Positions 1 to 64,000 of a DNA stretch of 64,000 nucleotides are shown one piece after another. The translations under genes and the position numbers were made by a program. Under the pieces are notes generated by a model. That model worked only from the letters and a program-made list of their open reading frames with translations. It was not told the origin of the DNA and searched no databases. The DNA comes from Dicyema japonicum. Its lineage: Eukaryota; Dicyemida; Rhombozoa; Dicyemidae. Each line of letters opens with the position of its first letter. Positions within the stretch are counted from its first letter, which is position 1. The stretch covers positions 124,001 through 188,000 of the forward strand of contig RDEW01000022.1 in the NCBI GenBank assembly GCA_011109175.1, given 5' to 3'.

Positions 1-2600
1 GTTTGATGCAAAAAAGTTGTAATTTAAATTCTTTCGAGTTTAATTTAAATGACTTAAGTTAGGCCCTGAATAATTCGATATACCTCCTAATTTAGCTCAA
101 AGCGAATCCCAAATTTCCAAATCATCTTGTCTATCATTTTTAACCACTTGTTGGTTTGATTTACTGATTATATCCCGATATACTGTAGCTGATCAATATA
201 AGAGGAAGAATGAAAATTTGGGACAAATTATACAATATTATATTTATATGCAAATATCACATCGTCCTGAGGGCAATGGGATAAATCTACTTTAATTGGA
301 CTTTACCACAAGAATGGAAAATGTATCAATAAAACACGAGAAAACGTAAATAACTTAGTCAGACTAAAACATCCAATTTAATATTATCGAGTTAGATATT
401 GTGATTAATTCGAGTACAACTTTCATTCTACTACGTTGACTATTAGTTTATGAGGCAATCTGTTGTATTTTTAACACAAGATTGGACGGTCAAATGAAAG
501 CTGTTCCGTTATATTAACTCAATAGAATTTTTTGATATCGGGGAGATCATTCAGACATATTAACACGTGCAGTATAAATTTCATATTAAATTTATCCATC
601 TTTATTATTGTATAATCTCCGACATCGATTTATGTACAAAATAACATTGGAGAATATACCAGTAGAGAAACATCTGTTGAACCTAGTTTGTGGTTAATTG
701 TAAGAAAAAGACGGAACGGTGGGTCACAGAAAGAAATGCATGTAGCGAAACACAATGTAAACCGTACATACACTGAGAAGAGACAGATAATTAAGTGCGG
801 AAACTGCTATGTAAAGAAAACCAGACAAAATTAATTTATGAAGTTTGAATTAGAATTTTGAATTTCTATTAATTTGAATAAATTAGTACATTTCGATTAA
901 TTTAAATAAATATGTCCATAGAGAAACAAATATGATATTTAACCGGATACTTTGAGAGAGTGACTTTGAAATAAAAATATATATATTCGTATAATCGGTA
1001 AAAGAATTTGTACAAAAATAGCGAACTGCTTCAACTTGTTCACAGTTTGAATGTTATAATAGCTCCTGAGATGAGGTTCGACATTCCTTTCCGTGGCAAT
1101 ATGTTGCAGTCAAGATTTTAGTTCCGGGAAAATTTCCGTAATACGTCGTTTACGTGGTTAGTTTTTTTCACACAACATTGAAAATTATAATCGAATAAAA
1201 AATATTATTTCAATTTATTCGAAAAGCTTAATTTTGTCACCTTGTATGTCTGCTGAAAATTGTAGTGGCAGATCTCTTGATTTCTGACTATTAATTTTTC
1301 TGTGATGAAAAAGTAATTTTACGAAAATCCACAGATAAAGATGGAACAACGAAAATACTATTATAGCTGAAATTTTCAAAGAGAATATAATTTTAAAAGT
1401 TAACCGTAATTTAACTTCTAATTTTTCTTATTTCTGTTGATTAAAGTTTTCCGAGTAACGTAGATCGAAAACACCAAACACTCCAAATTATATTATTGAA
1501 TAATCCTGTTAGCTATGATATGTTATATTTTCAAATATTTCTTCAGTTGAATATTTTTGACGACTCTTTAATGAGATCTTGCGGTTGTGTTTTTCTTTGT
1601 TTTCTTCGCGAATTACAGATGCGATAAGAAAAAATTAAGGATACAGGATCACGAGAATTCAATTTTATTTAAAAATCAATTGTAGAATTTAAAATTTAAA
1701 TGTTCAATTTGTGTGTTATTTATAAATTTTTAAAAAATATTAAATATAATAAAAAATTTAATCAAATGTATTGATTTTAATATTTCACATTTGATTACGA
1801 AATAATTGCATTTTATTAATGAGAAAGTTTTTAATTTGACTTTCTGGTTATAATCTCACACATATTAGGAGATCAGAAATTTTTACGTTGACGGAAAATA
1901 CTTGTTGATAATGTTATTACTGAAACAATAAATTATAATTAATATGTTGACATTTGTTTGAATTTTATGTTTACGAATAAAGTTAGTGAATATTCAAATA
2001 TTATTTATGGTGAATTCTGTATTGCAGTTAGTTTATATATTTGTGATTATTTAATTATTATGTAAAATAAATTGAGTAAAATTATCTAATATTTTGCATA
2101 ATTCTAATAATTTAATTCGCCTCGAAAAGATACAAATCCCTCAAAGGAGTTTGGGTTAAGTAGAGTCTTGAAATAACGGTGATCAGGGAGAGGGTTTACG
2201 CAATCCTGGCCTCTTAACTAAATGACCTTAGTTTTTCTTATTTTAAATAAAATTGAATAATAAAAAATTTTATAATTTATTTTAAATTTTCAAATTAACG
2301 TTTGCAATCTAATTTTCTAGTAATTTTTTGTCGATTGGAACAAGTAGCTTAGTGGACATATCCCAGTATTAGTTATTTGGTAAAAAGTTTCCTCCATTTC
2401 TTACTTTCTCTTGTTTTAGTGGCGACATGTAATCTGCATGTCTCAGATGACACCCAATGGTAGATTGAATGAAAAAAGGTTCATTTGTTCTTCAACTCTA
2501 CTGAAAAGTCCTCACAGCTGCAAGAAGTCGATGTGCTCATCATGAGATGGAAAAGGGATTGATGAGGAGGAGCTAGATCATTGAACGCATTTTCTTACGA
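1..2600. other. AT-rich stretch without recognised gene
   Basis: I see no coding region, RNA gene or recognisable transposon here. The sequence is strongly AT-rich with short homopolymer runs and stops in every frame. At about 2343 there is a tRNA A-box-like string (tagcttagtgga) with no matching B box downstream. Confidence 0.5.
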
Positions 2601-3139
2601 ATGGTGAAATGAAATGTGTTCCCTCGTAGATTATTAACTTCTTCTCCATTCTACTGAAGGGCTACTACAAGTCAAGAACTCGACGTTTACTTCCATTTTT
2701 ATAGGTGTGCGTGACATTGGAAAGACTTTCTGCTTCAGCCACCTTGTCAACTGTACACATTCAATTAGCTGTTAACATTAATTAATTTACCCCCAGTCAC
2801 TTCGAGTGAGGGAAACCGCAATAACATCACAGACAAGAGCGGACGCTCCAGAGATCCATCAGATGTATTTGATGCTGTGCATAACTCGAAGGTAGGTCCG
2901 GAGAAGCAATGGCCCGTATTCTGGCGTCAAGAAAGCATGATGGGCAAAGTGAAAGAAGAATATGTTCAGTTAGGAACATAAATCCATTTGGCAAGCACAT
3001 AGAGGTTTGCGAAGAGGAAAAGAAATTCCCACTGTAGAGAAGCCTGGCCTCCGTCAATATTCGTTGGAAAACGTCCCAGAAGCTTGTTGGTACCAAGGCT
3101 AATGATGACATTTGCGGAAATCCAATCATAGATCATTTT

Positions 3140-3540
3140 TAGGGGTGACTGAGAGTGCTCAGCCCTGAAGGTTCAAAGAATACTATCTTTGTCAGGGAAC
3201 GTAGGAATAATTCTCCTATTGTTTGTAAAGGCACAAAGGTAGTCAACCGGGTGACTCAGCGTTATACACTTGTCAAATAATTTGGGAGCTTGTATGGCTA
3301 GGATATTTCCTCTGAGAATAGGTGTGACCGGTTGAGAACGAGTTTAGGCTGAGAAAGAGGCGAAAAATCGATTTTGTCGTTGCAAATATCACACCAAGTA
3401 TTTTGGGAGTTTTAATCACAGGAAGTAGAGCGTGCTTAGAACAACGCTGGTTCCAATCTGACCTGACGACGGTAATGGTAAAATCCGTTAAGGACGACTT
3501 TTCGTTAGAAGGGCTAAGAGGGTTTTGGCCAACCAAGAAG
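3140..3540 (-). mobile_element. Degenerate LINE reverse transcriptase fragment
   Basis: The minus-strand frame contains KTPKILGVIF. This matches the 'P-x-ILGVTFD' segment that follows the catalytic core of CR1/jockey-type reverse transcriptases; the same motif is intact at 43.5 kb and 54.7 kb in this window. Downstream the frame breaks repeatedly, so this is a dead remnant. No 5' or 3' end could be placed. Family membership is an inference from one motif. Confidence 0.3.
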
Positions 3541-3639
3541 AGATTTTGACAAAATGTTCTTGCATGATGCAGATAACTGTTAGAAAATAATTATTTCATT
3601 CCCGCCTACTTAATGATGAGGCGTTTCTCCCATGGACCG

Positions 3640-4110
3640 CTATGGAGACTAACTGGATAAGCCATTACTTTTTGCGGTTATCATGTATTCAGAAAGAAAC
3701 AATATGTCCGAGTTTCTTGAAGAAGACCAGGTACTTACTGTTTATCGCTCCGGTTGTCTCTGTAGCAATCATGAGAAAGGTATATTGGTCGAAGAGTCCT
3801 TTATGCTTCTTTTCTTTAGTTCTCCCTGCTTTCCCTGTGACGGAAAGTGTCTTACTACGCTCCCGATTATGTTGATGGGACAGGGTCGACACATGTAGTA
3901 TTCCAAATCATCAGTTCACCTTGCATAGACGGAAAGATTGCAACTCGTTCGATCACTTTCCGTCTCCCTTGTCTATGACAGTGGGTTTCAGTATGGAAGG
4001 GCGTCCAGCAGACTACATTGCGTGGTTCACAACAATATTCAACTGAGTAACCGCGAGAATATTCCCGCACTTCTGCATGTGGAGCCAATGTATCAGAAGT
4101 CTTCAATCAA
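3640..4110 (-). mobile_element. C-terminal fragment of a WYLDD-type retroelement
   Basis: Two minus-strand frames together match the C-terminal part of the element at 38.6-40.6 kb. ELMIWNTTCVD corresponds to NLIWDATCVD in that element, the segment I read as part of a PD-(D/E)xK-like nuclease. Further along, KEKKHKGLFDQYTFLMIATE corresponds to the following region of the same family. The two pieces lie in different frames, so the copy is inactive. It is a 5'-truncated remnant of the same retroelement family. Confidence 0.55.
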
Positions 4111-4599
4111 CGCTCCGTTTCTTTCAGATCTACCAGCGATCAGACAGGCACCTCGTTGTTTATTCATATTTTTAAGTAGTCTCGAAAAATTTATCTTCAC
4201 ATATGATTTTATAGTAGTCTTCCTGTTTCATTTGGAATTCGGATGTTTTCAGCGCTTCTGGTAACAGGAAACTGAATACTCCGTTTCTTTGGTCGATGAC
4301 TCAAAATAAACATCCATTTCATAATTGACAGGGGTCGCATCATCTAGACCAGTGTTTCTCAACGAAAGGCAATTTTTGAATTATTATTATTTTATTTATG
4401 TTATATTTATAATTAAATTTATTTTTGAATTATTGTTATTTTATTTATGATATTATGTCGAGAGCCAAAACTATTACCAAGCCACAGACGTTACCTTTGA
4501 CAGCCGAAATCAATGTCAAAAAATAAAATAATCAATTATTTCAAAGCAAACATTAACTAATTATTGATAATTTCAAAGAAAACATCAACTTTCAACAAG

Positions 4600-5035
4600 G
4601 ATGAAAGCTGGACGAAAAAAGCTCGTAGAAATGATGTTTGGGAATACAGCACAAACGAAATTTTAAGTATTCCTGTGAATATGAGAAACACGTGATTGCT
4701 TTTAATTAATAGAAATATTAAATTTTATAGACTCGTATACTCTCAGTTTATTAAGGGTCATCGCTCAATAGTCAACAGTTAAATCCTAAGGGTTACTCTG
4801 TGTCGTAGAGCTACGTCACATTCGGACAATAATCTTGTTGATGTGTTGATGGTCAACATCATATATTATTATGGAATTTGTCTTCTATTGATGCATGAGT
4901 CCTTATTTCTTTGGAAAGAAGATTGCAGAGAAGAAGCATTATAATAGGAAGAGAATAAGCTTATTTCTTTTGAAGAGGAAGATTGCAGAAGTGACGAAAT
5001 GAAAAACAAAAGTTGGAATTGCCTTCGGATCTGCT
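4600..5035. repeat. Dispersed repeat, inverted partner at 25.90-26.23 kb
   Basis: The reverse complement of this segment matches 25900-26230 with scattered differences. Shared strings include ataaggactcatgcatcaa and atgttgaccatcaacacat. The stretch around 4965-5000 differs between copies. No clear coding content was found in either copy. It may be a small transposon or part of a larger duplication. Confidence 0.6.
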
Positions 5036-5589
5036 CAAACTTTTTTATATATCGATTTGTATATTAAAAAGGCGGTAGCTTAGTAGACTGGCTGCTTTTA
5101 AGTGTTTTCGTTGCAATTTTAAATTTTTAATCGGCTGGATATTATGTTCTGGTCAAATGATCACTATTGCAGCCATCTGAGTTGAAGATAGTTTCAGATA
5201 TGAGGACCTGAGAAATAGACTTAGTGGGGATAGTTTCAGAGATGTTTAATCAATGCTTCAAACATTTTAGGTTAAATTTTTAACATTAAATCAAATTTAA
5301 AATTAAATTATTTAAATAATCCGTTGGATAATTGCACACTGTTGAGGTGGAGAAAAAAAAGTGGAGTTAAATAAATAAATAAGAAGTACGAGATGCTTGC
5401 AAACTAGATGGAGGCAGACGCTTGGATGCAATGCCCTCCTTATTCCATAGTATTGACGTTGGAAGGAATTGCGACAAAGTACCACAAGACTTATCTACAT
5501 AGGTAAGAGTAGATATGAAGATACAGGCCTACCTACAATCCAATGTTTTAAAGCGAACCACAGAGAGCCTGACACTGAGAGAAGCCCGA

Positions 5590-5755
5590 GATATCAAGTG
5601 AGTAAAGGGATCAAGAGATAAGAGGAAGCCGAAAGTATCAAGTGGGTAAAGGATCAAGAGTATAAGAGGAAGCCGGAGATACCAAGTTGGTAAAAGGATC
5701 AAGAGTATAAGAGGAAGCCGGAGATACCAAGTGGGTAAAGGGATCAAGAGCAATT
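5590..5755. repeat. 45-nt minisatellite, about 3.5 units
   Basis: Tandem units of about 45 nt, each with a core like aagaggaagccggagatacc followed by aagt(t/g)ggtaaaaggatcaagag. Units differ by a few substitutions and short indels. Because 45 is a multiple of three, an open frame runs through on the minus strand, but it is only a translation of the repeat. Each unit also has a GT...AG segment of about 22 nt on the plus strand, which recalls the micro-intron arrays elsewhere in the window. The remaining 23 nt is not a multiple of three. Confidence 0.8.
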
Positions 5756-5762
5756 TTGTGGT

Positions 5763-7320
5763 CCAGGTGGTGACGTCACTTTTTGAAATATGTCTTTTCA
5801 CGTTTGATTACCCATTTTCCATTCTTCTTCGGTACTTTCAAAACTCCAGGTTTGAAGTTCACTGTCAAAACATCAACTTGGACGTGATTTATAAAAACGA
5901 AAATTATCGCACATTCCACTCGAAATTGGATGATTATTATATAATTTGTTCGGGCTCTTATTGTCGACATTATAGTCTTGGATTTGCAGTCCACGGATAT
6001 CTTTATGACCCTGTGACACGTGTATTGGATGTCTTGGATTGTAATTAACTCATTATATCAAGTTCAGAACGAAACATAATTCTGTCATCTCTATCATCAA
6101 TGATATGCTCCGACCGCTGTCGGGTTGATGTCGACTCTGAAGAGATTGGTGTGTTTACTCACTGGGACATGACTCACTTTCTTCATCAATTCTGACATTC
6201 ATTGGTGGTGACTGGATTCCTAGAATTGGCAAAGTGAGGAACGAGGAGACCTGTATTAGATCACATGCTCAAAACCGCCGAAGTTACTCTGATGTTTCAT
6301 TACTCTATTTCTGCGAATCCTCAACTTATTTAACGAATACTGCCTTGATCATCCAACAAGACAAGAAAAAAACTATATGGTTGGTTCAAGAAGAAATAAA
6401 AGTGGGAACCTGATCAAAATACACAGCCAAACCGGTTATATTTTGTGTTGAAGTAACAGAAACCTTATAAGGAACTCGAGATTTTATGTTGGCCTCGGAA
6501 CGTCAAGTGACCACAAACTAGTGATGAGAGAGTACGGCGAAAACTCAGAGAGCGATAAAAAGATGGAATCTGATATTCCTAACAGCTATGGATCTGACGT
6601 TAAATTTCATAAACATCAAAACACCCCTGGATTGCGTATAAGTGTCTCGCAAACTCTTAAAGAACATCTAAACTGCAGGAGAACGGCTTCTAAACACTGA
6701 TGATGTAGAATGATATCATACTCCTAGAAGATAGTCATCTAGCAGTCGAATTGGGGAATTCTGCCTCTAACTTTTTTGAAACCACTCGGGGAGTTCCACA
6801 GTAGACTCTTTGTCCCCTTCTTACATCATTTACCTTGAGGCTTCGTTGAGAGACTTCAGATCGTCTATCGATGAGTTGATTTACTCGGATGATCTAGACG
6901 TTGAGTCTGGAGATGCTAAATTTCTCAATTACCTAAGCAATTATCTAGCATATATTCAAGAAATGGTTCCTGAAGATAAACATCGACAAAACGGAATTTA
7001 CATCCGACAAGACGTGACGAAGACATACTATGAAGATCAATAACGCAAAATTATATAAATTATGTAACACAGAACCAAATCGACGGAAATCCGGCGATCG
7101 AGATGGCGACGACTGTTAGGACGCATTTTGGACGTATCGGCAGATCGTGTGATGAGGAATATTTCTTGGAACCAAGAAGACTATTCCGAGGAATGGCCGG
7201 GAAACTCTAAATCTCCGCAAAATGAGGACTTAATAGGCGTCCGTAGAAAATTAAAAACGGCGAACGATCTTGATGAACTAAGAGAACTTGAGAAAAAAGG
7301 GGACCTTGGATGAGAATTGT
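5763..7320 (+). mobile_element. Decayed LINE, family 1 (endonuclease + RT), internally deleted
   Basis: This is a degenerate plus-strand copy of the LINE family also present at 9.4-12.2 and 30.3-33.1 kb. It starts with the family's 5' string ggtggtgacgt. The apurinic-type endonuclease (EEP) can be followed in pieces: YSLGFAVHGYL near 5970, GDWIPRIGKV near 6205 (active-site block GDWNAKVG in good copies) and GTSSDHKLVM near 6505 (the SDH motif). The reverse transcriptase is reduced to YLEASLRDFR near 6830 and YSDDLDV near 6885, where the usual catalytic YADD has become YSDD. Most of the RT N-terminus is missing. A C-terminal tail may extend to 7313. The many frame breaks mark it as dead. Confidence 0.7.
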
Positions 7321-7849
7321 ACAAACGGTGGCTGGCGCGGCACAAGGGAACCTTAATTGACTCTTTGTTCTCAGCGGTGCTTATAATATTAATTGAGTGA
7401 TTGTCTCTGTGGAACGTCTTTATTCATCAACAAGCTGGACTATTGACCGAAACTACTAAAGAAATTACTCAATACAGTTATGGAGTCAGTCCAGCCTCAA
7501 TTTGATGTGAAATAAGTATTCTATGCAGTCTTTCTCCAACGCTTATGTGTTAGTTTTTGCTTCATTGAGAAAATTCCTTTCCGAAAACTACCCTAAAGTT
7601 TAAATTTTGAATGAAGATCGGCTAGTATCACCATTTCTACTAACATCTTTTTTACATCATCTGAAACTTGTCTCAAATAACGAAGAGTTTATTGATAAAA
7701 TGGTGGATGAAAATTGCATAGAGAGTGATAAGGATAGTCTGGGGTTTAGGCTCGGGAGAGGAACTTCAGAGCTTCATTTCCAGATGGTCTGGAATGGGGT
7801 GGATTTTTGATTCCCAGTGAAATTGATCAATAAAGGGTGATTGGGTCGG

Positions 7850-8520
7850 GAAAGGAACAGATCAAATATTGTATTCCTACTTTAGCATAATTACTTATGA
7901 ATATTTCATAGAATTTGTATAATTTATTCCAAAACAACTAAATTTTCCCAAATAACCTCAAAACACTGCTTGGTTTCTTCATTCCTTTATTACTGTAAAA
8001 TCCAAGTCTAGAAAGAATCAAAATGATCATTTGATTTTCCTCATTACTTTGGATTATTCCTTGAGGGATTTCTACAACTGTGCTTATGGACTGATTTTTG
8101 TGCTTAAAGGACATTTCTTTTCTGGTTCTGTGATGTTTTTGGATGCATAAAATTGATCGTTAACCACCACCCTCTTTATCGGTAGATCCTGAGCTAATTA
8201 ATGAGTAAGTCATACGAAGTGTTAATATGATTTCTTATTGATTATTTTAAAATCTCTCAATTTCCTATATTTGTTGTTATTATATCATTCACAAGTTTTA
8301 AATAAGGAAATAATGAACCAAGTTGAATAACAGTTAGTTTAAATTAGTATGTTAACTAAAACCCATCCAAGTACGATTAATGTTATTCCATTGGACGAGC
8401 AGCGGACGAAGTACTAAATTTTCGGGCATGGGTGCTTACTATCAAATTAGAGTTAATTGTTTACTTGTTATGCTTTGATCTTGGAATAAAAATAATATAA
8501 ATTGATTAAATATAAAATTA
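7850..8520. other. No gene seen
   Basis: AT-rich sequence with stops in all frames. The part from about 8300 resembles the sequence at 34.93-35.05 kb in the same position relative to Thr-rich mini-exons, so it is probably the 3' flank of the surface-protein copy that follows. Confidence 0.4.
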
Positions 8521-8530
8521 AAATATTTTA

Positions 8531-9367
8531 CCTTCAGTTGTAGTGGGAGAAGTTGTTGTCGTCATTTCTATGAATAAACATAATATTCAAATGAATATAA
8601 TAAACGTGGAATTAAAATATTTTTCCTTTAGAAGTAATCATGGATGAAATTGAAGAAGAGATTTTACCTTTAGTGGTAGCCGTGGAAGTACTAGTATATC
8701 CTAATAAAATATATTATAATGAAGTACCCGCTATTGGTCCAATAGGTTCTTTATTCAATAGGTAGGAACTGCAATTATTTGCTTTCAAATTATTATAAAT
8801 AAAACCCTCTCCCTTAAATGATGTATTACTAGATCTTCTAAATAATTGCAATTTCATATAAAATATGTGGAGAGCATATTCAACCACTTCAAATTTAAAA
8901 TTGTAACAATAATAAAAATTTTCAAAGTCAAATCTTTCTCTTGTCCCCTCAGTGCCATCAAAACCTATTTTTTAAGTTACAAAATACCTGAATATTTAAT
9001 TCTAAATTCTTTCAGATAATTAATACTATCGCTTATTTCTATTTTAAATTGAACTTTTATATTTTTTTCCAGAAATATAATGTAGAAACTATCAGCATCA
9101 GTCACAAATTCAATGTTTGAATTGTTAAAATTAAAAACTTGACTCTACTATTATCATATTCACATACATCTCCATCTTTTGTAACCCTCAAGTTCATTAT
9201 CCGCTAAATAGTACGGTAAACTCGTATCATAAATTATCCTCCAAGTTGGAATTGGCTCACTTGATATTTTATTTACTCTATAATTGTTTTCATTTCCAAT
9301 CAAGCTAACAAACATCACAAGACCTACAAATTATTATATTTTAACGAACTCCAATCATAATAGTCAT
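8531..9367 (-). CDS. Surface-protein family member (copy with YYC domain), probably degenerate
   Basis: Read on the minus strand, exon 1 (9346-9367) and exon 2 (9186-9323) join across a 22-nt GT-AG intron. They give a signal-like start, MTIMIGVRLVMFVSLIG, followed by a region matching the other family members (PIPTWRI versus RVTTWSI). A later exon ends the domain with FDFENFYYCYNF, aligned with RFYHCGIIS in the gene at 61.1-62.4 kb, and then KLQLFRR and FKGE before a phase-1 intron. Downstream, mini-exons near 8668-8698 and 8533-8568 encode Thr-rich peptides (TSTSTATTK; MTTTTSPTTTE). A one-base excess near 9185 breaks the frame between exons 2 and 3, so this copy is likely damaged. No transmembrane exon was found. 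Function unknown; probably secreted or cell-surface. Confidence 0.6.
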
Positions 9368-9439
9368 AAAGTAAGATGATAATTAGTATTCTTGATTAAT
9401 TTATTATAAAAATTATTAAAATAAAATTATTAAATTTAA

Positions 9440-12175
9440 TTATAATTTAATAAAAATATACCAAGATGACAAAGCTGAATGGATCGCATAAGTTGTTGGA
9501 ACTGCCAAGTCGAGATTTGGAGTTCCTGTTATTTTTCTCAGCTGACCTCTGTGGAACGAGTCTAGTTTTTTCATATCCGCTGATGAGGTCGCCCAAGTTC
9601 CAGCGTTATATAAAAGTACGGGTTTTATGAATGAGTCGTATAGTAGGATTCTCATTTTCGTGTCGATGCCTTTTTGATTGAGCCATAGATTCTTCAGTTT
9701 ATATAACGCAGTATTGGCTAGAGTTTTCCTACGTAAAATATCTTCGCTATTTCCCATAAGTGAACCGAGTTTCTTTACTTGTCGCCACTTCTCTTCTATG
9801 ACGTTACTCATCCTTCTTATCTCTGTGAGTTCTGTTTTTCTCTGTTCACAGTAAGAAACCATTTCCCTAGTACATCTGGTGCTTTTTCTAATAGATTTTC
9901 CAGGACCTCTTTGTCTTCAGAAATTAGGTCTACATCGTCCGCGTAGATTACTTCTTTCGTCTTTCCTTGGTATGACGGTCTAAGTTCCCTCATAGCTGCT
10001 TCCAAATAAATTGTGAATAGTAGAGGAGAAAGAGAATCTCCTTGTGGAGTGCCCGTATTTGTTTCAAATTTTCTTGAATAGGTTTTTCGACTCTCACAAG
10101 GAGCTCAGTGTTAGAAAGTAGAATTCGGATCATCCTTAGACTCGATTCATCAAGAAATCCGCTCAGTACCCCCATTAATTTGTTCCTGTTAACCGTATCA
10201 AAAGCTCTTGATAGATCAATTCCCAAAATATTGGTGGCGTTACGGTATCTTTGATATGTTGCACACCTCCATCTGTGACTCCAGACCGCATCAGCTGTGG
10301 ATCTCCCTTCTCGAAAACCACTTTGACTATCTGGTAGGTATTTGTAAGCAGGTCTTTTATTCGTTCAAGCACAATGTTTGCCAAGACTTTGCGTAATGAA
10401 TTTAGTAGTATGATGGGTCGCAAATTTTTGATCGGTCCTCTGTTTTTGTTGGTTTTTGTATGGGGATTAGTAGTCCCGTACCCAGAAGTAGAGTTGAGTT
10501 AGTTGAAAACATTTCATTTAGTAGTGTAGCGATTTTTTCAAAAAGGAGGTCAGGGCCGTATTTCATAGTTCTGGGTTTATCGCATCCGGTCCGGTGCTTC
10601 TGTTATTCTTGAGTTTTCGGCAGGCCGTTTTGATTTCCTCGGCCGTGATTGGTATCTCAAGGGTTCTTGGCCTTCCATCAAACGGGTGGATTTCTATGGT
10701 TTTGATGTTGAAAAGCTTCTCAAAGTGAGCCGCGATGGCTTCAGTTTGTTCTTTGGTGTTTAGTATTAGCTTACCGTTCTCGTCTTTTATGGTTAGTCGG
10801 CTTTGGTTTGTTCGCCGCAGTAAACGGGCAGCGACGTACACCTGTGCGTTGTCTTTCACTTTGTTTACTTCTTCTATACAGGAAGCTATTTCTTCTATGA
10901 AAAGCTTCTTGTTCAGACCCTTTATTTTTCTTCTGACACGTTGTCTTTCGCCTTGAAGGGCTTTTATCGCATTAGTGTCAGAGGCATTTAATTTTCTCAT
11001 ATTTCTTTCTTTTAGACTTTTTGCAAGCTCAGGAACATCTGGATGAATAGCCTTCAGATGCATTTTACTATTCTCCCTTTTGCCAAGACATGCTTCAGCA
11101 GCTTCGTTGATGGTGTCCTTTGTTCGTTTCCAGGCATCTTCTAGTGTGATATTTACTAATACGTCCTGCAGATTAGTCTGAATGTATTGTTGATATCTCT
11201 CAGTAGTCTCCGGTTAGAAATCAGCCTTTCAGTCGCGTAGTCGCCTCTGATTTTCTCAAATTTGTGATTTTTTGCATTCTTGTATTTAATGGCATGTTTT
11301 TTCAGGGTGAAGGTCGCAATGACCATCTTGTGGTCGCTGACAGTCGTCGAGCCTTCATATGAACGTGCGTTTACTAGAAGGTGTTTGTCTTTAGCCCGGC
11401 ATATGACATAATCGATTTGGTTGTATATTGGGACCAGCTTTCCTTCTGAGTTCCTTCGCTTTACCATCCACGTAGTTTTGTGGCAGGCAGGATGCGTAAA
11501 TGCAGTATTGCATAGGAAAAGGTTGTCTGCCATACAAAAGTGACCAAGTATTGTCCCGGGTAAATTTCTTATACCACGTCCATGTTCTCCCAAGAAAACA
11601 TCATCCGGGTTATTCTTCATCCCGACTTTTGCAATCAAATCACCAGCATTGAGTATTAGTGATGACGACTCATATTCGTTGTACGTCCGTAACAGTGTTG
11701 AATAGAAGTCGTCTAGTTCTGTCGGATCTTTCGCTACTCTCCCGCAGTGTGGCGCATAAACACTTACAATTGTCAGAAAGCTCTTCGAAAGAGGTAAGTC
11801 GTTTAGCCGGATTTGTATAACACAGATCCTGTCATTCACACTCCATATACGGTGCACTGCACTTGTCAACTTTGAGTGGATGGCAAATCCAAGTCCATAA
11901 TGTTTTGAGTCGCTCGGCTGACATATAATTCGATATTCGGCAAAGTTTTCATCAAGGCTACAAGTAACTTTCGTCTCTTGTAGGCACCCAATAGATACGT
12001 CGTATCTCTCCAGGTCATCACAGAGAATCTTCCTCGACCAGGTCGTAGATAAGCCTCTAGCATTGAACGTAAGGACTTTTAGACGAGATGCATCCCTTTG
12101 TATCCATTGCCTTTTAGACATTTTTCTCAATTGTGATTCAATCAAGAAACGAGGCACGTCACCACCTCATTAAAA
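9440..12175 (-). mobile_element. LINE, family 1: EEP endonuclease and reverse transcriptase, frameshifted
   Basis: A near full-length non-LTR retrotransposon read on the minus strand. It begins with the family 5' string ggtggtgacgtgcctc. The first ORF (12157-11156, 333 aa) is an EEP endonuclease: LTFNARGL, CLQETKV, the catalytic block at GDLIAKVG (intact copies have GDWNAK, so the key Asn is lost), NQIDYVIC and SDHKMVIA. A middle ORF (11063-10563) carries the linker and the RT start (NNRSTGPDAIN). The RT palm then follows in broken frames (10423-9440) with MGIDLSRAFDTVN, YADDVDLI and the thumb region. At least three frame breaks and the endonuclease mutation make it inactive. The clade was not assigned. 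Confidence 0.85.
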
Positions 12176-12179
12176 AGAA

Positions 12180-13440
12180 TTGTATCTTTTCATTATATTA
12201 ATCTTTGCTTTCATTAGTTTCGTCTCATTGACCATCGAGATGTCAACCTTGGAGGCCCCTGCGAGTAGTGCAGCTCATTATGCCTTTCCTCTAGGAATCG
12301 GCATTCCGAAATTTAGAGAAACATGAAAAGTAAGATCCCTTTGAAAAACTATTAAATAATTCTCAACTTTCTTAATAAAACTCAGTAATTAACACGACCT
12401 ATAAAAAGCGAATTTATAATTTTAATTTCTAAGATCTACTTTACAATTCTAAAATCATTTTTTTCTAAATTGAGTTAGCTTATCTTGCTGTGGAAAGCAT
12501 AGTTGACCAGACATTAGATCTACCATAAATAAGACAAGGTTCCAAGCAATGCTTTGTTTTGGGGTTGACGAGTGACACCGTCATCAGTGTTTCAACACAG
12601 CAGAACTGGATTGTTTTCTGGAACTCACACACAAAGAACAGAACACTTTCAATCAAGCCTTGGATTATTTATCATTACATTAGACATATTGTTCACACGT
12701 GGGGTCACGTAGTTCAGAAAAGTATTGAGCCATCAGATGTCACCTAGCAAACTGTTACTTGAGCAAGTGGACCCTTCTGAAAGATTAATTTCAGGCCTGG
12801 ATCCTGCATGCAATCACGCTTTCTTTGTTCAGAACTTCGGGTTTCCAATATCTCCCGAATCTGACACGTCGTCCATGTTCTCAAAGTAGGAAGACAAGGT
12901 TGTAATCAATCATAAGCTAAGTAGACATTTTGTGAAATTGAGGAACATCACCACTTCAACCCCTCGATCGATTAATCACTCTGTTAACCTTTTTGGAAAA
13001 TAAAGTCGCCGCGAAATTAGAAGTGAGATCGTAGCTGGAATAATTTATTTTCTCCCGTTCTATCCGAATGAAAGAAACCGGTGGTTAACAAGAACTCTAA
13101 AGCCAAAACGGACGCTCCCAGAGCTGGAATGATAGTCTCGCGACCTGATAACGGTTCCACAGCGTCTAATAAATTTATTATTTATTTTAAAGCCCAAAGA
13201 CCACCAATAAAGTATTAATTCGCTAAATTAAGTGATTCCAGTTTCCAACATCTCTCAAACTCTCTTCGAATTCTCCGCCAGTTAACCAACAACGTTTCTA
13301 AGTGTCTTATTTCTGCAGAGGAATTCTATCGGAGTGCACTTTTTTAATGCCGTTCTGAATTCTTCCTCATGAACTACCTTCTCTCTGAATGGGTTTCCTA
13401 GCTCATTGAACATACGTAGGAAGCCCTGGCCATTTCTCAC
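12180..13440. other. Non-coding; contains a dispersed inverted repeat
   Basis: No gene recognised. The segment 12300-12510 is an inverted copy of 34440-34625 (shared string taattaacacga/tcgtgttaatta in complementary orientation). A 35-40 nt segment at 12490-12530 (agttgaccagacattagat...) recurs at 23546. Confidence 0.5.
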
Positions 13441-13639
13441 CGTTGCCTCCGAAAGAAACTGGGGATGGATATGAGTCTGAATGCATATTCCTCATGATCT
13501 TCTGTCCTAGAGAGTTTATAAATTCGACCCTCGTAGAAAGAATACCGAAGCTCTGTTTAATAAATCATTCAATTAATTTCAAAAATTTAGAAAACTGTAA
13601 GAGATTAACAAAAACTAATGATGATCATATGAAATTTAT

Positions 13640-14314
13640 AAAATACTTCCTCTCTTCGAGCGAATATCTGAGCTACTAACAGAGGGAAAACGAGAGAACT
13701 CAGCCACACCTAACTCTAAGATCACCAACTCAACCTTGAATAGCGAACTTGTGATTTAAGCTTCAGCCAAGAAACAGCCTCGTCAGGAGAAGCACGAGAC
13801 TCAATGGAATTCTATTCCGGTGTTAATAAACAGCAAATCAGCTTTGTTCTTCTATATCTTCACCAAAAAAACACGCCATCAAATTTGCATTACAAACGAG
13901 ATGTTTGCTCGTTCATCCCCCTAGAATAATCATCTCAGTATTGATAGCCTTCATGGAAAGTAAGTTAATCTTTCGAACGTCTTTAATAATGTCAAGTTTG
14001 AGTCCAGGACGGCCAAAAGAGTGGACAAACAACATATCTCCAATAGAACCCTGAGTCAAAGCGGGACAAAAAACCGGGATATCGTTCTACAATATATTTA
14101 AGTCAAATTTCCTTGTTAGCCCAATAAATATGTAACTTTCGTTATTATTCTCTTTTCCTAGTCGCTGACCTAACTTGGAAGAAGTCCATTTGTATTCTGA
14201 GGAGTTATTACATATGTTTACATATTTTTGGTTAATAATAGGCATAATCCAAGTGTCGAATGCACAATAATTGTTATTCGGAATCAAAATGTAACCTTTT
14301 ACGTGCGAAATCAC
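13640..14314 (-). pseudogene. DHPS: Deoxyhypusine synthase pseudogene, copy A
   Basis: The minus strand encodes recognisable deoxyhypusine synthase, the NAD-dependent enzyme that makes the deoxyhypusine residue of eIF5A. In order: [73 protein letters not shown], then SKHLVCNANLM, which keeps the lysine of the family's catalytic KHH(I) block. The C-terminus (SSLVFPLLVA) is further on. Micro-introns of 23-27 nt fit between several blocks. Lesions: an in-frame TGA just after MIILGG, frameshifts around the NTGIEFH segment, and a one-base loss before the last exon. The N-terminal third is absent. The TGA is shared with copy B, so decay began before duplication. Confidence 0.75.
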
Positions 14315-14639
14315 AACTACCAGCTAGATTAACTCACACTCTCTCAATTTCTCCTCTTCTAGTGTGAAATCTCCTAAATACATTCTTCCAAGGCATTTGA
14401 TCAGATCCACCTCTATCCCCACCGGTCACTGAACAGTCAATCTGAGGAATAACAAAAATATAATATGGAACAATGTAGGATTTGTATAGGGAAATATCTT
14501 ATATTCTTGCATCACCATTATTTTGTGGAGATTTAAAGGTTGCCACCTGATTACTAAAACTAAGTAGAAAAAATAATTGATTTATATAACCAAAAAAATT
14601 AATTAACGAGTAAATTAACTAATTAAGCGGATTTTAATC

Positions 14640-15130
14640 CAGATTGCTGGTAATTCCTCTTCTTCTCTTAGAAGAGTGTGCCATAAACTCCCTGTTACTC
14701 TCTCATCAGATTCAGTCCAGTGGCTGTCCTCACGGCATTCCAGTTCCACAAGTTGGAGGTAGCGAGGCCTACTCTTCACCGTATACCTTCATCCCATGCT
14801 TATGTTCAATGAGCATACTTTAGAGCGTTCTCTTCACACAACCGATTGGATGTAAGTCCTCGTTGATTCTTCAATAGATAATTTATCCATATGATTCTTG
14901 AAGCATCTTGAGACAACTCCATCCCTCGTCAAAACTACTGGAATAATCTTCACTTGGCATTCATAGAGTAGCCAAAGTTCATTTGCAAGCAAGTCATATT
15001 TGTGAGGTTTCTCTACTTCAACTTGCTTTAGTCGGCCTTGTGAGGTTGCCAGCTTCGATTCGGGTTATCTCCTTCTTTATTAGTCGTAAACAAAAATATC
15101 AGGTTTATTGAATTGGACTTTTGTTTCTTT
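14640..15130 (-). mobile_element. C-terminal fragment of a LINE with restriction-like endonuclease
   Basis: Minus-strand frames contain KPDIFVYD and further on YDLLANEL and KIIPVVL. These fit the C-terminal restriction-like endonuclease region (KPD motif, then a conserved 'VVPVVIG' block) of early-branching non-LTR elements of the R2/NeSL type. Frames are broken several times. The N-terminal part of the same class of element may be represented by the fragment at 20.44-20.75 kb. Confidence 0.5.
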
Positions 15131-15179
15131 GATAATCTACGTGTCAACTCTGATTTCGACATGTCAACCTGATTACGAA

Positions 15180-16200
15180 AACTAAGTAGAAAAAATAATT
15201 GATTTATATAAATAGAAAATCAAAATAATAAATAAATTAATTTAATAATCGTTTATTTTACATAAAATTCTTAATTATAAAAATTAAAATAAATTGATTT
15301 TGATGCAGCTTATCAATATCATGTCGAAAAGTACAAGATTGGTACGTTTGGGACTGAAATCGTTGAATCCTAATGGAAAATTATGAAACACACAAACAGG
15401 GTTATGGAAGAGTATCACTGTGAATGTAAGAAATACTATGGTTGGCCAAGTTACTATCAGTTATGAATAACGATTTGAATTAACAATATTTTTTATGTAT
15501 ATAAGACCATAACATCATTCCCTTGCGATAATACCACATGAAAGAGTCGATTTGATTGATTTGAAAATATTAGAATTTTATCACAAATTGCTTTTAATGT
15601 CATTGATGTTTATAGCAATTTTTAAAAATTAAGCTTAAAAATAAAACTTCTGAAAAACATGTGCTATGACCATGGAGCTTAAAAAAATTTTAGTTTGACA
15701 AAGGATGTTTGATCACCTCAAGGAAGACCTTCTTCTTAATAGACTAAGAAGATATTATAAAGTGATGTATGAGACGATCAGGTACATAAATGTCTACTCT
15801 CGAGTCACATTTGGCCTAATGGAGAGAATGTGTGTCTCATTTTGATTGGTCTATATCCCAGTTCAGTCGATTTGTGTCCTATTTGATCGTCAGATACTAT
15901 AAACTAAATTGAACTTGTTTGAGTGATTAAGTCGATTAAAAATGATCATCTAATATTTGACGGGAATTAAATTTTCCTTTCCATCCAAGTTCTTGACCAC
16001 TTGGTGTGCCTCCGTTGGGGTCGCCATACAGGCTTACAAGACAATATTAACAGAATCGGACACTGACACCAAAGACAGTTATATAAAAGCTCAAATCTGA
16101 TTGAAACTTGTTATGAAGAGTAAATGAATTAGTAGTCAATCGTATAAATCTCCACGGGGGATTGTGGAATGTGAGAAGTGAACTGAGCTGTTAGTAGTTT
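15180..16200. other. AT-rich, no gene seen
   Basis: No open frame with family resemblance, no repeats shared with the rest of the window that I could see, and no RNA gene signature. Confidence 0.4.
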
Positions 16201-16214
16201 ATGTTTTTGTATTC

Positions 16215-16760
16215 TTAGTTATGAGAACAGGAATCACCGAGAAAGAAAGACAAAAGTAAAGTCAACTAGTTAGGTGATCCTAGTTCCCGCAACCAAACGT
16301 GCCATCTTAAGCCTATGCTCTCCATTGTTCCCACTGTCGGACGGAAATGCCTTCTTTGATCCTTGCAGAGGAAGCCAATTGGGGAAGGAAATTTCTTAGC
16401 CAACCGATTATCTTTTGCGTGGAAAAGTGAGAGGCTTAGTGGGTGTCCATCTTCCTCGCAAATGTAAAGAAATCCGGAACCACATGTACGAGTTGTAGAT
16501 TCCGTCAGCAGGGGAGGTATTTTTGTTCCACATTGTGGTCCCAGCATACGTATTGTTTTTGGCAGTAAGTTTATTTTTTGGATAGTACCTCTGATAACGC
16601 GAATCACCACGCAGCAGAGGCATATTACACAGCTGCGCGATTGTCTGACGGTACATGGTTCCGATTGCTTTAATCACATTCGCTGGGTTTTCTGGATGAG
16701 GGCCCGCGTGACATTCAAATTCTGTAGTCTTTGATGAAGAATTGTTTGACATGGTAGGTA
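16215..16760 (-). mobile_element. 3' end of a CR1/jockey-like LINE (family 2)
   Basis: Two overlapping minus-strand frames (16752-16408 and 16610-16266) match the C-terminus of the LINE at 41-44 kb. For example, SGFLYICEEDGHPLSLSL corresponds to SGFLRVCEEDGNPLRLIL, and DNRLAKKFPS to ENRLDKKFPL. The element ends with the family's shared 3' tail: complement of tcacctaactagttgac, then a tttgtctttctttctcgg block at about 16228-16246. It is 5'-truncated and frameshifted. Confidence 0.75.
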
Positions 16761-17285
16761 AAATTAACGAGCAGCCTGTCGTATGTCACCCAGGATTGAG
16801 GGGTTTCTGTGACAGGTATCGAGTATTCCGATGAAGATTTTTGTTCTTCTTTGGACTGCCAATCGGAGGTGAATAGAGTGCATGATGATTTGGAGCCGAT
16901 ACCGAGAGACGGTTAGCTATCAACCAATCGTGAAAACAATCTTCTGATGTCGAACTGCTTCTTGTTGCAATGATGATATCTCAGCATAAGAAAGCAGTAG
17001 GAAGTCCTTGTCAATGTCTGCTGGCAGGTCGTGGAGGAAAAGGTTGAATAGAGTGGGGACATATGAGTTAACATAATAATTCGTTCATCGTGAATTTTAT
17101 CAATTATGTTAAGTATACATGAATCAGATTTTATAGTTACCATTGACGGGGTGACATATTTTTCATGTGGGATCCCATCCACTGCAGTAGAATAGAGAGT
17201 AATACTTTTGAGCGAAGAAAGGTTCTAGGCTTCTCTTGAGTTAGTAAATACCAAAAAAATTAGAAAATAATAGGGGTAGTTACAA

Positions 17286-19370
17286 ATGATGATGCTTGAC
17301 TATGAGCTTAAGCCACTCGTGTACGCTAGCAACTTCCATGGTGCGATTAATGTGCTTACTGTTGATAAAACCGGAACTTATTGTGGTATTGGAGGTCGCA
17401 AAGGTGTAAAAGATATTCATTTCAGTACTTCAGTTTACAAGGTAGACTCTTGTTCAGGCAGTGTCTGTCTAATGCATAAAGTGTTACGACCTTTCACGGA
17501 AGGGGGGTCATTAAGAATATCACTGACATTAGTTGGAACACCAGAATGGTTGTTACAAGTTTACCACTTTAGTCAACGTATTGGCTTCGACGATTAAGGA
17601 AATGTGTTTTACTGGGACATTAACAGGACAGAAACCCGGTTACCTTGTACAGATTTTTTGGTTTATAACGACTAGTGGACAAAAAGACAAATAAGGATGG
17701 ACTAGTCACGCACATAACGTTTGATCCACTCAGCAAACACAATCTATTGATGGCATACCAAAAAGGAGCGGTTAAAATAATGGTTGAAGTATTTGTGACA
17801 TAAAAACAAACGAAACTAGAGATTTTTCCAAGCAGAGCCATCAATCTCTGATGTTAGATTCTCCAAACATTCGAGGTCATCCTTAATTGCCACTGCTCTA
17901 ATTGATGGATCAATCAAAATATGGGATTTAAGGAATTTTAAAAGACACGTGTGTGATTTTCATGCTCACACTGGCAGAATTAATAGCATAGATTGGCATC
18001 CTGACCACAATGTGATTGTTTCGGCAGGAAAGGGACAAAATAACATTTTTTGGACTTATCTCTTATTTTTAAGATTTGGGACCTTGACCACAGCGCCGAA
18101 AAAGTTAACAAGATCAATTCTGGGTCTGGGAATATTATTAAAGTAAAATGGAGACCTGGTTACAGGTAAGACCGTTTTTTTAATCATTGGACTCAGTTCA
18201 CTTTCCTATCTGGGACCTAATGAACCCATATTCTCCATATGCAGTGATTCATTCTGATATGGAAACCGAATTAAGTATGTTGTGGTAACAGCTTTCAGTG
18301 GACATTGCTTGGAGGGGTCGGTCTGGGGAAGAGTTATTCTCTGGTGGAATCAGTAACATGTTGATCAGATTTGTTCTACAAAAGCTCAAAGAATTTCACC
18401 ACCACAATATCGTATGATTTGCATAGACATTGGAATTGATGAAATAATGACTTGTACCAGCTACAGTCTTGAAACGACAACAGATCGAAAAAAACCTGAC
18501 AAGAAGAAACTTTCTCAGGGTAGGTCTAATGTTGAGACTAAGCTTATACTGACTGAGGTACCCGTGTATGATTGATCATAGTTGAAGTCCAATTATTGGT
18601 TTGTCAAAGTCAGCTGAACAACTAAAGTTCTACGGAAGTGACCCTTCTTATTTATGTCAACAACTACTCGCAACCTCAGAAAGGCATTCATTGTAAATAG
18701 ACTTAGATTACACAAATGAAGACTATTAATGAAACAGAGCCAGTGTACACCTACAGCATTCTGAATGTGGAGGATCAGCTTGCGGGTTCTTTTCGCCTTA
18801 TTTTTAGTCATTCACAACAATCTTCAGACTGATTCGAGGTTTGAGGCTCGTAGGGTATTATTGAATCCACAGTCGACACGATTGAAGTCTATGTGGAAAA
18901 GGTACTTCCCTGAATTATTCAAGGGGGACATTTAAATGGCATCCACAATGATTCTCACATTGGGGATGGACTGGTTTGGTGATTTTCTGAATGAGAAGAT
19001 GGTCCACAATTTGCTTATCATGAGATTTGTGATGAAATTCGAACTCTTTGTGGTCTCATCAAAGATCACCAAGTTCGGGGGATTCCCTGAGATTGGGGAA
19101 GAAACTCAGAATAACACAGCTTTTCGATTGAAGTGCATGAATTAGCCAGGCTGTGATGTCATGCTGCAAAATTCAACAAAATGCAACAAATGTCTTGATT
19201 ATTTGGTCATTTGCAGTTTATGGTGGCTTTTGTGTTTATTATATAATAATCCGGTTACTGGGTTGTCCACGTGGTGTCAAATATGTAAACACGGAGGACA
19301 TCTGGATCACATTACACAGTGGTTTGAAACTAACACGTACTGTCCTTCTGGATGTGGGCATGATTGAACA
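17286..19370 (+). pseudogene. WDR24: WDR24-like gene (GATOR2 subunit), decayed copy A
   Basis: WDR24 is the WD40/zinc-finger subunit of GATOR2, which activates TORC1 in response to amino acids. From 17286 the sequence gives CGIGGRK, VYKVDSC, DISWN, NVFYWDINRTETRLPC, HITFDPLSKHNLLMAYQKG, FSKHSRSSLIATALIDGS, IKIWDLRNF, INSIDWHPDHNVIVSAGKG, KVKWRP, IWDLMNPYSPYAVIHSD and DIAWRGRSGEELFSGG, i.e. a run of WD40 blades. Near 18925 GDI.MASTMILTLG fits the WDR24 linker. 19161-19367 encodes the C-terminal zinc finger, with LSTWCQICKHGGHLDHITQW then CPSGCGH. Introns of about 21-40 nt restore most joins. Lesions: a missing base in a G-run near 17510, one A fewer than copy B near 18381, a TAA at the Q of GDIQMA, and loss of about 240 bp present in copy B near 18664. 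Confidence 0.8.
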
Positions 19371-19499
19371 AATTATTTATTTTCACGACAATTTCAGTAT
19401 TTTATTATTATTATCCACAGTTCTACCATATATGGCAATCGGTGATTCATTAGTTATATTAATTAAAAAAAACGTGTTTTTCTTTTGTGGTTGATTGTA

Positions 19500-20430
19500 T
19501 GTATTTTTTTATTACGGAAACAAATCCTGTTGGCCTTCCTACTGATTTGATGTAAGAAAATACACGATCCGAAGTAGGAAATTTGGCTTCAGGGCTGCAT
19601 GAACCACCTGGAGTTAGTGGTGGACCACAACGGCCTGTACCTGACCACCTACTACCTCTGAACAGTTATCGCTCTTGCTTGTCACAATGACAAGTGTCAG
19701 TGACGAGTGAAGTTATTGGCTGCTACAAAACAAGATTCGAGTGGATTCCTCGTGGTGGATGGCAATTGACTGCCGACACTTTTAATGTGAGGTTTTCGTC
19801 GAGAAAGATCATTTCAAATGTCAAGAAATTGCTTAAGGGAGGGATCCTAAAACAGTAGTGTTGAAGTTGGGAAGTTCCCCACAAAGGAAATTGTTCCTGA
19901 TGCCTTCACAAAAATTTCTGTATGTGGAAAGTGTGTGGAGTTGAAGATTCAAATCAGAATTGTTCGGATGATAGCACGGGACGCGAGGGCTCCGGCCCGG
20001 AAAATCCCTTTCAGGCTAGTCAGAACCGATTTGCTTACTCATTAAATGCATCCATTGCAAATTATATAGATTCCCAACGACCCAGGGATCTAACGGAGTA
20101 ACAGACATTATATACGTAGGAAATATGACGTTCTACGTGGAAGTTACAAACATCAAGTAAATGGAAGGAGAATACTTAAAAGAAAATATCCGCACTTAAA
20201 GAAAATATGTGTCTTTTGATGATTTTGAAGACTAAAAAGTAAGGAGGATAAAGAAAGAATGATGAATATACTTGCATCTTATGGATATAAGAAAACACGA
20301 AAGGGAGAATTTGCCATAGTAGTTGCAGCCATTACAGACAAAATTAGAGTACAGGACAAAGACTCACAGTTCATGAGTCAGGATGGCATTCAGGAATTAT
20401 GTGTTCGAATTAAACAAAAGGTGATTCTAT
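19500..20430 (+). pseudogene. Unidentified conserved segment downstream of WDR24, copy A
   Basis: I do not recognise this. The part from 19815 to 20430 is duplicated at 29650-30250. Both copies keep similar protein fragments in one direction: KNSSVEVVKFP-like, KISVCGKCVELKIQ, VTDIIYVGNMTFYVEVTNIK, then a basic stretch and MSQDGIQELCVRIK. Conservation of peptide over several frames suggests a former gene with micro-introns. 19500-19815 has a proline-rich run (PPGVSGGPQRPVPDHLLPL). Frames are broken in both copies. No function proposed. Confidence 0.35.
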
Positions 20431-20439
20431 AGATGCTCA

Positions 20440-20750
20440 GCATACTATTTGTCAATTGGGAAAAGATGAGTGTTTATTTTTTGGGAAACCGTGTGGGAGA
20501 AAGCTAAACTAGAGATCTTTCAACGTTGTCGAAAAATGTATAACTGGAGTGGAAGAGTCTCCAGTGGATATAACACGTGACTTTATCAAGAACATAATTG
20601 AATGTTCACCGAATTGGAAATCATTTGGTTGCGATGGTGTCTATTGTTTTTTTTCACAAGAAATTAGAGGCCTTTCACAATATTTTGTGTGATGAGCTAT
20701 TGAAAATTGTTAGTGGGGAATATTCACCGGACATGTAGTTTAACAAGATT
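20440..20750 (+). mobile_element. LINE reverse transcriptase N-terminal fragment
   Basis: The frame reads FIKNIIECSPNWKSFGCDGV, then FHKKLEAFHNILCDELLKIV and GEYSPDM. This fits the start of the RT domain ('NWK-x-PG-x-DGV...FFxKKLT-x-LH') of restriction-endonuclease-type LINEs. An insertion of T residues breaks the frame after DGV. The C-terminal class match is the fragment at 14.64-15.13 kb. Confidence 0.5.
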
Positions 20751-20814
20751 TTTGATTTTAAGTGCGTGTTTTTATTAATAGTATAGATATGTAAATATTA
20801 TATAACGTTATAGC

Positions 20815-20995
20815 CACCGAGTTATCGGTCAACCAGGTCTTCTCTTCCCAGTAATATTGCTCAGCATAATGGTTCTTTCTAGAAAGTCAGAGCGGAACAT
20901 GCCAAAAGAACGCCAATCTGTGTTCTACAATTCTTCCTTCTTGCGAAATGTTTGTCTCGTTTAACCATATGGAATGTAAATAACCTTCTTATGTA
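20815..20995 (-). mobile_element. LINE C-terminal fragment (copy of 49.7-50.1 kb)
   Basis: Nearly the same DNA as 49725-49865 (shared taatattgctcagcataatg and gaacgccaatctgtgtt). On the minus strand it gives part of the conserved 'FGHV-R-DSLER-I-L' tail seen in the better copy. Too short to act. Confidence 0.65.
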
Positions 20996-21599
20996 GAGAT
21001 TAACATCATTGTATTTAGAAACTGGTTATGTATTAATCAAAAATTCTCCTTTATAAGGAACCACCTATAGATTCTTAGTCACAATTCCTTGATAATTATT
21101 AAACGATCCACTGTCATTGGCTTCCATCAAACAAAGGAATATCATGTCTACGAAAAAATCCCCATAATGGCCTATTTAAATAGACCTATTGCTTGGAAAA
21201 GAAAAACACTTATTAATCCGACGGTAAAAATGGATATAACTTAATAAGAAGCAAAGTCAATCTCTTTCCGATATATCCGGGCTTATTAAATAAATTAGTT
21301 GTACATCACTTCAAAATAATAAGAAACATTGTGTCGTGCCAGGAGGAATCGTTACCTCACGGGTGACCTGTTTAACGTGAATTGACCTTTGCTGAAAAGT
21401 CTATCTTTCTGATTGGAACATACGACAGTCATATCCTACGTCATTAGATAGCACGTTTATCCGTGTTATTAAATAAAATAACTACATAAATTAATATCCG
21501 TGTTAATAAATAAAATAACTACATAAACCTCCAAATAAAAGAAGCATAAGGACGAATCACATATTTATTAAATTTCAAATTAAGTGACGTTATTTTAAA

Positions 21600-21740
21600 T
21601 CAGTTCATTCCATCTAATGATTTTACTTAATAAGCAGCCAAATATTTGGTTCTGCTTTGCTCGCTTGGTAAAATATAATGAAGCTTTCATTTCCTCTACG
21701 GATTCCCACTTTCGCATTCCAGTCCCCGGCAATAAACAAT
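21600..21740 (-). mobile_element. Fragment of a LINE EEP endonuclease
   Basis: Minus-strand reading gives DWNAKVGIRRGNE, matching the EEP active-site block GDWNAKVG of family 1 LINEs, then FIIFYQASKAEPNIWLL. It is fused directly to a fragment of the surface-protein gene (next feature). The same fusion exists at 33225-33400, so it predates the segmental duplication. Confidence 0.55.
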
Positions 21741-21744
21741 AAGT

Positions 21745-21870
21745 ACACGTTATTGGTCCAATAGGTTCGGTATTCTATAGTTTAAAACTGCAATTATTTG
21801 CTTGAAAATATTATAAATTAGACTCTCAATTGTAACAATAAAAAATTTTCAAAGTCAAATCTTTCACTTA
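21745..21870 (-). pseudogene. Fragment of surface-protein family gene
   Basis: The minus strand matches the exon end and intron of the copy at 8.5-9.4 kb. The string aaagatttgactttgaaaat is followed by an intron ending aaataattgcag and the downstream exon. About 125 bp remain, between an EEP fragment and the start region of the plus-strand family member at 22.0 kb. Confidence 0.5.
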
Positions 21871-22022
21871 AACTACCAGTATTTTATGTTTCATTTCAAT
21901 TGCTATGAGATTGATAAATTTTTATTATATTAGAATTAAACTAAAAATTATTTGTTAATAAATATAAATTGTATCATCTTATTATATATATTCCATAACT
22001 GTGGTGTAAATCGACAATAATT

Positions 22023-23085
22023 ATGGACAATATTGCTAAAGGTTTCCAAAATTAAGCAATTCAATAGGGATTATGTTTTATTGTATTTTGATCGGCATTG
22101 CAAAGAATCTCATTGAAGTAATCAAATTACCAAATACACGGGTAACGACGTGGAGCATTAATAATATGGAGTATTCCATATTATTAAGCGGAAATATTAA
22201 TATAGATAATCAAAATGTACAAAAATATGATAATTTTAGGATAAAATTACGAATTTTGATAATTCAGATATTTCATTGAATATCTACCAATTAAATCAAA
22301 ACACTGACCGTATATCCATCATAATGGCAGTTAATAGGTTAAAAATTTACATTCGAATTACAAAAAGTAATAAGAATTATGAATTAGACAAAATGGATAT
22401 TCAAATTGATAGTACTTTGTAAAAATATGTTTAGGTAATGTGTATGCTAAATTGATTACTGATTATTTCAATAATGTATATCATTGCGGTGAACTTCAAA
22501 TTCAATTCGGTGAAGGTAGTATTCTTATAATGAACGAATTAACAATCCAAATATCCAACACAACGAAAATTAAAAATTTTTCTGGAAATGGTTATTTTTA
22601 TAATGAATTTTAGTTACTGAATGCAGATTTACTCAGCCTACTACAAGTAAACACTAATTAGTAATTTATGTCGTCTATTTAGTTATTTTTATTGCAATAT
22701 ATTTTATGCTATTATTTTAGTCGCTTCCACTACCACAACACCAATGGAGGCTACGACTCAAGGTACAATTTTTGTATTATGTGATCATCTAATATTTTTT
22801 GGATATATTTTTTATTTGATTATTTTAGTTCATTCGACTACCACAATACCAACAGAGTCTACGACCCAAGAAGCAATTTTTGTATTAATGGACCCAAATT
22901 TTTTTACACAAATATTTTATGTGACAATTCTATTTAAAACAACTACCACACCACTAACCGTGATTACGACTGAGGGTACAATTTTTATATTAATCAACCC
23001 ATACTATTTTGCACAAATATTTTATTTTCTAGTTAAAACAACAACCACAACACCAACGGAGACTACGATTGAGGGTACAATATTA
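22023..23085 (+). CDS. Surface-protein family member with Thr-rich mini-exons
   Basis: A multi-exon gene whose phases close across 23-26 nt GT-AG introns. The exons are 22023-22041, 22068-22216, 22240-22411, 22435-22590 and 22614-22646. A 74-nt intron follows, then 42-nt mini-exons at 22721-22762 and 22829-22870 and a later one at about 23039-23080. The product starts MDNIAKGIMFYCILIGIA, a plausible signal peptide. Next comes one domain with TRVTTWSINN, SIIMAVNRLKIYIRI, the closing motif VYHCGELQIQF and FSGN, then TECRFTQPTT. Each mini-exon adds a Thr-rich peptide (IASTTTTPMEATTQ, VHSTTTIPTESTTQ, VKTTTTTPTETTIE), likely an O-glycosylated stalk. All of these are phase 1. One unit near 22948 has lost its acceptor AG, and the donor after 22870 reads AA instead of GT. 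No transmembrane exon follows before the sequence changes near 23100, so the 3' end may be missing. Function unknown; predicted secreted or surface. Confidence 0.7.
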
Positions 23086-23119
23086 ATAATTATTAAAAAA
23101 TTAGACATTCTCACCTTTT

Positions 23120-23200
23120 TCTAAGGGAAATTGTCTGATTTGGGATGGGACGTGCAGAGACACCATTTCCACACGTCGCTGATAGATGCCAGACTAAGGC
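23120..23200 (+). mobile_element. Small fragment of WYLDD-type retroelement C-terminus
   Basis: The frame reads GNCLIWDGTCRDTISTRR, aligned to GRNLIWDATCVDTYSPSN of the element at 38.6-40.6 kb. Little else is recognisable. It abuts the end of the Thr-rich exon array and may have truncated that gene. Confidence 0.4.
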
Positions 23201-23289
23201 TGGTCATCATCACATGCTTCTTTTCATAGGTATCGCAATTTGCTACTCCCTTCATCGATGCTAGTCAAGTGATCTACCTTTACAGTGGT

Positions 23290-24300
23290 ATTCTTAGTGT
23301 CCATTGGTCATGTCTTGAAAAAAACACATCTACAAAAATATGTGTGAATTCAATAACGCACACTAATTCGTGCTGTAGGATACACGTGCGTTATTTGTTT
23401 ATANATAAATAAATATCAGTGTGTATGAGCCTAAAATAAGCACTCTTTAGGATTGTCTTAAGAAACAAATTATTATGATTTCGATTCATTTGTTTTACCT
23501 TCTCTGAAATAAGCACATCCAAATTTGTTTAACCGTTAATGATTAGCATAGTTGACCAGACATTAGATCTACCATAGATAAGGCAATAAAATTTTGTGTT
23601 CTGAAAATTTCTTGACGTGTATAATGCAAGTTAACATTTTATGTGTTCTTAACCTCAAATGCTAATTTCCAATTTCACTATATCTTGTATTTGAGCTAAT
23701 CTCGCTTGCAATCCAGAGAATAGCCACAAAGTTAGGATGGAGTCAGTATGACCCTCAAATTGATTGTTACTTTAGTCCTTCAAAGCTTTAATACAAGTTC
23801 TTAGACAGACATGGAATGGGAAAACTCCTTATGTGGTAAAAATCTTTCTAATTTAAAGAGAAACTGTATATTTTTTAACTTAGAGTTTTCAAATTTTCGT
23901 GTGGTCTCTTCACTTTTCGACACATACGACATTTTATTAAAAATGTATTACAAAAAACTATTTTTATTAAATATACAATCTAACGTGGACCTACAATAAA
24001 AACCTACCAATATAAACGTACTTTTTAATTAAATTTTACAAATTATTTTTAAATTTTAAATAACTACAATTTCTTTTTTGTTTATGACAATATTAATTTT
24101 TGCAATTAATTTTAGTTTTAATAATAATTATTTTGGAATAAACTGAGCTCACCTAAGATTTTCAAAAAACATGCTCATCTGTAACGTAACGAGTATTTTT
24201 TCGATCAGCTAAGACCTTGTTTAACTTTCTTTTCATAGATCTACAGTAAAGCAAGAGCGTCACCAAGATCCATTTGTTCTCCCTAACATGAATCAATAAA
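23290..24300. other. AT-rich, no gene seen
   Basis: No supported coding region. One ambiguous base (n) lies at 23404 in an ataaat run. A short ORF at 23811-23999 has no features of a real gene. Confidence 0.4.
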
Positions 24301-24319
24301 AATTACTGATGGTGGTTTC

Positions 24320-24480
24320 TCAGAATTTCTTCCTCACATAATTTCTACAAGTAGCCTCATCGTCTCCACAGTCCTTTCTTTCCCAAATGTACGTGAATGC
24401 CGACCATTCGTCTTCTATGTTCTCAATGTACCAGTCATCTGGGAATCGACATCCATTCTGTCCAATAATTTCTGTCCAGC
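24320..24480 (-). CDS. Putative last exon of an unidentified Cys-containing protein
   Basis: The minus strand gives an open frame ending in TGA at 24320: WTEIIGQNGCRFPDDWYIEN, EDEWSAFTYIWERKDCGDDE, then ATCRNYVRKKF. The composition (three Cys, many Trp and acidic residues) looks like a real extracellular domain rather than random translation. Upstream minus-strand pieces near 24620-24880 (TVTFWTCIGG, LFGPIWVYLWDIDEF) may be earlier exons, but I could not close the splice frame. Family not recognised. Confidence 0.4.
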
Positions 24481-25899
24481 TTCAATAACCATGAATATAA
24501 CTTAATAGACTCATTCATTTAATCAGTCCGTCGTTTCAATGTCTGAATACTCGTTATTGTGAAGACAAATTCAGATTATCAGATCCAGTAGAATACTAGC
24601 TTACAAGAACAATCGAGACTAGAATTGGAAGGAAATCACTGAAGACAGTTTGAGCATGGAGAACTCATCGATGTCCCAGAGATATACCCAAATTGGTCCA
24701 AACAGTTTTTTAGTGCTTTTTATTGAACTTTGGTGTAGTCCACCAATACAAGTCCAAAAAGTAACGGTTGTTTCAACAGTATTCACCTTTGTTCGGTTCT
24801 TTCTAAGTATTCGATTAGGCCAAGTACAGATTTAAGAAATTAATCACACTTATCCACATCTGAATATTAGTCTCACACTTGGATGAAATCGAAATTCGAG
24901 TAAGATTCCACTCTGATATTTGAAACACTTCTGGAAATAATTAGCTAAAAAACCTAAGTGAACTCACTGGTTGTACTAATCAGGTCTTGCGTATCTTCCT
25001 AACATTTCATTACTACAGATGACGGAAGAGGTGAAAGCAAGTTACGATAAACAGACGGGTCTTCAGATTCCCTATTTTCCAGTGGCTTCATTAGCCGGTT
25101 CTTGTGCTATCGTTGATTTCTGACAATAAACACATTGCTGTCTCACAGCGACCGGCTAATTTTTTTAAATCTTAAAAGCAAACTCATTTAAACCTCAGAA
25201 TCGACTTTCTCAATATAGAAAGACACGTGGTAAATCTTTTTAGGTCAAGTTTATATTCCCTGAATCTTTTCGAGAATTCTGTCGAATGAATTGATAAAAG
25301 TCACAAGAATTTAAATTTTAACTTCATTTTACATCATAAACAACAGATATTAGTTCGTGACTCTAGAATGTTCAAATTGATGACTTACTCGTTCCATTAA
25401 AATAAAATAAACTCGAAAGAGTTAAATTGAGGCTGGACAGACTTATAACCATTTGCTGAGTAATTTCTTAGTACTTTCAGTGTACTAGTCAAGTTAGTTG
25501 ATGAAGAAAGACGTTACATAAAGACCATGTGCTCAAATTATTAATTAAATAAAATTTTAAATATGATTATTTTTTATAATTTAATTAATTTTTTTTATTT
25601 TAACCTAAAATGATTAAAACGTCTCTGACTTATGGAAGATCGGAAATCATCCTATTTTGAAATATACAACAATACATCGAGCCATGCAATTCTTATGTCT
25701 GTAGCATTTAGGGCTCATTCATTTCTTGGACAAGTGTTTTGTTGTGGAAAATTCAGTTTCCAATGCCTCTGGAATCCCTAATACGTTAGAACCGAGGAAC
25801 ATGTCGTTGTGACTACGAAGATCCATTTATTCGGCCAATACGTGCTTGTGTGGTGTGAGGAAGGAGCATTGGACAGTTGAGTTCACAAACAATTAAAAA

Positions 25900-26230
25900 G
25901 TTTGAGTCAATGTCCGAAGGCAACTCCAGCTTATGCTTTTCCCGATCTTCCACTGCCAAGAAAATAAGGACTCATGCATCAAGAGAAGACATATTCCACA
26001 ATAATATATGATTTTGACCATCAACACATGTCAAACAGATTATTGCCCGAAGGTGAAACACCTCTACGACATAGAGTAACTCTTGGAATTTAGTAGACCC
26101 TTTTAACGGTTAATATTAAGCGTTGACCATTAATAAATGAGAGAGTAGTACAAGTCCATAAAAGGTAATATTTATATTAGTTAAAAGCACTCAGATGTTT
26201 CTAATAAGCACACGAATAATAAGGTAATAG
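25900..26230. repeat. Dispersed repeat, inverted partner of 4.60-5.04 kb
   Basis: Matches the reverse complement of 4600-5035 as described there. The flanks on both sides (25150-25900 and 26230-26460) hold no gene I can support. Confidence 0.6.
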
Positions 26231-26464
26231 TTTGTTGTACTCCCAACCATCATTTCTACAAGTTACATTCGTCTAACTTTCCTTTTTGCGGAAATTTGTA
26301 ATTGAAGACAGAGTAAAGTAGATTAACTGAGGGTACGATTGACAAAGAAATTACTAGAAAAGTGTTAACCTCTTATCAAAATCGTTACGACCATTAATAT
26401 GCATTAAATATCAACGTTGACTAAACTAACGTTAAGGTTTGACTGGCCAATAACTAATATCAAA

Positions 26465-26848
26465 TTATTCACTTAAAAACTGAATCAGACTTTTATAGAA
26501 ACATGCTCCAGCTGCTAGGGGACGGTGGACATTCTCGCAAAAGTAGCCATTCCAAAGGCTGTCTAAATCACCGTCGTTACGCGAGTCTCATTTTGCCCGT
26601 CAATCGTGTTTTAACTTTTTTAATGATTGCCTTTGCCAATGTCCCAACCATTGAAGAGACTCGACTGTGAAGTTCCTCAATTGAATTCGAATATCGAATA
26701 TAAATTTAATTTTATTGATTTTGTAATAATCATGCCCATTTAATATGTTTTTGCGATAATTGCTGGATATGAATAAACTATCGATGGTACCATTAATATT
26801 CACAATAGAAAGAGAAGAGAAGGAATGACCAAAATTTCGATTCCCCAC
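26465..26848 (-). CDS. Possible small gene, unidentified
   Basis: An 82-codon open frame on the minus strand (26848-26600) reads NINGTIDSLFISSNYRKN and IFDIRIQLRNFTVESLQW. Just downstream a second open stretch gives DGDLDSLWNGYFCENVHRPL. These could be exons of one gene separated by a micro-intron, but I could not fix the junction. No family recognised. Both stretches could also be chance. Confidence 0.25.
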
Positions 26849-27999
26849 AAAAGAAGATTTTCAAAAAACTAAAAAAAATATTAATTGTGGAAACCAAGGT
26901 CATCGTAATTCTTGGACATTACGCAAAACTATATAACAAATATTTTATGGATGACTCCAAAGAAGATATAGTTTGATTAATAAATTCAAATATTGACAAT
27001 GAATAAAACCTGTCTACTAATTTTATAATCTGTTAACAGCGTACTCCACCATTCATTGTCTTCTAGGCTATTAATGAGCATGTTTCTCATTGGAATAGCT
27101 AACAGATATTGATAAACGACTAAAACTGAAATTTTTTAATACAAAAATCCTTTATAAAAATTAACGAGATTATCATTCATAACATTCAAGATTAAATAAC
27201 TAGGTGTTAAGTCTATTGTTTCTCCTACATATCTAAGTTCTCCAAATTGGGTCAGTGGGTGTCGAACCCATCTTCAAAGTCCTGAATTTCTGATGTCTCC
27301 TGAGACCATTAAGACGAGGAAGGAGAGGTTGAGCAAACAAGGCTATCTCCATCTTGATGAGATGAAAACATTAAGCAAACAAGGCCTATGTCCAGATACG
27401 TGACGAGCTCAGTTTTTAGACCAAATGACGACTAGACTAACTGATCAAGATGAAGATGATGAAATTACTATATTTTTATGAATAGAATTCCAACGAGACA
27501 TTCGGAATAGTCATGAGGACTTGTGAGTGAGAGGTGGAAGAGGAAAAGATTCATTTGCCTGAAATTTCGTCGTTTGAATGTTATATAACCTCATACTCGG
27601 ACGAAATTGTGGAGATTTTCTTATCAAATGTTTAAACAATCTTAATAGTTTGTTCAACTGAATTTGTCGGGAAGTCAGCCAATCTGTGTCCACGATGTTA
27701 TCCACTCGGAAAGACGATAAATGATTATCTTTTGAGTCAACTCGAGGGCTGGTTTCCAGTTTATAGCAAAAGGTCCCTTTGGGACATTAGAAGATCAAAG
27801 AGGTCCTCCTCTTAAAGAAGAATGGGGATGGATGTGGAGTCTGAATGCATATTCCTCATGATCTTCTGTCCTAGAGAGTTTATACATTCGACCCTCGTAG
27901 AATGAATACCGATCTCTGTCTAATAAATCATTCAATTAATTTCAAAAATTTAGAAATCTGTAAGAAATTAACAAAAACTAATGATGATCATATGAAATT

Positions 28000-28698
28000 T
28001 ATAAAATACTTCCTCTCTTGAGCGAATATCTGAGCTACTAACAGAGGGAAAACGAGAGAACTCAGCACACACCTAACCTCTAACATCACCATACTCAACC
28101 TTGAATAGCGAACTTGTGATTTAAGCTTCAGCCAAGAAACAGCCTCGTCAGGAGAAGCATGAGAATCAATGGAATTCTATTCCGGTGTTAATAAACAGCA
28201 AAATCAGCTTTGTTCTTCTATATCTTCACCAAAAAAACACGCCATCAAATTTGCATTACAAACGAGATGTTTGCTCGTTCATCCCCCTAGAATAATCATC
28301 GCAGTATTGATAGCCTTCATGGAAAGCAAGTTAATCTTTCGAACGTCTTTAATAATGTCAAGTTTGAGTCCAGGACGGCCAAAAGAGTGGACAAACAACA
28401 TATTTCCAATATAACCGTCAGTCAAAGCGGACAAATAACCGGGAAATCGTTCTACAATATATGTAAGTCAAATCCCCTTGTTAGTCCAATAAAATATGGA
28501 ACTTTCGTTATTAATCTCCTTTCTTAGTCGCTGACGTAACATGAAAAGAGTCCATTTGTATTCTGAGGGGTTATTACATATGTTTACATATTTCTGATGT
28601 TCCAGTAAGGTTTGGTTAATCATAGGCATAATCCAAGTATTGAATGTACAATAATTGTTATTCGGAATCAAAATGTAACCTTTTACGTGCGAAAACAC
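28000..28698 (-). pseudogene. DHPS: Deoxyhypusine synthase pseudogene, copy B
   Basis: Same reading as copy A, with parts better preserved. From 28698: GYILIPNNNYCTFNTWIMPM, six extra residues TLLEHQ absent from copy A, RLRKEINNESSIFYW, then [31 protein letters not shown] and MIILGG. TGA again interrupts just before SKHLVCNANLM. SHASPDEAVSW matches the conserved 'GARPDEAVSW' block, and the last exon, joined over a 27-nt intron, reads SSLVFPLLVAQIFAQ. Frames are still broken near the NT-GIEF segment. The N-terminal third is missing. Not functional as it stands. Confidence 0.75.
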
Positions 28699-28726
28699 AA
28701 CTACTAGCTAGATTAACTCAATTAAT

Positions 28727-29660
28727 TAAAGTAAGATGGAGACCTGGTTACAGGTAAGACCGTTATTTAATAATTGGAATCAGTTCACTACCCTATCTGG
28801 GACCTAATGAACCCATATTCTCTATATGCAGTGATTCATTCTGATATGAAAACCGAAAAAGTATGTGATGGTAACAGCTTTCAGTGGATATTGCTTGGAG
28901 AAGTCGGTCTGGGAAAGTGTTATTCACTGGTGGACTCAGTATCGTGTTGATCAGATTTGTTCAACAAAAAGCTCAAAGAATTTCACCATCACAATATAGC
29001 AGTAATTGCATCGACATTGGAATTGATAAATTGATGACTTGCACTAGCTACAGTCTTGAAACGACACAAATCGAAAAAAAACCTGACAAGAAGAAACTTT
29101 CTTGGGAATGTCTAAAGTGGAGACTAAGCTAATACAGACTGAGGTACCCCTGTTGATTGATCATAGTTGGAGTCCAATTATTGGTTTGTCAAAGTCTGCA
29201 GAACAACTAAAGTTATACTGAAGTGACCCCTCTTATTTATGTCAACACAACGTAAACGTTGGCAAAAAACTCGGTCGTAATGAAAACGAAGCTTCTTGGT
29301 TGATTTTGAAGAAAGTCATAAATTCACTTAATCTCCGTAATTTCTATATATAGCCTCTAGTACAGATGGAATTCAGCGAATCGTTAATTTACGGTTGTCT
29401 CTGGTAATAATCTTAGAGAAGTGTATAAAATATCAGGAAATATACCAGAGGGGACAGATAACCGACCCCAAACTATTCACTACTCGCAAACACAGAAAGG
29501 TATTCATTGTAAATATACTTAGATTGCACACAGGGAGACTATCAATGAAACAGAGCTAGTGTACACCTACAGTATTCTGAATGAGGAGGATCAGCTTGCG
29601 GGTTGTTTTCGCTTTATTTTCAGTCATTCACAACAATCTTCAGACTGATTCAAGGTTTGT
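28727..29660 (+). pseudogene. WDR24: WDR24-like fragment, copy B
   Basis: This copy starts inside the WD40 region (KVRWRPGY), crosses a GT-AG intron of 30 nt, and continues IWDLMNPYSLYAVIHSD. After a 24-nt intron it reads VDIAWRSRSGKVLFTGGLS, FVQQKAQRISPSQY and CIDIGIDKLMTCTSYSLE. Here the run of five A's keeps the frame that copy A loses. At 29225-29330 it retains SYLCQHNVNVGKKLGRNENE, matching the WDR24 segment after the propeller that copy A has deleted. The 5' half and the zinc-finger exon are gone, so it is a pseudogene. Confidence 0.75.
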
Positions 29661-30250
29661 CAAGAATTTGCTTAATGGAGGGATCCCTAAGAACAGTAGT
29701 GTTGAAGTTGTGAAGTTCCCACAAACTAAATTGTTCCTGATACTCCCACAAAAATTTATGTATGTAGAAAGTGTGTAGAGTTGAAGATCCAAATCAGAAT
29801 TGTTCGGATGATTGCACAGGACAGGATGCTGCGGCCTGAAAATCACTTTTAGACTAGTCAGAACTGATGTGCTAACTCATTGAATGCATCCATTGCAAAT
29901 TATTTGGCTGCCCAACGACCCAGGGATCTTAACAAAGTAACAGACATTATATACGTTGGAAATATGACTTTCTATGTGAAAGTTACAAACATCAAGTAAA
30001 TGGAAGAAGAATACTGATAAGAAAATAGCCGCACATAAAAAAAATTTGTGTCTCCTAATGATTTTGAAGACTAAAAAAGTAAGGAGGATAAAGAAAGAAT
30101 TATGAATATACTTGCATCTTATGGATTTATGAAAACACCAAAGGAAAAATTTGCCATATTAGTAGCAGCCATACAGACAAAATTAGAGTACTGGAAAAAG
30201 ACTCACAATTCATGAGTCGAGAATAGCATTCAGGAATTGTGTTCGAATTA
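29650..30250 (+). pseudogene. Unidentified conserved segment, copy B
   Basis: Homologous to 19815-20430, with many substitutions and indels. It keeps KNSSVEVVKFP, ICVCRKCVELKIQ-like and VTDIIYVGNMTFYVKVTNIK. It ends where the LINE at 30250-33095 begins. Identity unknown. Confidence 0.35.
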
Positions 30251-33095
30251 AACATTCGTCCTACATTGGTCAGGTCCTTGTGTAGAACCTATGGCAAAGT
30301 TATGCGAGGTCTTCCACGGAACGAGGTATTCACTTCTGGGCAGAAATAGTTATTCATTGCTATTTTAGCAGGCTTCAATTGGCTCATTCGAAGGATGTGA
30401 CCAAACAGACGTCATCTTGATTCTAGGATATCCAGACTCAATGGTCTTGTATTACATACTTTGTATAGATTCTTGTTTGTAATTTTTTTCGGCCAGTTGA
30501 TGCCAAGCAACAGTCGGAGTTGCTTACGATGGAAGGCATCTAGTTTGTCCATTACCGCTTCTGAGACACCCCAGGTTGCAGCGTTGTACATTAGGACTGG
30601 TTTCACGAAGGCATTATATAGTCTCACACGTAATTGTGTGCTAATTTGTTTACGATGATTCCAGACTACTCCCATTTTTCTAAAGGCCGCGACGGCCAAC
30701 ATTTTTTTGTTAGTAATATCCTCAGCGTCTCCGAGCAACGACCCCAATTTTTTACAGTATCTCCATTTTTCATCAGTTCGGGTTAGTTCACGGCGTATGG
30801 TAGTTGTCTCCGTCTTTTTCGTATTGATTTTGATGAACCATTTTTCTAAAACATCTGGCATCCTTGTCCGTATATAGTTTAATGTTTTCTCGTCGCTGGA
30901 TATATAGTCGAAATCATCTGCATAAAACACTTCAGTTTGAGGTAGATCGCCAATTAATAGTCTGAAGTCTCTGAGTGCCGCCTCCAGATATGTCACAAAA
31001 AATACCGGTGACAAGGAATCTCCGTGCGGTACCCGAACGTTGTCTCGAATAGGACAGACTCCAAATTTCCAAAACGTACACTTAGCTGCGTTGTTCCAAG
31101 TAATAGACGAATCATTCTGACACCGTCCTCGTCAACCAACTTCTCCAAGATATCCAAAAGTCTCCCTCTGTTTATAGAGTCAAAGGCTTTGGACATGTCC
31201 ATGCCAAGGATGCCAATAGCCCCCTTGTACTTTTGATGTGTTGCACAAAGCCATCGATGTCCCCAGACCACATCAGCTGTAGATCTCCTTGACCTGAATC
31301 CGCTTTGACCGTGAGAGAGAAAGTTCTCGATGTCAGATCCAATCCTGTTCAGCACTATAAGTGATAGTGTCTTGCGTAGAGTCGTCAATAGTACGATGGG
31401 TCTTAAATTCGTTAAGGGGCCTTTAGCTTTGCCCGGTTTTTGTAGTGCAATTAGTGTGCCATTACCCAAATCCAGTGGTGAGTTGTATTTGAATGTTTTG
31501 TTGTATATCTCAGTTAATAGTTCAGAGATCTCGGTCGGTGCATATTTGAGAAGTTCAGCATTTATGTTGTCAGGACCAGCAGCTCTATTGTTGTTCAGTT
31601 TGTCCAGGGCTTTTTTTGTTTCCAGAATCGTTATCGGAAGATTTAGTTCTCGTGCTTCACCATCGAATTGTTTGATTATTTCCCCGTGGTTTTGATTGAA
31701 GGCCTGCTGATAATGGCTGGATATGGTCGATAGAATTTCATATTTGTTTAACATAGTCTTTCCAAACTGGTCATGTATTGTGATTTTTGATAACTGCGTG
31801 TCTCTATGTAGTAGGTGAATAGCCTTGAACATCTGCGCTCCGTTTTTGAGTCTTTCTACTTCTTTAGCCATTCCAGCAAATTTATTTTCCTTTATTTCCC
31901 TCGTTCTTTTCTTTATTTTATACAGAGTTTGGTTCCGCATGGCTCTTAGAGTGTGTTCCTTTGCCTGGTCCTGGCAGGTTTCGACCTGTAAACGTAGGTT
32001 CCTCTGCAATTTGGATAGTTCTTTAAGTTTGTGGTCATAGTATCCGTTAAAATGGTTCGGTTTTACTCCGACTGTTGAATGGGCCGCGCACTTTATTGCA
32101 TCGATGGTGTCTTGCCAGAGCTCCCCAGGCATTTTTTCTTTATTCCACTGTCTGATCTTTTCTCTCAATGTATTTTGATAGCTTTCCCGAGTCGGTCCTA
32201 CCATGCAGAGTTGCTCTACTGCGAACCTCCCCTCAGATATCCTCATGCCAGCCGCTTTGGAAACCCCAAAATATCGTTCGAAAAGGAAACGTGCCACAAC
32301 TAATCTGTGATCACTATCTACTAGTGTCCCACTGTAGCTCCGAGAATCTGTTAGCATTGCCTTGTAGGCTTGTTTGCAGATAATGTAATCTATTTGGTTA
32401 TATATAGGCTTGATAGTCCCAGATTTGTCCTTTCGGTAGCAGCTCCATGTCGTCTTATGTCTTGATGAGTACCTGAAAGCAGTTTTGTATAGAAATAGTT
32501 TGAATGTATTGCAAAATTCGATTCTCCTGAATGGTTCATGATCCTTCTTTTATGGCTTCCCATGAATTCTTCGTGACTACTCACACATCCTGCCTTTGCG
32601 TTCCAATCTCCGGCGATGTATGTCATGAACGATGTTTCCAAAGATGCATATAGTTGCGACAGGGAGGAATAGAAGTCGTCTAGTTCGTCTCCATTGATTG
32701 ATACTCTCACCGAAGTTGGTGCATATACATTAATAATGGAGATTATGGAATTGTTCCTTTCACCGTATTTTAATTGTAAAACACATATTCTATCGCTCAC
32801 CTCCACGTCTTGTGGATTCGATTGTTCAGTTCTTTTTGTATTGCAAATCCCATGCCGTAGTGTGGGCAATTCGAAGGGTGCAGAATCAGGCGGAAATCAT
32901 TGTTGATTTCATCTAGTCCGCCTTTTACTTTCGTTTCCTGTAAGCACGCCACGGTTACCTTGTACTATCCAAGATCCACATAAATTTCTTCTTTTAATAT
33001 CCGACTTTATTCCTCTTACATTGGACGAGCTAATAGTGAAAGATCCCGAAGAAAAGCACGAAAAAGACATGTGTGCAATAGAGCCACGTCACCAG
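30250..33095 (-). mobile_element. Nearly full-length LINE, family 1
   Basis: The best copy of this family, read on the minus strand. The 5' end has ggtgacgtggctc near 33080. Next are SNVRGIK, then HYGMGFAIQ, and an EEP ORF (32869-32390) with the intact active-site block AGDWNAKAG. A 454-aa ORF (32357-30993) carries the SDHRLV motif, a long basic linker and the RT fingers (NNRAAGPDNIN, GQSGFRSRRST, MDMSKAFDSINR). A frameshift at about 31030 leads into HGDSLSPVFFVTYLEAALRD and the catalytic FYADDFDYI. The 3' part ends with the thumb and the LFGHILRM tail to about 30260. Frame breaks near 32370-32400 and 31030 make it inactive unless they are sequencing errors. Confidence 0.85.
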
Positions 33096-33224
33096 CTCAA
33101 CCTACAAAGATGGCCAATATCAGTGTTATTAAATAAAATAACTACATAAACCTCCAAATAATAAGAAGCATAAGGACGAATCATATATTTATTAAATTTC
33201 AAATCAAGTGACGTTATTTTAAAT

Positions 33225-33400
33225 CAGTGCATTCCATCTAATGATTTTACTTGATAAGCAGCCAAATATTTGGTACTGTTTTGCTCGCTTGGTAAAATAT
33301 AATGAAGCTTTCATTTCTTCTACGGATTCCCACTTTCGCATTCCAGTCCCCGGCAAAAAACCATAAGTACACGTTATTGGTCCAAAAGGTTCGGTATTCA
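33225..33400 (-). mobile_element. Duplicate of the EEP/surface-gene fusion fragment
   Basis: Corresponds to 21610-21790: the same EEP piece (WNAKVG-like, here with small changes) followed by the remnant of the surface-protein intron. About 135 bp found in copy A (21795-21930) are deleted here. Confidence 0.5.
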
Positions 33401-33529
33401 ATAGTTTAAAACTGCAAAAAATTTTTATTATATTAGAATTAAAATTAAAAATTATTTGTTAATAAATATAAATTGTATCATCTTATATATATATATATTC
33501 CATAACTGTGGTGTAAATCGACAATAATA

Positions 33530-33962
33530 ATGTACAAAATTGCTAAAGGTTTACAAAATTAAACAATTCAATAGGGATTATGTTTTATTGTGTTTTTGTC
33601 GGCTTTGCAAAGAATCTCATTGAAGTAATCAAATTATCAAATACACGGGTAACGACGTGGAGCATTAATAATATTAAGTATTCCATATTATTAAGTGGAA
33701 ATATTAATATAGATAATCAAAATGTACAAATATATAATAATTTTAGGATAAAATTACGAATTTTGATAATTCAGATATTTCATTGAATATCAACCAATTA
33801 AATCAAAACACTGACCGTTTATCCATCCTAATGGCAGTTAATAGGTTAAAAATTTACATTCGAATTACAAAAAGTAACATGAATTATGAATTAGACAAAA
33901 TGGATATTCAAATTGATAGTACTTTGTAAAAATATGTTTATGTAATGTGTATGCTAAATTGA
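33530..33962 (+). pseudogene. Truncated surface-protein family copy
   Basis: The exon structure is the same as the gene at 22.0 kb: exon 1 33530-33548 (MYKIAKG), a 26-nt intron, then exon 2 continuing IMFYCVFVGFAKN with TRVTTWSINN. The third exon follows a 23-nt intron. The next intron has lost its acceptor: the sequence reads tttat where the 22.4 kb copy has tttag. The copy stops at 33962 before the YHCG motif, joined to an inverted fragment of deoxyhypusine synthase. A truncated pseudogene. Confidence 0.7.
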
Positions 33963-34080
33963 TTAGACTAACAAGGGGATTTGACTTACATATATTGTAG
34001 AACGATTTCCCGGTTATTTGTCCCGCTTTGACTGACGGTTATATTGGAAATATGTTGTTTCTTCACTTTTTTGGACGTCC
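33963..34080 (+). pseudogene. DHPS: Inverted fragment of deoxyhypusine synthase
   Basis: About 115 bp complementary to 28395-28490 (shared acttacatatattgtagaac and ttatattggaaatatgttgt). The sense direction of the enzyme is on the plus strand here, opposite to both larger copies. It marks an inversion breakpoint at 33962/33963. Confidence 0.75.
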
Positions 34081-34439
34081 TGGACTAAAGCTTGACATTA
34101 TTGAAAGAAAAAGGTGAGAATGGCTAATTGTTGTTTGCCGTTAAGAATATGAATTAACATCGAGTAAGTCAAATACTTTTTTTAAACATAAGCTTTAATA
34201 ATAATTACACTAAAATAAATGTTACAGTACTTGACCTCTTTTTTCTTTTTTTAAATTTATTAAGCTAATTAAAGACAAAAATTAACAGTTAGAAATTACT
34301 GGATTATCTCACAATCGAGAACGCATTTCACCTGAAACTTTGAAAAGAAATGTGCTAATCAGAGAGCTCCTTTCTCTTCTATAATTTTTAATTAGACAGT
34401 TCCTTAGTGATTACGAATTTTTTTCAGATTTAGAAAACT

Positions 34440-34625
34440 TGCGGTGTTCCCAAGCAAGATAAGCTAACTCAATTTAGAAAACAATAATTTTAGAATTTTA
34501 AAGTAGTTCGCATTTTTATATGTCGTGTTAATTACTGAGTATTACTAAGAAAGTTTGAGAGTTATTTAATAATTTTTCAAAGGGATTTTCTTTTCAAGTT
34601 TCTATAAATATCGGAATGAGTGGAT
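34440..34625. repeat. Inverted copy of 12.30-12.51 kb
   Basis: Reverse complement of 12300-12510 with scattered changes. No coding content. The surrounding 34080-35150 is AT-rich with no gene recognised. Confidence 0.55.
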
Positions 34626-35174
34626 ACAATTATGATATGGAATATCAGAAGCGACCACATTCTACACGGATTGGTTATTAGCATGAGGTCAAATATTATG
34701 GAAAATGTTTTCATGAAGTTCAATATATCTCGTGTGGATTAGGTGCACTATCGATGCTTCGTATTTCTTTCACGACTCCAATAAATATCTATGTTTATTA
34801 TAGAAGTTTCTGTCGTAAGACAAAAGAATTTAAATTTTGAGTATTTTATTGTGAGTTCTCGTTGTGTATATATTAATAAAATGATGATTTTTAAAGATCC
34901 AGTCATCATCAGAGTATAATTTAATATTTAATAAATAATGGTTGTAAATGAAATCCGAAAATTAATTCGCCAACTAAAACCCCATGTTAATTTTAATTAA
35001 ATTAGTATCATATGTCCCGTTAAACGAGCATTCCCAATGATGTTGCAAATCGATGATTTTCAGACGATGTCATGCGTGCAAGATTATTCATCGGAAATTG
35101 TGTAGCGGTCAAGTCTTCAAATATAAATAATTAATATGATTTTAGGAATAGGTTAAACAATATCAATATTGTAC

Positions 35175-35775
35175 CCTGAGTCGTACTCTCCGTTGATGTT
35201 GTGGTAGTTGTTTTAACTAGAATAGTAACATAATATATATATGCAAAAAATATTAGTTGATTAAAAAAAATAAAAATAAAGTTGATTACATAATACAAAA
35301 ATTGTACTTTGAGTGGTAGCTTCCGTTGGTGTTGTGGTAGTGGAAGCGACTAAAATAATAGCATAAAATATATTGTAATAAAAATAACTAAATAAGCGTC
35401 ATAAATTACTAATTAGTGTTTACTTGTAGTAGGCTGAGTAAATCTGCATTCAGTAACTAAAATTCATAATAAAAATAACCATCTCCAGAAAAATTTTTAA
35501 TTTTCGTTGTGTTGGATATTTGGATTGTTAATTCGTTCATTATAAGAATACTACCTTCACCGAATTGAATTTGAAGTTCACCGCAATAATATACATTATT
35601 GAAATAATCAGTAATCAATTTAGCATACACATTACCTAAACATATTTTTTACAAAGTACTATCAATTTGAATATCCATTTTGTCTAATTCATAATTCTTA
35701 TTACTTTTTGTAACTCGAATGTAAATTTTTAACCTATTAACTGCCATTATGATGGATATACGGTCAGTGTTTTGA
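35175..35775 (-). pseudogene. Surface-protein family, inverted partial copy
   Basis: The minus strand is close to the plus-strand gene at 22.30-22.79 kb. It enters in mid-exon at NQNTDRISIIMAVNRLKIY, continues over a 24-nt intron to VYHCGELQIQF and FSGN, then TECRFTQPTT. Two 42-nt Thr-rich mini-exons follow: 35308-35349 (ASTTTTPTEATTQ) and 35175-35216 (VKTTTTTSTESTTQ). The upstream end is cut at an ambiguous base (35776), directly beside the micro-exon array, so the join may be an assembly artefact. No start codon or transmembrane exon. Confidence 0.65.
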
Positions 35776-35776
35776 N

Positions 35777-37215
35777 AACAGTCATTTTACCTTCAATCGT
35801 CGACGGATTTGTAGAAGCTAGGGAAATTAACAGTCATTATACCTTCAATCGTCGACGGATTTGTAGAAGCTAGGGAAATGAACAGTCATTTTACCTTCAA
35901 TCGTCGACGGATTTGTAGAAGCTAGGGAAATGAACAGTCATTTTACCTTCAATCGTCGACGGATTTGTAGAAGCTAGGGAAATGAACAGTCATTTTACCT
36001 TCAATCGTCGACGGATTTGTAGAAGCTAGGGAAATGAACAGTCATTTTACCTTCAATCGTCGACGGATTTGTAGAAGCTAGGGAAATTAACAGTCATTAT
36101 ACCTGATGTTGTTGACTGAGTAGTAGAAGCTAGAGAAATGAAAAGTCATTATACCATCAGTAGATGAAGTGATAAAAGCTGACGTTAATAAAAAGTCATT
36201 TTACCTTCAATCGTCGACGGATTTGTAGAAGCTAGGGAAATGAACAGTCATTATACCTGATGTTGTTGACTGAGTAGTAGAAGCTAGGAAAATGAACAGT
36301 CATTATACATGATGTTGTTGACTGAGTAGTAGAAGCTAGGGAAATGAAAAGTAATTATACGTGATGTTGTTGACTGAGTAGTAGAAGCTAGGAAAATGAA
36401 CAGTCATTTTACCTGATGTTGTCGACTGAATAGTGGAATCTAGGGAAATGAAAAGTCATTATACCATCAGTAGATGAAGTGATAAAAGCTGACGTTAATA
36501 AAAAGTCATTTTACCTGCAATCGTCGACGGTTTAGTAGAAGCTAGGGAAATGAACAGTTTTTATACCTGCTGTCGTCGACTGAGTAGTAGTATTATCTTG
36601 GAAAATGACTAATCATCATACATTCAGGCAATGGATAAGTAAATTCTAAAGTTAATGAAAAATCATTATACTTCTTAGTGTCGTCTGAAGATATGAAGCT
36701 ATGGAATTTAACAGTTTTTTATACCTTCTTTCGTCGACGGAGTAGTAGAAGCTTTGAATATGACTAGTCATTATACCTTTAGTCAATGAACTGATAGAGG
36801 CTATCGTTAATGAACAGTCACTATACCTTCAGCCAATGGAGTGGTAGTAGCTGACGTTAATGAAAAGTCATAATACCTGTAGTTGTCGACGGAGTAGTAG
36901 AAGCTAGGATAATGACTAGTCATTATACTCTTAGTCAATGAACTGGTATAGGCTATCGTTAATGAACAGTCATTATACCTTCAATCAATGGAGTGGTAGC
37001 AGCTGACGTTAATGAAAAGTCATAATACCTGTTGTTGTCGACGGAGTAGTAGAAGCTAGGGATGGGACTAGTCATCATACCTGCTGTTGTCGACTGAGTA
37101 GTAGAATCTAGGGAAGTGACTAGTCATCATACCTGTTGTCGTCGACGGAGTAGTAGAATCTAGAGAATTGACTAGTCATTATACCTTCAATAAATGAAGT
37201 AGTATCTTCATTTTC
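35777..37215 (-). CDS. Array of 28 micro-exons and micro-introns encoding Ser/Thr-rich repeats
   Basis: Read on the minus strand, this is a tandem array with a period of about 50-52 nt. Each unit is an exon of 24, 27 or 30 nt followed by an intron of about 24-26 nt starting GT and ending AG. Typical introns start gtaaaatgactg or gtataatgac and end ccctag or cgtcag. I count 28 units. Every exon is a multiple of three and all lie in phase 1, so the spliced frame stays open throughout. Products are repeats such as ASTNPSTIE, ASTTQSTTS, ASTTPSTTT, AFITSSTD, AATTPLIE and ASISSLTK. This is a mucin-like Ser/Thr/Pro stalk with no hydrophobic segment. The 3'-most six exons are identical or nearly so, evidence of recent unit duplication. 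The next sequence in the transcript direction is the YHCG-domain copy, across an ambiguous base at 35776. Start and end of the gene are not certain; expression and splicing are inferred. Confidence 0.75.
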
Positions 37216-37700
37216 TATTAATTAAAATTTACATTAATACCTTTTCCTTAACTTAATCCAATCTCTATTAATCAAAATTTACAATTTACTGGAAAATATT
37301 TCGAAGAATATCAAAAGACTGACTAATATCATTCAACATTTCCGTCTGTGTTCGATTATAAATATTCATCAAAGAATTTGACCTTATTTATTGTGAGTCG
37401 AATGAATTCCATACACATAAAGGGATATTAGCTTATATCTCGATTAATTTCTTCTCTTACTAATCTCACTTCACGTAATGGAAACGTTCTTTTTTATCTC
37501 TGATGATATCAATAAAAATTCTTTGTCTAAAAATAAATAACAATAAAAACTAACTTCACAATCATATTTGTTCACAAAAGAGACTCCTGACAAACACCAC
37601 AGATTTCAACATTACCCTATAAGACGTCCGAATTATACTTGGAAAAACTCGTTACTTTTATAGAGGATATCCCTGGGGACTTGGAATTAAATTTTTATTT
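37215..37700 (-). CDS. Possible 5' exons of the micro-exon gene
   Basis: Upstream of the array on the minus strand, GT-AG micro-introns of 25-26 nt continue (37216-37241 and about 37266-37290). They flank a 24-nt block, and before it lies an open stretch reading MNIYNRTQTEMLNDISQSF. In the array's phase the 24-nt block contains TAA, so at least one junction is wrong or the block is skipped. No signal peptide could be identified. Tentative. Confidence 0.25.
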
Positions 37701-38580
37701 TATTACATCAAATATATATGAACGAAGTTTAATTAACTTTGGAATTTCATATATACACAGATTGACTTTCCCTATTTTTTTGTTAGGTTTGTAATGTACA
37801 TCAACTGGATAACTCTCTGGGTACTCTTTGAATTATTTTAACTCAAGCCAATTTTTAATTTGAAACTTTTTTTATATGATATTTTGACTATTAACCACAT
37901 TTTTGAAATATCTTAATAATGTCAAGGATCATATATATTATGAATGTGCTATCTATGGATTTGATCTTTTATAGACATATGAATTCGTGATCCGCTTTCA
38001 ATTGGCACAAAAAATAAGTAACTAAAACCAATTAATTGTTTTTTAAACTCAAACGATTGAATAATCAATCAGTATAATTTATCTTATTTGTTATTCCCAA
38101 TTGCTCATCAGTGACAGCTCACAGTCGCCTTCGATTACTTGGATCCACTTATCCCTATGGTGACGGCATTGAACGCTAATTTGGGACTATGAATGCCCCA
38201 GGCTGACTGGTGGAACTTAATAAAACCTATTATGGGTAATTCTGGATTTATTCAAAACTATGAGAAACCTCGAAAGTATTCAGTAGGGCGAATTTTGTCA
38301 TTATCTCAAAAATTCATATGTTCTTTAAATTTGTTTGAAACTTGCACAAAAAATTTAATAACATTCACAAGTTCGTGTTAGTTAACAATTTTTTTAAAAA
38401 AATATTGCTTCAGATTTTTTTCCATCTACTAACTCGATAGATCATGATTGCATCCAACAAGACAACTCAAATGTACTTCTTTATAAATCAATAGTTAAGT
38501 CAAAAAATCAAAATTAGATTTTCGGTCAATAATGTAAAATAATTTATTGATTTTCTTATTGATTTTTTTGAGTTTTTGAA
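37700..38580. other. AT-rich, no gene seen
   Basis: Stops in all frames and no match to the repeats or genes in the window. Confidence 0.4.
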
Positions 38581-38589
38581 TTAGATAAT

Positions 38590-40560
38590 AACTTGTCATC
38601 GAGATACGTTCTCGGAACCAACCAGTCTCTCGCGGATCCTTGGTCACAACTTGAATCATGGAGCCGATCTTACGAACCAACTCATCTGCTTGGGGCCAAG
38701 GATTCCTGACGTTTCCACTGCGAATGGAACAAAAAGATACTCCTCCGAAATTCTCTGGTACTCTTTCGTTCCTCCTGCTTTGAAGCATGTCCTGGGTCTG
38801 AAGCAGAAGTAACCAAATTAGACGGGGAATAAGTATCAACACACGTCGCGTCCCAGATCAGGTTTCGTCCGTTAGCGAATGGAAAAGTCGTCATCCCATC
38901 AGGGTGTTTTCTATCGTTTCGGGAAAGACCAGCAGGTTCTAACAGGCAATTGTGTCCAGCAGAGGCAAGGGAATTCTTTAATGTCATGTTAAGACAGGAG
39001 TGCCTGGGGAAACGACCCGCACTCATCTTGCATGACAAGGGATGATAACCAAAAGGATCGATCCAACGTCCACAGCGGCATTTTCTTTCGGCACACAATT
39101 TAAGACCAAGACGAAGCGAGGTAGCTATCCTCACAGCTTCATCATCCAACAGGTTTCAATTTCGGCAGATGGATAAGCGTTCATCCAGGCCCCCGTCGAG
39201 TGACAACTAGCTGTTTTGAGGCAGGCAAGCCTTCTTACATCTTCCGTCTTTTCAAGGGACTCTTTCTTCTTTTCGAAGACACAAAACAAATAGGACTTTT
39301 GCTTATCACAATTGGCCGGAGCATTCAGGTACAAATTCATCCATTCATCCCAGGCTCCCGACGGCGTCAGCGGTACGTTTAGTCTGGAAGTAGAGTGAAG
39401 GACCGTATCCACTAAACGCCTTGACGAGCCGAACGAAGAAATAGGCGCCCAAAGCAACGTCCGAAGGAAGAGAAAGACCCAAACCACCGCAGGCTACAGG
39501 GAGTGAGGCCTGTAACCATCCGAAATCATCAAAACGAACATTAAGAATGGACCCCATCGTCGACCGATATCCATATCAATTAACGATAGAAGGTCTTTTT
39601 CGGCGTAGCATGGGGATCCCCGTAGAATAAAAAGGAGTCTTGGGAGAATGAGACAATTCTTCAGCATAAAAAAGGCGACATGACGGTCCAAAAAACTCAT
39701 CCTGTCGGCATACTGACGTAAATTAGTCCTCTTGCCTTCCAATAACTCCCTCACCCGGTTTACCAAAATCCCACACCCAAGGAAGTCGAGAGAATCAATA
39801 TGAGTCTCCCTAACCCCTGGGATGATTTCGCAGAGTTTTCTATGAAAAAGGTAGAATGAATCGGAACTCAAATTCAGATTAATTGCTTCGCACTTTTCAT
39901 TGTTAAATTCCAGACCGATTTTTCCACACAAACTTCTGATCGACGCAACTTTGGAGAGAATATCATCGGGACTTCCACCGAGAATACAATCGTCCAGATA
40001 CCAGACGTTCAGTGGAGTGCAACGGTCCTGGGCAATATGGTCGATAGACAAGGAAAATAGAAGAGGACCGAGTGGGTCCCCCTGTTGAACTCCGGATCCG
40101 GACGAAATAATTCCACTGCCAAAAGCAAGAGGGATGGATCCGAATACGCGAGATATACAAAGGGATAAATCTGAGGAATCCTCCTTCTACAAGTATCAAG
40201 GACGGTGTCCCTTCTGACTGAATTGAAGCATTCCGGAGGTCCAATTTGAATAAAACTCTGTCCTCAACATTAAATTCAGCTGATTGTGACGCAAATTCTC
40301 TCACTGCGTGGATCCCAGCTTCACAGCCGCCATTGATTCCGACACCAAGCTGCGAAGGACAAAATTCGGCTGAAATTCGGGAGATAACAAAACGACAAGC
40401 CATTTTTGCGGATAAACGTCGAAATACGTTTCCAATTGCAATGGGGCAAATACCACCATCTTTCTCTCCAAGGCCCGTTAGATTCGCCGAAAAGAGGAGA
40501 TTCCGACCAAAATCGGAAACGTCATGGCCATTCAGATGCCTTAAATTTAATTATAATTAA
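38590..40560 (-). mobile_element. WYLDD-type retroelement: RT plus C-terminal zinc/nuclease region
   Basis: Minus strand. The RT begins near 40500 with KDGGICPIAIGNVFRRLS, then CPSQLGVGINGGCEAGIHAV and LFKLDLRNA. After a frameshift come GSGVQQGDPLGPLLFSLSID and the catalytic NVWYLDDCILGG (about 39990), where YLDD replaces the usual YADD. Downstream are FLGCGILV, VACGGLGLSLPSD and a C-terminal zinc-binding-like block CRCGRWIDPFGYHPLSC, then HPDGMTTFPF and NLIWDATCVD. I read the last two as the PD and D of a restriction-like nuclease. The order RT, zinc motif, PD-D resembles R2-type elements; the affiliation is inference. At least four frame breaks and no N-terminal region: a dead, 5'-truncated copy. 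Confidence 0.75.
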
Positions 40561-40569
40561 TTGATTTAA

Positions 40570-41020
40570 TTTATAAAATGATAATAAAAAAAAAAAACTT
40601 GTCATCAACTGTCATGTCTCGTTCAATCAATAAGGTCATTGAAAAGATTAGACTGTTATTAGCAAATATCTTGGTGAATTTTATATCAACTCACGAATTT
40701 TCTATCAAAAGCTTTTTATGATTATTTTGTCTAAGAAACATTTCAAACTAAAAGTTCATTTTTATCACTATTTCAAAGGTTTTACTGTAAAAATATCTGT
40801 TTTTTTCATTCCATCTACTCACTCTGGGATCAATAGGTCACTAATCCTTATTTGAATATGATTTCTTTGCATTAGTGGAACATTAAAGTTTAAAAACTTA
40901 TTTGATTTATTGGATATCGTTTTCGAGTTAGGGGACAACTCACCTGTAGGCAAGTATCTTTACAGTACAAGACGTAGCTAACATATTCAAAATGTATCAT
41001 AATTTTGATACTGACATATT
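40570..41020. other. AT-rich spacer between two LINEs
   Basis: Contains a run of about 12 A residues near 40589 but nothing else I can name. Confidence 0.4.
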
Positions 41021-41179
41021 GAATTTTGAATGTTAGCGTGGTGTCATGTGGCTCATCAGAAATGGTGTCACCCATTCCAAAATGGAACGAAAAGAGCCAA
41101 CAGCTTCTCCCCACCGTCCGGTGGTCCTCACATCTCCTGTGTCTTCGACCCTGTCTGGTGTCCCCATTTATCCAGACTT

Positions 41180-41220
41180 TTGATTCTTCTATGTGGGACG
41201 TCGAAACCAATCCTGGTCCA
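41180..41220 (+). other. 2A-like peptide motif split by a one-base frameshift
   Basis: One frame reads LILLCG up to 41197 and the next frame reads DVETNPGP at 41197-41220. Both are characteristic parts of 2A-like ribosome-skipping peptides, known from picornaviruses and also from the N-termini of some animal and trypanosome LINE proteins. The two parts overlap by one base, so a single-base loss in a GGG run has split the motif. Confidence 0.65.
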
Positions 41221-42233
41221 TGGAGAAGTTTTACAATTATACAACTGAATACGAATGGGATCAGGAAGAAAATCTTGAACTCCGGGCACTCCTCCGCGAA
41301 AATGAGGCTGATCTCGCTTTTATACAGGAGTCCAAGCTATCTCCCTCCATTCCAACACTCTCTTTTCCCGGATACACAGTGATCCGTAAAGATTGTCAGG
41401 GAGGACGCGGAGGAGGACTACTTACTATTATAAAGAACGATGTTCCTTTTATGGATACAACTCAACGAACCTCAGAGCTTCTTGACTCCGACAAGACTTT
41501 GGAGCAGATTACTGTCAAATCGAGTTATTCCCGTCCTTTTGGATACATTTGGCTAATTTAGATATTCCTCCACAAGGATCCTGTACGTCATCTTACACCC
41601 CTGATTTATCACGCATTTCAACATTGAAAAATCTACTGTTATGTGGGGATCTTAATGCACGACATCCATTTTGGCTCATTTTCCCAATCCTCTGATAACC
41701 GATGATAACTCATTGCAAATTATCTTCATGACCTGATTATACTGAACAACCCTAACTCACATACGAGGACCCCATTAAGGATGACTGAAAGCTGCACATC
41801 CCCGACTTACACTATGCTCACCTTCTCTGGCTGGACTCATTTCCTGGAACGTCTTTTACGGCTTCTCCAGTGACCATAATTCAATCCTTCTAAAACTGAG
41901 AGGTCTTCGACGATACAGGAGACGGCCGACGGAATCAAAAAGATTCAAGGATTATACGATGGTTGACTGGTCTGGTTTCAGTAACTTGTGGATAAATTCT
42001 TGGCCCGAAGATTATCTTCCCCAATACGCTCTATTGATGAGGCCGCAGATATTATCAGCGCTGCCATTCGGAAAGCTGACCATATTTTTATTCCTATATC
42101 GTCATACAAGAAGTTTATTCCTACCCTCAGCTCTTATACAATAAGTCTTATAAAACAAAGAGACCGGCTGAAGAGATGCCATCTGTTGGACATGAAGTCT
42201 TTGACAGCCTCAACAAGGATCTCAGAGCATAAG

Positions 42234-42366
42234 AAAGGATCTGTCAGAGCATAAAAAAACAAGGACAAGAGATGGCAGCATCTAGTTAACCACCTCGAAT
42301 AAAAGGATCTGTCAGAGCATAAAAGAACACAAGGACAAGAGATTGCAGCATCTAGTTAACCACCTC
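42234..42366. repeat. 67-bp tandem duplication inside the LINE
   Basis: aaaggatctgtcagagcata begins at 42234 and again at 42301. Both copies end with taaccacctcga and differ by a few bases. The duplication shifts the RT upstream frame. Confidence 0.8.
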
Positions 42367-44139
42367 GACAGGAAAAGTACATCCCGACATTTCTGGAAAA
42401 CTCTTAAACAAGTCAAGTCGGAACTGGATGATGCAGACGGAACCGGAAAGTCTTCTCCTGAACACTTATACCACCTACATCCTAACACCCTTATGAAACA
42501 TTACGCTGGAATTAGCTTCAAACCATTCTCGAAACACCTGGACATTAAGGTGCGTGCCCATAAACCGAAGAAGGAACCTTACCACGAACTATTCACAGAT
42601 GACCAAGTCTTGGATGTGATCACCAGATTAAAGAGCTCACGGGCGTGCGGGCCTGACAAAGTATCTTCTATTCACCTAAAACACCTAAGCCACTACGCAA
42701 TTGGCTACCTCACGCATATATACAACCTGTCCATTAACTATAATATTACTTCTCAAGATTTGGAAGAATTCTATTATCAGACCGATATTGAAGGCTGGAA
42801 AATCAGAGACAGAACCTGCATCCTACAGGCCTATTTCCGTTACCAGCACACTATCAAAAATTATGGAGAAACTTGTATTATCAGTCATTATTCCGTATCT
42901 TCCGCGTCCTATATTTCAACATGGTTTCCTCCGCGGTAGGTCCATCGCTACATACTTGGCAACTTTATCGCAGTTCATTGCCGACGGTTTTAACACCCAT
43001 CCTCCGCCTCACAAACGCACAATCTTGGTTTCTATTGACATCAACAAAGCCTTTGACACTGTTTCGAGGAAAATCTGGTTGGAACAATATTTTCTACTAA
43101 TATTCGTCCGAATGTGAAATTATGGCTGGCCAACTTTTTGTCTGGAAGACGTGGAAGAGTAGTCAGTGGTGATCTCAGATCTAGATCACGATTACTACCG
43201 AACGGGGTACCCCAGGGGTCTCCACTTTCACCAATTCTATTCAACCTATTCCTACACGACCTACCTAATGATGGAGACGAAGATTCCCTGCTATTATCCT
43301 ACGCAGACGATGTAGTCATTGCAATACGGAACCGCTTGACGCAAGTCGCATCCCTTAAAACTCAGACAAAATTGAACACTCTCCACGATTGGATTGTTGG
43401 CAATCGACTAACGATTTCTTCAACCAAGTCTATCTGTTCCACATTCACGTCGGACCGTCGTTCCAAGGATGAACCGAGTATTTTTATTGGTCCCGCTCGG
43501 ATTCCAGTGACAAGGTCCCCCACTGTCCTTGGAGTCATGTACGACAGCCTTCTCAAATTCAACTCCCACGCAACAGACATGATCACCAGGGGCCTCAAGA
43601 AAGTTAACGTTATACGCGCCCTTGTTCAGAGGACCACTAGGAACATGGACTTTTCCGTTTCTACCATTTACCAACAAACAATCGCGCCTGCCATTGAGTA
43701 TGCTTCCGTTGCATGGAGATTCGGGCTATCGGAGTCTATGGTCCAAAGAATCAACTCGATATACCGGAAAACAATCAGTATGCTTTCCCCACGTAATGGA
43801 TCAACAGTCGACCCACTACTCATGGAAGCTAAGATCCGTAGTCGTGGCTCCGGATTTCTTCGCGTCTGTGAGGAAGATGGAAATCCGCTTCGCCTGATCC
43901 TTTCCATGGCAAGAGAAAACCGATTGGATAAGAAATTCCCTCTCCGATCGGATTCCTCTGCAAGACCGAGAGAAGGCTCTTCCGGAAAGTAGCGGGGACG
44001 ATGGAAGATCACAGACGTCGAATGGCACAATTGATTGCGAGGACTGAGATCACCTAACTGTTTGACTCTTTTGTCTTTCTTTCTCGGTGTTCCCGGGGTT
44101 ATTAAATAAATAAATATTTTAAAATCAATAAAGTCAATT

Positions 44140-45420
44140 TTTTATGTAAAAATTTCTGATTTGTAAAATCAAAAAATAGCCCTAGTTATCAGTCTACCTT
44201 GCAATCTAAGGTTTAGTGACGCTGACGGGGGTTAAATAATAATAGCCCTTTCATACACGGATTTTGTTTTTTACTAATAAACGTCTTATTTTAAGAAAAA
44301 GAGTTGAACTTTGCACGAACTTTATTTAAAAAAAAGAGTTGAACTTTGCATGTAAATTATTTTTAACTTCTTTTAGTTGCCTGCGAGTCCCTTCAGTTCC
44401 GCAGGTATCACTGATGACTACGCCGATTGAAGTACGTCACGTTCAATTAAACGTTTAACTAACTTACATTAGCATTATTGATCCAGAACAACTGATTTTA
44501 AAGAAAAAGAATGTCCCATCTAACTAAGGGATCTCATACAAGAGGGAGATCAAAACCGACGGGGACAGGAATCTTGGAGATATCAAATGATGTTGGAACT
44601 GAAAGTCAAGAGACAGGTGGATCACATGACGTCATAGGAAGAAAGTCAGAATTGGTTGCTGATGGTATGGTTAGTGTAATAAATGCTAGAAAAATATCCA
44701 AAATCTTTTTTGTTCTCTCTCACATCAGTAAAACGACAAATTCCAGATATCTTACTGACTAGTGGTGTAGCTGTGGGTTCGATTCCCACACTTTTATTTA
44801 TTTGGTCGAGAGATTCCTTACAGCTATTTTTTTCGTCTGTCCTAGAGACACCATCGGACCCACCTAATTAAGGGAACGTCTAATTCTAGGAGACAACATA
44901 ATATCACCAAATTTTATTTAATTTTATAATTAATAAAATTAATTTAGCTTTAAATTAGAAAGCAATTGACCTGAGTATATAACATCAAAATCAATACTTT
45001 GTAACTAAGCAAGTAATATGGATTTGCAATTAAAAGAGCCAAAAAACATTGATGAATTCACAATTTATGTATTAAGTGGTATTATCTAGTTAAACTACAG
45101 TCTCAATTCTATTCAGGAGACTTTCGGGTCAATGTCCAACTCAGTTCTATCAATAAATATCATTTTTAAATTTATTTATTATTTAAAATAATTTCCTTAA
45201 TTTTTACTTGACGGGTTTAACAGAAAAGTTGAGGAAGTGGAAAGAAACATTGGGGGATTGGTTTCCCATGCTGGGATGGTTTATCGCAGATAACTCACTA
45301 AATTTCGCTTACTGATTTGATAAATTAAAATAAACTAGTTATCCTAATATTTATACTCCATATACGCTGAGAAAGCTTGATTTGAATTTAATCTGCGTTT
45401 ACGTAAGTGTAGCGGTCTAT
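44140..45420. other. No gene; one tRNA B-box-like string
   Basis: At about 44774-44791 gtgggttcgattcccaca is a perfect T-arm/B-box-like hairpin, but no tRNA acceptor stem or A box could be folded around it. It may be a fragment of a tRNA or tRNA-derived SINE. The rest is AT-rich with stops in all frames. A 20-bp string, agtggaaagaaacattgggg, at about 45236 recurs in altered form at 45517. Confidence 0.3.
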
Positions 45421-45439
45421 TTTTCTCATTTCGTGACAA

Positions 45440-45770
45440 TTCAGAATTTCGAACTTAGTTCAAGACTCGCTCAAAAAATTAGGGCAGCACTATTTGTTAT
45501 ATGCCGATGAAGCGGAAAGAAACATTGGGGTCTTATTATTTTGGCTAGCAATTTGGGAATATTGATGCCAAGATCATGTCACGTGCTATGGTATTGATAA
45601 GATAGTAATTTTAGGAACATAGTTCTTCAAGAACTTCGAGTTTATGATTTCTCTAGATTCCATGCTCATGGAGGATTAGGTTTTTTTGAACCTTTGAATC
45701 CTCTATTTTCGTATTTTCAAAAAGTAGAGGTTGTACTGTATTTATTGCCACAACACTAATAAATATCGAG
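45440..45770 (+). mobile_element. Possible LINE RT C-terminal fragment
   Basis: The frame gives NFRNIVLQELRVYDFSRFHA then HGGLGFFEPLNPLFSYF. The 'GGLGF/GGLGI' block after an 'LRV' segment is typical of the region after the RT palm in R2/NeSL-like and WYLDD-type elements (VACGGLGLSLPSD at 39.5 kb). Short and broken; moderate to low support. Confidence 0.3.
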
Positions 45771-46014
45771 AAAAGCATTATTGGAATAAAAAACTATCGT
45801 AAAAAGCTCTATCTTGGAAACTTCATAAATTTTCCTTTATAGTCGTATTCGTTTAAATCCCAAACTACAATAAACACGAATAGACCCTGACATGTTTTTT
45901 TCATCCTTAATAACGTTTCCCAGTTGTAGCCGTAATTGTATCCATGGATAGTCGAAAGGCCTCAAAGGAGTTTTTAGGAGGTTCAAGTAACGCTCTTTGA
46001 GTACAAAATCGTAA

Positions 46015-46500
46015 TTACAGGGTGCTGAAAAATCCCAGCATGTCTAGACAGCCATTTCCTATGCATTCAAAGTTATTTGTGTAAGCATATCCGTTTTTGT
46101 CGAACTTGATGACTGCAAAGCCGTGGTAGTCGGCTCCTAGAATGATCGTTTCCTAAATATATGGAACACACATTACTGTATATCTTACCCGATTCATTAT
46201 GTAATCTTGGACATACTTGCTTATATCTGATAATAATAACTGAATATTGTGCTTCCTGTAATCCTCTCTAAGTTATTTCTCGTAACAAGTACTCAACGTA
46301 ATCTTGGACAAAGCGACATATGTTTTCAAATTCGTGTATTGACCTTGCAAGCCCCAGTGCGATAGTTTCGGTGATTTGTGCTATCATGAAACTGTTGTTT
46401 GGACCGACTGAAATAATTAAACCACTACGGCAGGAATCGAATCTGAAGCAATCATTACCCCAGTTTTTTATCGAAAGGCGAACATTTTGTGTGATAGAAA
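46015..46500 (-). pseudogene. Proteasome-subunit-like gene or remnant
   Basis: Minus strand. Last exon 46015-46152: ETIILGADYHGFAVIKFDKN then ECIGNGCLDMLGFFSTL and stop. It is preceded by a 36-nt GT-AG intron (46153-46188), an exon 46189-46267 (YRKHNIQLLLSDISKYVQDY), a 25-nt intron (46268-46292) and an exon with AQITETIALGLARSIHEFEN. Further upstream TGVMIASDSIPA fits the 'GGVVIAAD' strand near the N-terminus of proteasome subunits. 'LGADYHG...IGNGCLDML' resembles the 'AGYD...G-x-GS' part of that fold. One frame break lies upstream near 46400. It is shorter than a normal subunit at the C-terminus. Identification is tentative. Confidence 0.4.
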
Positions 46501-46689
46501 GATACGTGAATATTGGGATTTCATAGAGTAAAATTATGTAATATATTTATATGTAATATATTATTTAATAATAAATTAATTTGATTTTAAAATATTAACA
46601 ATTTAAAATAAAAATATAATAATTAAATTTCTCAAATAAATTATTTAATAAAAAATAAGACTATTTTTAACAAAAACAACAAGTCAGAC

Positions 46690-47140
46690 ATCAACTACCA
46701 AGAGAGACAATTTGTGCATCATTTGCGTTATTTGGGTGTCCCTTTTGGATGTAGAGGAGATTATGTTGAAGGTGCCAAAATGAAGAAAAAAGCTTAACAT
46801 TCACTTCTGTGTTTACGAAAACTCGATTTGAAAAAAGGAGACGTTTATCTTTATTTTTAAAATATTATTCTGCCCTCTCTCATCTACGGATGTGAAGGAT
46901 GGTATTTTCCTCAAAAAAACATAATAACCAGCCTTCTTGATAAGACTAGGAGGATGGCGAACAAGCTGGCTCTTGGTAATAAACTTGAAGAAGCACTGAC
47001 CGTTGACCAAGTCATTAAGGATCGTAGCATTAGAACGGATAAGGTATTTCTTTTATGGAAGAAAGTCAAAGACACGTACTTTCAGACGAGGCTTTGAAGG
47101 TAGAAGGGGGAAAACTACGAAAAAATCCAGCCCTCGTGGC
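46690..47140 (+). mobile_element. RT C-terminal-like fragment
   Basis: The frame reads NIILPSLIYGCEGWYFPQKN, then IITSLLDKTRRMANKLALGN and VDQVIKDRSIRTDKVFLLWK. 'ILPSLIYGCEGW' is the usual landmark after the palm of many LINE RTs ('PVLLYGAETW'). The remainder does not match the other families in the window. No palm motifs are present. Probably a truncated LINE. Confidence 0.4.
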
Positions 47141-47149
47141 AAGAATTTT

Positions 47150-49690
47150 AATGTAATGTAATTTAGAGTAATTACAGCTCACTTTCCTTCAAATTTCGTC
47201 GTTCGAATGCTTGAAGACTGTAATTTTGATATAAGGGGGATATTCCCTTTTGTCATATGGTGGGTAATATGGATTTTTCTGAAAAAAACGTAATTACCCC
47301 CATTTCCTTGCAATATAAATAAACAATGAATTTAAACATTAGCGTTAGCGTAATGACTTCGATGAATCATTACCATGGCGACTTTTTTTTACTTTATAAA
47401 TCAGAAATTTTAATTTTTTGACTTTATGATAAATTTATCTACAAAAATTTTTTTAATATAAAAACTAATCAAAATCTTTTTTAAAATACGGAATATTTTA
47501 ATTCAAAACGTTTTCGTGTTTATAATTTCTCTCTTTAGATAGTAATTTTACCAATAAGGAAAAACTTCTCTCAGCAGGTAATGTGGAAGGACATTTTTTC
47601 AGATAGTAGAGAAATATGTTGTATTTTTATTTTTTGTGCTAGAAAGCATTCGCTTCCAGATGCCTCCTGATTCTACATACATCGTCCTAGTAGTGCAATT
47701 CCTGAATGTGTTCAACAGCGTATTCTATTGTGAAAAAAGGTTTCTTCTGGCTTTTTTTATTGATTCACATATACAGTAATATTGGCATAACATTGCTGGT
47801 AAATTTGTACAATTATCTGACAATTATTTCGAGTTAGCCTGAGAAGACAATGAGCAGCATGATCTGAAAAAATTTTCTTGAGCTTCTACTCAAGGAAGAG
47901 TCTTCAGTGAATCTGACATTGTGATCTTACCCACAAATTAAAAAAAACGGCCGTCTGTTGATTCTGGCCTCGCTAAGTGGCCATCTAAAATTCTCCCGGT
48001 GTTTTAATCGCGAGATCCGACGCACTTCCTGTACGCCCGTGTTACACGTAGAAGTTTAAGAAGCGGCATTTGAAGTCTCGTTCTCCCTACAAGATCTCAG
48101 AATTGACGAAGATCAACTTTACGTGATAAACTACAGCCAAAACGACATCTATAGTCTTTATACTGACCAAAATTCGGGGATCTGTGACTAACACGTGGGT
48201 TTAAAAGACTATTTGGGGCAGCCGAAATAGTTCTTTGTGAACTATTCAGTAGCTCCAAATAGTGGCTTTTAATGGAGTTTGAGAAAGATTATCCCTAACC
48301 CTAACCCATCCTTATCTGTTTTTCTTTATCAGAATAAATCAATTATTTTTGTTAAAAAACCTTTAATCCCCAGCTAGTCTTGTGGCTAGGATGTTATACA
48401 TGTAACAAGGTTCTTTCATATGCTCTGTCCCTTTCTCGCTTATTCAATCAGCGTGGTGTCATGCGATCCATCTATTTTGGAAGACACTCAGTGATAAAGA
48501 ATAGTATTTTCTTTCCCTTACACAACTGGATCATATTTTGGAGGGGTCACCTGTGGTTTACATGGACTTCTAAAAGTGGTTTTTTGGTTTTATCAAAGCT
48601 GCTTATATGTTTTAATTATTGCATCAATGAAGTTATCCTTATAAAAAATATAGAGTGTAAGTTAACTAAAAAACGACTTCCTATGATGTAGGAATTTTCT
48701 ACGGGTCGGGGGGAGAAGCTTTTTTCTACATGTTCCGCAGAATTACATGTGGATTGTGATGCATGGTTTAATGTGGGTAAAGTAAACACATAAATTATGA
48801 CACGTGGGTTGGGTAACAGTAAATTAAAATGTCCTAAAATTATTTCAAATTTGCCAACAAATTGTGAAAAAATAAAAAATATTGAATAACCAGAATTCTC
48901 TTAGACTTTGATAACAGTCCATTACCGTATACAAAAATTTTGGATTTAGGTGAACCTTTCTCGCTGTTTTCTTTCATTAAAGTCAGATTATAGGGTTTAT
49001 CATAATTATATCGATAATTGTATAATTAATTACTATGATGATCATAGAGTTGGAGATAGAATTCCCCTTGGGGTCCAATAAACTTTCCATGTAGACACGG
49101 CATCTTTCATTAGAAACGTGAACTTCTTGCTTTACCCACGATTTCTGATAATTTATGTTACTGATAGTTAGTTTAGTAACTCAGGCCTCACTAACCTGTA
49201 GGAGACCTATTAAGTAGGACGCAGGAAATACCTGTCACTCACATAGATCGGTAATCTTGGCATTGTAGACGAACAGTGTACTAATTCAAATAAATGATCT
49301 GTTGTCAACTCAAAAAGGTTGCAGAAGGAACGTAGGACATCTTGTGCAGCATCCATTTTACATACGTACGTTTGTACAGGGGGTGATGGCCACATCTTAA
49401 AAGAGCCAGGGATACCAGGATGTCGATTGGAGGAAGGGGTAGGCGTATGTAACTAAGATAATTAAATTGATAACCAAATTAAAGAAATTTTTTTATTTTA
49501 GTAATCATTGAATATCTAACTCCGGAGACTCCTAATATCTGTGCAACATTTAAAACCATCTCACTATTCCCAACTTCAGTAGGTTATGTAGTCCAATTAA
49601 GTCACGTCCGACCCTTGGAGATCTCATGAACGAGTTTCCTCCACTCTTCCCGATCCGTTGCAATTTGGAGTAGCCTTGATATAGGCATTC
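47150..49690. other. No gene recognised; telomere-like repeat at 48.29 kb
   Basis: A 103-codon ORF at 48380-48691 has no supporting feature. ccctaaccctaaccc at 48293-48307 is two and a half copies of the animal telomere repeat, possibly an interstitial remnant. Otherwise AT-rich. Confidence 0.4.
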
Positions 49691-49699
49691 CCGTGACGT

Positions 49700-50090
49700 C
49701 TTCCACCATGAATAGTCACCGAGTCCTCGGTCGGCCAGGTCTTCTCTTTCCAGTAATATTGCTCAGCATAATGGTTCTTTCCAGGGAATCAGAGCGGACA
49801 ACATGGCCAAAGAACGCCAATCTGTGTTTTACAATTCTTCCTTCTAGCGAAATGTCCGTCTCTACCCGTTTGAGTACATCGATGTTTGTTATTTTGGAAG
49901 TCCAAAGGATTCTTAATAACCTTTTCCAGCACCACAGTTCAAAAGCATCAATTTTTCGTCTATCCGCATTTTTCAGTATCCATGATTCTGCGCCGAATAG
50001 AAAAACCGGGAACACGATTACATTAACCAGTATGCATTCTGTCTTTAAGCAGATATCTTTGCTTTTCAAAATTCTATTCATTCTCTGGAC
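49700..50090 (-). mobile_element. C-terminal fragment of a LINE (RTE-like tail)
   Basis: A 121-aa minus-strand ORF (50081-49716) reads FPVFLFGAESWILKNADRRK, IDAFELWCWKRLLRILWTSK, FFGHVVRSDSLERTIMLSNI and GKRRPGRPRTR. This is the well-known post-RT tail of many invertebrate LINEs ('YGAESW...RIDAFE-W-WRRLLRI...FFGHV-R...GRR-RGRP'). Palm and endonuclease are missing. A shorter copy is at 20.8 kb. Confidence 0.8.
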
Positions 50091-50560
50091 CTAACTTCAG
50101 TAGGTAGACTCTCACAATGGCGGATATTGAAAAGGAAACTAATCCAACAAAAGGAACTGGATAAAACCTCTTTCAAGTATATCAAGAATTATTTTAAAAA
50201 TATCAGAAAATATGAGGTAATCCTACAAATCGAAAGGATCTATCAGAAGGTCGAACATCTCATATATTCGCTATTAATCGGTGCAACAAAATCAATTCGA
50301 AAAGGGAAACAGTTTGCAGAATCGCAGATTAACTTTAGCCACGTGGGAGTCAACCATAAAGATAGTGAATAGTACGGATTGATCATTGTGAGACGATTCA
50401 GTTCAATTGGATCCACAAATAAGGTTCATGCTTCAAATTACCTCTTGTACTCTATTCGCCACGTCAGTTCCAACATTTCCTTGGTTTGAGCACTATTTCG
50501 AGTAACAATAATTTTTGTTTTTAAATTTATCTTTTTCAAAATAAATTTAAATTAATTGAT

Positions 50561-51578
50561 GTGTGGCAAATGGTCGAAGAATTATTTAGTAGACTAAATG
50601 GACTTTTTTCAGTTTATAAGAGTTCCCATCATTCACCAAGAGAATTATCAATTCTTCTTAAGCACTACTTACAGAAAAGTATACACACGTGTTATTATTT
50701 AGATTTGTCACAAATTTACAGCTCCTCTTTAACTTCTCAGCCAAACCACGTGGATGATAAAATCGGTTTTATGTGCTTTTTAAAGTCAGTTTGCCACAAT
50801 AAATTCCATTCCGATGATTTCACCTTTATTAACATCTCTCTTTTAGAAAAGCACATGTCTTGCGTTAACGGTACTTTAATTTATCAGATTTACAGTTATT
50901 GGAATTGGGCCACGTGGTCTGAAATTAGGGAGAGATTTGCGAAGATACAATCCGCTAAAAGTAACGATGGTGGTGAAAGTGCAAGGTTTTTCAAGTCACA
51001 GGGCAATTGGGGATCGTCAGCAGCGATTTTTCCGTTCGCGGAAGAATATTGGACAGAAGGTCATATGCCCACGTGACCCTGAATAAGATCACGAGGATTC
51101 TGAACAGAGTTGAGTCTGGGTACAAAAAACTTCAGTTCGAGTTAGTACACGTGCGTAGTTGACAGTTACTCGGGAGTATCAATGGACAGTCACGAGGCAT
51201 ATGATTTGGCCGTGGGAGGGCAGATTAGGCCGAAGATGACTTCTTCCGAGAAGGTTCCGTTGATTTACTTCATAAAGTGCATATCCCTGAGGAGACCGTT
51301 CTTTATACTGGGTAGTGGGGGTAATTTACTGAGAAATACACATCACTAACGAATCGGAAGGATTCCTGAGGGAGCTGATTCATGAAATTGGGGTTGAGAT
51401 GCGGTCGGGGGCTGTCTGCAAGCGGATTAGGTGTATTAGGTTTGGGACCTTCCAACTGGAGGAGTCGTTAGTGCAATCTCAGTGGAATGTCCATAATTTC
51501 ATTGATCATGTCGACTTGTTCAAGAATCTTAATTTTGAGAACTTTTCACAGCACTTGTTGCCTCTGAATAAATTGTGA
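50561..51578 (+). CDS. Unidentified protein-coding gene
   Basis: A 171-codon open frame (50561-51076) reads KHYLQKSIHTCYYLDLSQIY, DDKIGFMCFLKSVCHNKFHS, NWATWSEIRERFAKIQSAKS, SARFFKSQGNWGSSAAIFPF and EEYWTEGHMP. In-frame or micro-intron continuation gives NRVESGYKKLQFELVH, VDSYSGVSMDSHEAYDLAVG, SEKVPLIYFIKCISLRRPFF, then GFLRELIHEIGVEMRS, FGTFQLEESLVQSQWNVHNF and VDLFKNLNFENFSQHLLPLN before TGA at 51576-51578. Composition and periodicity look like a real soluble protein, and base composition is less AT-rich than the surroundings. Breaks near 51080, 51150 and 51335 may be introns or lesions; I could not close them all. An upstream ORF at 50127-50372 may belong to it. I do not recognise the family. 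Confidence 0.5.
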
Positions 51579-51589
51579 CTTATGATTCT

Positions 51590-52080
51590 GTGCTGGTTGG
51601 TAGTTGCTCTCTTGGTGGATCACCTATACGCGTTCCACATATAAGTTTATTTAGAAACTACAGAATGGGAAAACGCATTCAGTCGTTCCAATTGTGGAAA
51701 CCTTTCAAATGCAATGGGAGAAAACAAATGATATTTTAGTGGTGTTCTTTCAGGGGACGTATTACATGATGCCACTTTAGTAGAACAAGAGAAGATAAAA
51801 AGCTGAGAAAAGAGAAACCTTTGACCAAGTAGAAAGTGGAAGGTGAACAATGACAAGTACATTCAGTGATCAAGAATCCATAGGAGGAGAAGTGGGAAGT
51901 AAAAATTCAGTAAGGTTGTAAATTCTCCTAGGAATGCTACATTTGGAAAAACAAACAGAATGATCATTTAAAGCGTCAATTTTGAGGTTTTCTTTGTTTA
52001 AAAGCTTAATATAAAATATGCAAAAATTATTTTTATAATATTTAATTAATATAATATTTATTAAAAACAAGAAAGCTATG
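51590..52080. other. AT-rich, no gene seen
   Basis: Only chance-length ORFs; nothing else found. Confidence 0.4.
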
Positions 52081-52084
52081 CCTT

Positions 52085-52470
52085 TACGTCATGGGGAATC
52101 AGTCTGTCCTGGACGAACAAACAAAGAATCCGGGACATTCAGGCCTTAACAGCCACTACTACTAGTAATCTCGGGAAACTAGAAAAACTAACACCCTCAT
52201 CGCTTGAAGACCTTATCCGACAAAATGGAAAGGGATTTGCTGCCCTGTGTAAGCAGTGCAACTCTCAACAATACAAAGTCACGACGTGTCTTATGAGAAG
52301 GGAATACATCACCCCTCTCCAATTCTATTCCCAAAACCACCCCACCCACAGAGAAGTTGTGTTGGATCCCAGAAGGCGCACGAGGAGAAAATGAGAAATC
52401 TGATTGAGGCCTTCGAGATCACTTATTTAATTTAGTAATTAAATTGACTATTGTGTTTTTGGGTTAATAA
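52085..52470 (+). mobile_element. 3' end of a family 2b LINE
   Basis: Reads ISLSWTNKQRIRDIQALTAT, EKLTPSSLEDLIRQNGKGFA and YITPLQFYSQNHPTHREV, then stop. Its 3' tail is cttcgagatcact...gggttaataataataatt. The same region is found on the minus strand at 59.83-60.18 kb with the same tail. It is a strongly 5'-truncated insertion. Confidence 0.7.
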
Positions 52471-52609
52471 TAATAATTGATAAAGAAATCTGTCATTTTC
52501 ATGTTATTTTGTTCTTTTACGGGAACCCCCAAGAGGTGGAGAGAAGTTGATGGCTTTTTTCGTTTTTTTCCAGAATGGATGATACCTTATCGGGTGAGCC
52601 ATAAGACAC

Positions 52610-52755
52610 CAAGTTAAGCACATGTTTTTCAAACTCGTATCAAATTCATGGAGACGCACAGGTTTCGGATGGCACGTTTGGTAGCGAGAACTGGGATCAC
52701 CTAACTAGTCGACATTACTTTTGTCTTTCTCGGTGATCCCGGGGTTAATAAATAG
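52610..52755 (+). mobile_element. 3' end of a family 2 LINE
   Basis: Reads METHRFRMARLVARTGIT then stop, matching MEDHRRRMAQLIARTEIT at the end of the 41-44 kb element. The shared tail follows, tcacctaactagtcgac...ttttgtctttctcggtgat...cccggggttaataaatag. Only about 140 bp were inserted or remain. Confidence 0.75.
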
Positions 52756-52759
52756 ATTT

Positions 52760-53930
52760 TGTTCTTTAGTGAATGCACAATATCTGCTTTAAATATTTAA
52801 AAACATTTTCAGGAGATTATTGTTTGACTACATTAATGTGCATTGTGAAAACATGTTCCATATTTCATACTCAAAATATCTCGCTGTTATCTTCTTCAGA
52901 GCATTATAAAAATCTCTCAATTTCCATATTCCAATTAAATAATGATTTATTGGGCTGTTTTCGTTATCATGTTTTCTAGTGTTTATTTTCGAAGGCCTTT
53001 TCAAAGCAATTTCGTATTTCTGATTTATTTATTCCCAGGCCACAAGTAAACAAGTTGCATTATCTAAGTCTTTATTGGAATGCCCATTTGCAATTTTGCA
53101 GACAATAAGTTTTAACGTTGACTGGGAAATTTTTGCACATCAGAGAACGAAAAACTACATAAACTTCTGTATTTAATTGGTACCCATCTACCCTATTTGG
53201 CGTAGAGCAACCTTTAATAAGATACCCTTTTAGTCGACGATGCCAACTTCCTTTTCCAGTCGACTTCCATCAGAGATGCCATTCTTCTTACAAATAAATG
53301 CATATTTATGCAGATCTGATTGTATTTCCTTACATATTCTATTTTTTATCATTTTGATTTAACTTCCTGGTCATACACCTTTAAATTTTTTAAGATAAAT
53401 TTAAAAATTGTCACACTAATTTCGCCCATTTGGGGTTTATTACTAAAGAAAATTTCCCCCAAATTGATGTTTTGTCCAAAAAGAGGTTTTCTTCACAGTT
53501 TAAGTTTTTCCAAAACGAGGTCGGACTGTACTACAATCGAAAGTGGTTGTGTCTTTTAAAGGGTCGAACTAACAACATTGACGATTGACTAAATCTGCTC
53601 GTTAGTACACCTTTAGGAGAGACTGTGCACCTTTTAGGGCTTCGAACAGACCATAGCTTCGACCCTCTTCTGGCATCTTATGGCAAAATCGTCGATACGA
53701 AAAAATCTATTCTTCCAGTTCAGTCAGAAACCAGAAAATCCACTAAGTTTGTCCGTGTCCTGACCACATAGTTTATACGAGGCTGAGTTATGATATACTT
53801 GTTGCATTAGTAAATTAGTTTGTTGGATAATATATGCGAGTAAACCTCCTAGCAGTTGCTTTAATCTCCGTAAATCATTAGGGAACAAGAAAGGTATACC
53901 CTAGGATAAAGAGGAAATAGTCTGCAACAT
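52760..53930. other. No gene supported
   Basis: AT-rich. An open stretch at about 53608-53770 (LGLRTDHSFDPLLASYGKIV) is coherent for some 55 codons, but nothing supports it further. Confidence 0.35.
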
Positions 53931-53947
53931 CGTTTGCTCCTCAAAAG

Positions 53948-54191
53948 CAACGAGAGAGTCTATATCCGCAGTGTCAAGGATTCATTTTTACTCTCAAAAA
54001 TATCGAATAGTATATTATTTATTTATTTAATAACCCCGAAAAGGGAACACCAAGAAAGAAGGAGTAAACCAACGAGAGAGTCTATATCCGCAGTGTCAAG
54101 GATTCATTTTTACTCTCAAAAATATCGAATAGTATATTATTTATTTATTTAATAACCCCGAAAAGGGAACACCAAGAAAGAAGGAGTAAAC
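53948..54191. repeat. 122-bp perfect tandem duplication covering a LINE 3' tail
   Basis: The unit beginning caacgagagagtctatatcc occurs at 53948 and again at 54070 with no difference that I can see. Each unit includes part of the family 2 LINE tail (aataaccccgaaaagggaac) and flanking host sequence, so the duplication came after the insertion. Confidence 0.9.
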
Positions 54192-56500
54192 CAACTAATT
54201 AAGTGATCCCGGTACGCCTCAACAGGATCGAGAGGTTTTTCCTGTGTTCCTCCAGAGTACCCACGGCTTTCCTGAATAGACGACGATCATCTTTCATTAG
54301 AGTTTGAAGAGGAGTGGGTTTTTTCCCCAAATTTCGTGTATTTGAGGCCTTTAGCCTTGAATGGAAGAAACGACTTGTTTCTTGGCCACACAGACAGATG
54401 AAGCCGGAGCCATTATTTTTGATTGCGGCGTGGTCAAGCATTGGAGGGAAAAGATCGGGGGGTAGATTCGTTTGACGTGCTAGTTTTCCAATTAGGGTAT
54501 TGATCTTGAGTGAATTTGATATCGAAGCTCCATAGGCCCATGAGGCACAGGCGTACTCAATCGTCGGTTTTAGGAGTTGATTGAACACGACGAGGGCGCA
54601 TTCCTGTGAAGGTTTGGACTTCAAGAGCGGTTTGATAATATTAAGTTTCCTGAGACCCTTTGTCATAACGTTCTTCACATGTTGAGAAAATGTCATCAAA
54701 GGGTCAAATGTCACTCCCAGGATAGTTGGACGAGTCTGTAGTGGTAAGGAGTCTCCAAAAATGTTCAAATCAAGTGTATGTTTTTCTTTTCTGTCCGTGG
54801 TGAAAATTGTATATGTTGATTTGTCCCTGGATACGGAGAGACGATTCATCTTCAACCAGGCTCCCAGGTCGTCAATATGTGACTGGAGCTCTGATTTTGC
54901 TGTACCCACGTATTTGTTCCTGCTAGCGATGATTAGGTCGTCAGCATAAGTGAGAAGCATTGAATCTGGTCCTCCAGGGCAGGGTAAATCGTTGAGGAAC
55001 AAGTTGAATAATGCCGGAGAGAGGGGCGATCCTTGAGGGACGCCATTTGGTAGGAGACGGGACCTCGATCTTGCCTGGCCTATACAGACACGTCCTCTTC
55101 TTCCGGAGAGAAAATTGGCTATCCATCTTTTCAAATCCGTCTGAATGGTGGTGCCAAAAACCTCCTTCGTGAGTAATGTTCTCGAGACAGAATCGAACGC
55201 CTTTTGGATATCCAGGGAAACCACTATTGTCCGTAGATGGCGTTTCGGTACGTTGAACCCTTCTGATATAAATTGAGACAGTGAAGTCAAATGTGTCGTA
55301 GTTGAACGCTCACATTTGAAACCATGTTGTAAGTGGCAGTCGGGCAAATGGGGTTTAATTTTCCAGAGTACGAGTTCTCCATTAAGCGCGATAATGCGCA
55401 CGTTAATGAAATTGGACAGTAGGAAGAAGGTAAGGTTTTCGGTTTTCATGGTTTAAGGATTGGTATTATAAGTGAGTTTTTCCATTTGCATGGGATGACG
55501 TTCATGTTCGAAGATAAATTAAAAATTGACGTAATCGAATTGATTGCAACATTATCAAGGTGTTTTAGCAAAATTCCCGGAATATCGTCAGGATACACGT
55601 ATAAGATCTTTTCATCGATCTTATAGCCTGTGTGACCTCGACATGCGTATATAAATTGATCCACGAAGTTGGTTTAGGCATTAAATTCCTAAGGTGACAA
55701 GAATGTGATTTCGAGAAGTCCTTGTGACTTATGGATGCGTAGTATTTCATTAGATTGTTAGCTTGAACAGTATTTTGAGCAGAAAAAGATTCTGATTCAT
55801 CTGATAAGTTTAGCTTGATTCGACGAATAGTTTTCCATAAAAGACTCGTAGATTTCATATGTCCAATAGATGATAATAGCCACTTCCACGCCTTATCTTT
55901 CTTTTCTCTGATGAACTTTGTAATTCTCTGATTTAAGCATTTTATATTTTCCAAATCAGAAGAGGTTTGCAGATGATTCATCTTCAGTGAGTTTTTTTGT
56001 TTGACAATTCTCAGAGTCCAGAGAAGGCTAGTGGGATTTGTAAACTGCACGTGGTTCAAACAACTTTTCAGCAGGAAGGAATACATGGTTTAGATGGTCC
56101 ACTGCTTTGTCGATGGAGCAAAATGAAGTGGGATCACAATAGAAATTTGTTCCGCGGTCTTGTGTAGAATTAAATAATCCACTTGCGAGCTCACATCGTG
56201 AAAGGATAAAACGTTTTTAATAATGGTGAGTAAGCCGCAACCACGTACAATGCTGTCTTTTCTGATAGAGATGTATCCAGGAAAAATTGGGGTTGTACTG
56301 TTTGTAGAAAGTTTTGACTCCTGGATAAGGCAGATATCAGTCTTGTGCTTGGCTAATAAACATCATAACTCTAGAATCTTTGTTTTTATTCCGCTAGCAT
56401 TGAGTTGCATAATAACATGGGGTTTTGGTTCAGGCTTTTGTTCAATATCTCCAGAAAGCAATGGAATTCAGGGGAACAAACAACATCTCTAGTTTCCAGT
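54010..56500 (-). mobile_element. CR1/jockey-like LINE (family 2), minus strand, near full length
   Basis: The 3' tail lies at 54030-54200 (complement of the ggtgttccc...ggggttatt tail). The main ORF (55449-54199, 416 aa) has CERSTTTHLTSLSQFISEGF, VVSLDIQKAFDSVSR, NGVPQGSPLSPALFNLF, the catalytic TYADDLIIASR, PTILGVTFDP and the C-terminus GTLEEHRKNLSILLRRTGIT. Upstream, 55664-55446 and 56086-55565 give the RT fingers and linker in broken frames. 56490-56130 keeps EEP pieces (ESKLSTN-like and the glycine-rich GLLTIIKN block). It is close to, but distinct from, the 41-44 kb copy. The main ORF is intact; the 5' half is frameshifted. Confidence 0.85.
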
Positions 56501-56679
56501 TGAGGTATACGATCCAGGCATAAGGAGTCTGGATGGGAAAGAGCAAATGGTTTTTTTTGGTGTATTATTACACTGAGGGCCACCACAAAGGTGAACCACA
56601 TGACGCCACGAGAATAAAAATTTTTTTTAAACTGCCTATATTATTTAAAAAATTTTAAGAATAGAATATTATTTATTAA

Positions 56680-56905
56680 CTATGGAGGAGAGCGCCTGCT
56701 GACATCACGGAGTAAGCTTAAGCATCTCCGCTTAAAGAAACAGCAAGCAGCATACAGAGCCCCGGTATTTCTCAACACAGGAACATAGTAGGTGTCTCTT
56801 AGCCACGTTATTCATCCCTCTGCCATTGAAAGTAAGGATGTGTAGGTTATTGGATTGTTCTAAATGTTTTAGACATAAAAGCAAAATAGAGGTACGTCAC
56901 CACCT
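56680..56905 (-). mobile_element. 5' end fragment of a family 1 LINE
   Basis: Begins on the minus strand with gaggtggtgacgtacctc and reads LHILTFNGRGMNNVAKR then LLCSCVEKY, matching LKVLTFNARGLSTTWSR at 12.1 kb. The element breaks off near 56690. Having a 5' end without the rest means it was cut after insertion or internally deleted. Confidence 0.65.
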
Positions 56906-57699
56906 CAACCAATAAGTTTTTGAAATTTGACAATTCTTAATGTACCCTTTCTCTCCTACCTCGTCTACAAAATTTAAAGAATTAATTATTTCGGGGTACA
57001 TATCATTAAATCCATTGCTTTAGTCAATTCTGTTGTTTCTATTTCAATTTTTTATTAAAGAATAAATTCGATGTTTAAAAATCCTCTTCTACAAAGTTTC
57101 ACCGTATATAGTATGGTTATGATATATTTACGTCTAAATGAACAGGTCCCCGAAATGTCGCAATGAACAACTACTTCGGAAATACGAGAGCTGGATTCCG
57201 TCAACGCCGATTATATTGAATGAAGACCTATCGGGGGTTGGTATTAGACTAACTCTGGGGTACGACCTAAAAGAACTACACGCAAGAGAAGATCATAGTC
57301 GAGGCTGACGGAGAGGATGATTCTGAATGCGGTACAGGGAAACTTTAGTGTCCAATCCGTCTTTCCTCCTAAGGTTGGTCTTGGAATTCTGAGTTTATCT
57401 CCAAAATTGAGAAAGTTTCTTCTCATACTTTGAGAAGGATTCTAGAATAATTAGACTTTGACCCAAATGGATGGTCTAGATTTTTGATCATTTAAAGGAA
57501 ATATTGCTGGCGTTTTAATGAAGCATTATTGGTGTTTCGTTTAATGTTTTCCATAATAACAAGATAAAAGAGAGTCACAATAAAACTCTAACAGATCATA
57601 GATAACATAACATGATTTATTTGCAAAACCCCAACTAACTAAACAAGGTAAGAGCCATTAACTAAAAAGGAAAGCCAAGATTTGGGGTCGTCTATATCG

Positions 57700-58420
57700 G
57701 GGCACTCTCATGAGACACCGTATGTCTCTTCTCCGTAAAAAGCCCCAATTACAATGCGAGTTTCCACAAGCAATGTAATAAATCACCGATTCTTCTCGTT
57801 TTTCTATTGTATTCGTCATCAATTTCAGATGCTAAATCCAATCCATGTGCTTCAATTTAGTTTCATTTATAATTAGAACTTCCATCTGGATCGTGCTGGC
57901 TATAGCAACCAGCACTGAGGCCCGTTTCCGAAGAGAACGGGCATTAACCAGGGTTATCCTGACTACTTCTGGTTTTTTCGGTGGCTGCCCTCTCTTCTTA
58001 AGAGCACCACTCTCTTCTCTGTGTTGAAGCTTCTACTGTTTCTTTTTTAGAAGGTTTCTTATTATTTGTCGTATTCCAGCCAGTCTGCCCATACATTCTA
58101 AACTCTGACTTTAATTTCTTATTCGTTCCAGTTTTGGAAACTTCACTTTCTCCATTATGGGCATTTTCTCGTTTTAGAAAAATTTTCCATTCGATTCTTT
58201 CCTTTTTTGGTCAATTTTGTTTTTCTTCGCAATGTTAGCTTCAACAGCCTTGGAGCATCTTCCATAATTTAGTTTCGTTTATAATTAGAACTTCCATCTG
58301 GATCGTGCTGGCTATAGCAACCAGCACTGAGGCCCGTTTCCAAAGAGAACGGGCATTAATCAGGGTTATCCTGACTACTTCTGGTTTTTTTTTCGGTCGC
58401 TGGCCTCTCTTCTCTGTATT
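57700..58420 (-). mobile_element. Two copies of a LINE EEP N-terminal fragment
   Basis: Minus-strand frames read LVNARSLRKRASVLVAIAST and QMEVLIINETKLK, the start of an EEP endonuclease ('NARS...ETKL'). The block at 57865-57990 is repeated at 58272-58400 in the same orientation with few changes, so a local duplication of about 407 bp spacing occurred. Clade unclear. Confidence 0.6.
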
Positions 58421-58470
58421 GAAGCTTCTATAGATCAGGTCGGTGATCAGTCTTCTTAAATTTGAAGTTT

Positions 58471-58676
58471 ACTAAAACATGCTAAATTTTACCAATGCAT
58501 TATCATCCAAAGGGCAAACTTAATTTATGTTTTTCTTAATTTCTTTAAGAACGAGATGATGTGGTCCATTTATACTAAACCATGCTAAATTTTACCAATG
58601 CGTTATCATCCAAAGGGCAAACTTAATTTATGTTTTTCTTAATTTCTTTAAGAACGAGATGATGTGGTCCATTTAT
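58471..58676. repeat. 103-bp tandem duplication
   Basis: actaaa(a/c)catgctaaatttt starts at 58471 and again at 58574. Both copies run to gatgtggtccatttata and differ at two or three bases. Confidence 0.85.
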
Positions 58677-59008
58677 AAAATAATAATTTCCGGAAGAAAA
58701 AAAGACCAAACTAAACGATACTAGTGAATCACTCGTCACTGCGTGCTCACTCGTCACTGCGTGATAGATCAAAGGAAGACGACAGGGCAAGGGAGAGAGC
58801 CCTATTGAAATTCATTAGGATCACATAAATTTTGAAAATCCATACAGAGTAGGGACAAAATGAACAGGTCTCTAGTTAAAAAAATATATCTGGCTGTGAG
58901 CCAACAGAAATGACACGTCTCAGCCGTCTCAGAAAATCAATGCGTAAATATTTTAAGTAATAAAGACGATTAACCCATTTAACCAAAAAGAAATCATAAT
59001 TAGCTTAA

Positions 59009-59305
59009 CTAAAGGAATGGTTCGGTAAAGAGTGATTCATTACGGGATTTCATTTTGATGTAAATATTAGCAATTACGCCAGTAAGTATTATAAATAGTA
59101 CCAATGACAACACTAGTCCGAAGATTCCAATTATTTGATGTTTCGTCAGTTTTTTTATGGATTCATTTTCAGACGATATTAGTTCTTCAAAACTTATTTT
59201 ATCTAAAATTCAAACAAGTTTACTCACCATCTGCAATATTATGATGTTTAATCGTGGTTTTGTTTTTAATTTCAGTAGATGATTGTGTTTCAAAGCATCC
59301 TTCAT
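59009..59305 (-). pseudogene. 3' exons of a surface-protein family member (transmembrane copy)
   Basis: Minus strand. An exon of 78 nt (59305-59228: EGCFETQSSTEIKNKTTIKH) is joined over a 25-nt GT-AG intron (59203-59227) to a last exon of 194 nt (59202-59009), exactly the length of the last exon in the intact gene at 61.1 kb. It encodes ISSENESIKKLTKHQ, a hydrophobic segment (IIGIFGLVLSLVLFIILTGV), then a short tail ending FTEPFL. The acceptor before the first exon has changed from AG to AT. Upstream the sequence switches to an unrelated repeat at about 59330, so the extracellular part is gone. A truncated duplicate. Confidence 0.75.
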
Positions 59306-59329
59306 ATAAAATTCAGTCAGATTTATTAT

Positions 59330-59390
59330 CCTCATTTTCCAATATGGAAATCACCTCGCGTCCCCATTTTTAGAAATGTCGGATACAAGG
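59330..59390. repeat. Short dispersed repeat, copy at 63.53-63.59 kb
   Basis: atcctcattttccaatatgg followed by aa/ag-tcacctcgcgtcccc occurs here and at 63528-63585. It adjoins the truncated 5' end of the surface-protein copy and may mark the breakpoint element. Confidence 0.75.
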
Positions 59391-59829
59391 AAGTATTGGA
59401 TACACCAATTTCTGTGTTCGAATCTTATCTGGCCAAAATTGGTGGACCTTAGATATGTGTGCCTTGTGAAGGAATAAGAGTTAGTTATTGTTTTTCAAAT
59501 GTTCTTAATAGAAATGATAATATCTGAATCAAGATACTAGGTATCTTGATGTCCAAATATTTTGCCTACGTACTAAAGAAATGAATTCATATTCTCACTA
59601 AAAAAAGTGGTCTGGGATCACAGGGTACATTATTTTTCTCGTTTGCCCAAGTGATTCATTTTATTTAACCATAATAATTAGTCAATAATGGTTCCACTGA
59701 TTAATTAGAATTTTTTATTTTAAAAAATTATTCATTTAAGGATTTGTTAAGTTAATTCAATATTTGGGAGACTACGCAGAGAGGATCCGGAAATTTATGG
59801 AGGCTGGTATTATTATTATTATTAACCCA

Positions 59830-61020
59830 AGAATACCAATAGTTAATTTATTACTAAATTAAGTGATCTCGAAGGATTCAATCAGAATTCTCATTTTCTC
59901 CTCGTGCGCCTGAGATCCAACACAACTCTGTAGGTGGAGTGTTTTCAGGAATAGGTATTGGAAAGGGGTGATGTATTCCCTTCTCACAAGACACGTCGTG
60001 AATGTGTATTGTTGAGAGTTGCTTGCTTGCACAGGGTAGCAAATTAGTTTCCATTTTGTAGGATAAAGTCTTCAAGTGATGAGGGTATTAGTTTTTCTGG
60101 TTTCCAGAGATCACTAATAGTAGTGGTTTTTAAGGCCTGAATGTCCCTGTTTCTTTGTTTGTTCGTCCAGGACAGATTAATTCTCCATGACGTACAGGCA
60201 TGGCTGACAGATGGCTCAATGAATTGTTTGTACAACAATTTCAAAGCAGGGAAAGGGGTTTTAATGCCACCGAAAATAGTTTTGATTATCCCTAGCTTTC
60301 TTGAGCAGCTTCCAGAGACGGCGTCGACGTGAGATGATAAGGACATGTGTGTGTCGAAGGTAATCCCGAAGATATTCAGTTTCTTCGTGAAAGGTATTTT
60401 CGTCTGGTTGATAAATATTTCCACTGTCATTTGTTCAAGTCGTTTTCTGAGGTAAATAAAGACAAAGAAGATTTTTCAGTAGATATATCTAGCCGGTTAT
60501 AATTTAGCCAAATTTAATCTTGTGAAGGTATTCTTGTAGTCTTTCTAATGCCTTTGGGATATCTTGATCGCGGGATCCGATTAATAAGTAATCACCATAT
60601 GATAAGATGAAATCGTCTTTATTATAAGAGTTGTGGTAAATCGAACATGTATAAGTTAAATAAGGCGGGTGATAAAGGGGAACCTTGTGGACACCATTGG
60701 GTAATAATATTGAAATTGGTCCAATTCATGTATATCCGGGCCCTTCTTCCATTTATGAAGTTAGTAAACCAATGTTTTTTTTGGTGTAATCGGGGAGAAC
60801 AAACAACTTCCGGGTTAGGATTTTTCTTAAGACAGAGTCGAAGGCCTTTTATAAATCAATCGACAAACGACTGTTTTAATTTGTGTTAAAGCCTTCAATG
60901 ATAAATTAATTGACAAAAGTTAGGTTGGTAGACTGCTGCATATTATCAAAGCGACTCCAATCCACTTGAGGAGGCTTTTTTTGAAAGCATCTTAGCATTT
61001 TTTCGAAAACAGTAGGGATT
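59830..61020 (-). mobile_element. Degenerate family 2b LINE (RT to 3' end)
   Basis: Minus strand. Its 3' end lies in an (att)n stretch at 59809-59825 with the same tail as the 52.1 kb copy. C-terminal frames read ISDLWKPEKLIPSSLEDFIL and NLSWTNKQRNRDIQALKTTT. A 128-aa ORF (60430-60044) includes KLNIFGITFDTHMSLSSHVD, the 'ILGVTFD' region. Further upstream FILSYGDYLLIGS replaces the catalytic YADD with YGDY, and NGVHKVPLYHP is the decayed 'NGVPQGSPLSP'. Clearly dead. Confidence 0.7.
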
Positions 61021-61140
61021 TTTGGTATACTTTCGTTATATTTGACAAAATAAAAAATTTTGTAAAATTTTAGAATATAGACTGTAATTCAAATAATTAT
61101 AAAAATTTGAATAAATTGAAGAAGATTTGACAAATTAATA

Positions 61141-62442
61141 TTAGTTAGTTACAAAGGTTAATGGAATGCTTTCTTGTATTTCAGTATGTGATTTCGGTTT
61201 GATATAAATAACGAAAATGATACATGTGACTATTACTGCGACAACTCCACACACGATTCCAACTTTTTGAAGTTTCGTCAATTTTTTTAAGGCTTTACTT
61301 TCAGACAAAAGTAGTTTTTCAGTACTTATTTTATCTAAAATTTAGTCGGTTTACAGTATTACGATGGTTAATAGTGGTTTTTTTGTCTTTAATTTCAGTC
61401 GATATTGGTTCTTCAAAGCATCCTTCATCTAAAATTCAGTCGGATTTATTAACCATCTCCAATAAATTCAAAAATTAAATCATTGCGGAAAAATTGTAAT
61501 TTGAGAGATGAAATTTTGATAGTCACATTATTATAGTTTTGTGAGATGATTCCACAATGATAAAATCTTCCCATTTTAATTTGTTTAAATTGTTTTTCAA
61601 GTGAAACACATTTAATTCTTCTATACCCAACACAAACAGAAAAATTATGAATATGATATTTATTCTTATATTGTTTATTAGCCATAAATGTTATAGTAGT
61701 ATGATCACTAGTCAATATATATTTATATTCACTATAATAATTTGTTAAAATATTATAATCATAATCACTGAAATGCTCATCTGTTATCTAAGAATCAATG
61801 TTCATGTGTACAATTGTGTTATTGTCAATATATGATATTTTGATAATTCCACTTATTACTCCTTGGATTCTATTTTTGTTAAATAAAAACCAAATCGGCG
61901 TATTTGGGTCATTATTTGGGTTACAGTCATTAGCTAAATAAATCTTTATTAGAACCTTTTCCAGTAAAATAATCAAAATAATCATCATTGTGATATTGCA
62001 ACTTGTTCGAATAAATTGTAACAGATAAATAATTCGTAAAAATAATATGAGTAAAACCGCATCTGTAGTATTCCCCATATTTAGTTTGTGGTATCTTTGT
62101 GATATTTGTGTAATGTTTACCACCTTAATTATAACAATAAACGTACCATAAACAATTTCTGTTATTAAGTCAATAGTATAAAACTCATTGTAAAAGTGAG
62201 GAATTAGTTTAAAATTTATATTATCACGAGATAACCTATAGTCTCCACGAGTTTTCCAGTGATCTATATGTTGATCGTTTTTTAACTTCCATAAACTATT
62301 TTCCTAAAGTTAATGAAATATATACTATAGATGGATTCTCATAAATTATATATGAATCAATTAATAAATATTTCTCATAGCATATTATTTTGACGATTTT
62401 GCTTAACAGAATAAATATGATAAAATGAATAGTTCTGTTCAT
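61141..62442 (-). CDS. Intact seven-exon gene: type I membrane protein with two YxCG domains
   Basis: Minus strand. Exons 62442-62326, 62303-62147, 62123-61956, 61933-61812, 61787-61454, 61428-61363 and 61334-61141 are separated by GT-AG introns of 22, 23, 22, 24, 25 and 28 nt. Exon lengths 117, 157, 168, 122, 334, 66 and 194 sum to 1158 nt: 385 codons plus TAA, with all phases closing. The product starts with signal peptide MNRTIHFIIFILLSKIVKII(C). Domain 1 ends EYYRCGFTHIIFTNYLSV and DYFTGK; domain 2 begins NDCNPNNDPNTPIWFLFN and ends RFYHCGIISQNYN and FEFIGD. Then come a Cys-containing linker (EGCFEEPIST), a 20-22 residue transmembrane segment (GIVCGVVAVIVTCIIFVIY) and a short basic-then-polar tail ending PLTFVTN. 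Paralogues lie at 8.5, 22.0, 33.5, 35.2 and 59.0 kb. It lacks the Thr-rich mini-exons. Ligand and role unknown; an exposed parasite surface protein is my inference. Confidence 0.85.
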
Positions 62443-62569
62443 TTAATCTAAATTTTATTAGGTCAAAGTTTATTATATTTTAATTTTTGACATTATTTTT
62501 TATTTAATTATTTTAAATATTAATAATAATAGATATTTTATTACGATTTTTAAATAAATACAGTAAAGT

Positions 62570-63010
62570 CTCTCGAATCCTGCTATTTTGGGCTGAAGTC
62601 TGTTGGCCATATTCTAAAAATGCACCCAAGCACGTCAGCAGATGTTATCACGAAGGAGTACTTTGCAGCATCTGGGAAAAGATTCCTTATACATCCAATT
62701 ACGACACTTCTTAATCCTATGTTCCAATTGAAGTGGATTTGCTGAGGTTCAAGATGCCGAAGTAAACTCTACAGTATGTTTCAGAAACTAAATATAGAGT
62801 ATAACTGAGCATTCCTGCGATAAACTAGTCAGGTAAGAGAGCATCGCATTCACACAGTTAAGTTTCCACAGACCACTCGTAAAAACATTGTTCACGTGGT
62901 GATAGAACGATAGAACCAGGACAAATGTCACTCAAGATTCTCGAGTGAGTTTTTAAGGATATCATTTCGTCTAAATTTAACACAAACTCTTCTTTTGGTC
63001 CACTATCCGC
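62570..63010 (-). mobile_element. Degenerate CR1/jockey-like LINE fragment
   Basis: Minus-strand pieces read SADSGPKEEFVLNLDEM, then in another frame YHHVNNVFTSGLWKLNCVNA. They align with the 'F-T-D...LGVTFDP...HVKNVMTKGLRKLNIIKP' region of the 54.7 kb element. Frames break several times; no ends found. Confidence 0.45.
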
Positions 63011-63019
63011 AGAAAAATA

Positions 63020-64000
63020 GAATAGGAAAACTTTCGGGGAACAAAAAAATCTTTCTCTTGAGGAATTATAACTTGGTCGTGAAGTAAGTCATTTTCATAA
63101 GTCAATAGTACTAAATTTATTTTATCATAAGTTAAGGAGTCCCAGGAGGAGAAGATCTCTCAAGAACATTATCGTGAGATATAGTGATTGTCTTACACAA
63201 ACTCGTTTTCTCTGTCCTGTATATAAGTTGGTAAATCTTAGCTTCATTTTGGGTTAAGTCGAGCGTCACATAATTTCTTAGTAACAATTTTTCATGACAC
63301 CGAATGTAAATCAAACAAGAACAATCACTGGAATTCCCTTATATGCGGATGTGGGTGTATGTGATACTCGGGCTCCCATTTAATAGTTAAAGGAATAAGC
63401 AAGAAAAAAATAGCTTACAATAACTGTAAGCACTATAATAAAATAGTATTTTTAGACTGAAAACAAGCGCTTGTTCAGAACTCATGAAGTAGCAATAGTG
63501 CACTATAACATGATTCTATTATACATAATATCCTCATTTTCCAATATGGAAGTCACCTCGCGTCCCCATTTTTAGAGATGTCGGATAAAAAAAGATGTAA
63601 GTTTTGCATTCATCATCCGAAAATTGTAAAAAAAATGTTAAACGACTTTTTGTCTTTACAGTATGTTTTTTCGACTTAAATAAGGTTTTTCGATTTTTTT
63701 TCGACAAAATATTAACTTTTTATTCAGAGTTCGGATTACTTGTCTTGGAAACTTGTGATCCAGAAAATTCTTGAGTTCCGAGATAACTTTAGCGACGAAA
63801 ATAAAGGATTGAGGTAATGATGCACTGCAGGAATGTTTTAATCTCAATATCTACAAAAATAATCAACTTTAAAAATTTGATATACGAAGTATCGGATACT
63901 CTAAATTTTAGATTCGGCTCTCGGCTGTTACAAATTTTGAAGGAACGTCGACAAGTCTACATTGAGGAGGAACAAGGGAGTTAATAGTTAATTTCAAAAC
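63020..64000. other. No gene supported
   Basis: Contains the second copy of the short dispersed repeat at 63528-63585. Short ORFs on the minus strand (63132-63314, 63656-63847) show no family resemblance. Confidence 0.4.

Follow-up and report, generated by a model that had tools for sequence, protein, structure and literature searches.

The window, by which we mean the whole stretch of 64,000 nucleotides from the Dicyema japonicum genome that was analysed (contig RDEW01000022.1, positions 124,001 to 188,000), carries on its minus strand, at 35777-37214, a tandem array for which TRF reports a period of 52 nt and 27.4 copies (35777-37191), together with longer periods of 310 and 152. The array was cut into units on resemblance to intron consensus sequences only, neither an open frame nor GT/AG ends being required, and this resolved it into predicted micro-exons alternating with micro-introns (Table 1). 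An earlier note on this DNA had placed the array at 35777..37215; it is indeed there, although it starts at 37214 rather than at 37215. The exons (19 of 27 nt, seven of 24 nt and two of 30 nt) are each a multiple of three in length, in phase 1 and free of stops (28/28), just as they had been described. The complete introns all run from GT to AG (27/27), as had also been claimed, but measure 25 nt (n = 19) or 26 nt (n = 8) instead of 24-26 nt. When spliced as predicted, the array encodes 247 residues in an open frame, 54% of them Ser or Thr and 61% Ser, Thr or Pro, so that the Ser/Thr/Pro-rich character noticed earlier holds for the window product, which has in this respect the tandem repeat composition of a mucin-like protein. 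Left unspliced, the same strand contains 36, 38 and 36 stops in its three frames, and the opposite strand 48, 45 and 46. Exons 23-28 are identical in sequence. With all 28 exons symmetric, the further statement that any subset of them could be spliced together with the frame intact is arithmetically true.

Table 1. Features of the window, with position, strand and the basis of each assignment.
Feature	Position	Strand	Basis
Putative first exon, MNIYNRTQTE.., followed by a 19-nt intron	37338..37369	-	Inference
Putative exon coding for hydrophobic LLIFFEIFS, signal-peptide-like	37290..37318	-	Gene model and paralogue comparison
Putative short exon, with a 38-nt intron to array exon 1	37253..37264	-	Gene model (lighter intron penalty only) and paralogues
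Array of 28 predicted micro-exons (24, 27, 30 nt; phase 1) and 27 complete micro-introns, GT..AG	35791..37214	-	TRF and consensus cut
Last donor and intron of the array, truncated by N	35777..35790	-	Sequence reading
One N, probably an assembly gap that was collapsed	35776		Sequence and published gap rate
Reverse-transcriptase ORF, LINE-like	30412-32357	-	Pfam RVT_1
Reverse-transcriptase ORF, LINE-like	43114-43992	+	Pfam RVT_1
Reverse-transcriptase ORF, LINE-like	54199-55449	-	Pfam RVT_1

Upstream of the array, the putative exon nearest to it keeps its frame open in two of the paralogues described below, C118 and C109, as well, and the intron predicted after the first exon has the length of the shortest intron class found among housekeeping genes. 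At the other end, the sequence of the window gene breaks off at the N, so that its 3' end is lacking. The assembly used here comprises 64.67 Mb in 191 contigs, and the available text of the genome paper gives 67.5 Mb in 377 scaffolds, with a GC content of 36.7% and a gap rate of 4.1% (PMC6736024); since 67.5 Mb minus 4.1% is 64.7 Mb, gaps appear to have been collapsed to single Ns. The true number of units may therefore exceed 28. From 35775 downwards, the minus strand is an inverted partial copy, 89.6% identical, of 22296-22886, a region belonging to another predicted secreted protein that has Thr-rich exons of its own and introns that are longer. Because this copy begins exactly at the N it is not joined to the array, and the material past the N need not be part of the array gene.

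The second predicted secreted protein (22020-23096, plus strand) has a hydrophobic start and an ectodomain followed by a Thr-rich part, in which ~42-nt phase-1 exons and ~60-nt introns lie in tandem with a period of 105; it has partial copies at 33419-33965 (+) and 35775-35159 (-), and Pfam gave nothing above cut-off for it. When ten of the twelve window ORFs were scanned with Pfam, nothing was found for the array; one endonuclease-like match fell under the cut-off, and an RVT_1 match at 30412-31014 lay slightly under it. Multiple LINE copies are described for the D. japonicum genome in the accessible part of PMC6736024. A 45-nt tandem repeat with a unit divisible by three lies at 5581-5750 (3.8 copies, 88% matches), and neither Rfam nor a tRNA scan returned a match in the window.

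Introns of 25 nt are ordinary in this genome and are not peculiar to the window locus. Among 48 introns that we modelled in six myosin/HSP70 loci, a few of which may be model errors, 46 measure 20-28 nt, one 19 nt and one 37 nt, with ~24 nt being typical (15/48 are of 23 nt and 11/48 of 25 nt). The array introns belong to the same size class as dicyemid micro-introns: as far as the available texts go, the median intron is 27 bp in Dicyema sp. (PMC6543705) and the mean intron 38 bp in D. japonicum, where the mean exon is 198 bp (PMC6736024). Array exons of 24-33 nt are far from that norm, and it is the tiny exons and their tandem layout that are the unusual part. A search of the assembly for COX1 gave no match.

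The earlier note had called for a genome search for further arrays of the same unit, and seven more loci were found. BLASTN against the animal's own genome identified similar arrays on C118, C152, C109, C159, C135 and C153, as well as a remnant on C105. Subjected to the same consensus cut, these contain 38, 30, 14, 17, 15, 8 and 3 introns, respectively, which with the 27 of the window makes 152. Units measure 48-58 nt and follow one another without spacer, with introns of 22-26 nt across loci; on C118, 38 introns lie within ~2 kb, most of them between 24-27-nt exons. TRF periods differ from locus to locus (102 nt on C118, 149 and 99 on C152, 264 on both C109 and C159, 49 nt on C135 and 49 to 148 on C153), and C118 contains runs of identical 102-nt dimers. 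Such locus-specific multi-unit periods resemble those of satellites expanding several units at a time.

By their flanks, the loci fall into a subfamily A (window, C118, C109, C159 and C105) and a subfamily B (C152, C153 and C135). The C105 remnant (L015, about 4881-5063, minus strand), with three introns left, abuts a flank that is 93.5% identical to the stretch upstream of the window array, and matches C118 at 98% identity in its 3' part; it arose by deletion or recombination, or else is a short allele. C109 and C159 look degenerate, with stops, one broken acceptor each and CT in place of GT at the donor of the subfamily A intron that follows the first exon; they can therefore be used as an internal control. 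The C159 array (L012, 4929-6219) also includes two Ns; its 5' part is repeated, and at its end a 98-nt unit recurs without any change, which reflects either an assembly artefact or a real duplication. A search with the subfamily A 5' end gave three further partial hits, of which two lie on C109 and one on C159; no 50-nt array lay next to them in the stretches read there.

Open exons with a hydrophobic stretch precede the array in both subfamilies. Those of subfamily A remain open, despite differing lengths, in three loci (C118, C109 and the window), the hydrophobic stretch reading LLIFFEIFS or LLLFFDIFS, while the gene model (see below) gives C152 and C153 a short signal-peptide-like start, MKTNIVVLFFTIKSAP, ahead of the array; C135 is without the ATG of this start. 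Past the array, the members of subfamily B have a hydrophobic TM-like exon followed by basic residues. Judged by eye, this exon has both its acceptor and its frame intact in C135 alone (VIPAVIVIILVIYILHIYGKRKR); in C152 the acceptor reads AC for AG, with a further AG nine bases on, and in C153 a one-base insertion lies past the hydrophobic part. No membrane anchor was evident, again by eye, in the subfamily A paralogues with a readable 3' end: the C109 and C159 products end in ..NTTYENIN or ..NTTYEKIN followed by a stop, with a six-base in-frame indel between the two loci, and the C118 product ends shortly past ..TTTLKTE. The term "stalk", which the earlier note had used for the product, may thus apply to subfamily B, whereas proteins of subfamily A may be secreted. 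For the C152 product, Pfam gave nothing above cut-off, and a comparison of its N-terminus (residues 1-46) with a large protein collection yielded nine candidates, none with E <= 0.001.

The arrays were also analysed with a codon and splice-site model whose training set consisted only of the six myosin/HSP70 loci. A version with a light intron penalty over-called introns and was replaced. On the window array, the model reached a score of 57.2 with 27 introns, compared with a maximum of 11.4 in 100 dinucleotide shuffles. When columns were permuted alike in every unit, a procedure that preserves the repeat and was applied to four of the eight loci, 0/200 permutations each of the window, C118 and C152 arrays scored as high as the real sequence; for C135, whose array is very uniform, 8/200 did. 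The best paths contained 39 introns at C118, 35 at C152, 18 at C135 and 15 at C153, but only 6 at C109 and 8 at C159. C118 scored 84.6 on the forward strand and 36.7, with 22 introns, on the reverse strand; reverse strands of the other seven loci scored 6.2-18.8. At C135 the model frame changes with the intron penalty and a second frame is also stop-free (0/14 exons with a stop), so that C135 taken alone proves little.

We then pooled the eight loci. The cut gave 144 closed exon intervals, of which three, all on C159, were set aside: two (252 and 124 nt) contain Ns, and the third (73 nt) is not divisible by three. All of the 141 internal exons counted, 88 of which are distinct, are multiples of three (140/141 before, and 141/141 after, a one-base shift of a C153 boundary to its AG). 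All 152 introns start with GT and 148/152 end in AG, the four broken acceptors lying one each on C118, C109, C159 and C135. Nine array/length classes contain five introns or more; in these, 2 variants were counted in the 36 GT/AG columns, as opposed to 136 in the 192 interior intron columns, a constancy that 20,000 random draws never equalled. The broken C109 and C159 acceptors belong to smaller classes outside this comparison. Intron length varies by one base (25/26), whereas the counted exons vary by threes only. Stops occur in frame in 3/141 exons (four before the re-cut), compared with 52 and 56 exons at offsets one and two, and they are confined to C109 and C159 (3/26 exons versus 0/115 at the remaining six; Fisher P 0.006). 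The accumulation of stops in other copies, which the earlier note had named, together with a lack of transcription, as a ground for giving up its reading, is not seen beyond these two loci. In addition, among nine classes of 24- or 27-nt exons with at least five exons each, a set that leaves aside the 33-nt exons holding the other stop, one distinct stop-making variant was found where random variants of equal spectrum gave 5.8 +/- 1.7 (P 0.004).

Splice sites were scored with a matrix derived from the housekeeping genes. Medians for the 148 AG-ending array introns ranged from 5.6 to 7.5 by locus; the decoys, 499 GT..AG pairs, gave 3.2, and the housekeeping introns, which are the matrix's own training data, gave 7.8. 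The predicted array introns thus resemble the spliceosomal introns of this genome in being GT..AG, ~22-28 nt long and with a housekeeping-like motif. Taken together, the constancy of the splice sites, the frame, the exon lengths and the shortage of stops across eight loci support the reading of the array as micro-exons and micro-introns. The frame and splice sites are not unconstrained, as they would be in a non-coding satellite, a point on which C135 alone does not decide.

The residues themselves behave differently. Distinct exon variants included 146 nonsynonymous changes against 136.8 +/- 4.4 expected and 52 synonymous ones against 56.4, so that no purifying selection on residues was seen in this set. 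Exon columns (199 variants in 228) were as variable as intron columns (136 in 192), and the visible selection is therefore on splice sites, frame and openness only. Losses of Ser, Thr or Pro were as frequent as expected by chance (67 versus 66.2); the description "mucin-like" thus fits the composition of the product, but selection for these residues was not seen. Selection of this kind would suit a flexible stretch defined by its length, and would equally fit a locus with a recent loss of function. Most of the introns contain a palindrome, ATGA-N4-TCAT, at positions 6-17, with a variable loop and all four pairs present in 63/85 distinct introns of 25-26 nt. A hairpin in the intron RNA was considered and dropped, as the changes were G-U or pair-breaking and almost never compensatory.

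On this sequence evidence, we consider it very probable that the array belongs to a protein-coding gene with an exon-plus-intron minisatellite as its coding repeat, one of a small dicyemid family encoding mucin-like proteins that are secreted or sit at the surface. Since introns are about 25 nt long in this animal, a repeat together with its intron takes up only ~50 nt, and intron number rises with repeat number. One protein repeat of 8-11 residues and one intron could then be expanded and homogenised like a minisatellite, recombination or slippage duplicating whole units so that repeat and intron would be gained jointly. Each intron would presumably be removed by intron definition, a donor being paired with its own acceptor ~25 nt away, the next lying at ~75 nt. 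The product would be secreted and glycosylated on Ser and Thr, and repeat number would be expected to differ between individuals. As all units are phase 1-1, the frame stays the same whenever units are gained, lost or skipped; on C118, for example, one unit is without its AG, and skipping it would preserve the frame.

Other readings have to be weighed against this one. The family could be real while the window copy is decaying or truncated and yields no protein: the copy ends at an assembly gap, decaying relatives exist in C109 and C159, with their stops and broken acceptors, and C105 is down to three introns. We regard this as unlikely, however, because none of the 28 window exons contains a stop and all 27 complete introns keep both GT and AG.

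Alternatively, as the earlier note had suggested, the array might be a programmed isoform generator, whose units are skipped in many combinations to give proteins of many lengths. A precedent for variable transcripts comes from SmPoMuc of Schistosoma mansoni, for which the available text reports that the number of repeats in transcripts ranges from 1 to 100, with no more than 20 in the genome (PMC2576457). In the dicyemid array, any skip would be frame-safe, given 28/28 symmetric exons, and near-identical donors and acceptors should permit other pairings. Symmetry is nevertheless the automatic result of tandem copying of one unit, and introns of genome-normal size favour the nearest acceptor, a skip needing an intron of at least ~75 nt; a programmed generator is thus improbable, and the frame-neutral units probably reflect tolerance to copy-number change. 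We give slightly less credence still to a combined scheme, in which some 25-40 frame-neutral micro-exons, nearly identical and separated by minimal introns, would be spliced in variable subsets while the array also expanded and contracted in the genome; one locus would then supply mucins of continuously varying length, both within an individual and from one individual to the next.

Finally, a non-coding minisatellite spread from a gene fragment (exon plus intron), its gene-like look kept by recent copying, is very improbable: it would accommodate the local homogenisation seen in window exons 23-28 and the C118 dimers, exons that vary like introns with nonsynonymous changes unsuppressed, and a C135 array that alone is inseparable from permuted repeats at the 1% level (8/200), but not GT/AG columns that stay near-invariant beside variable neighbours, 141 counted exons without an out-of-frame length, stops that fall under expectation and are restricted to the degenerate C109 and C159, or open frames that run into flanking exons in several paralogues.

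If the array is indeed part of a coding gene, it would illustrate how, with introns at the lower size limit, an exon plus its intron can act like a minisatellite, introns multiplying alongside the coding repeat. Up to 38 introns in ~2 kb, as on C118, would be a severe test of intron definition in nature, and raise the question of how the spliceosome picks the acceptor that belongs to a given donor out of dozens that are nearly identical. Dicyemids are tiny parasitic, host-associated animals of very few cells, and an array of this kind would offer such an animal a way of varying the length of its secreted or surface mucins, in parallel to SmPoMuc.

We found no report of such arrays in dicyemids by title among the matches listed, in a search that mostly did not extend to subscription papers and preprints, and the word "mucin" is absent from the main texts of three dicyemid papers (PMC6543705, PMC6736024 and PMC6854800). 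A search of the literature on minisatellite-linked intron gain and tandemly repeated exons gave nothing similar by title among the matches listed. The earlier note had compared the array with schistosome micro-exon genes (MEGs) and had described the arrangement as one not known to it from elsewhere. The MEGs resemble the arrays in having very short exons, mostly multiples of three (here 141/141 of those counted), in genes for secreted proteins. In the accessible part of PMC10526429, however, most MEG exons are given as 15 bp and their introns as 0.1-5 kb, far longer than the 22-26 nt found here, and that part gives no account of the exons as copies of one tandem unit.

The view that the arrangement is not known elsewhere does not stand as it was put, since SmPoMuc provides a precedent, as do the genes for spider silk. 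The repeat units of spider silk genes are far larger than those of the dicyemid. In what is available of PMC2576457, these genes are cited as another exon-plus-intron repeat, and the likeness lies in protein repeats mirrored by genomic repeats of exon and intron, and in their concerted evolution. The same text describes SmPoMuc as a gene of 15 exons, with introns averaging ~550 bp, in which a 27-bp exon and a flanking intron are repeated in ~1-kb units, with at most 20 repeat copies and polypurine tracts (PMC2576457). As far as that description goes, the two systems share a mucin-like protein of a parasite, an exon of its own for each repeat, a short exon co-amplified with its intron as the tandem unit, several loci, and near-identical arrays that defeat assembly. 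They differ in that SmPoMuc is known with cDNA and the dicyemid arrays, here, from the genome alone, and in that the dicyemid arrays have units of 48-58 nt and up to 38 introns per array in place of a ~1-kb unit with polypurine tracts in a 15-exon gene. The dicyemid arrays are therefore not a SmPoMuc and are merely similar in build; what is new about them is an exon-plus-intron repeat at minisatellite size, about 20 times below the SmPoMuc unit, a scale that the short introns make possible.
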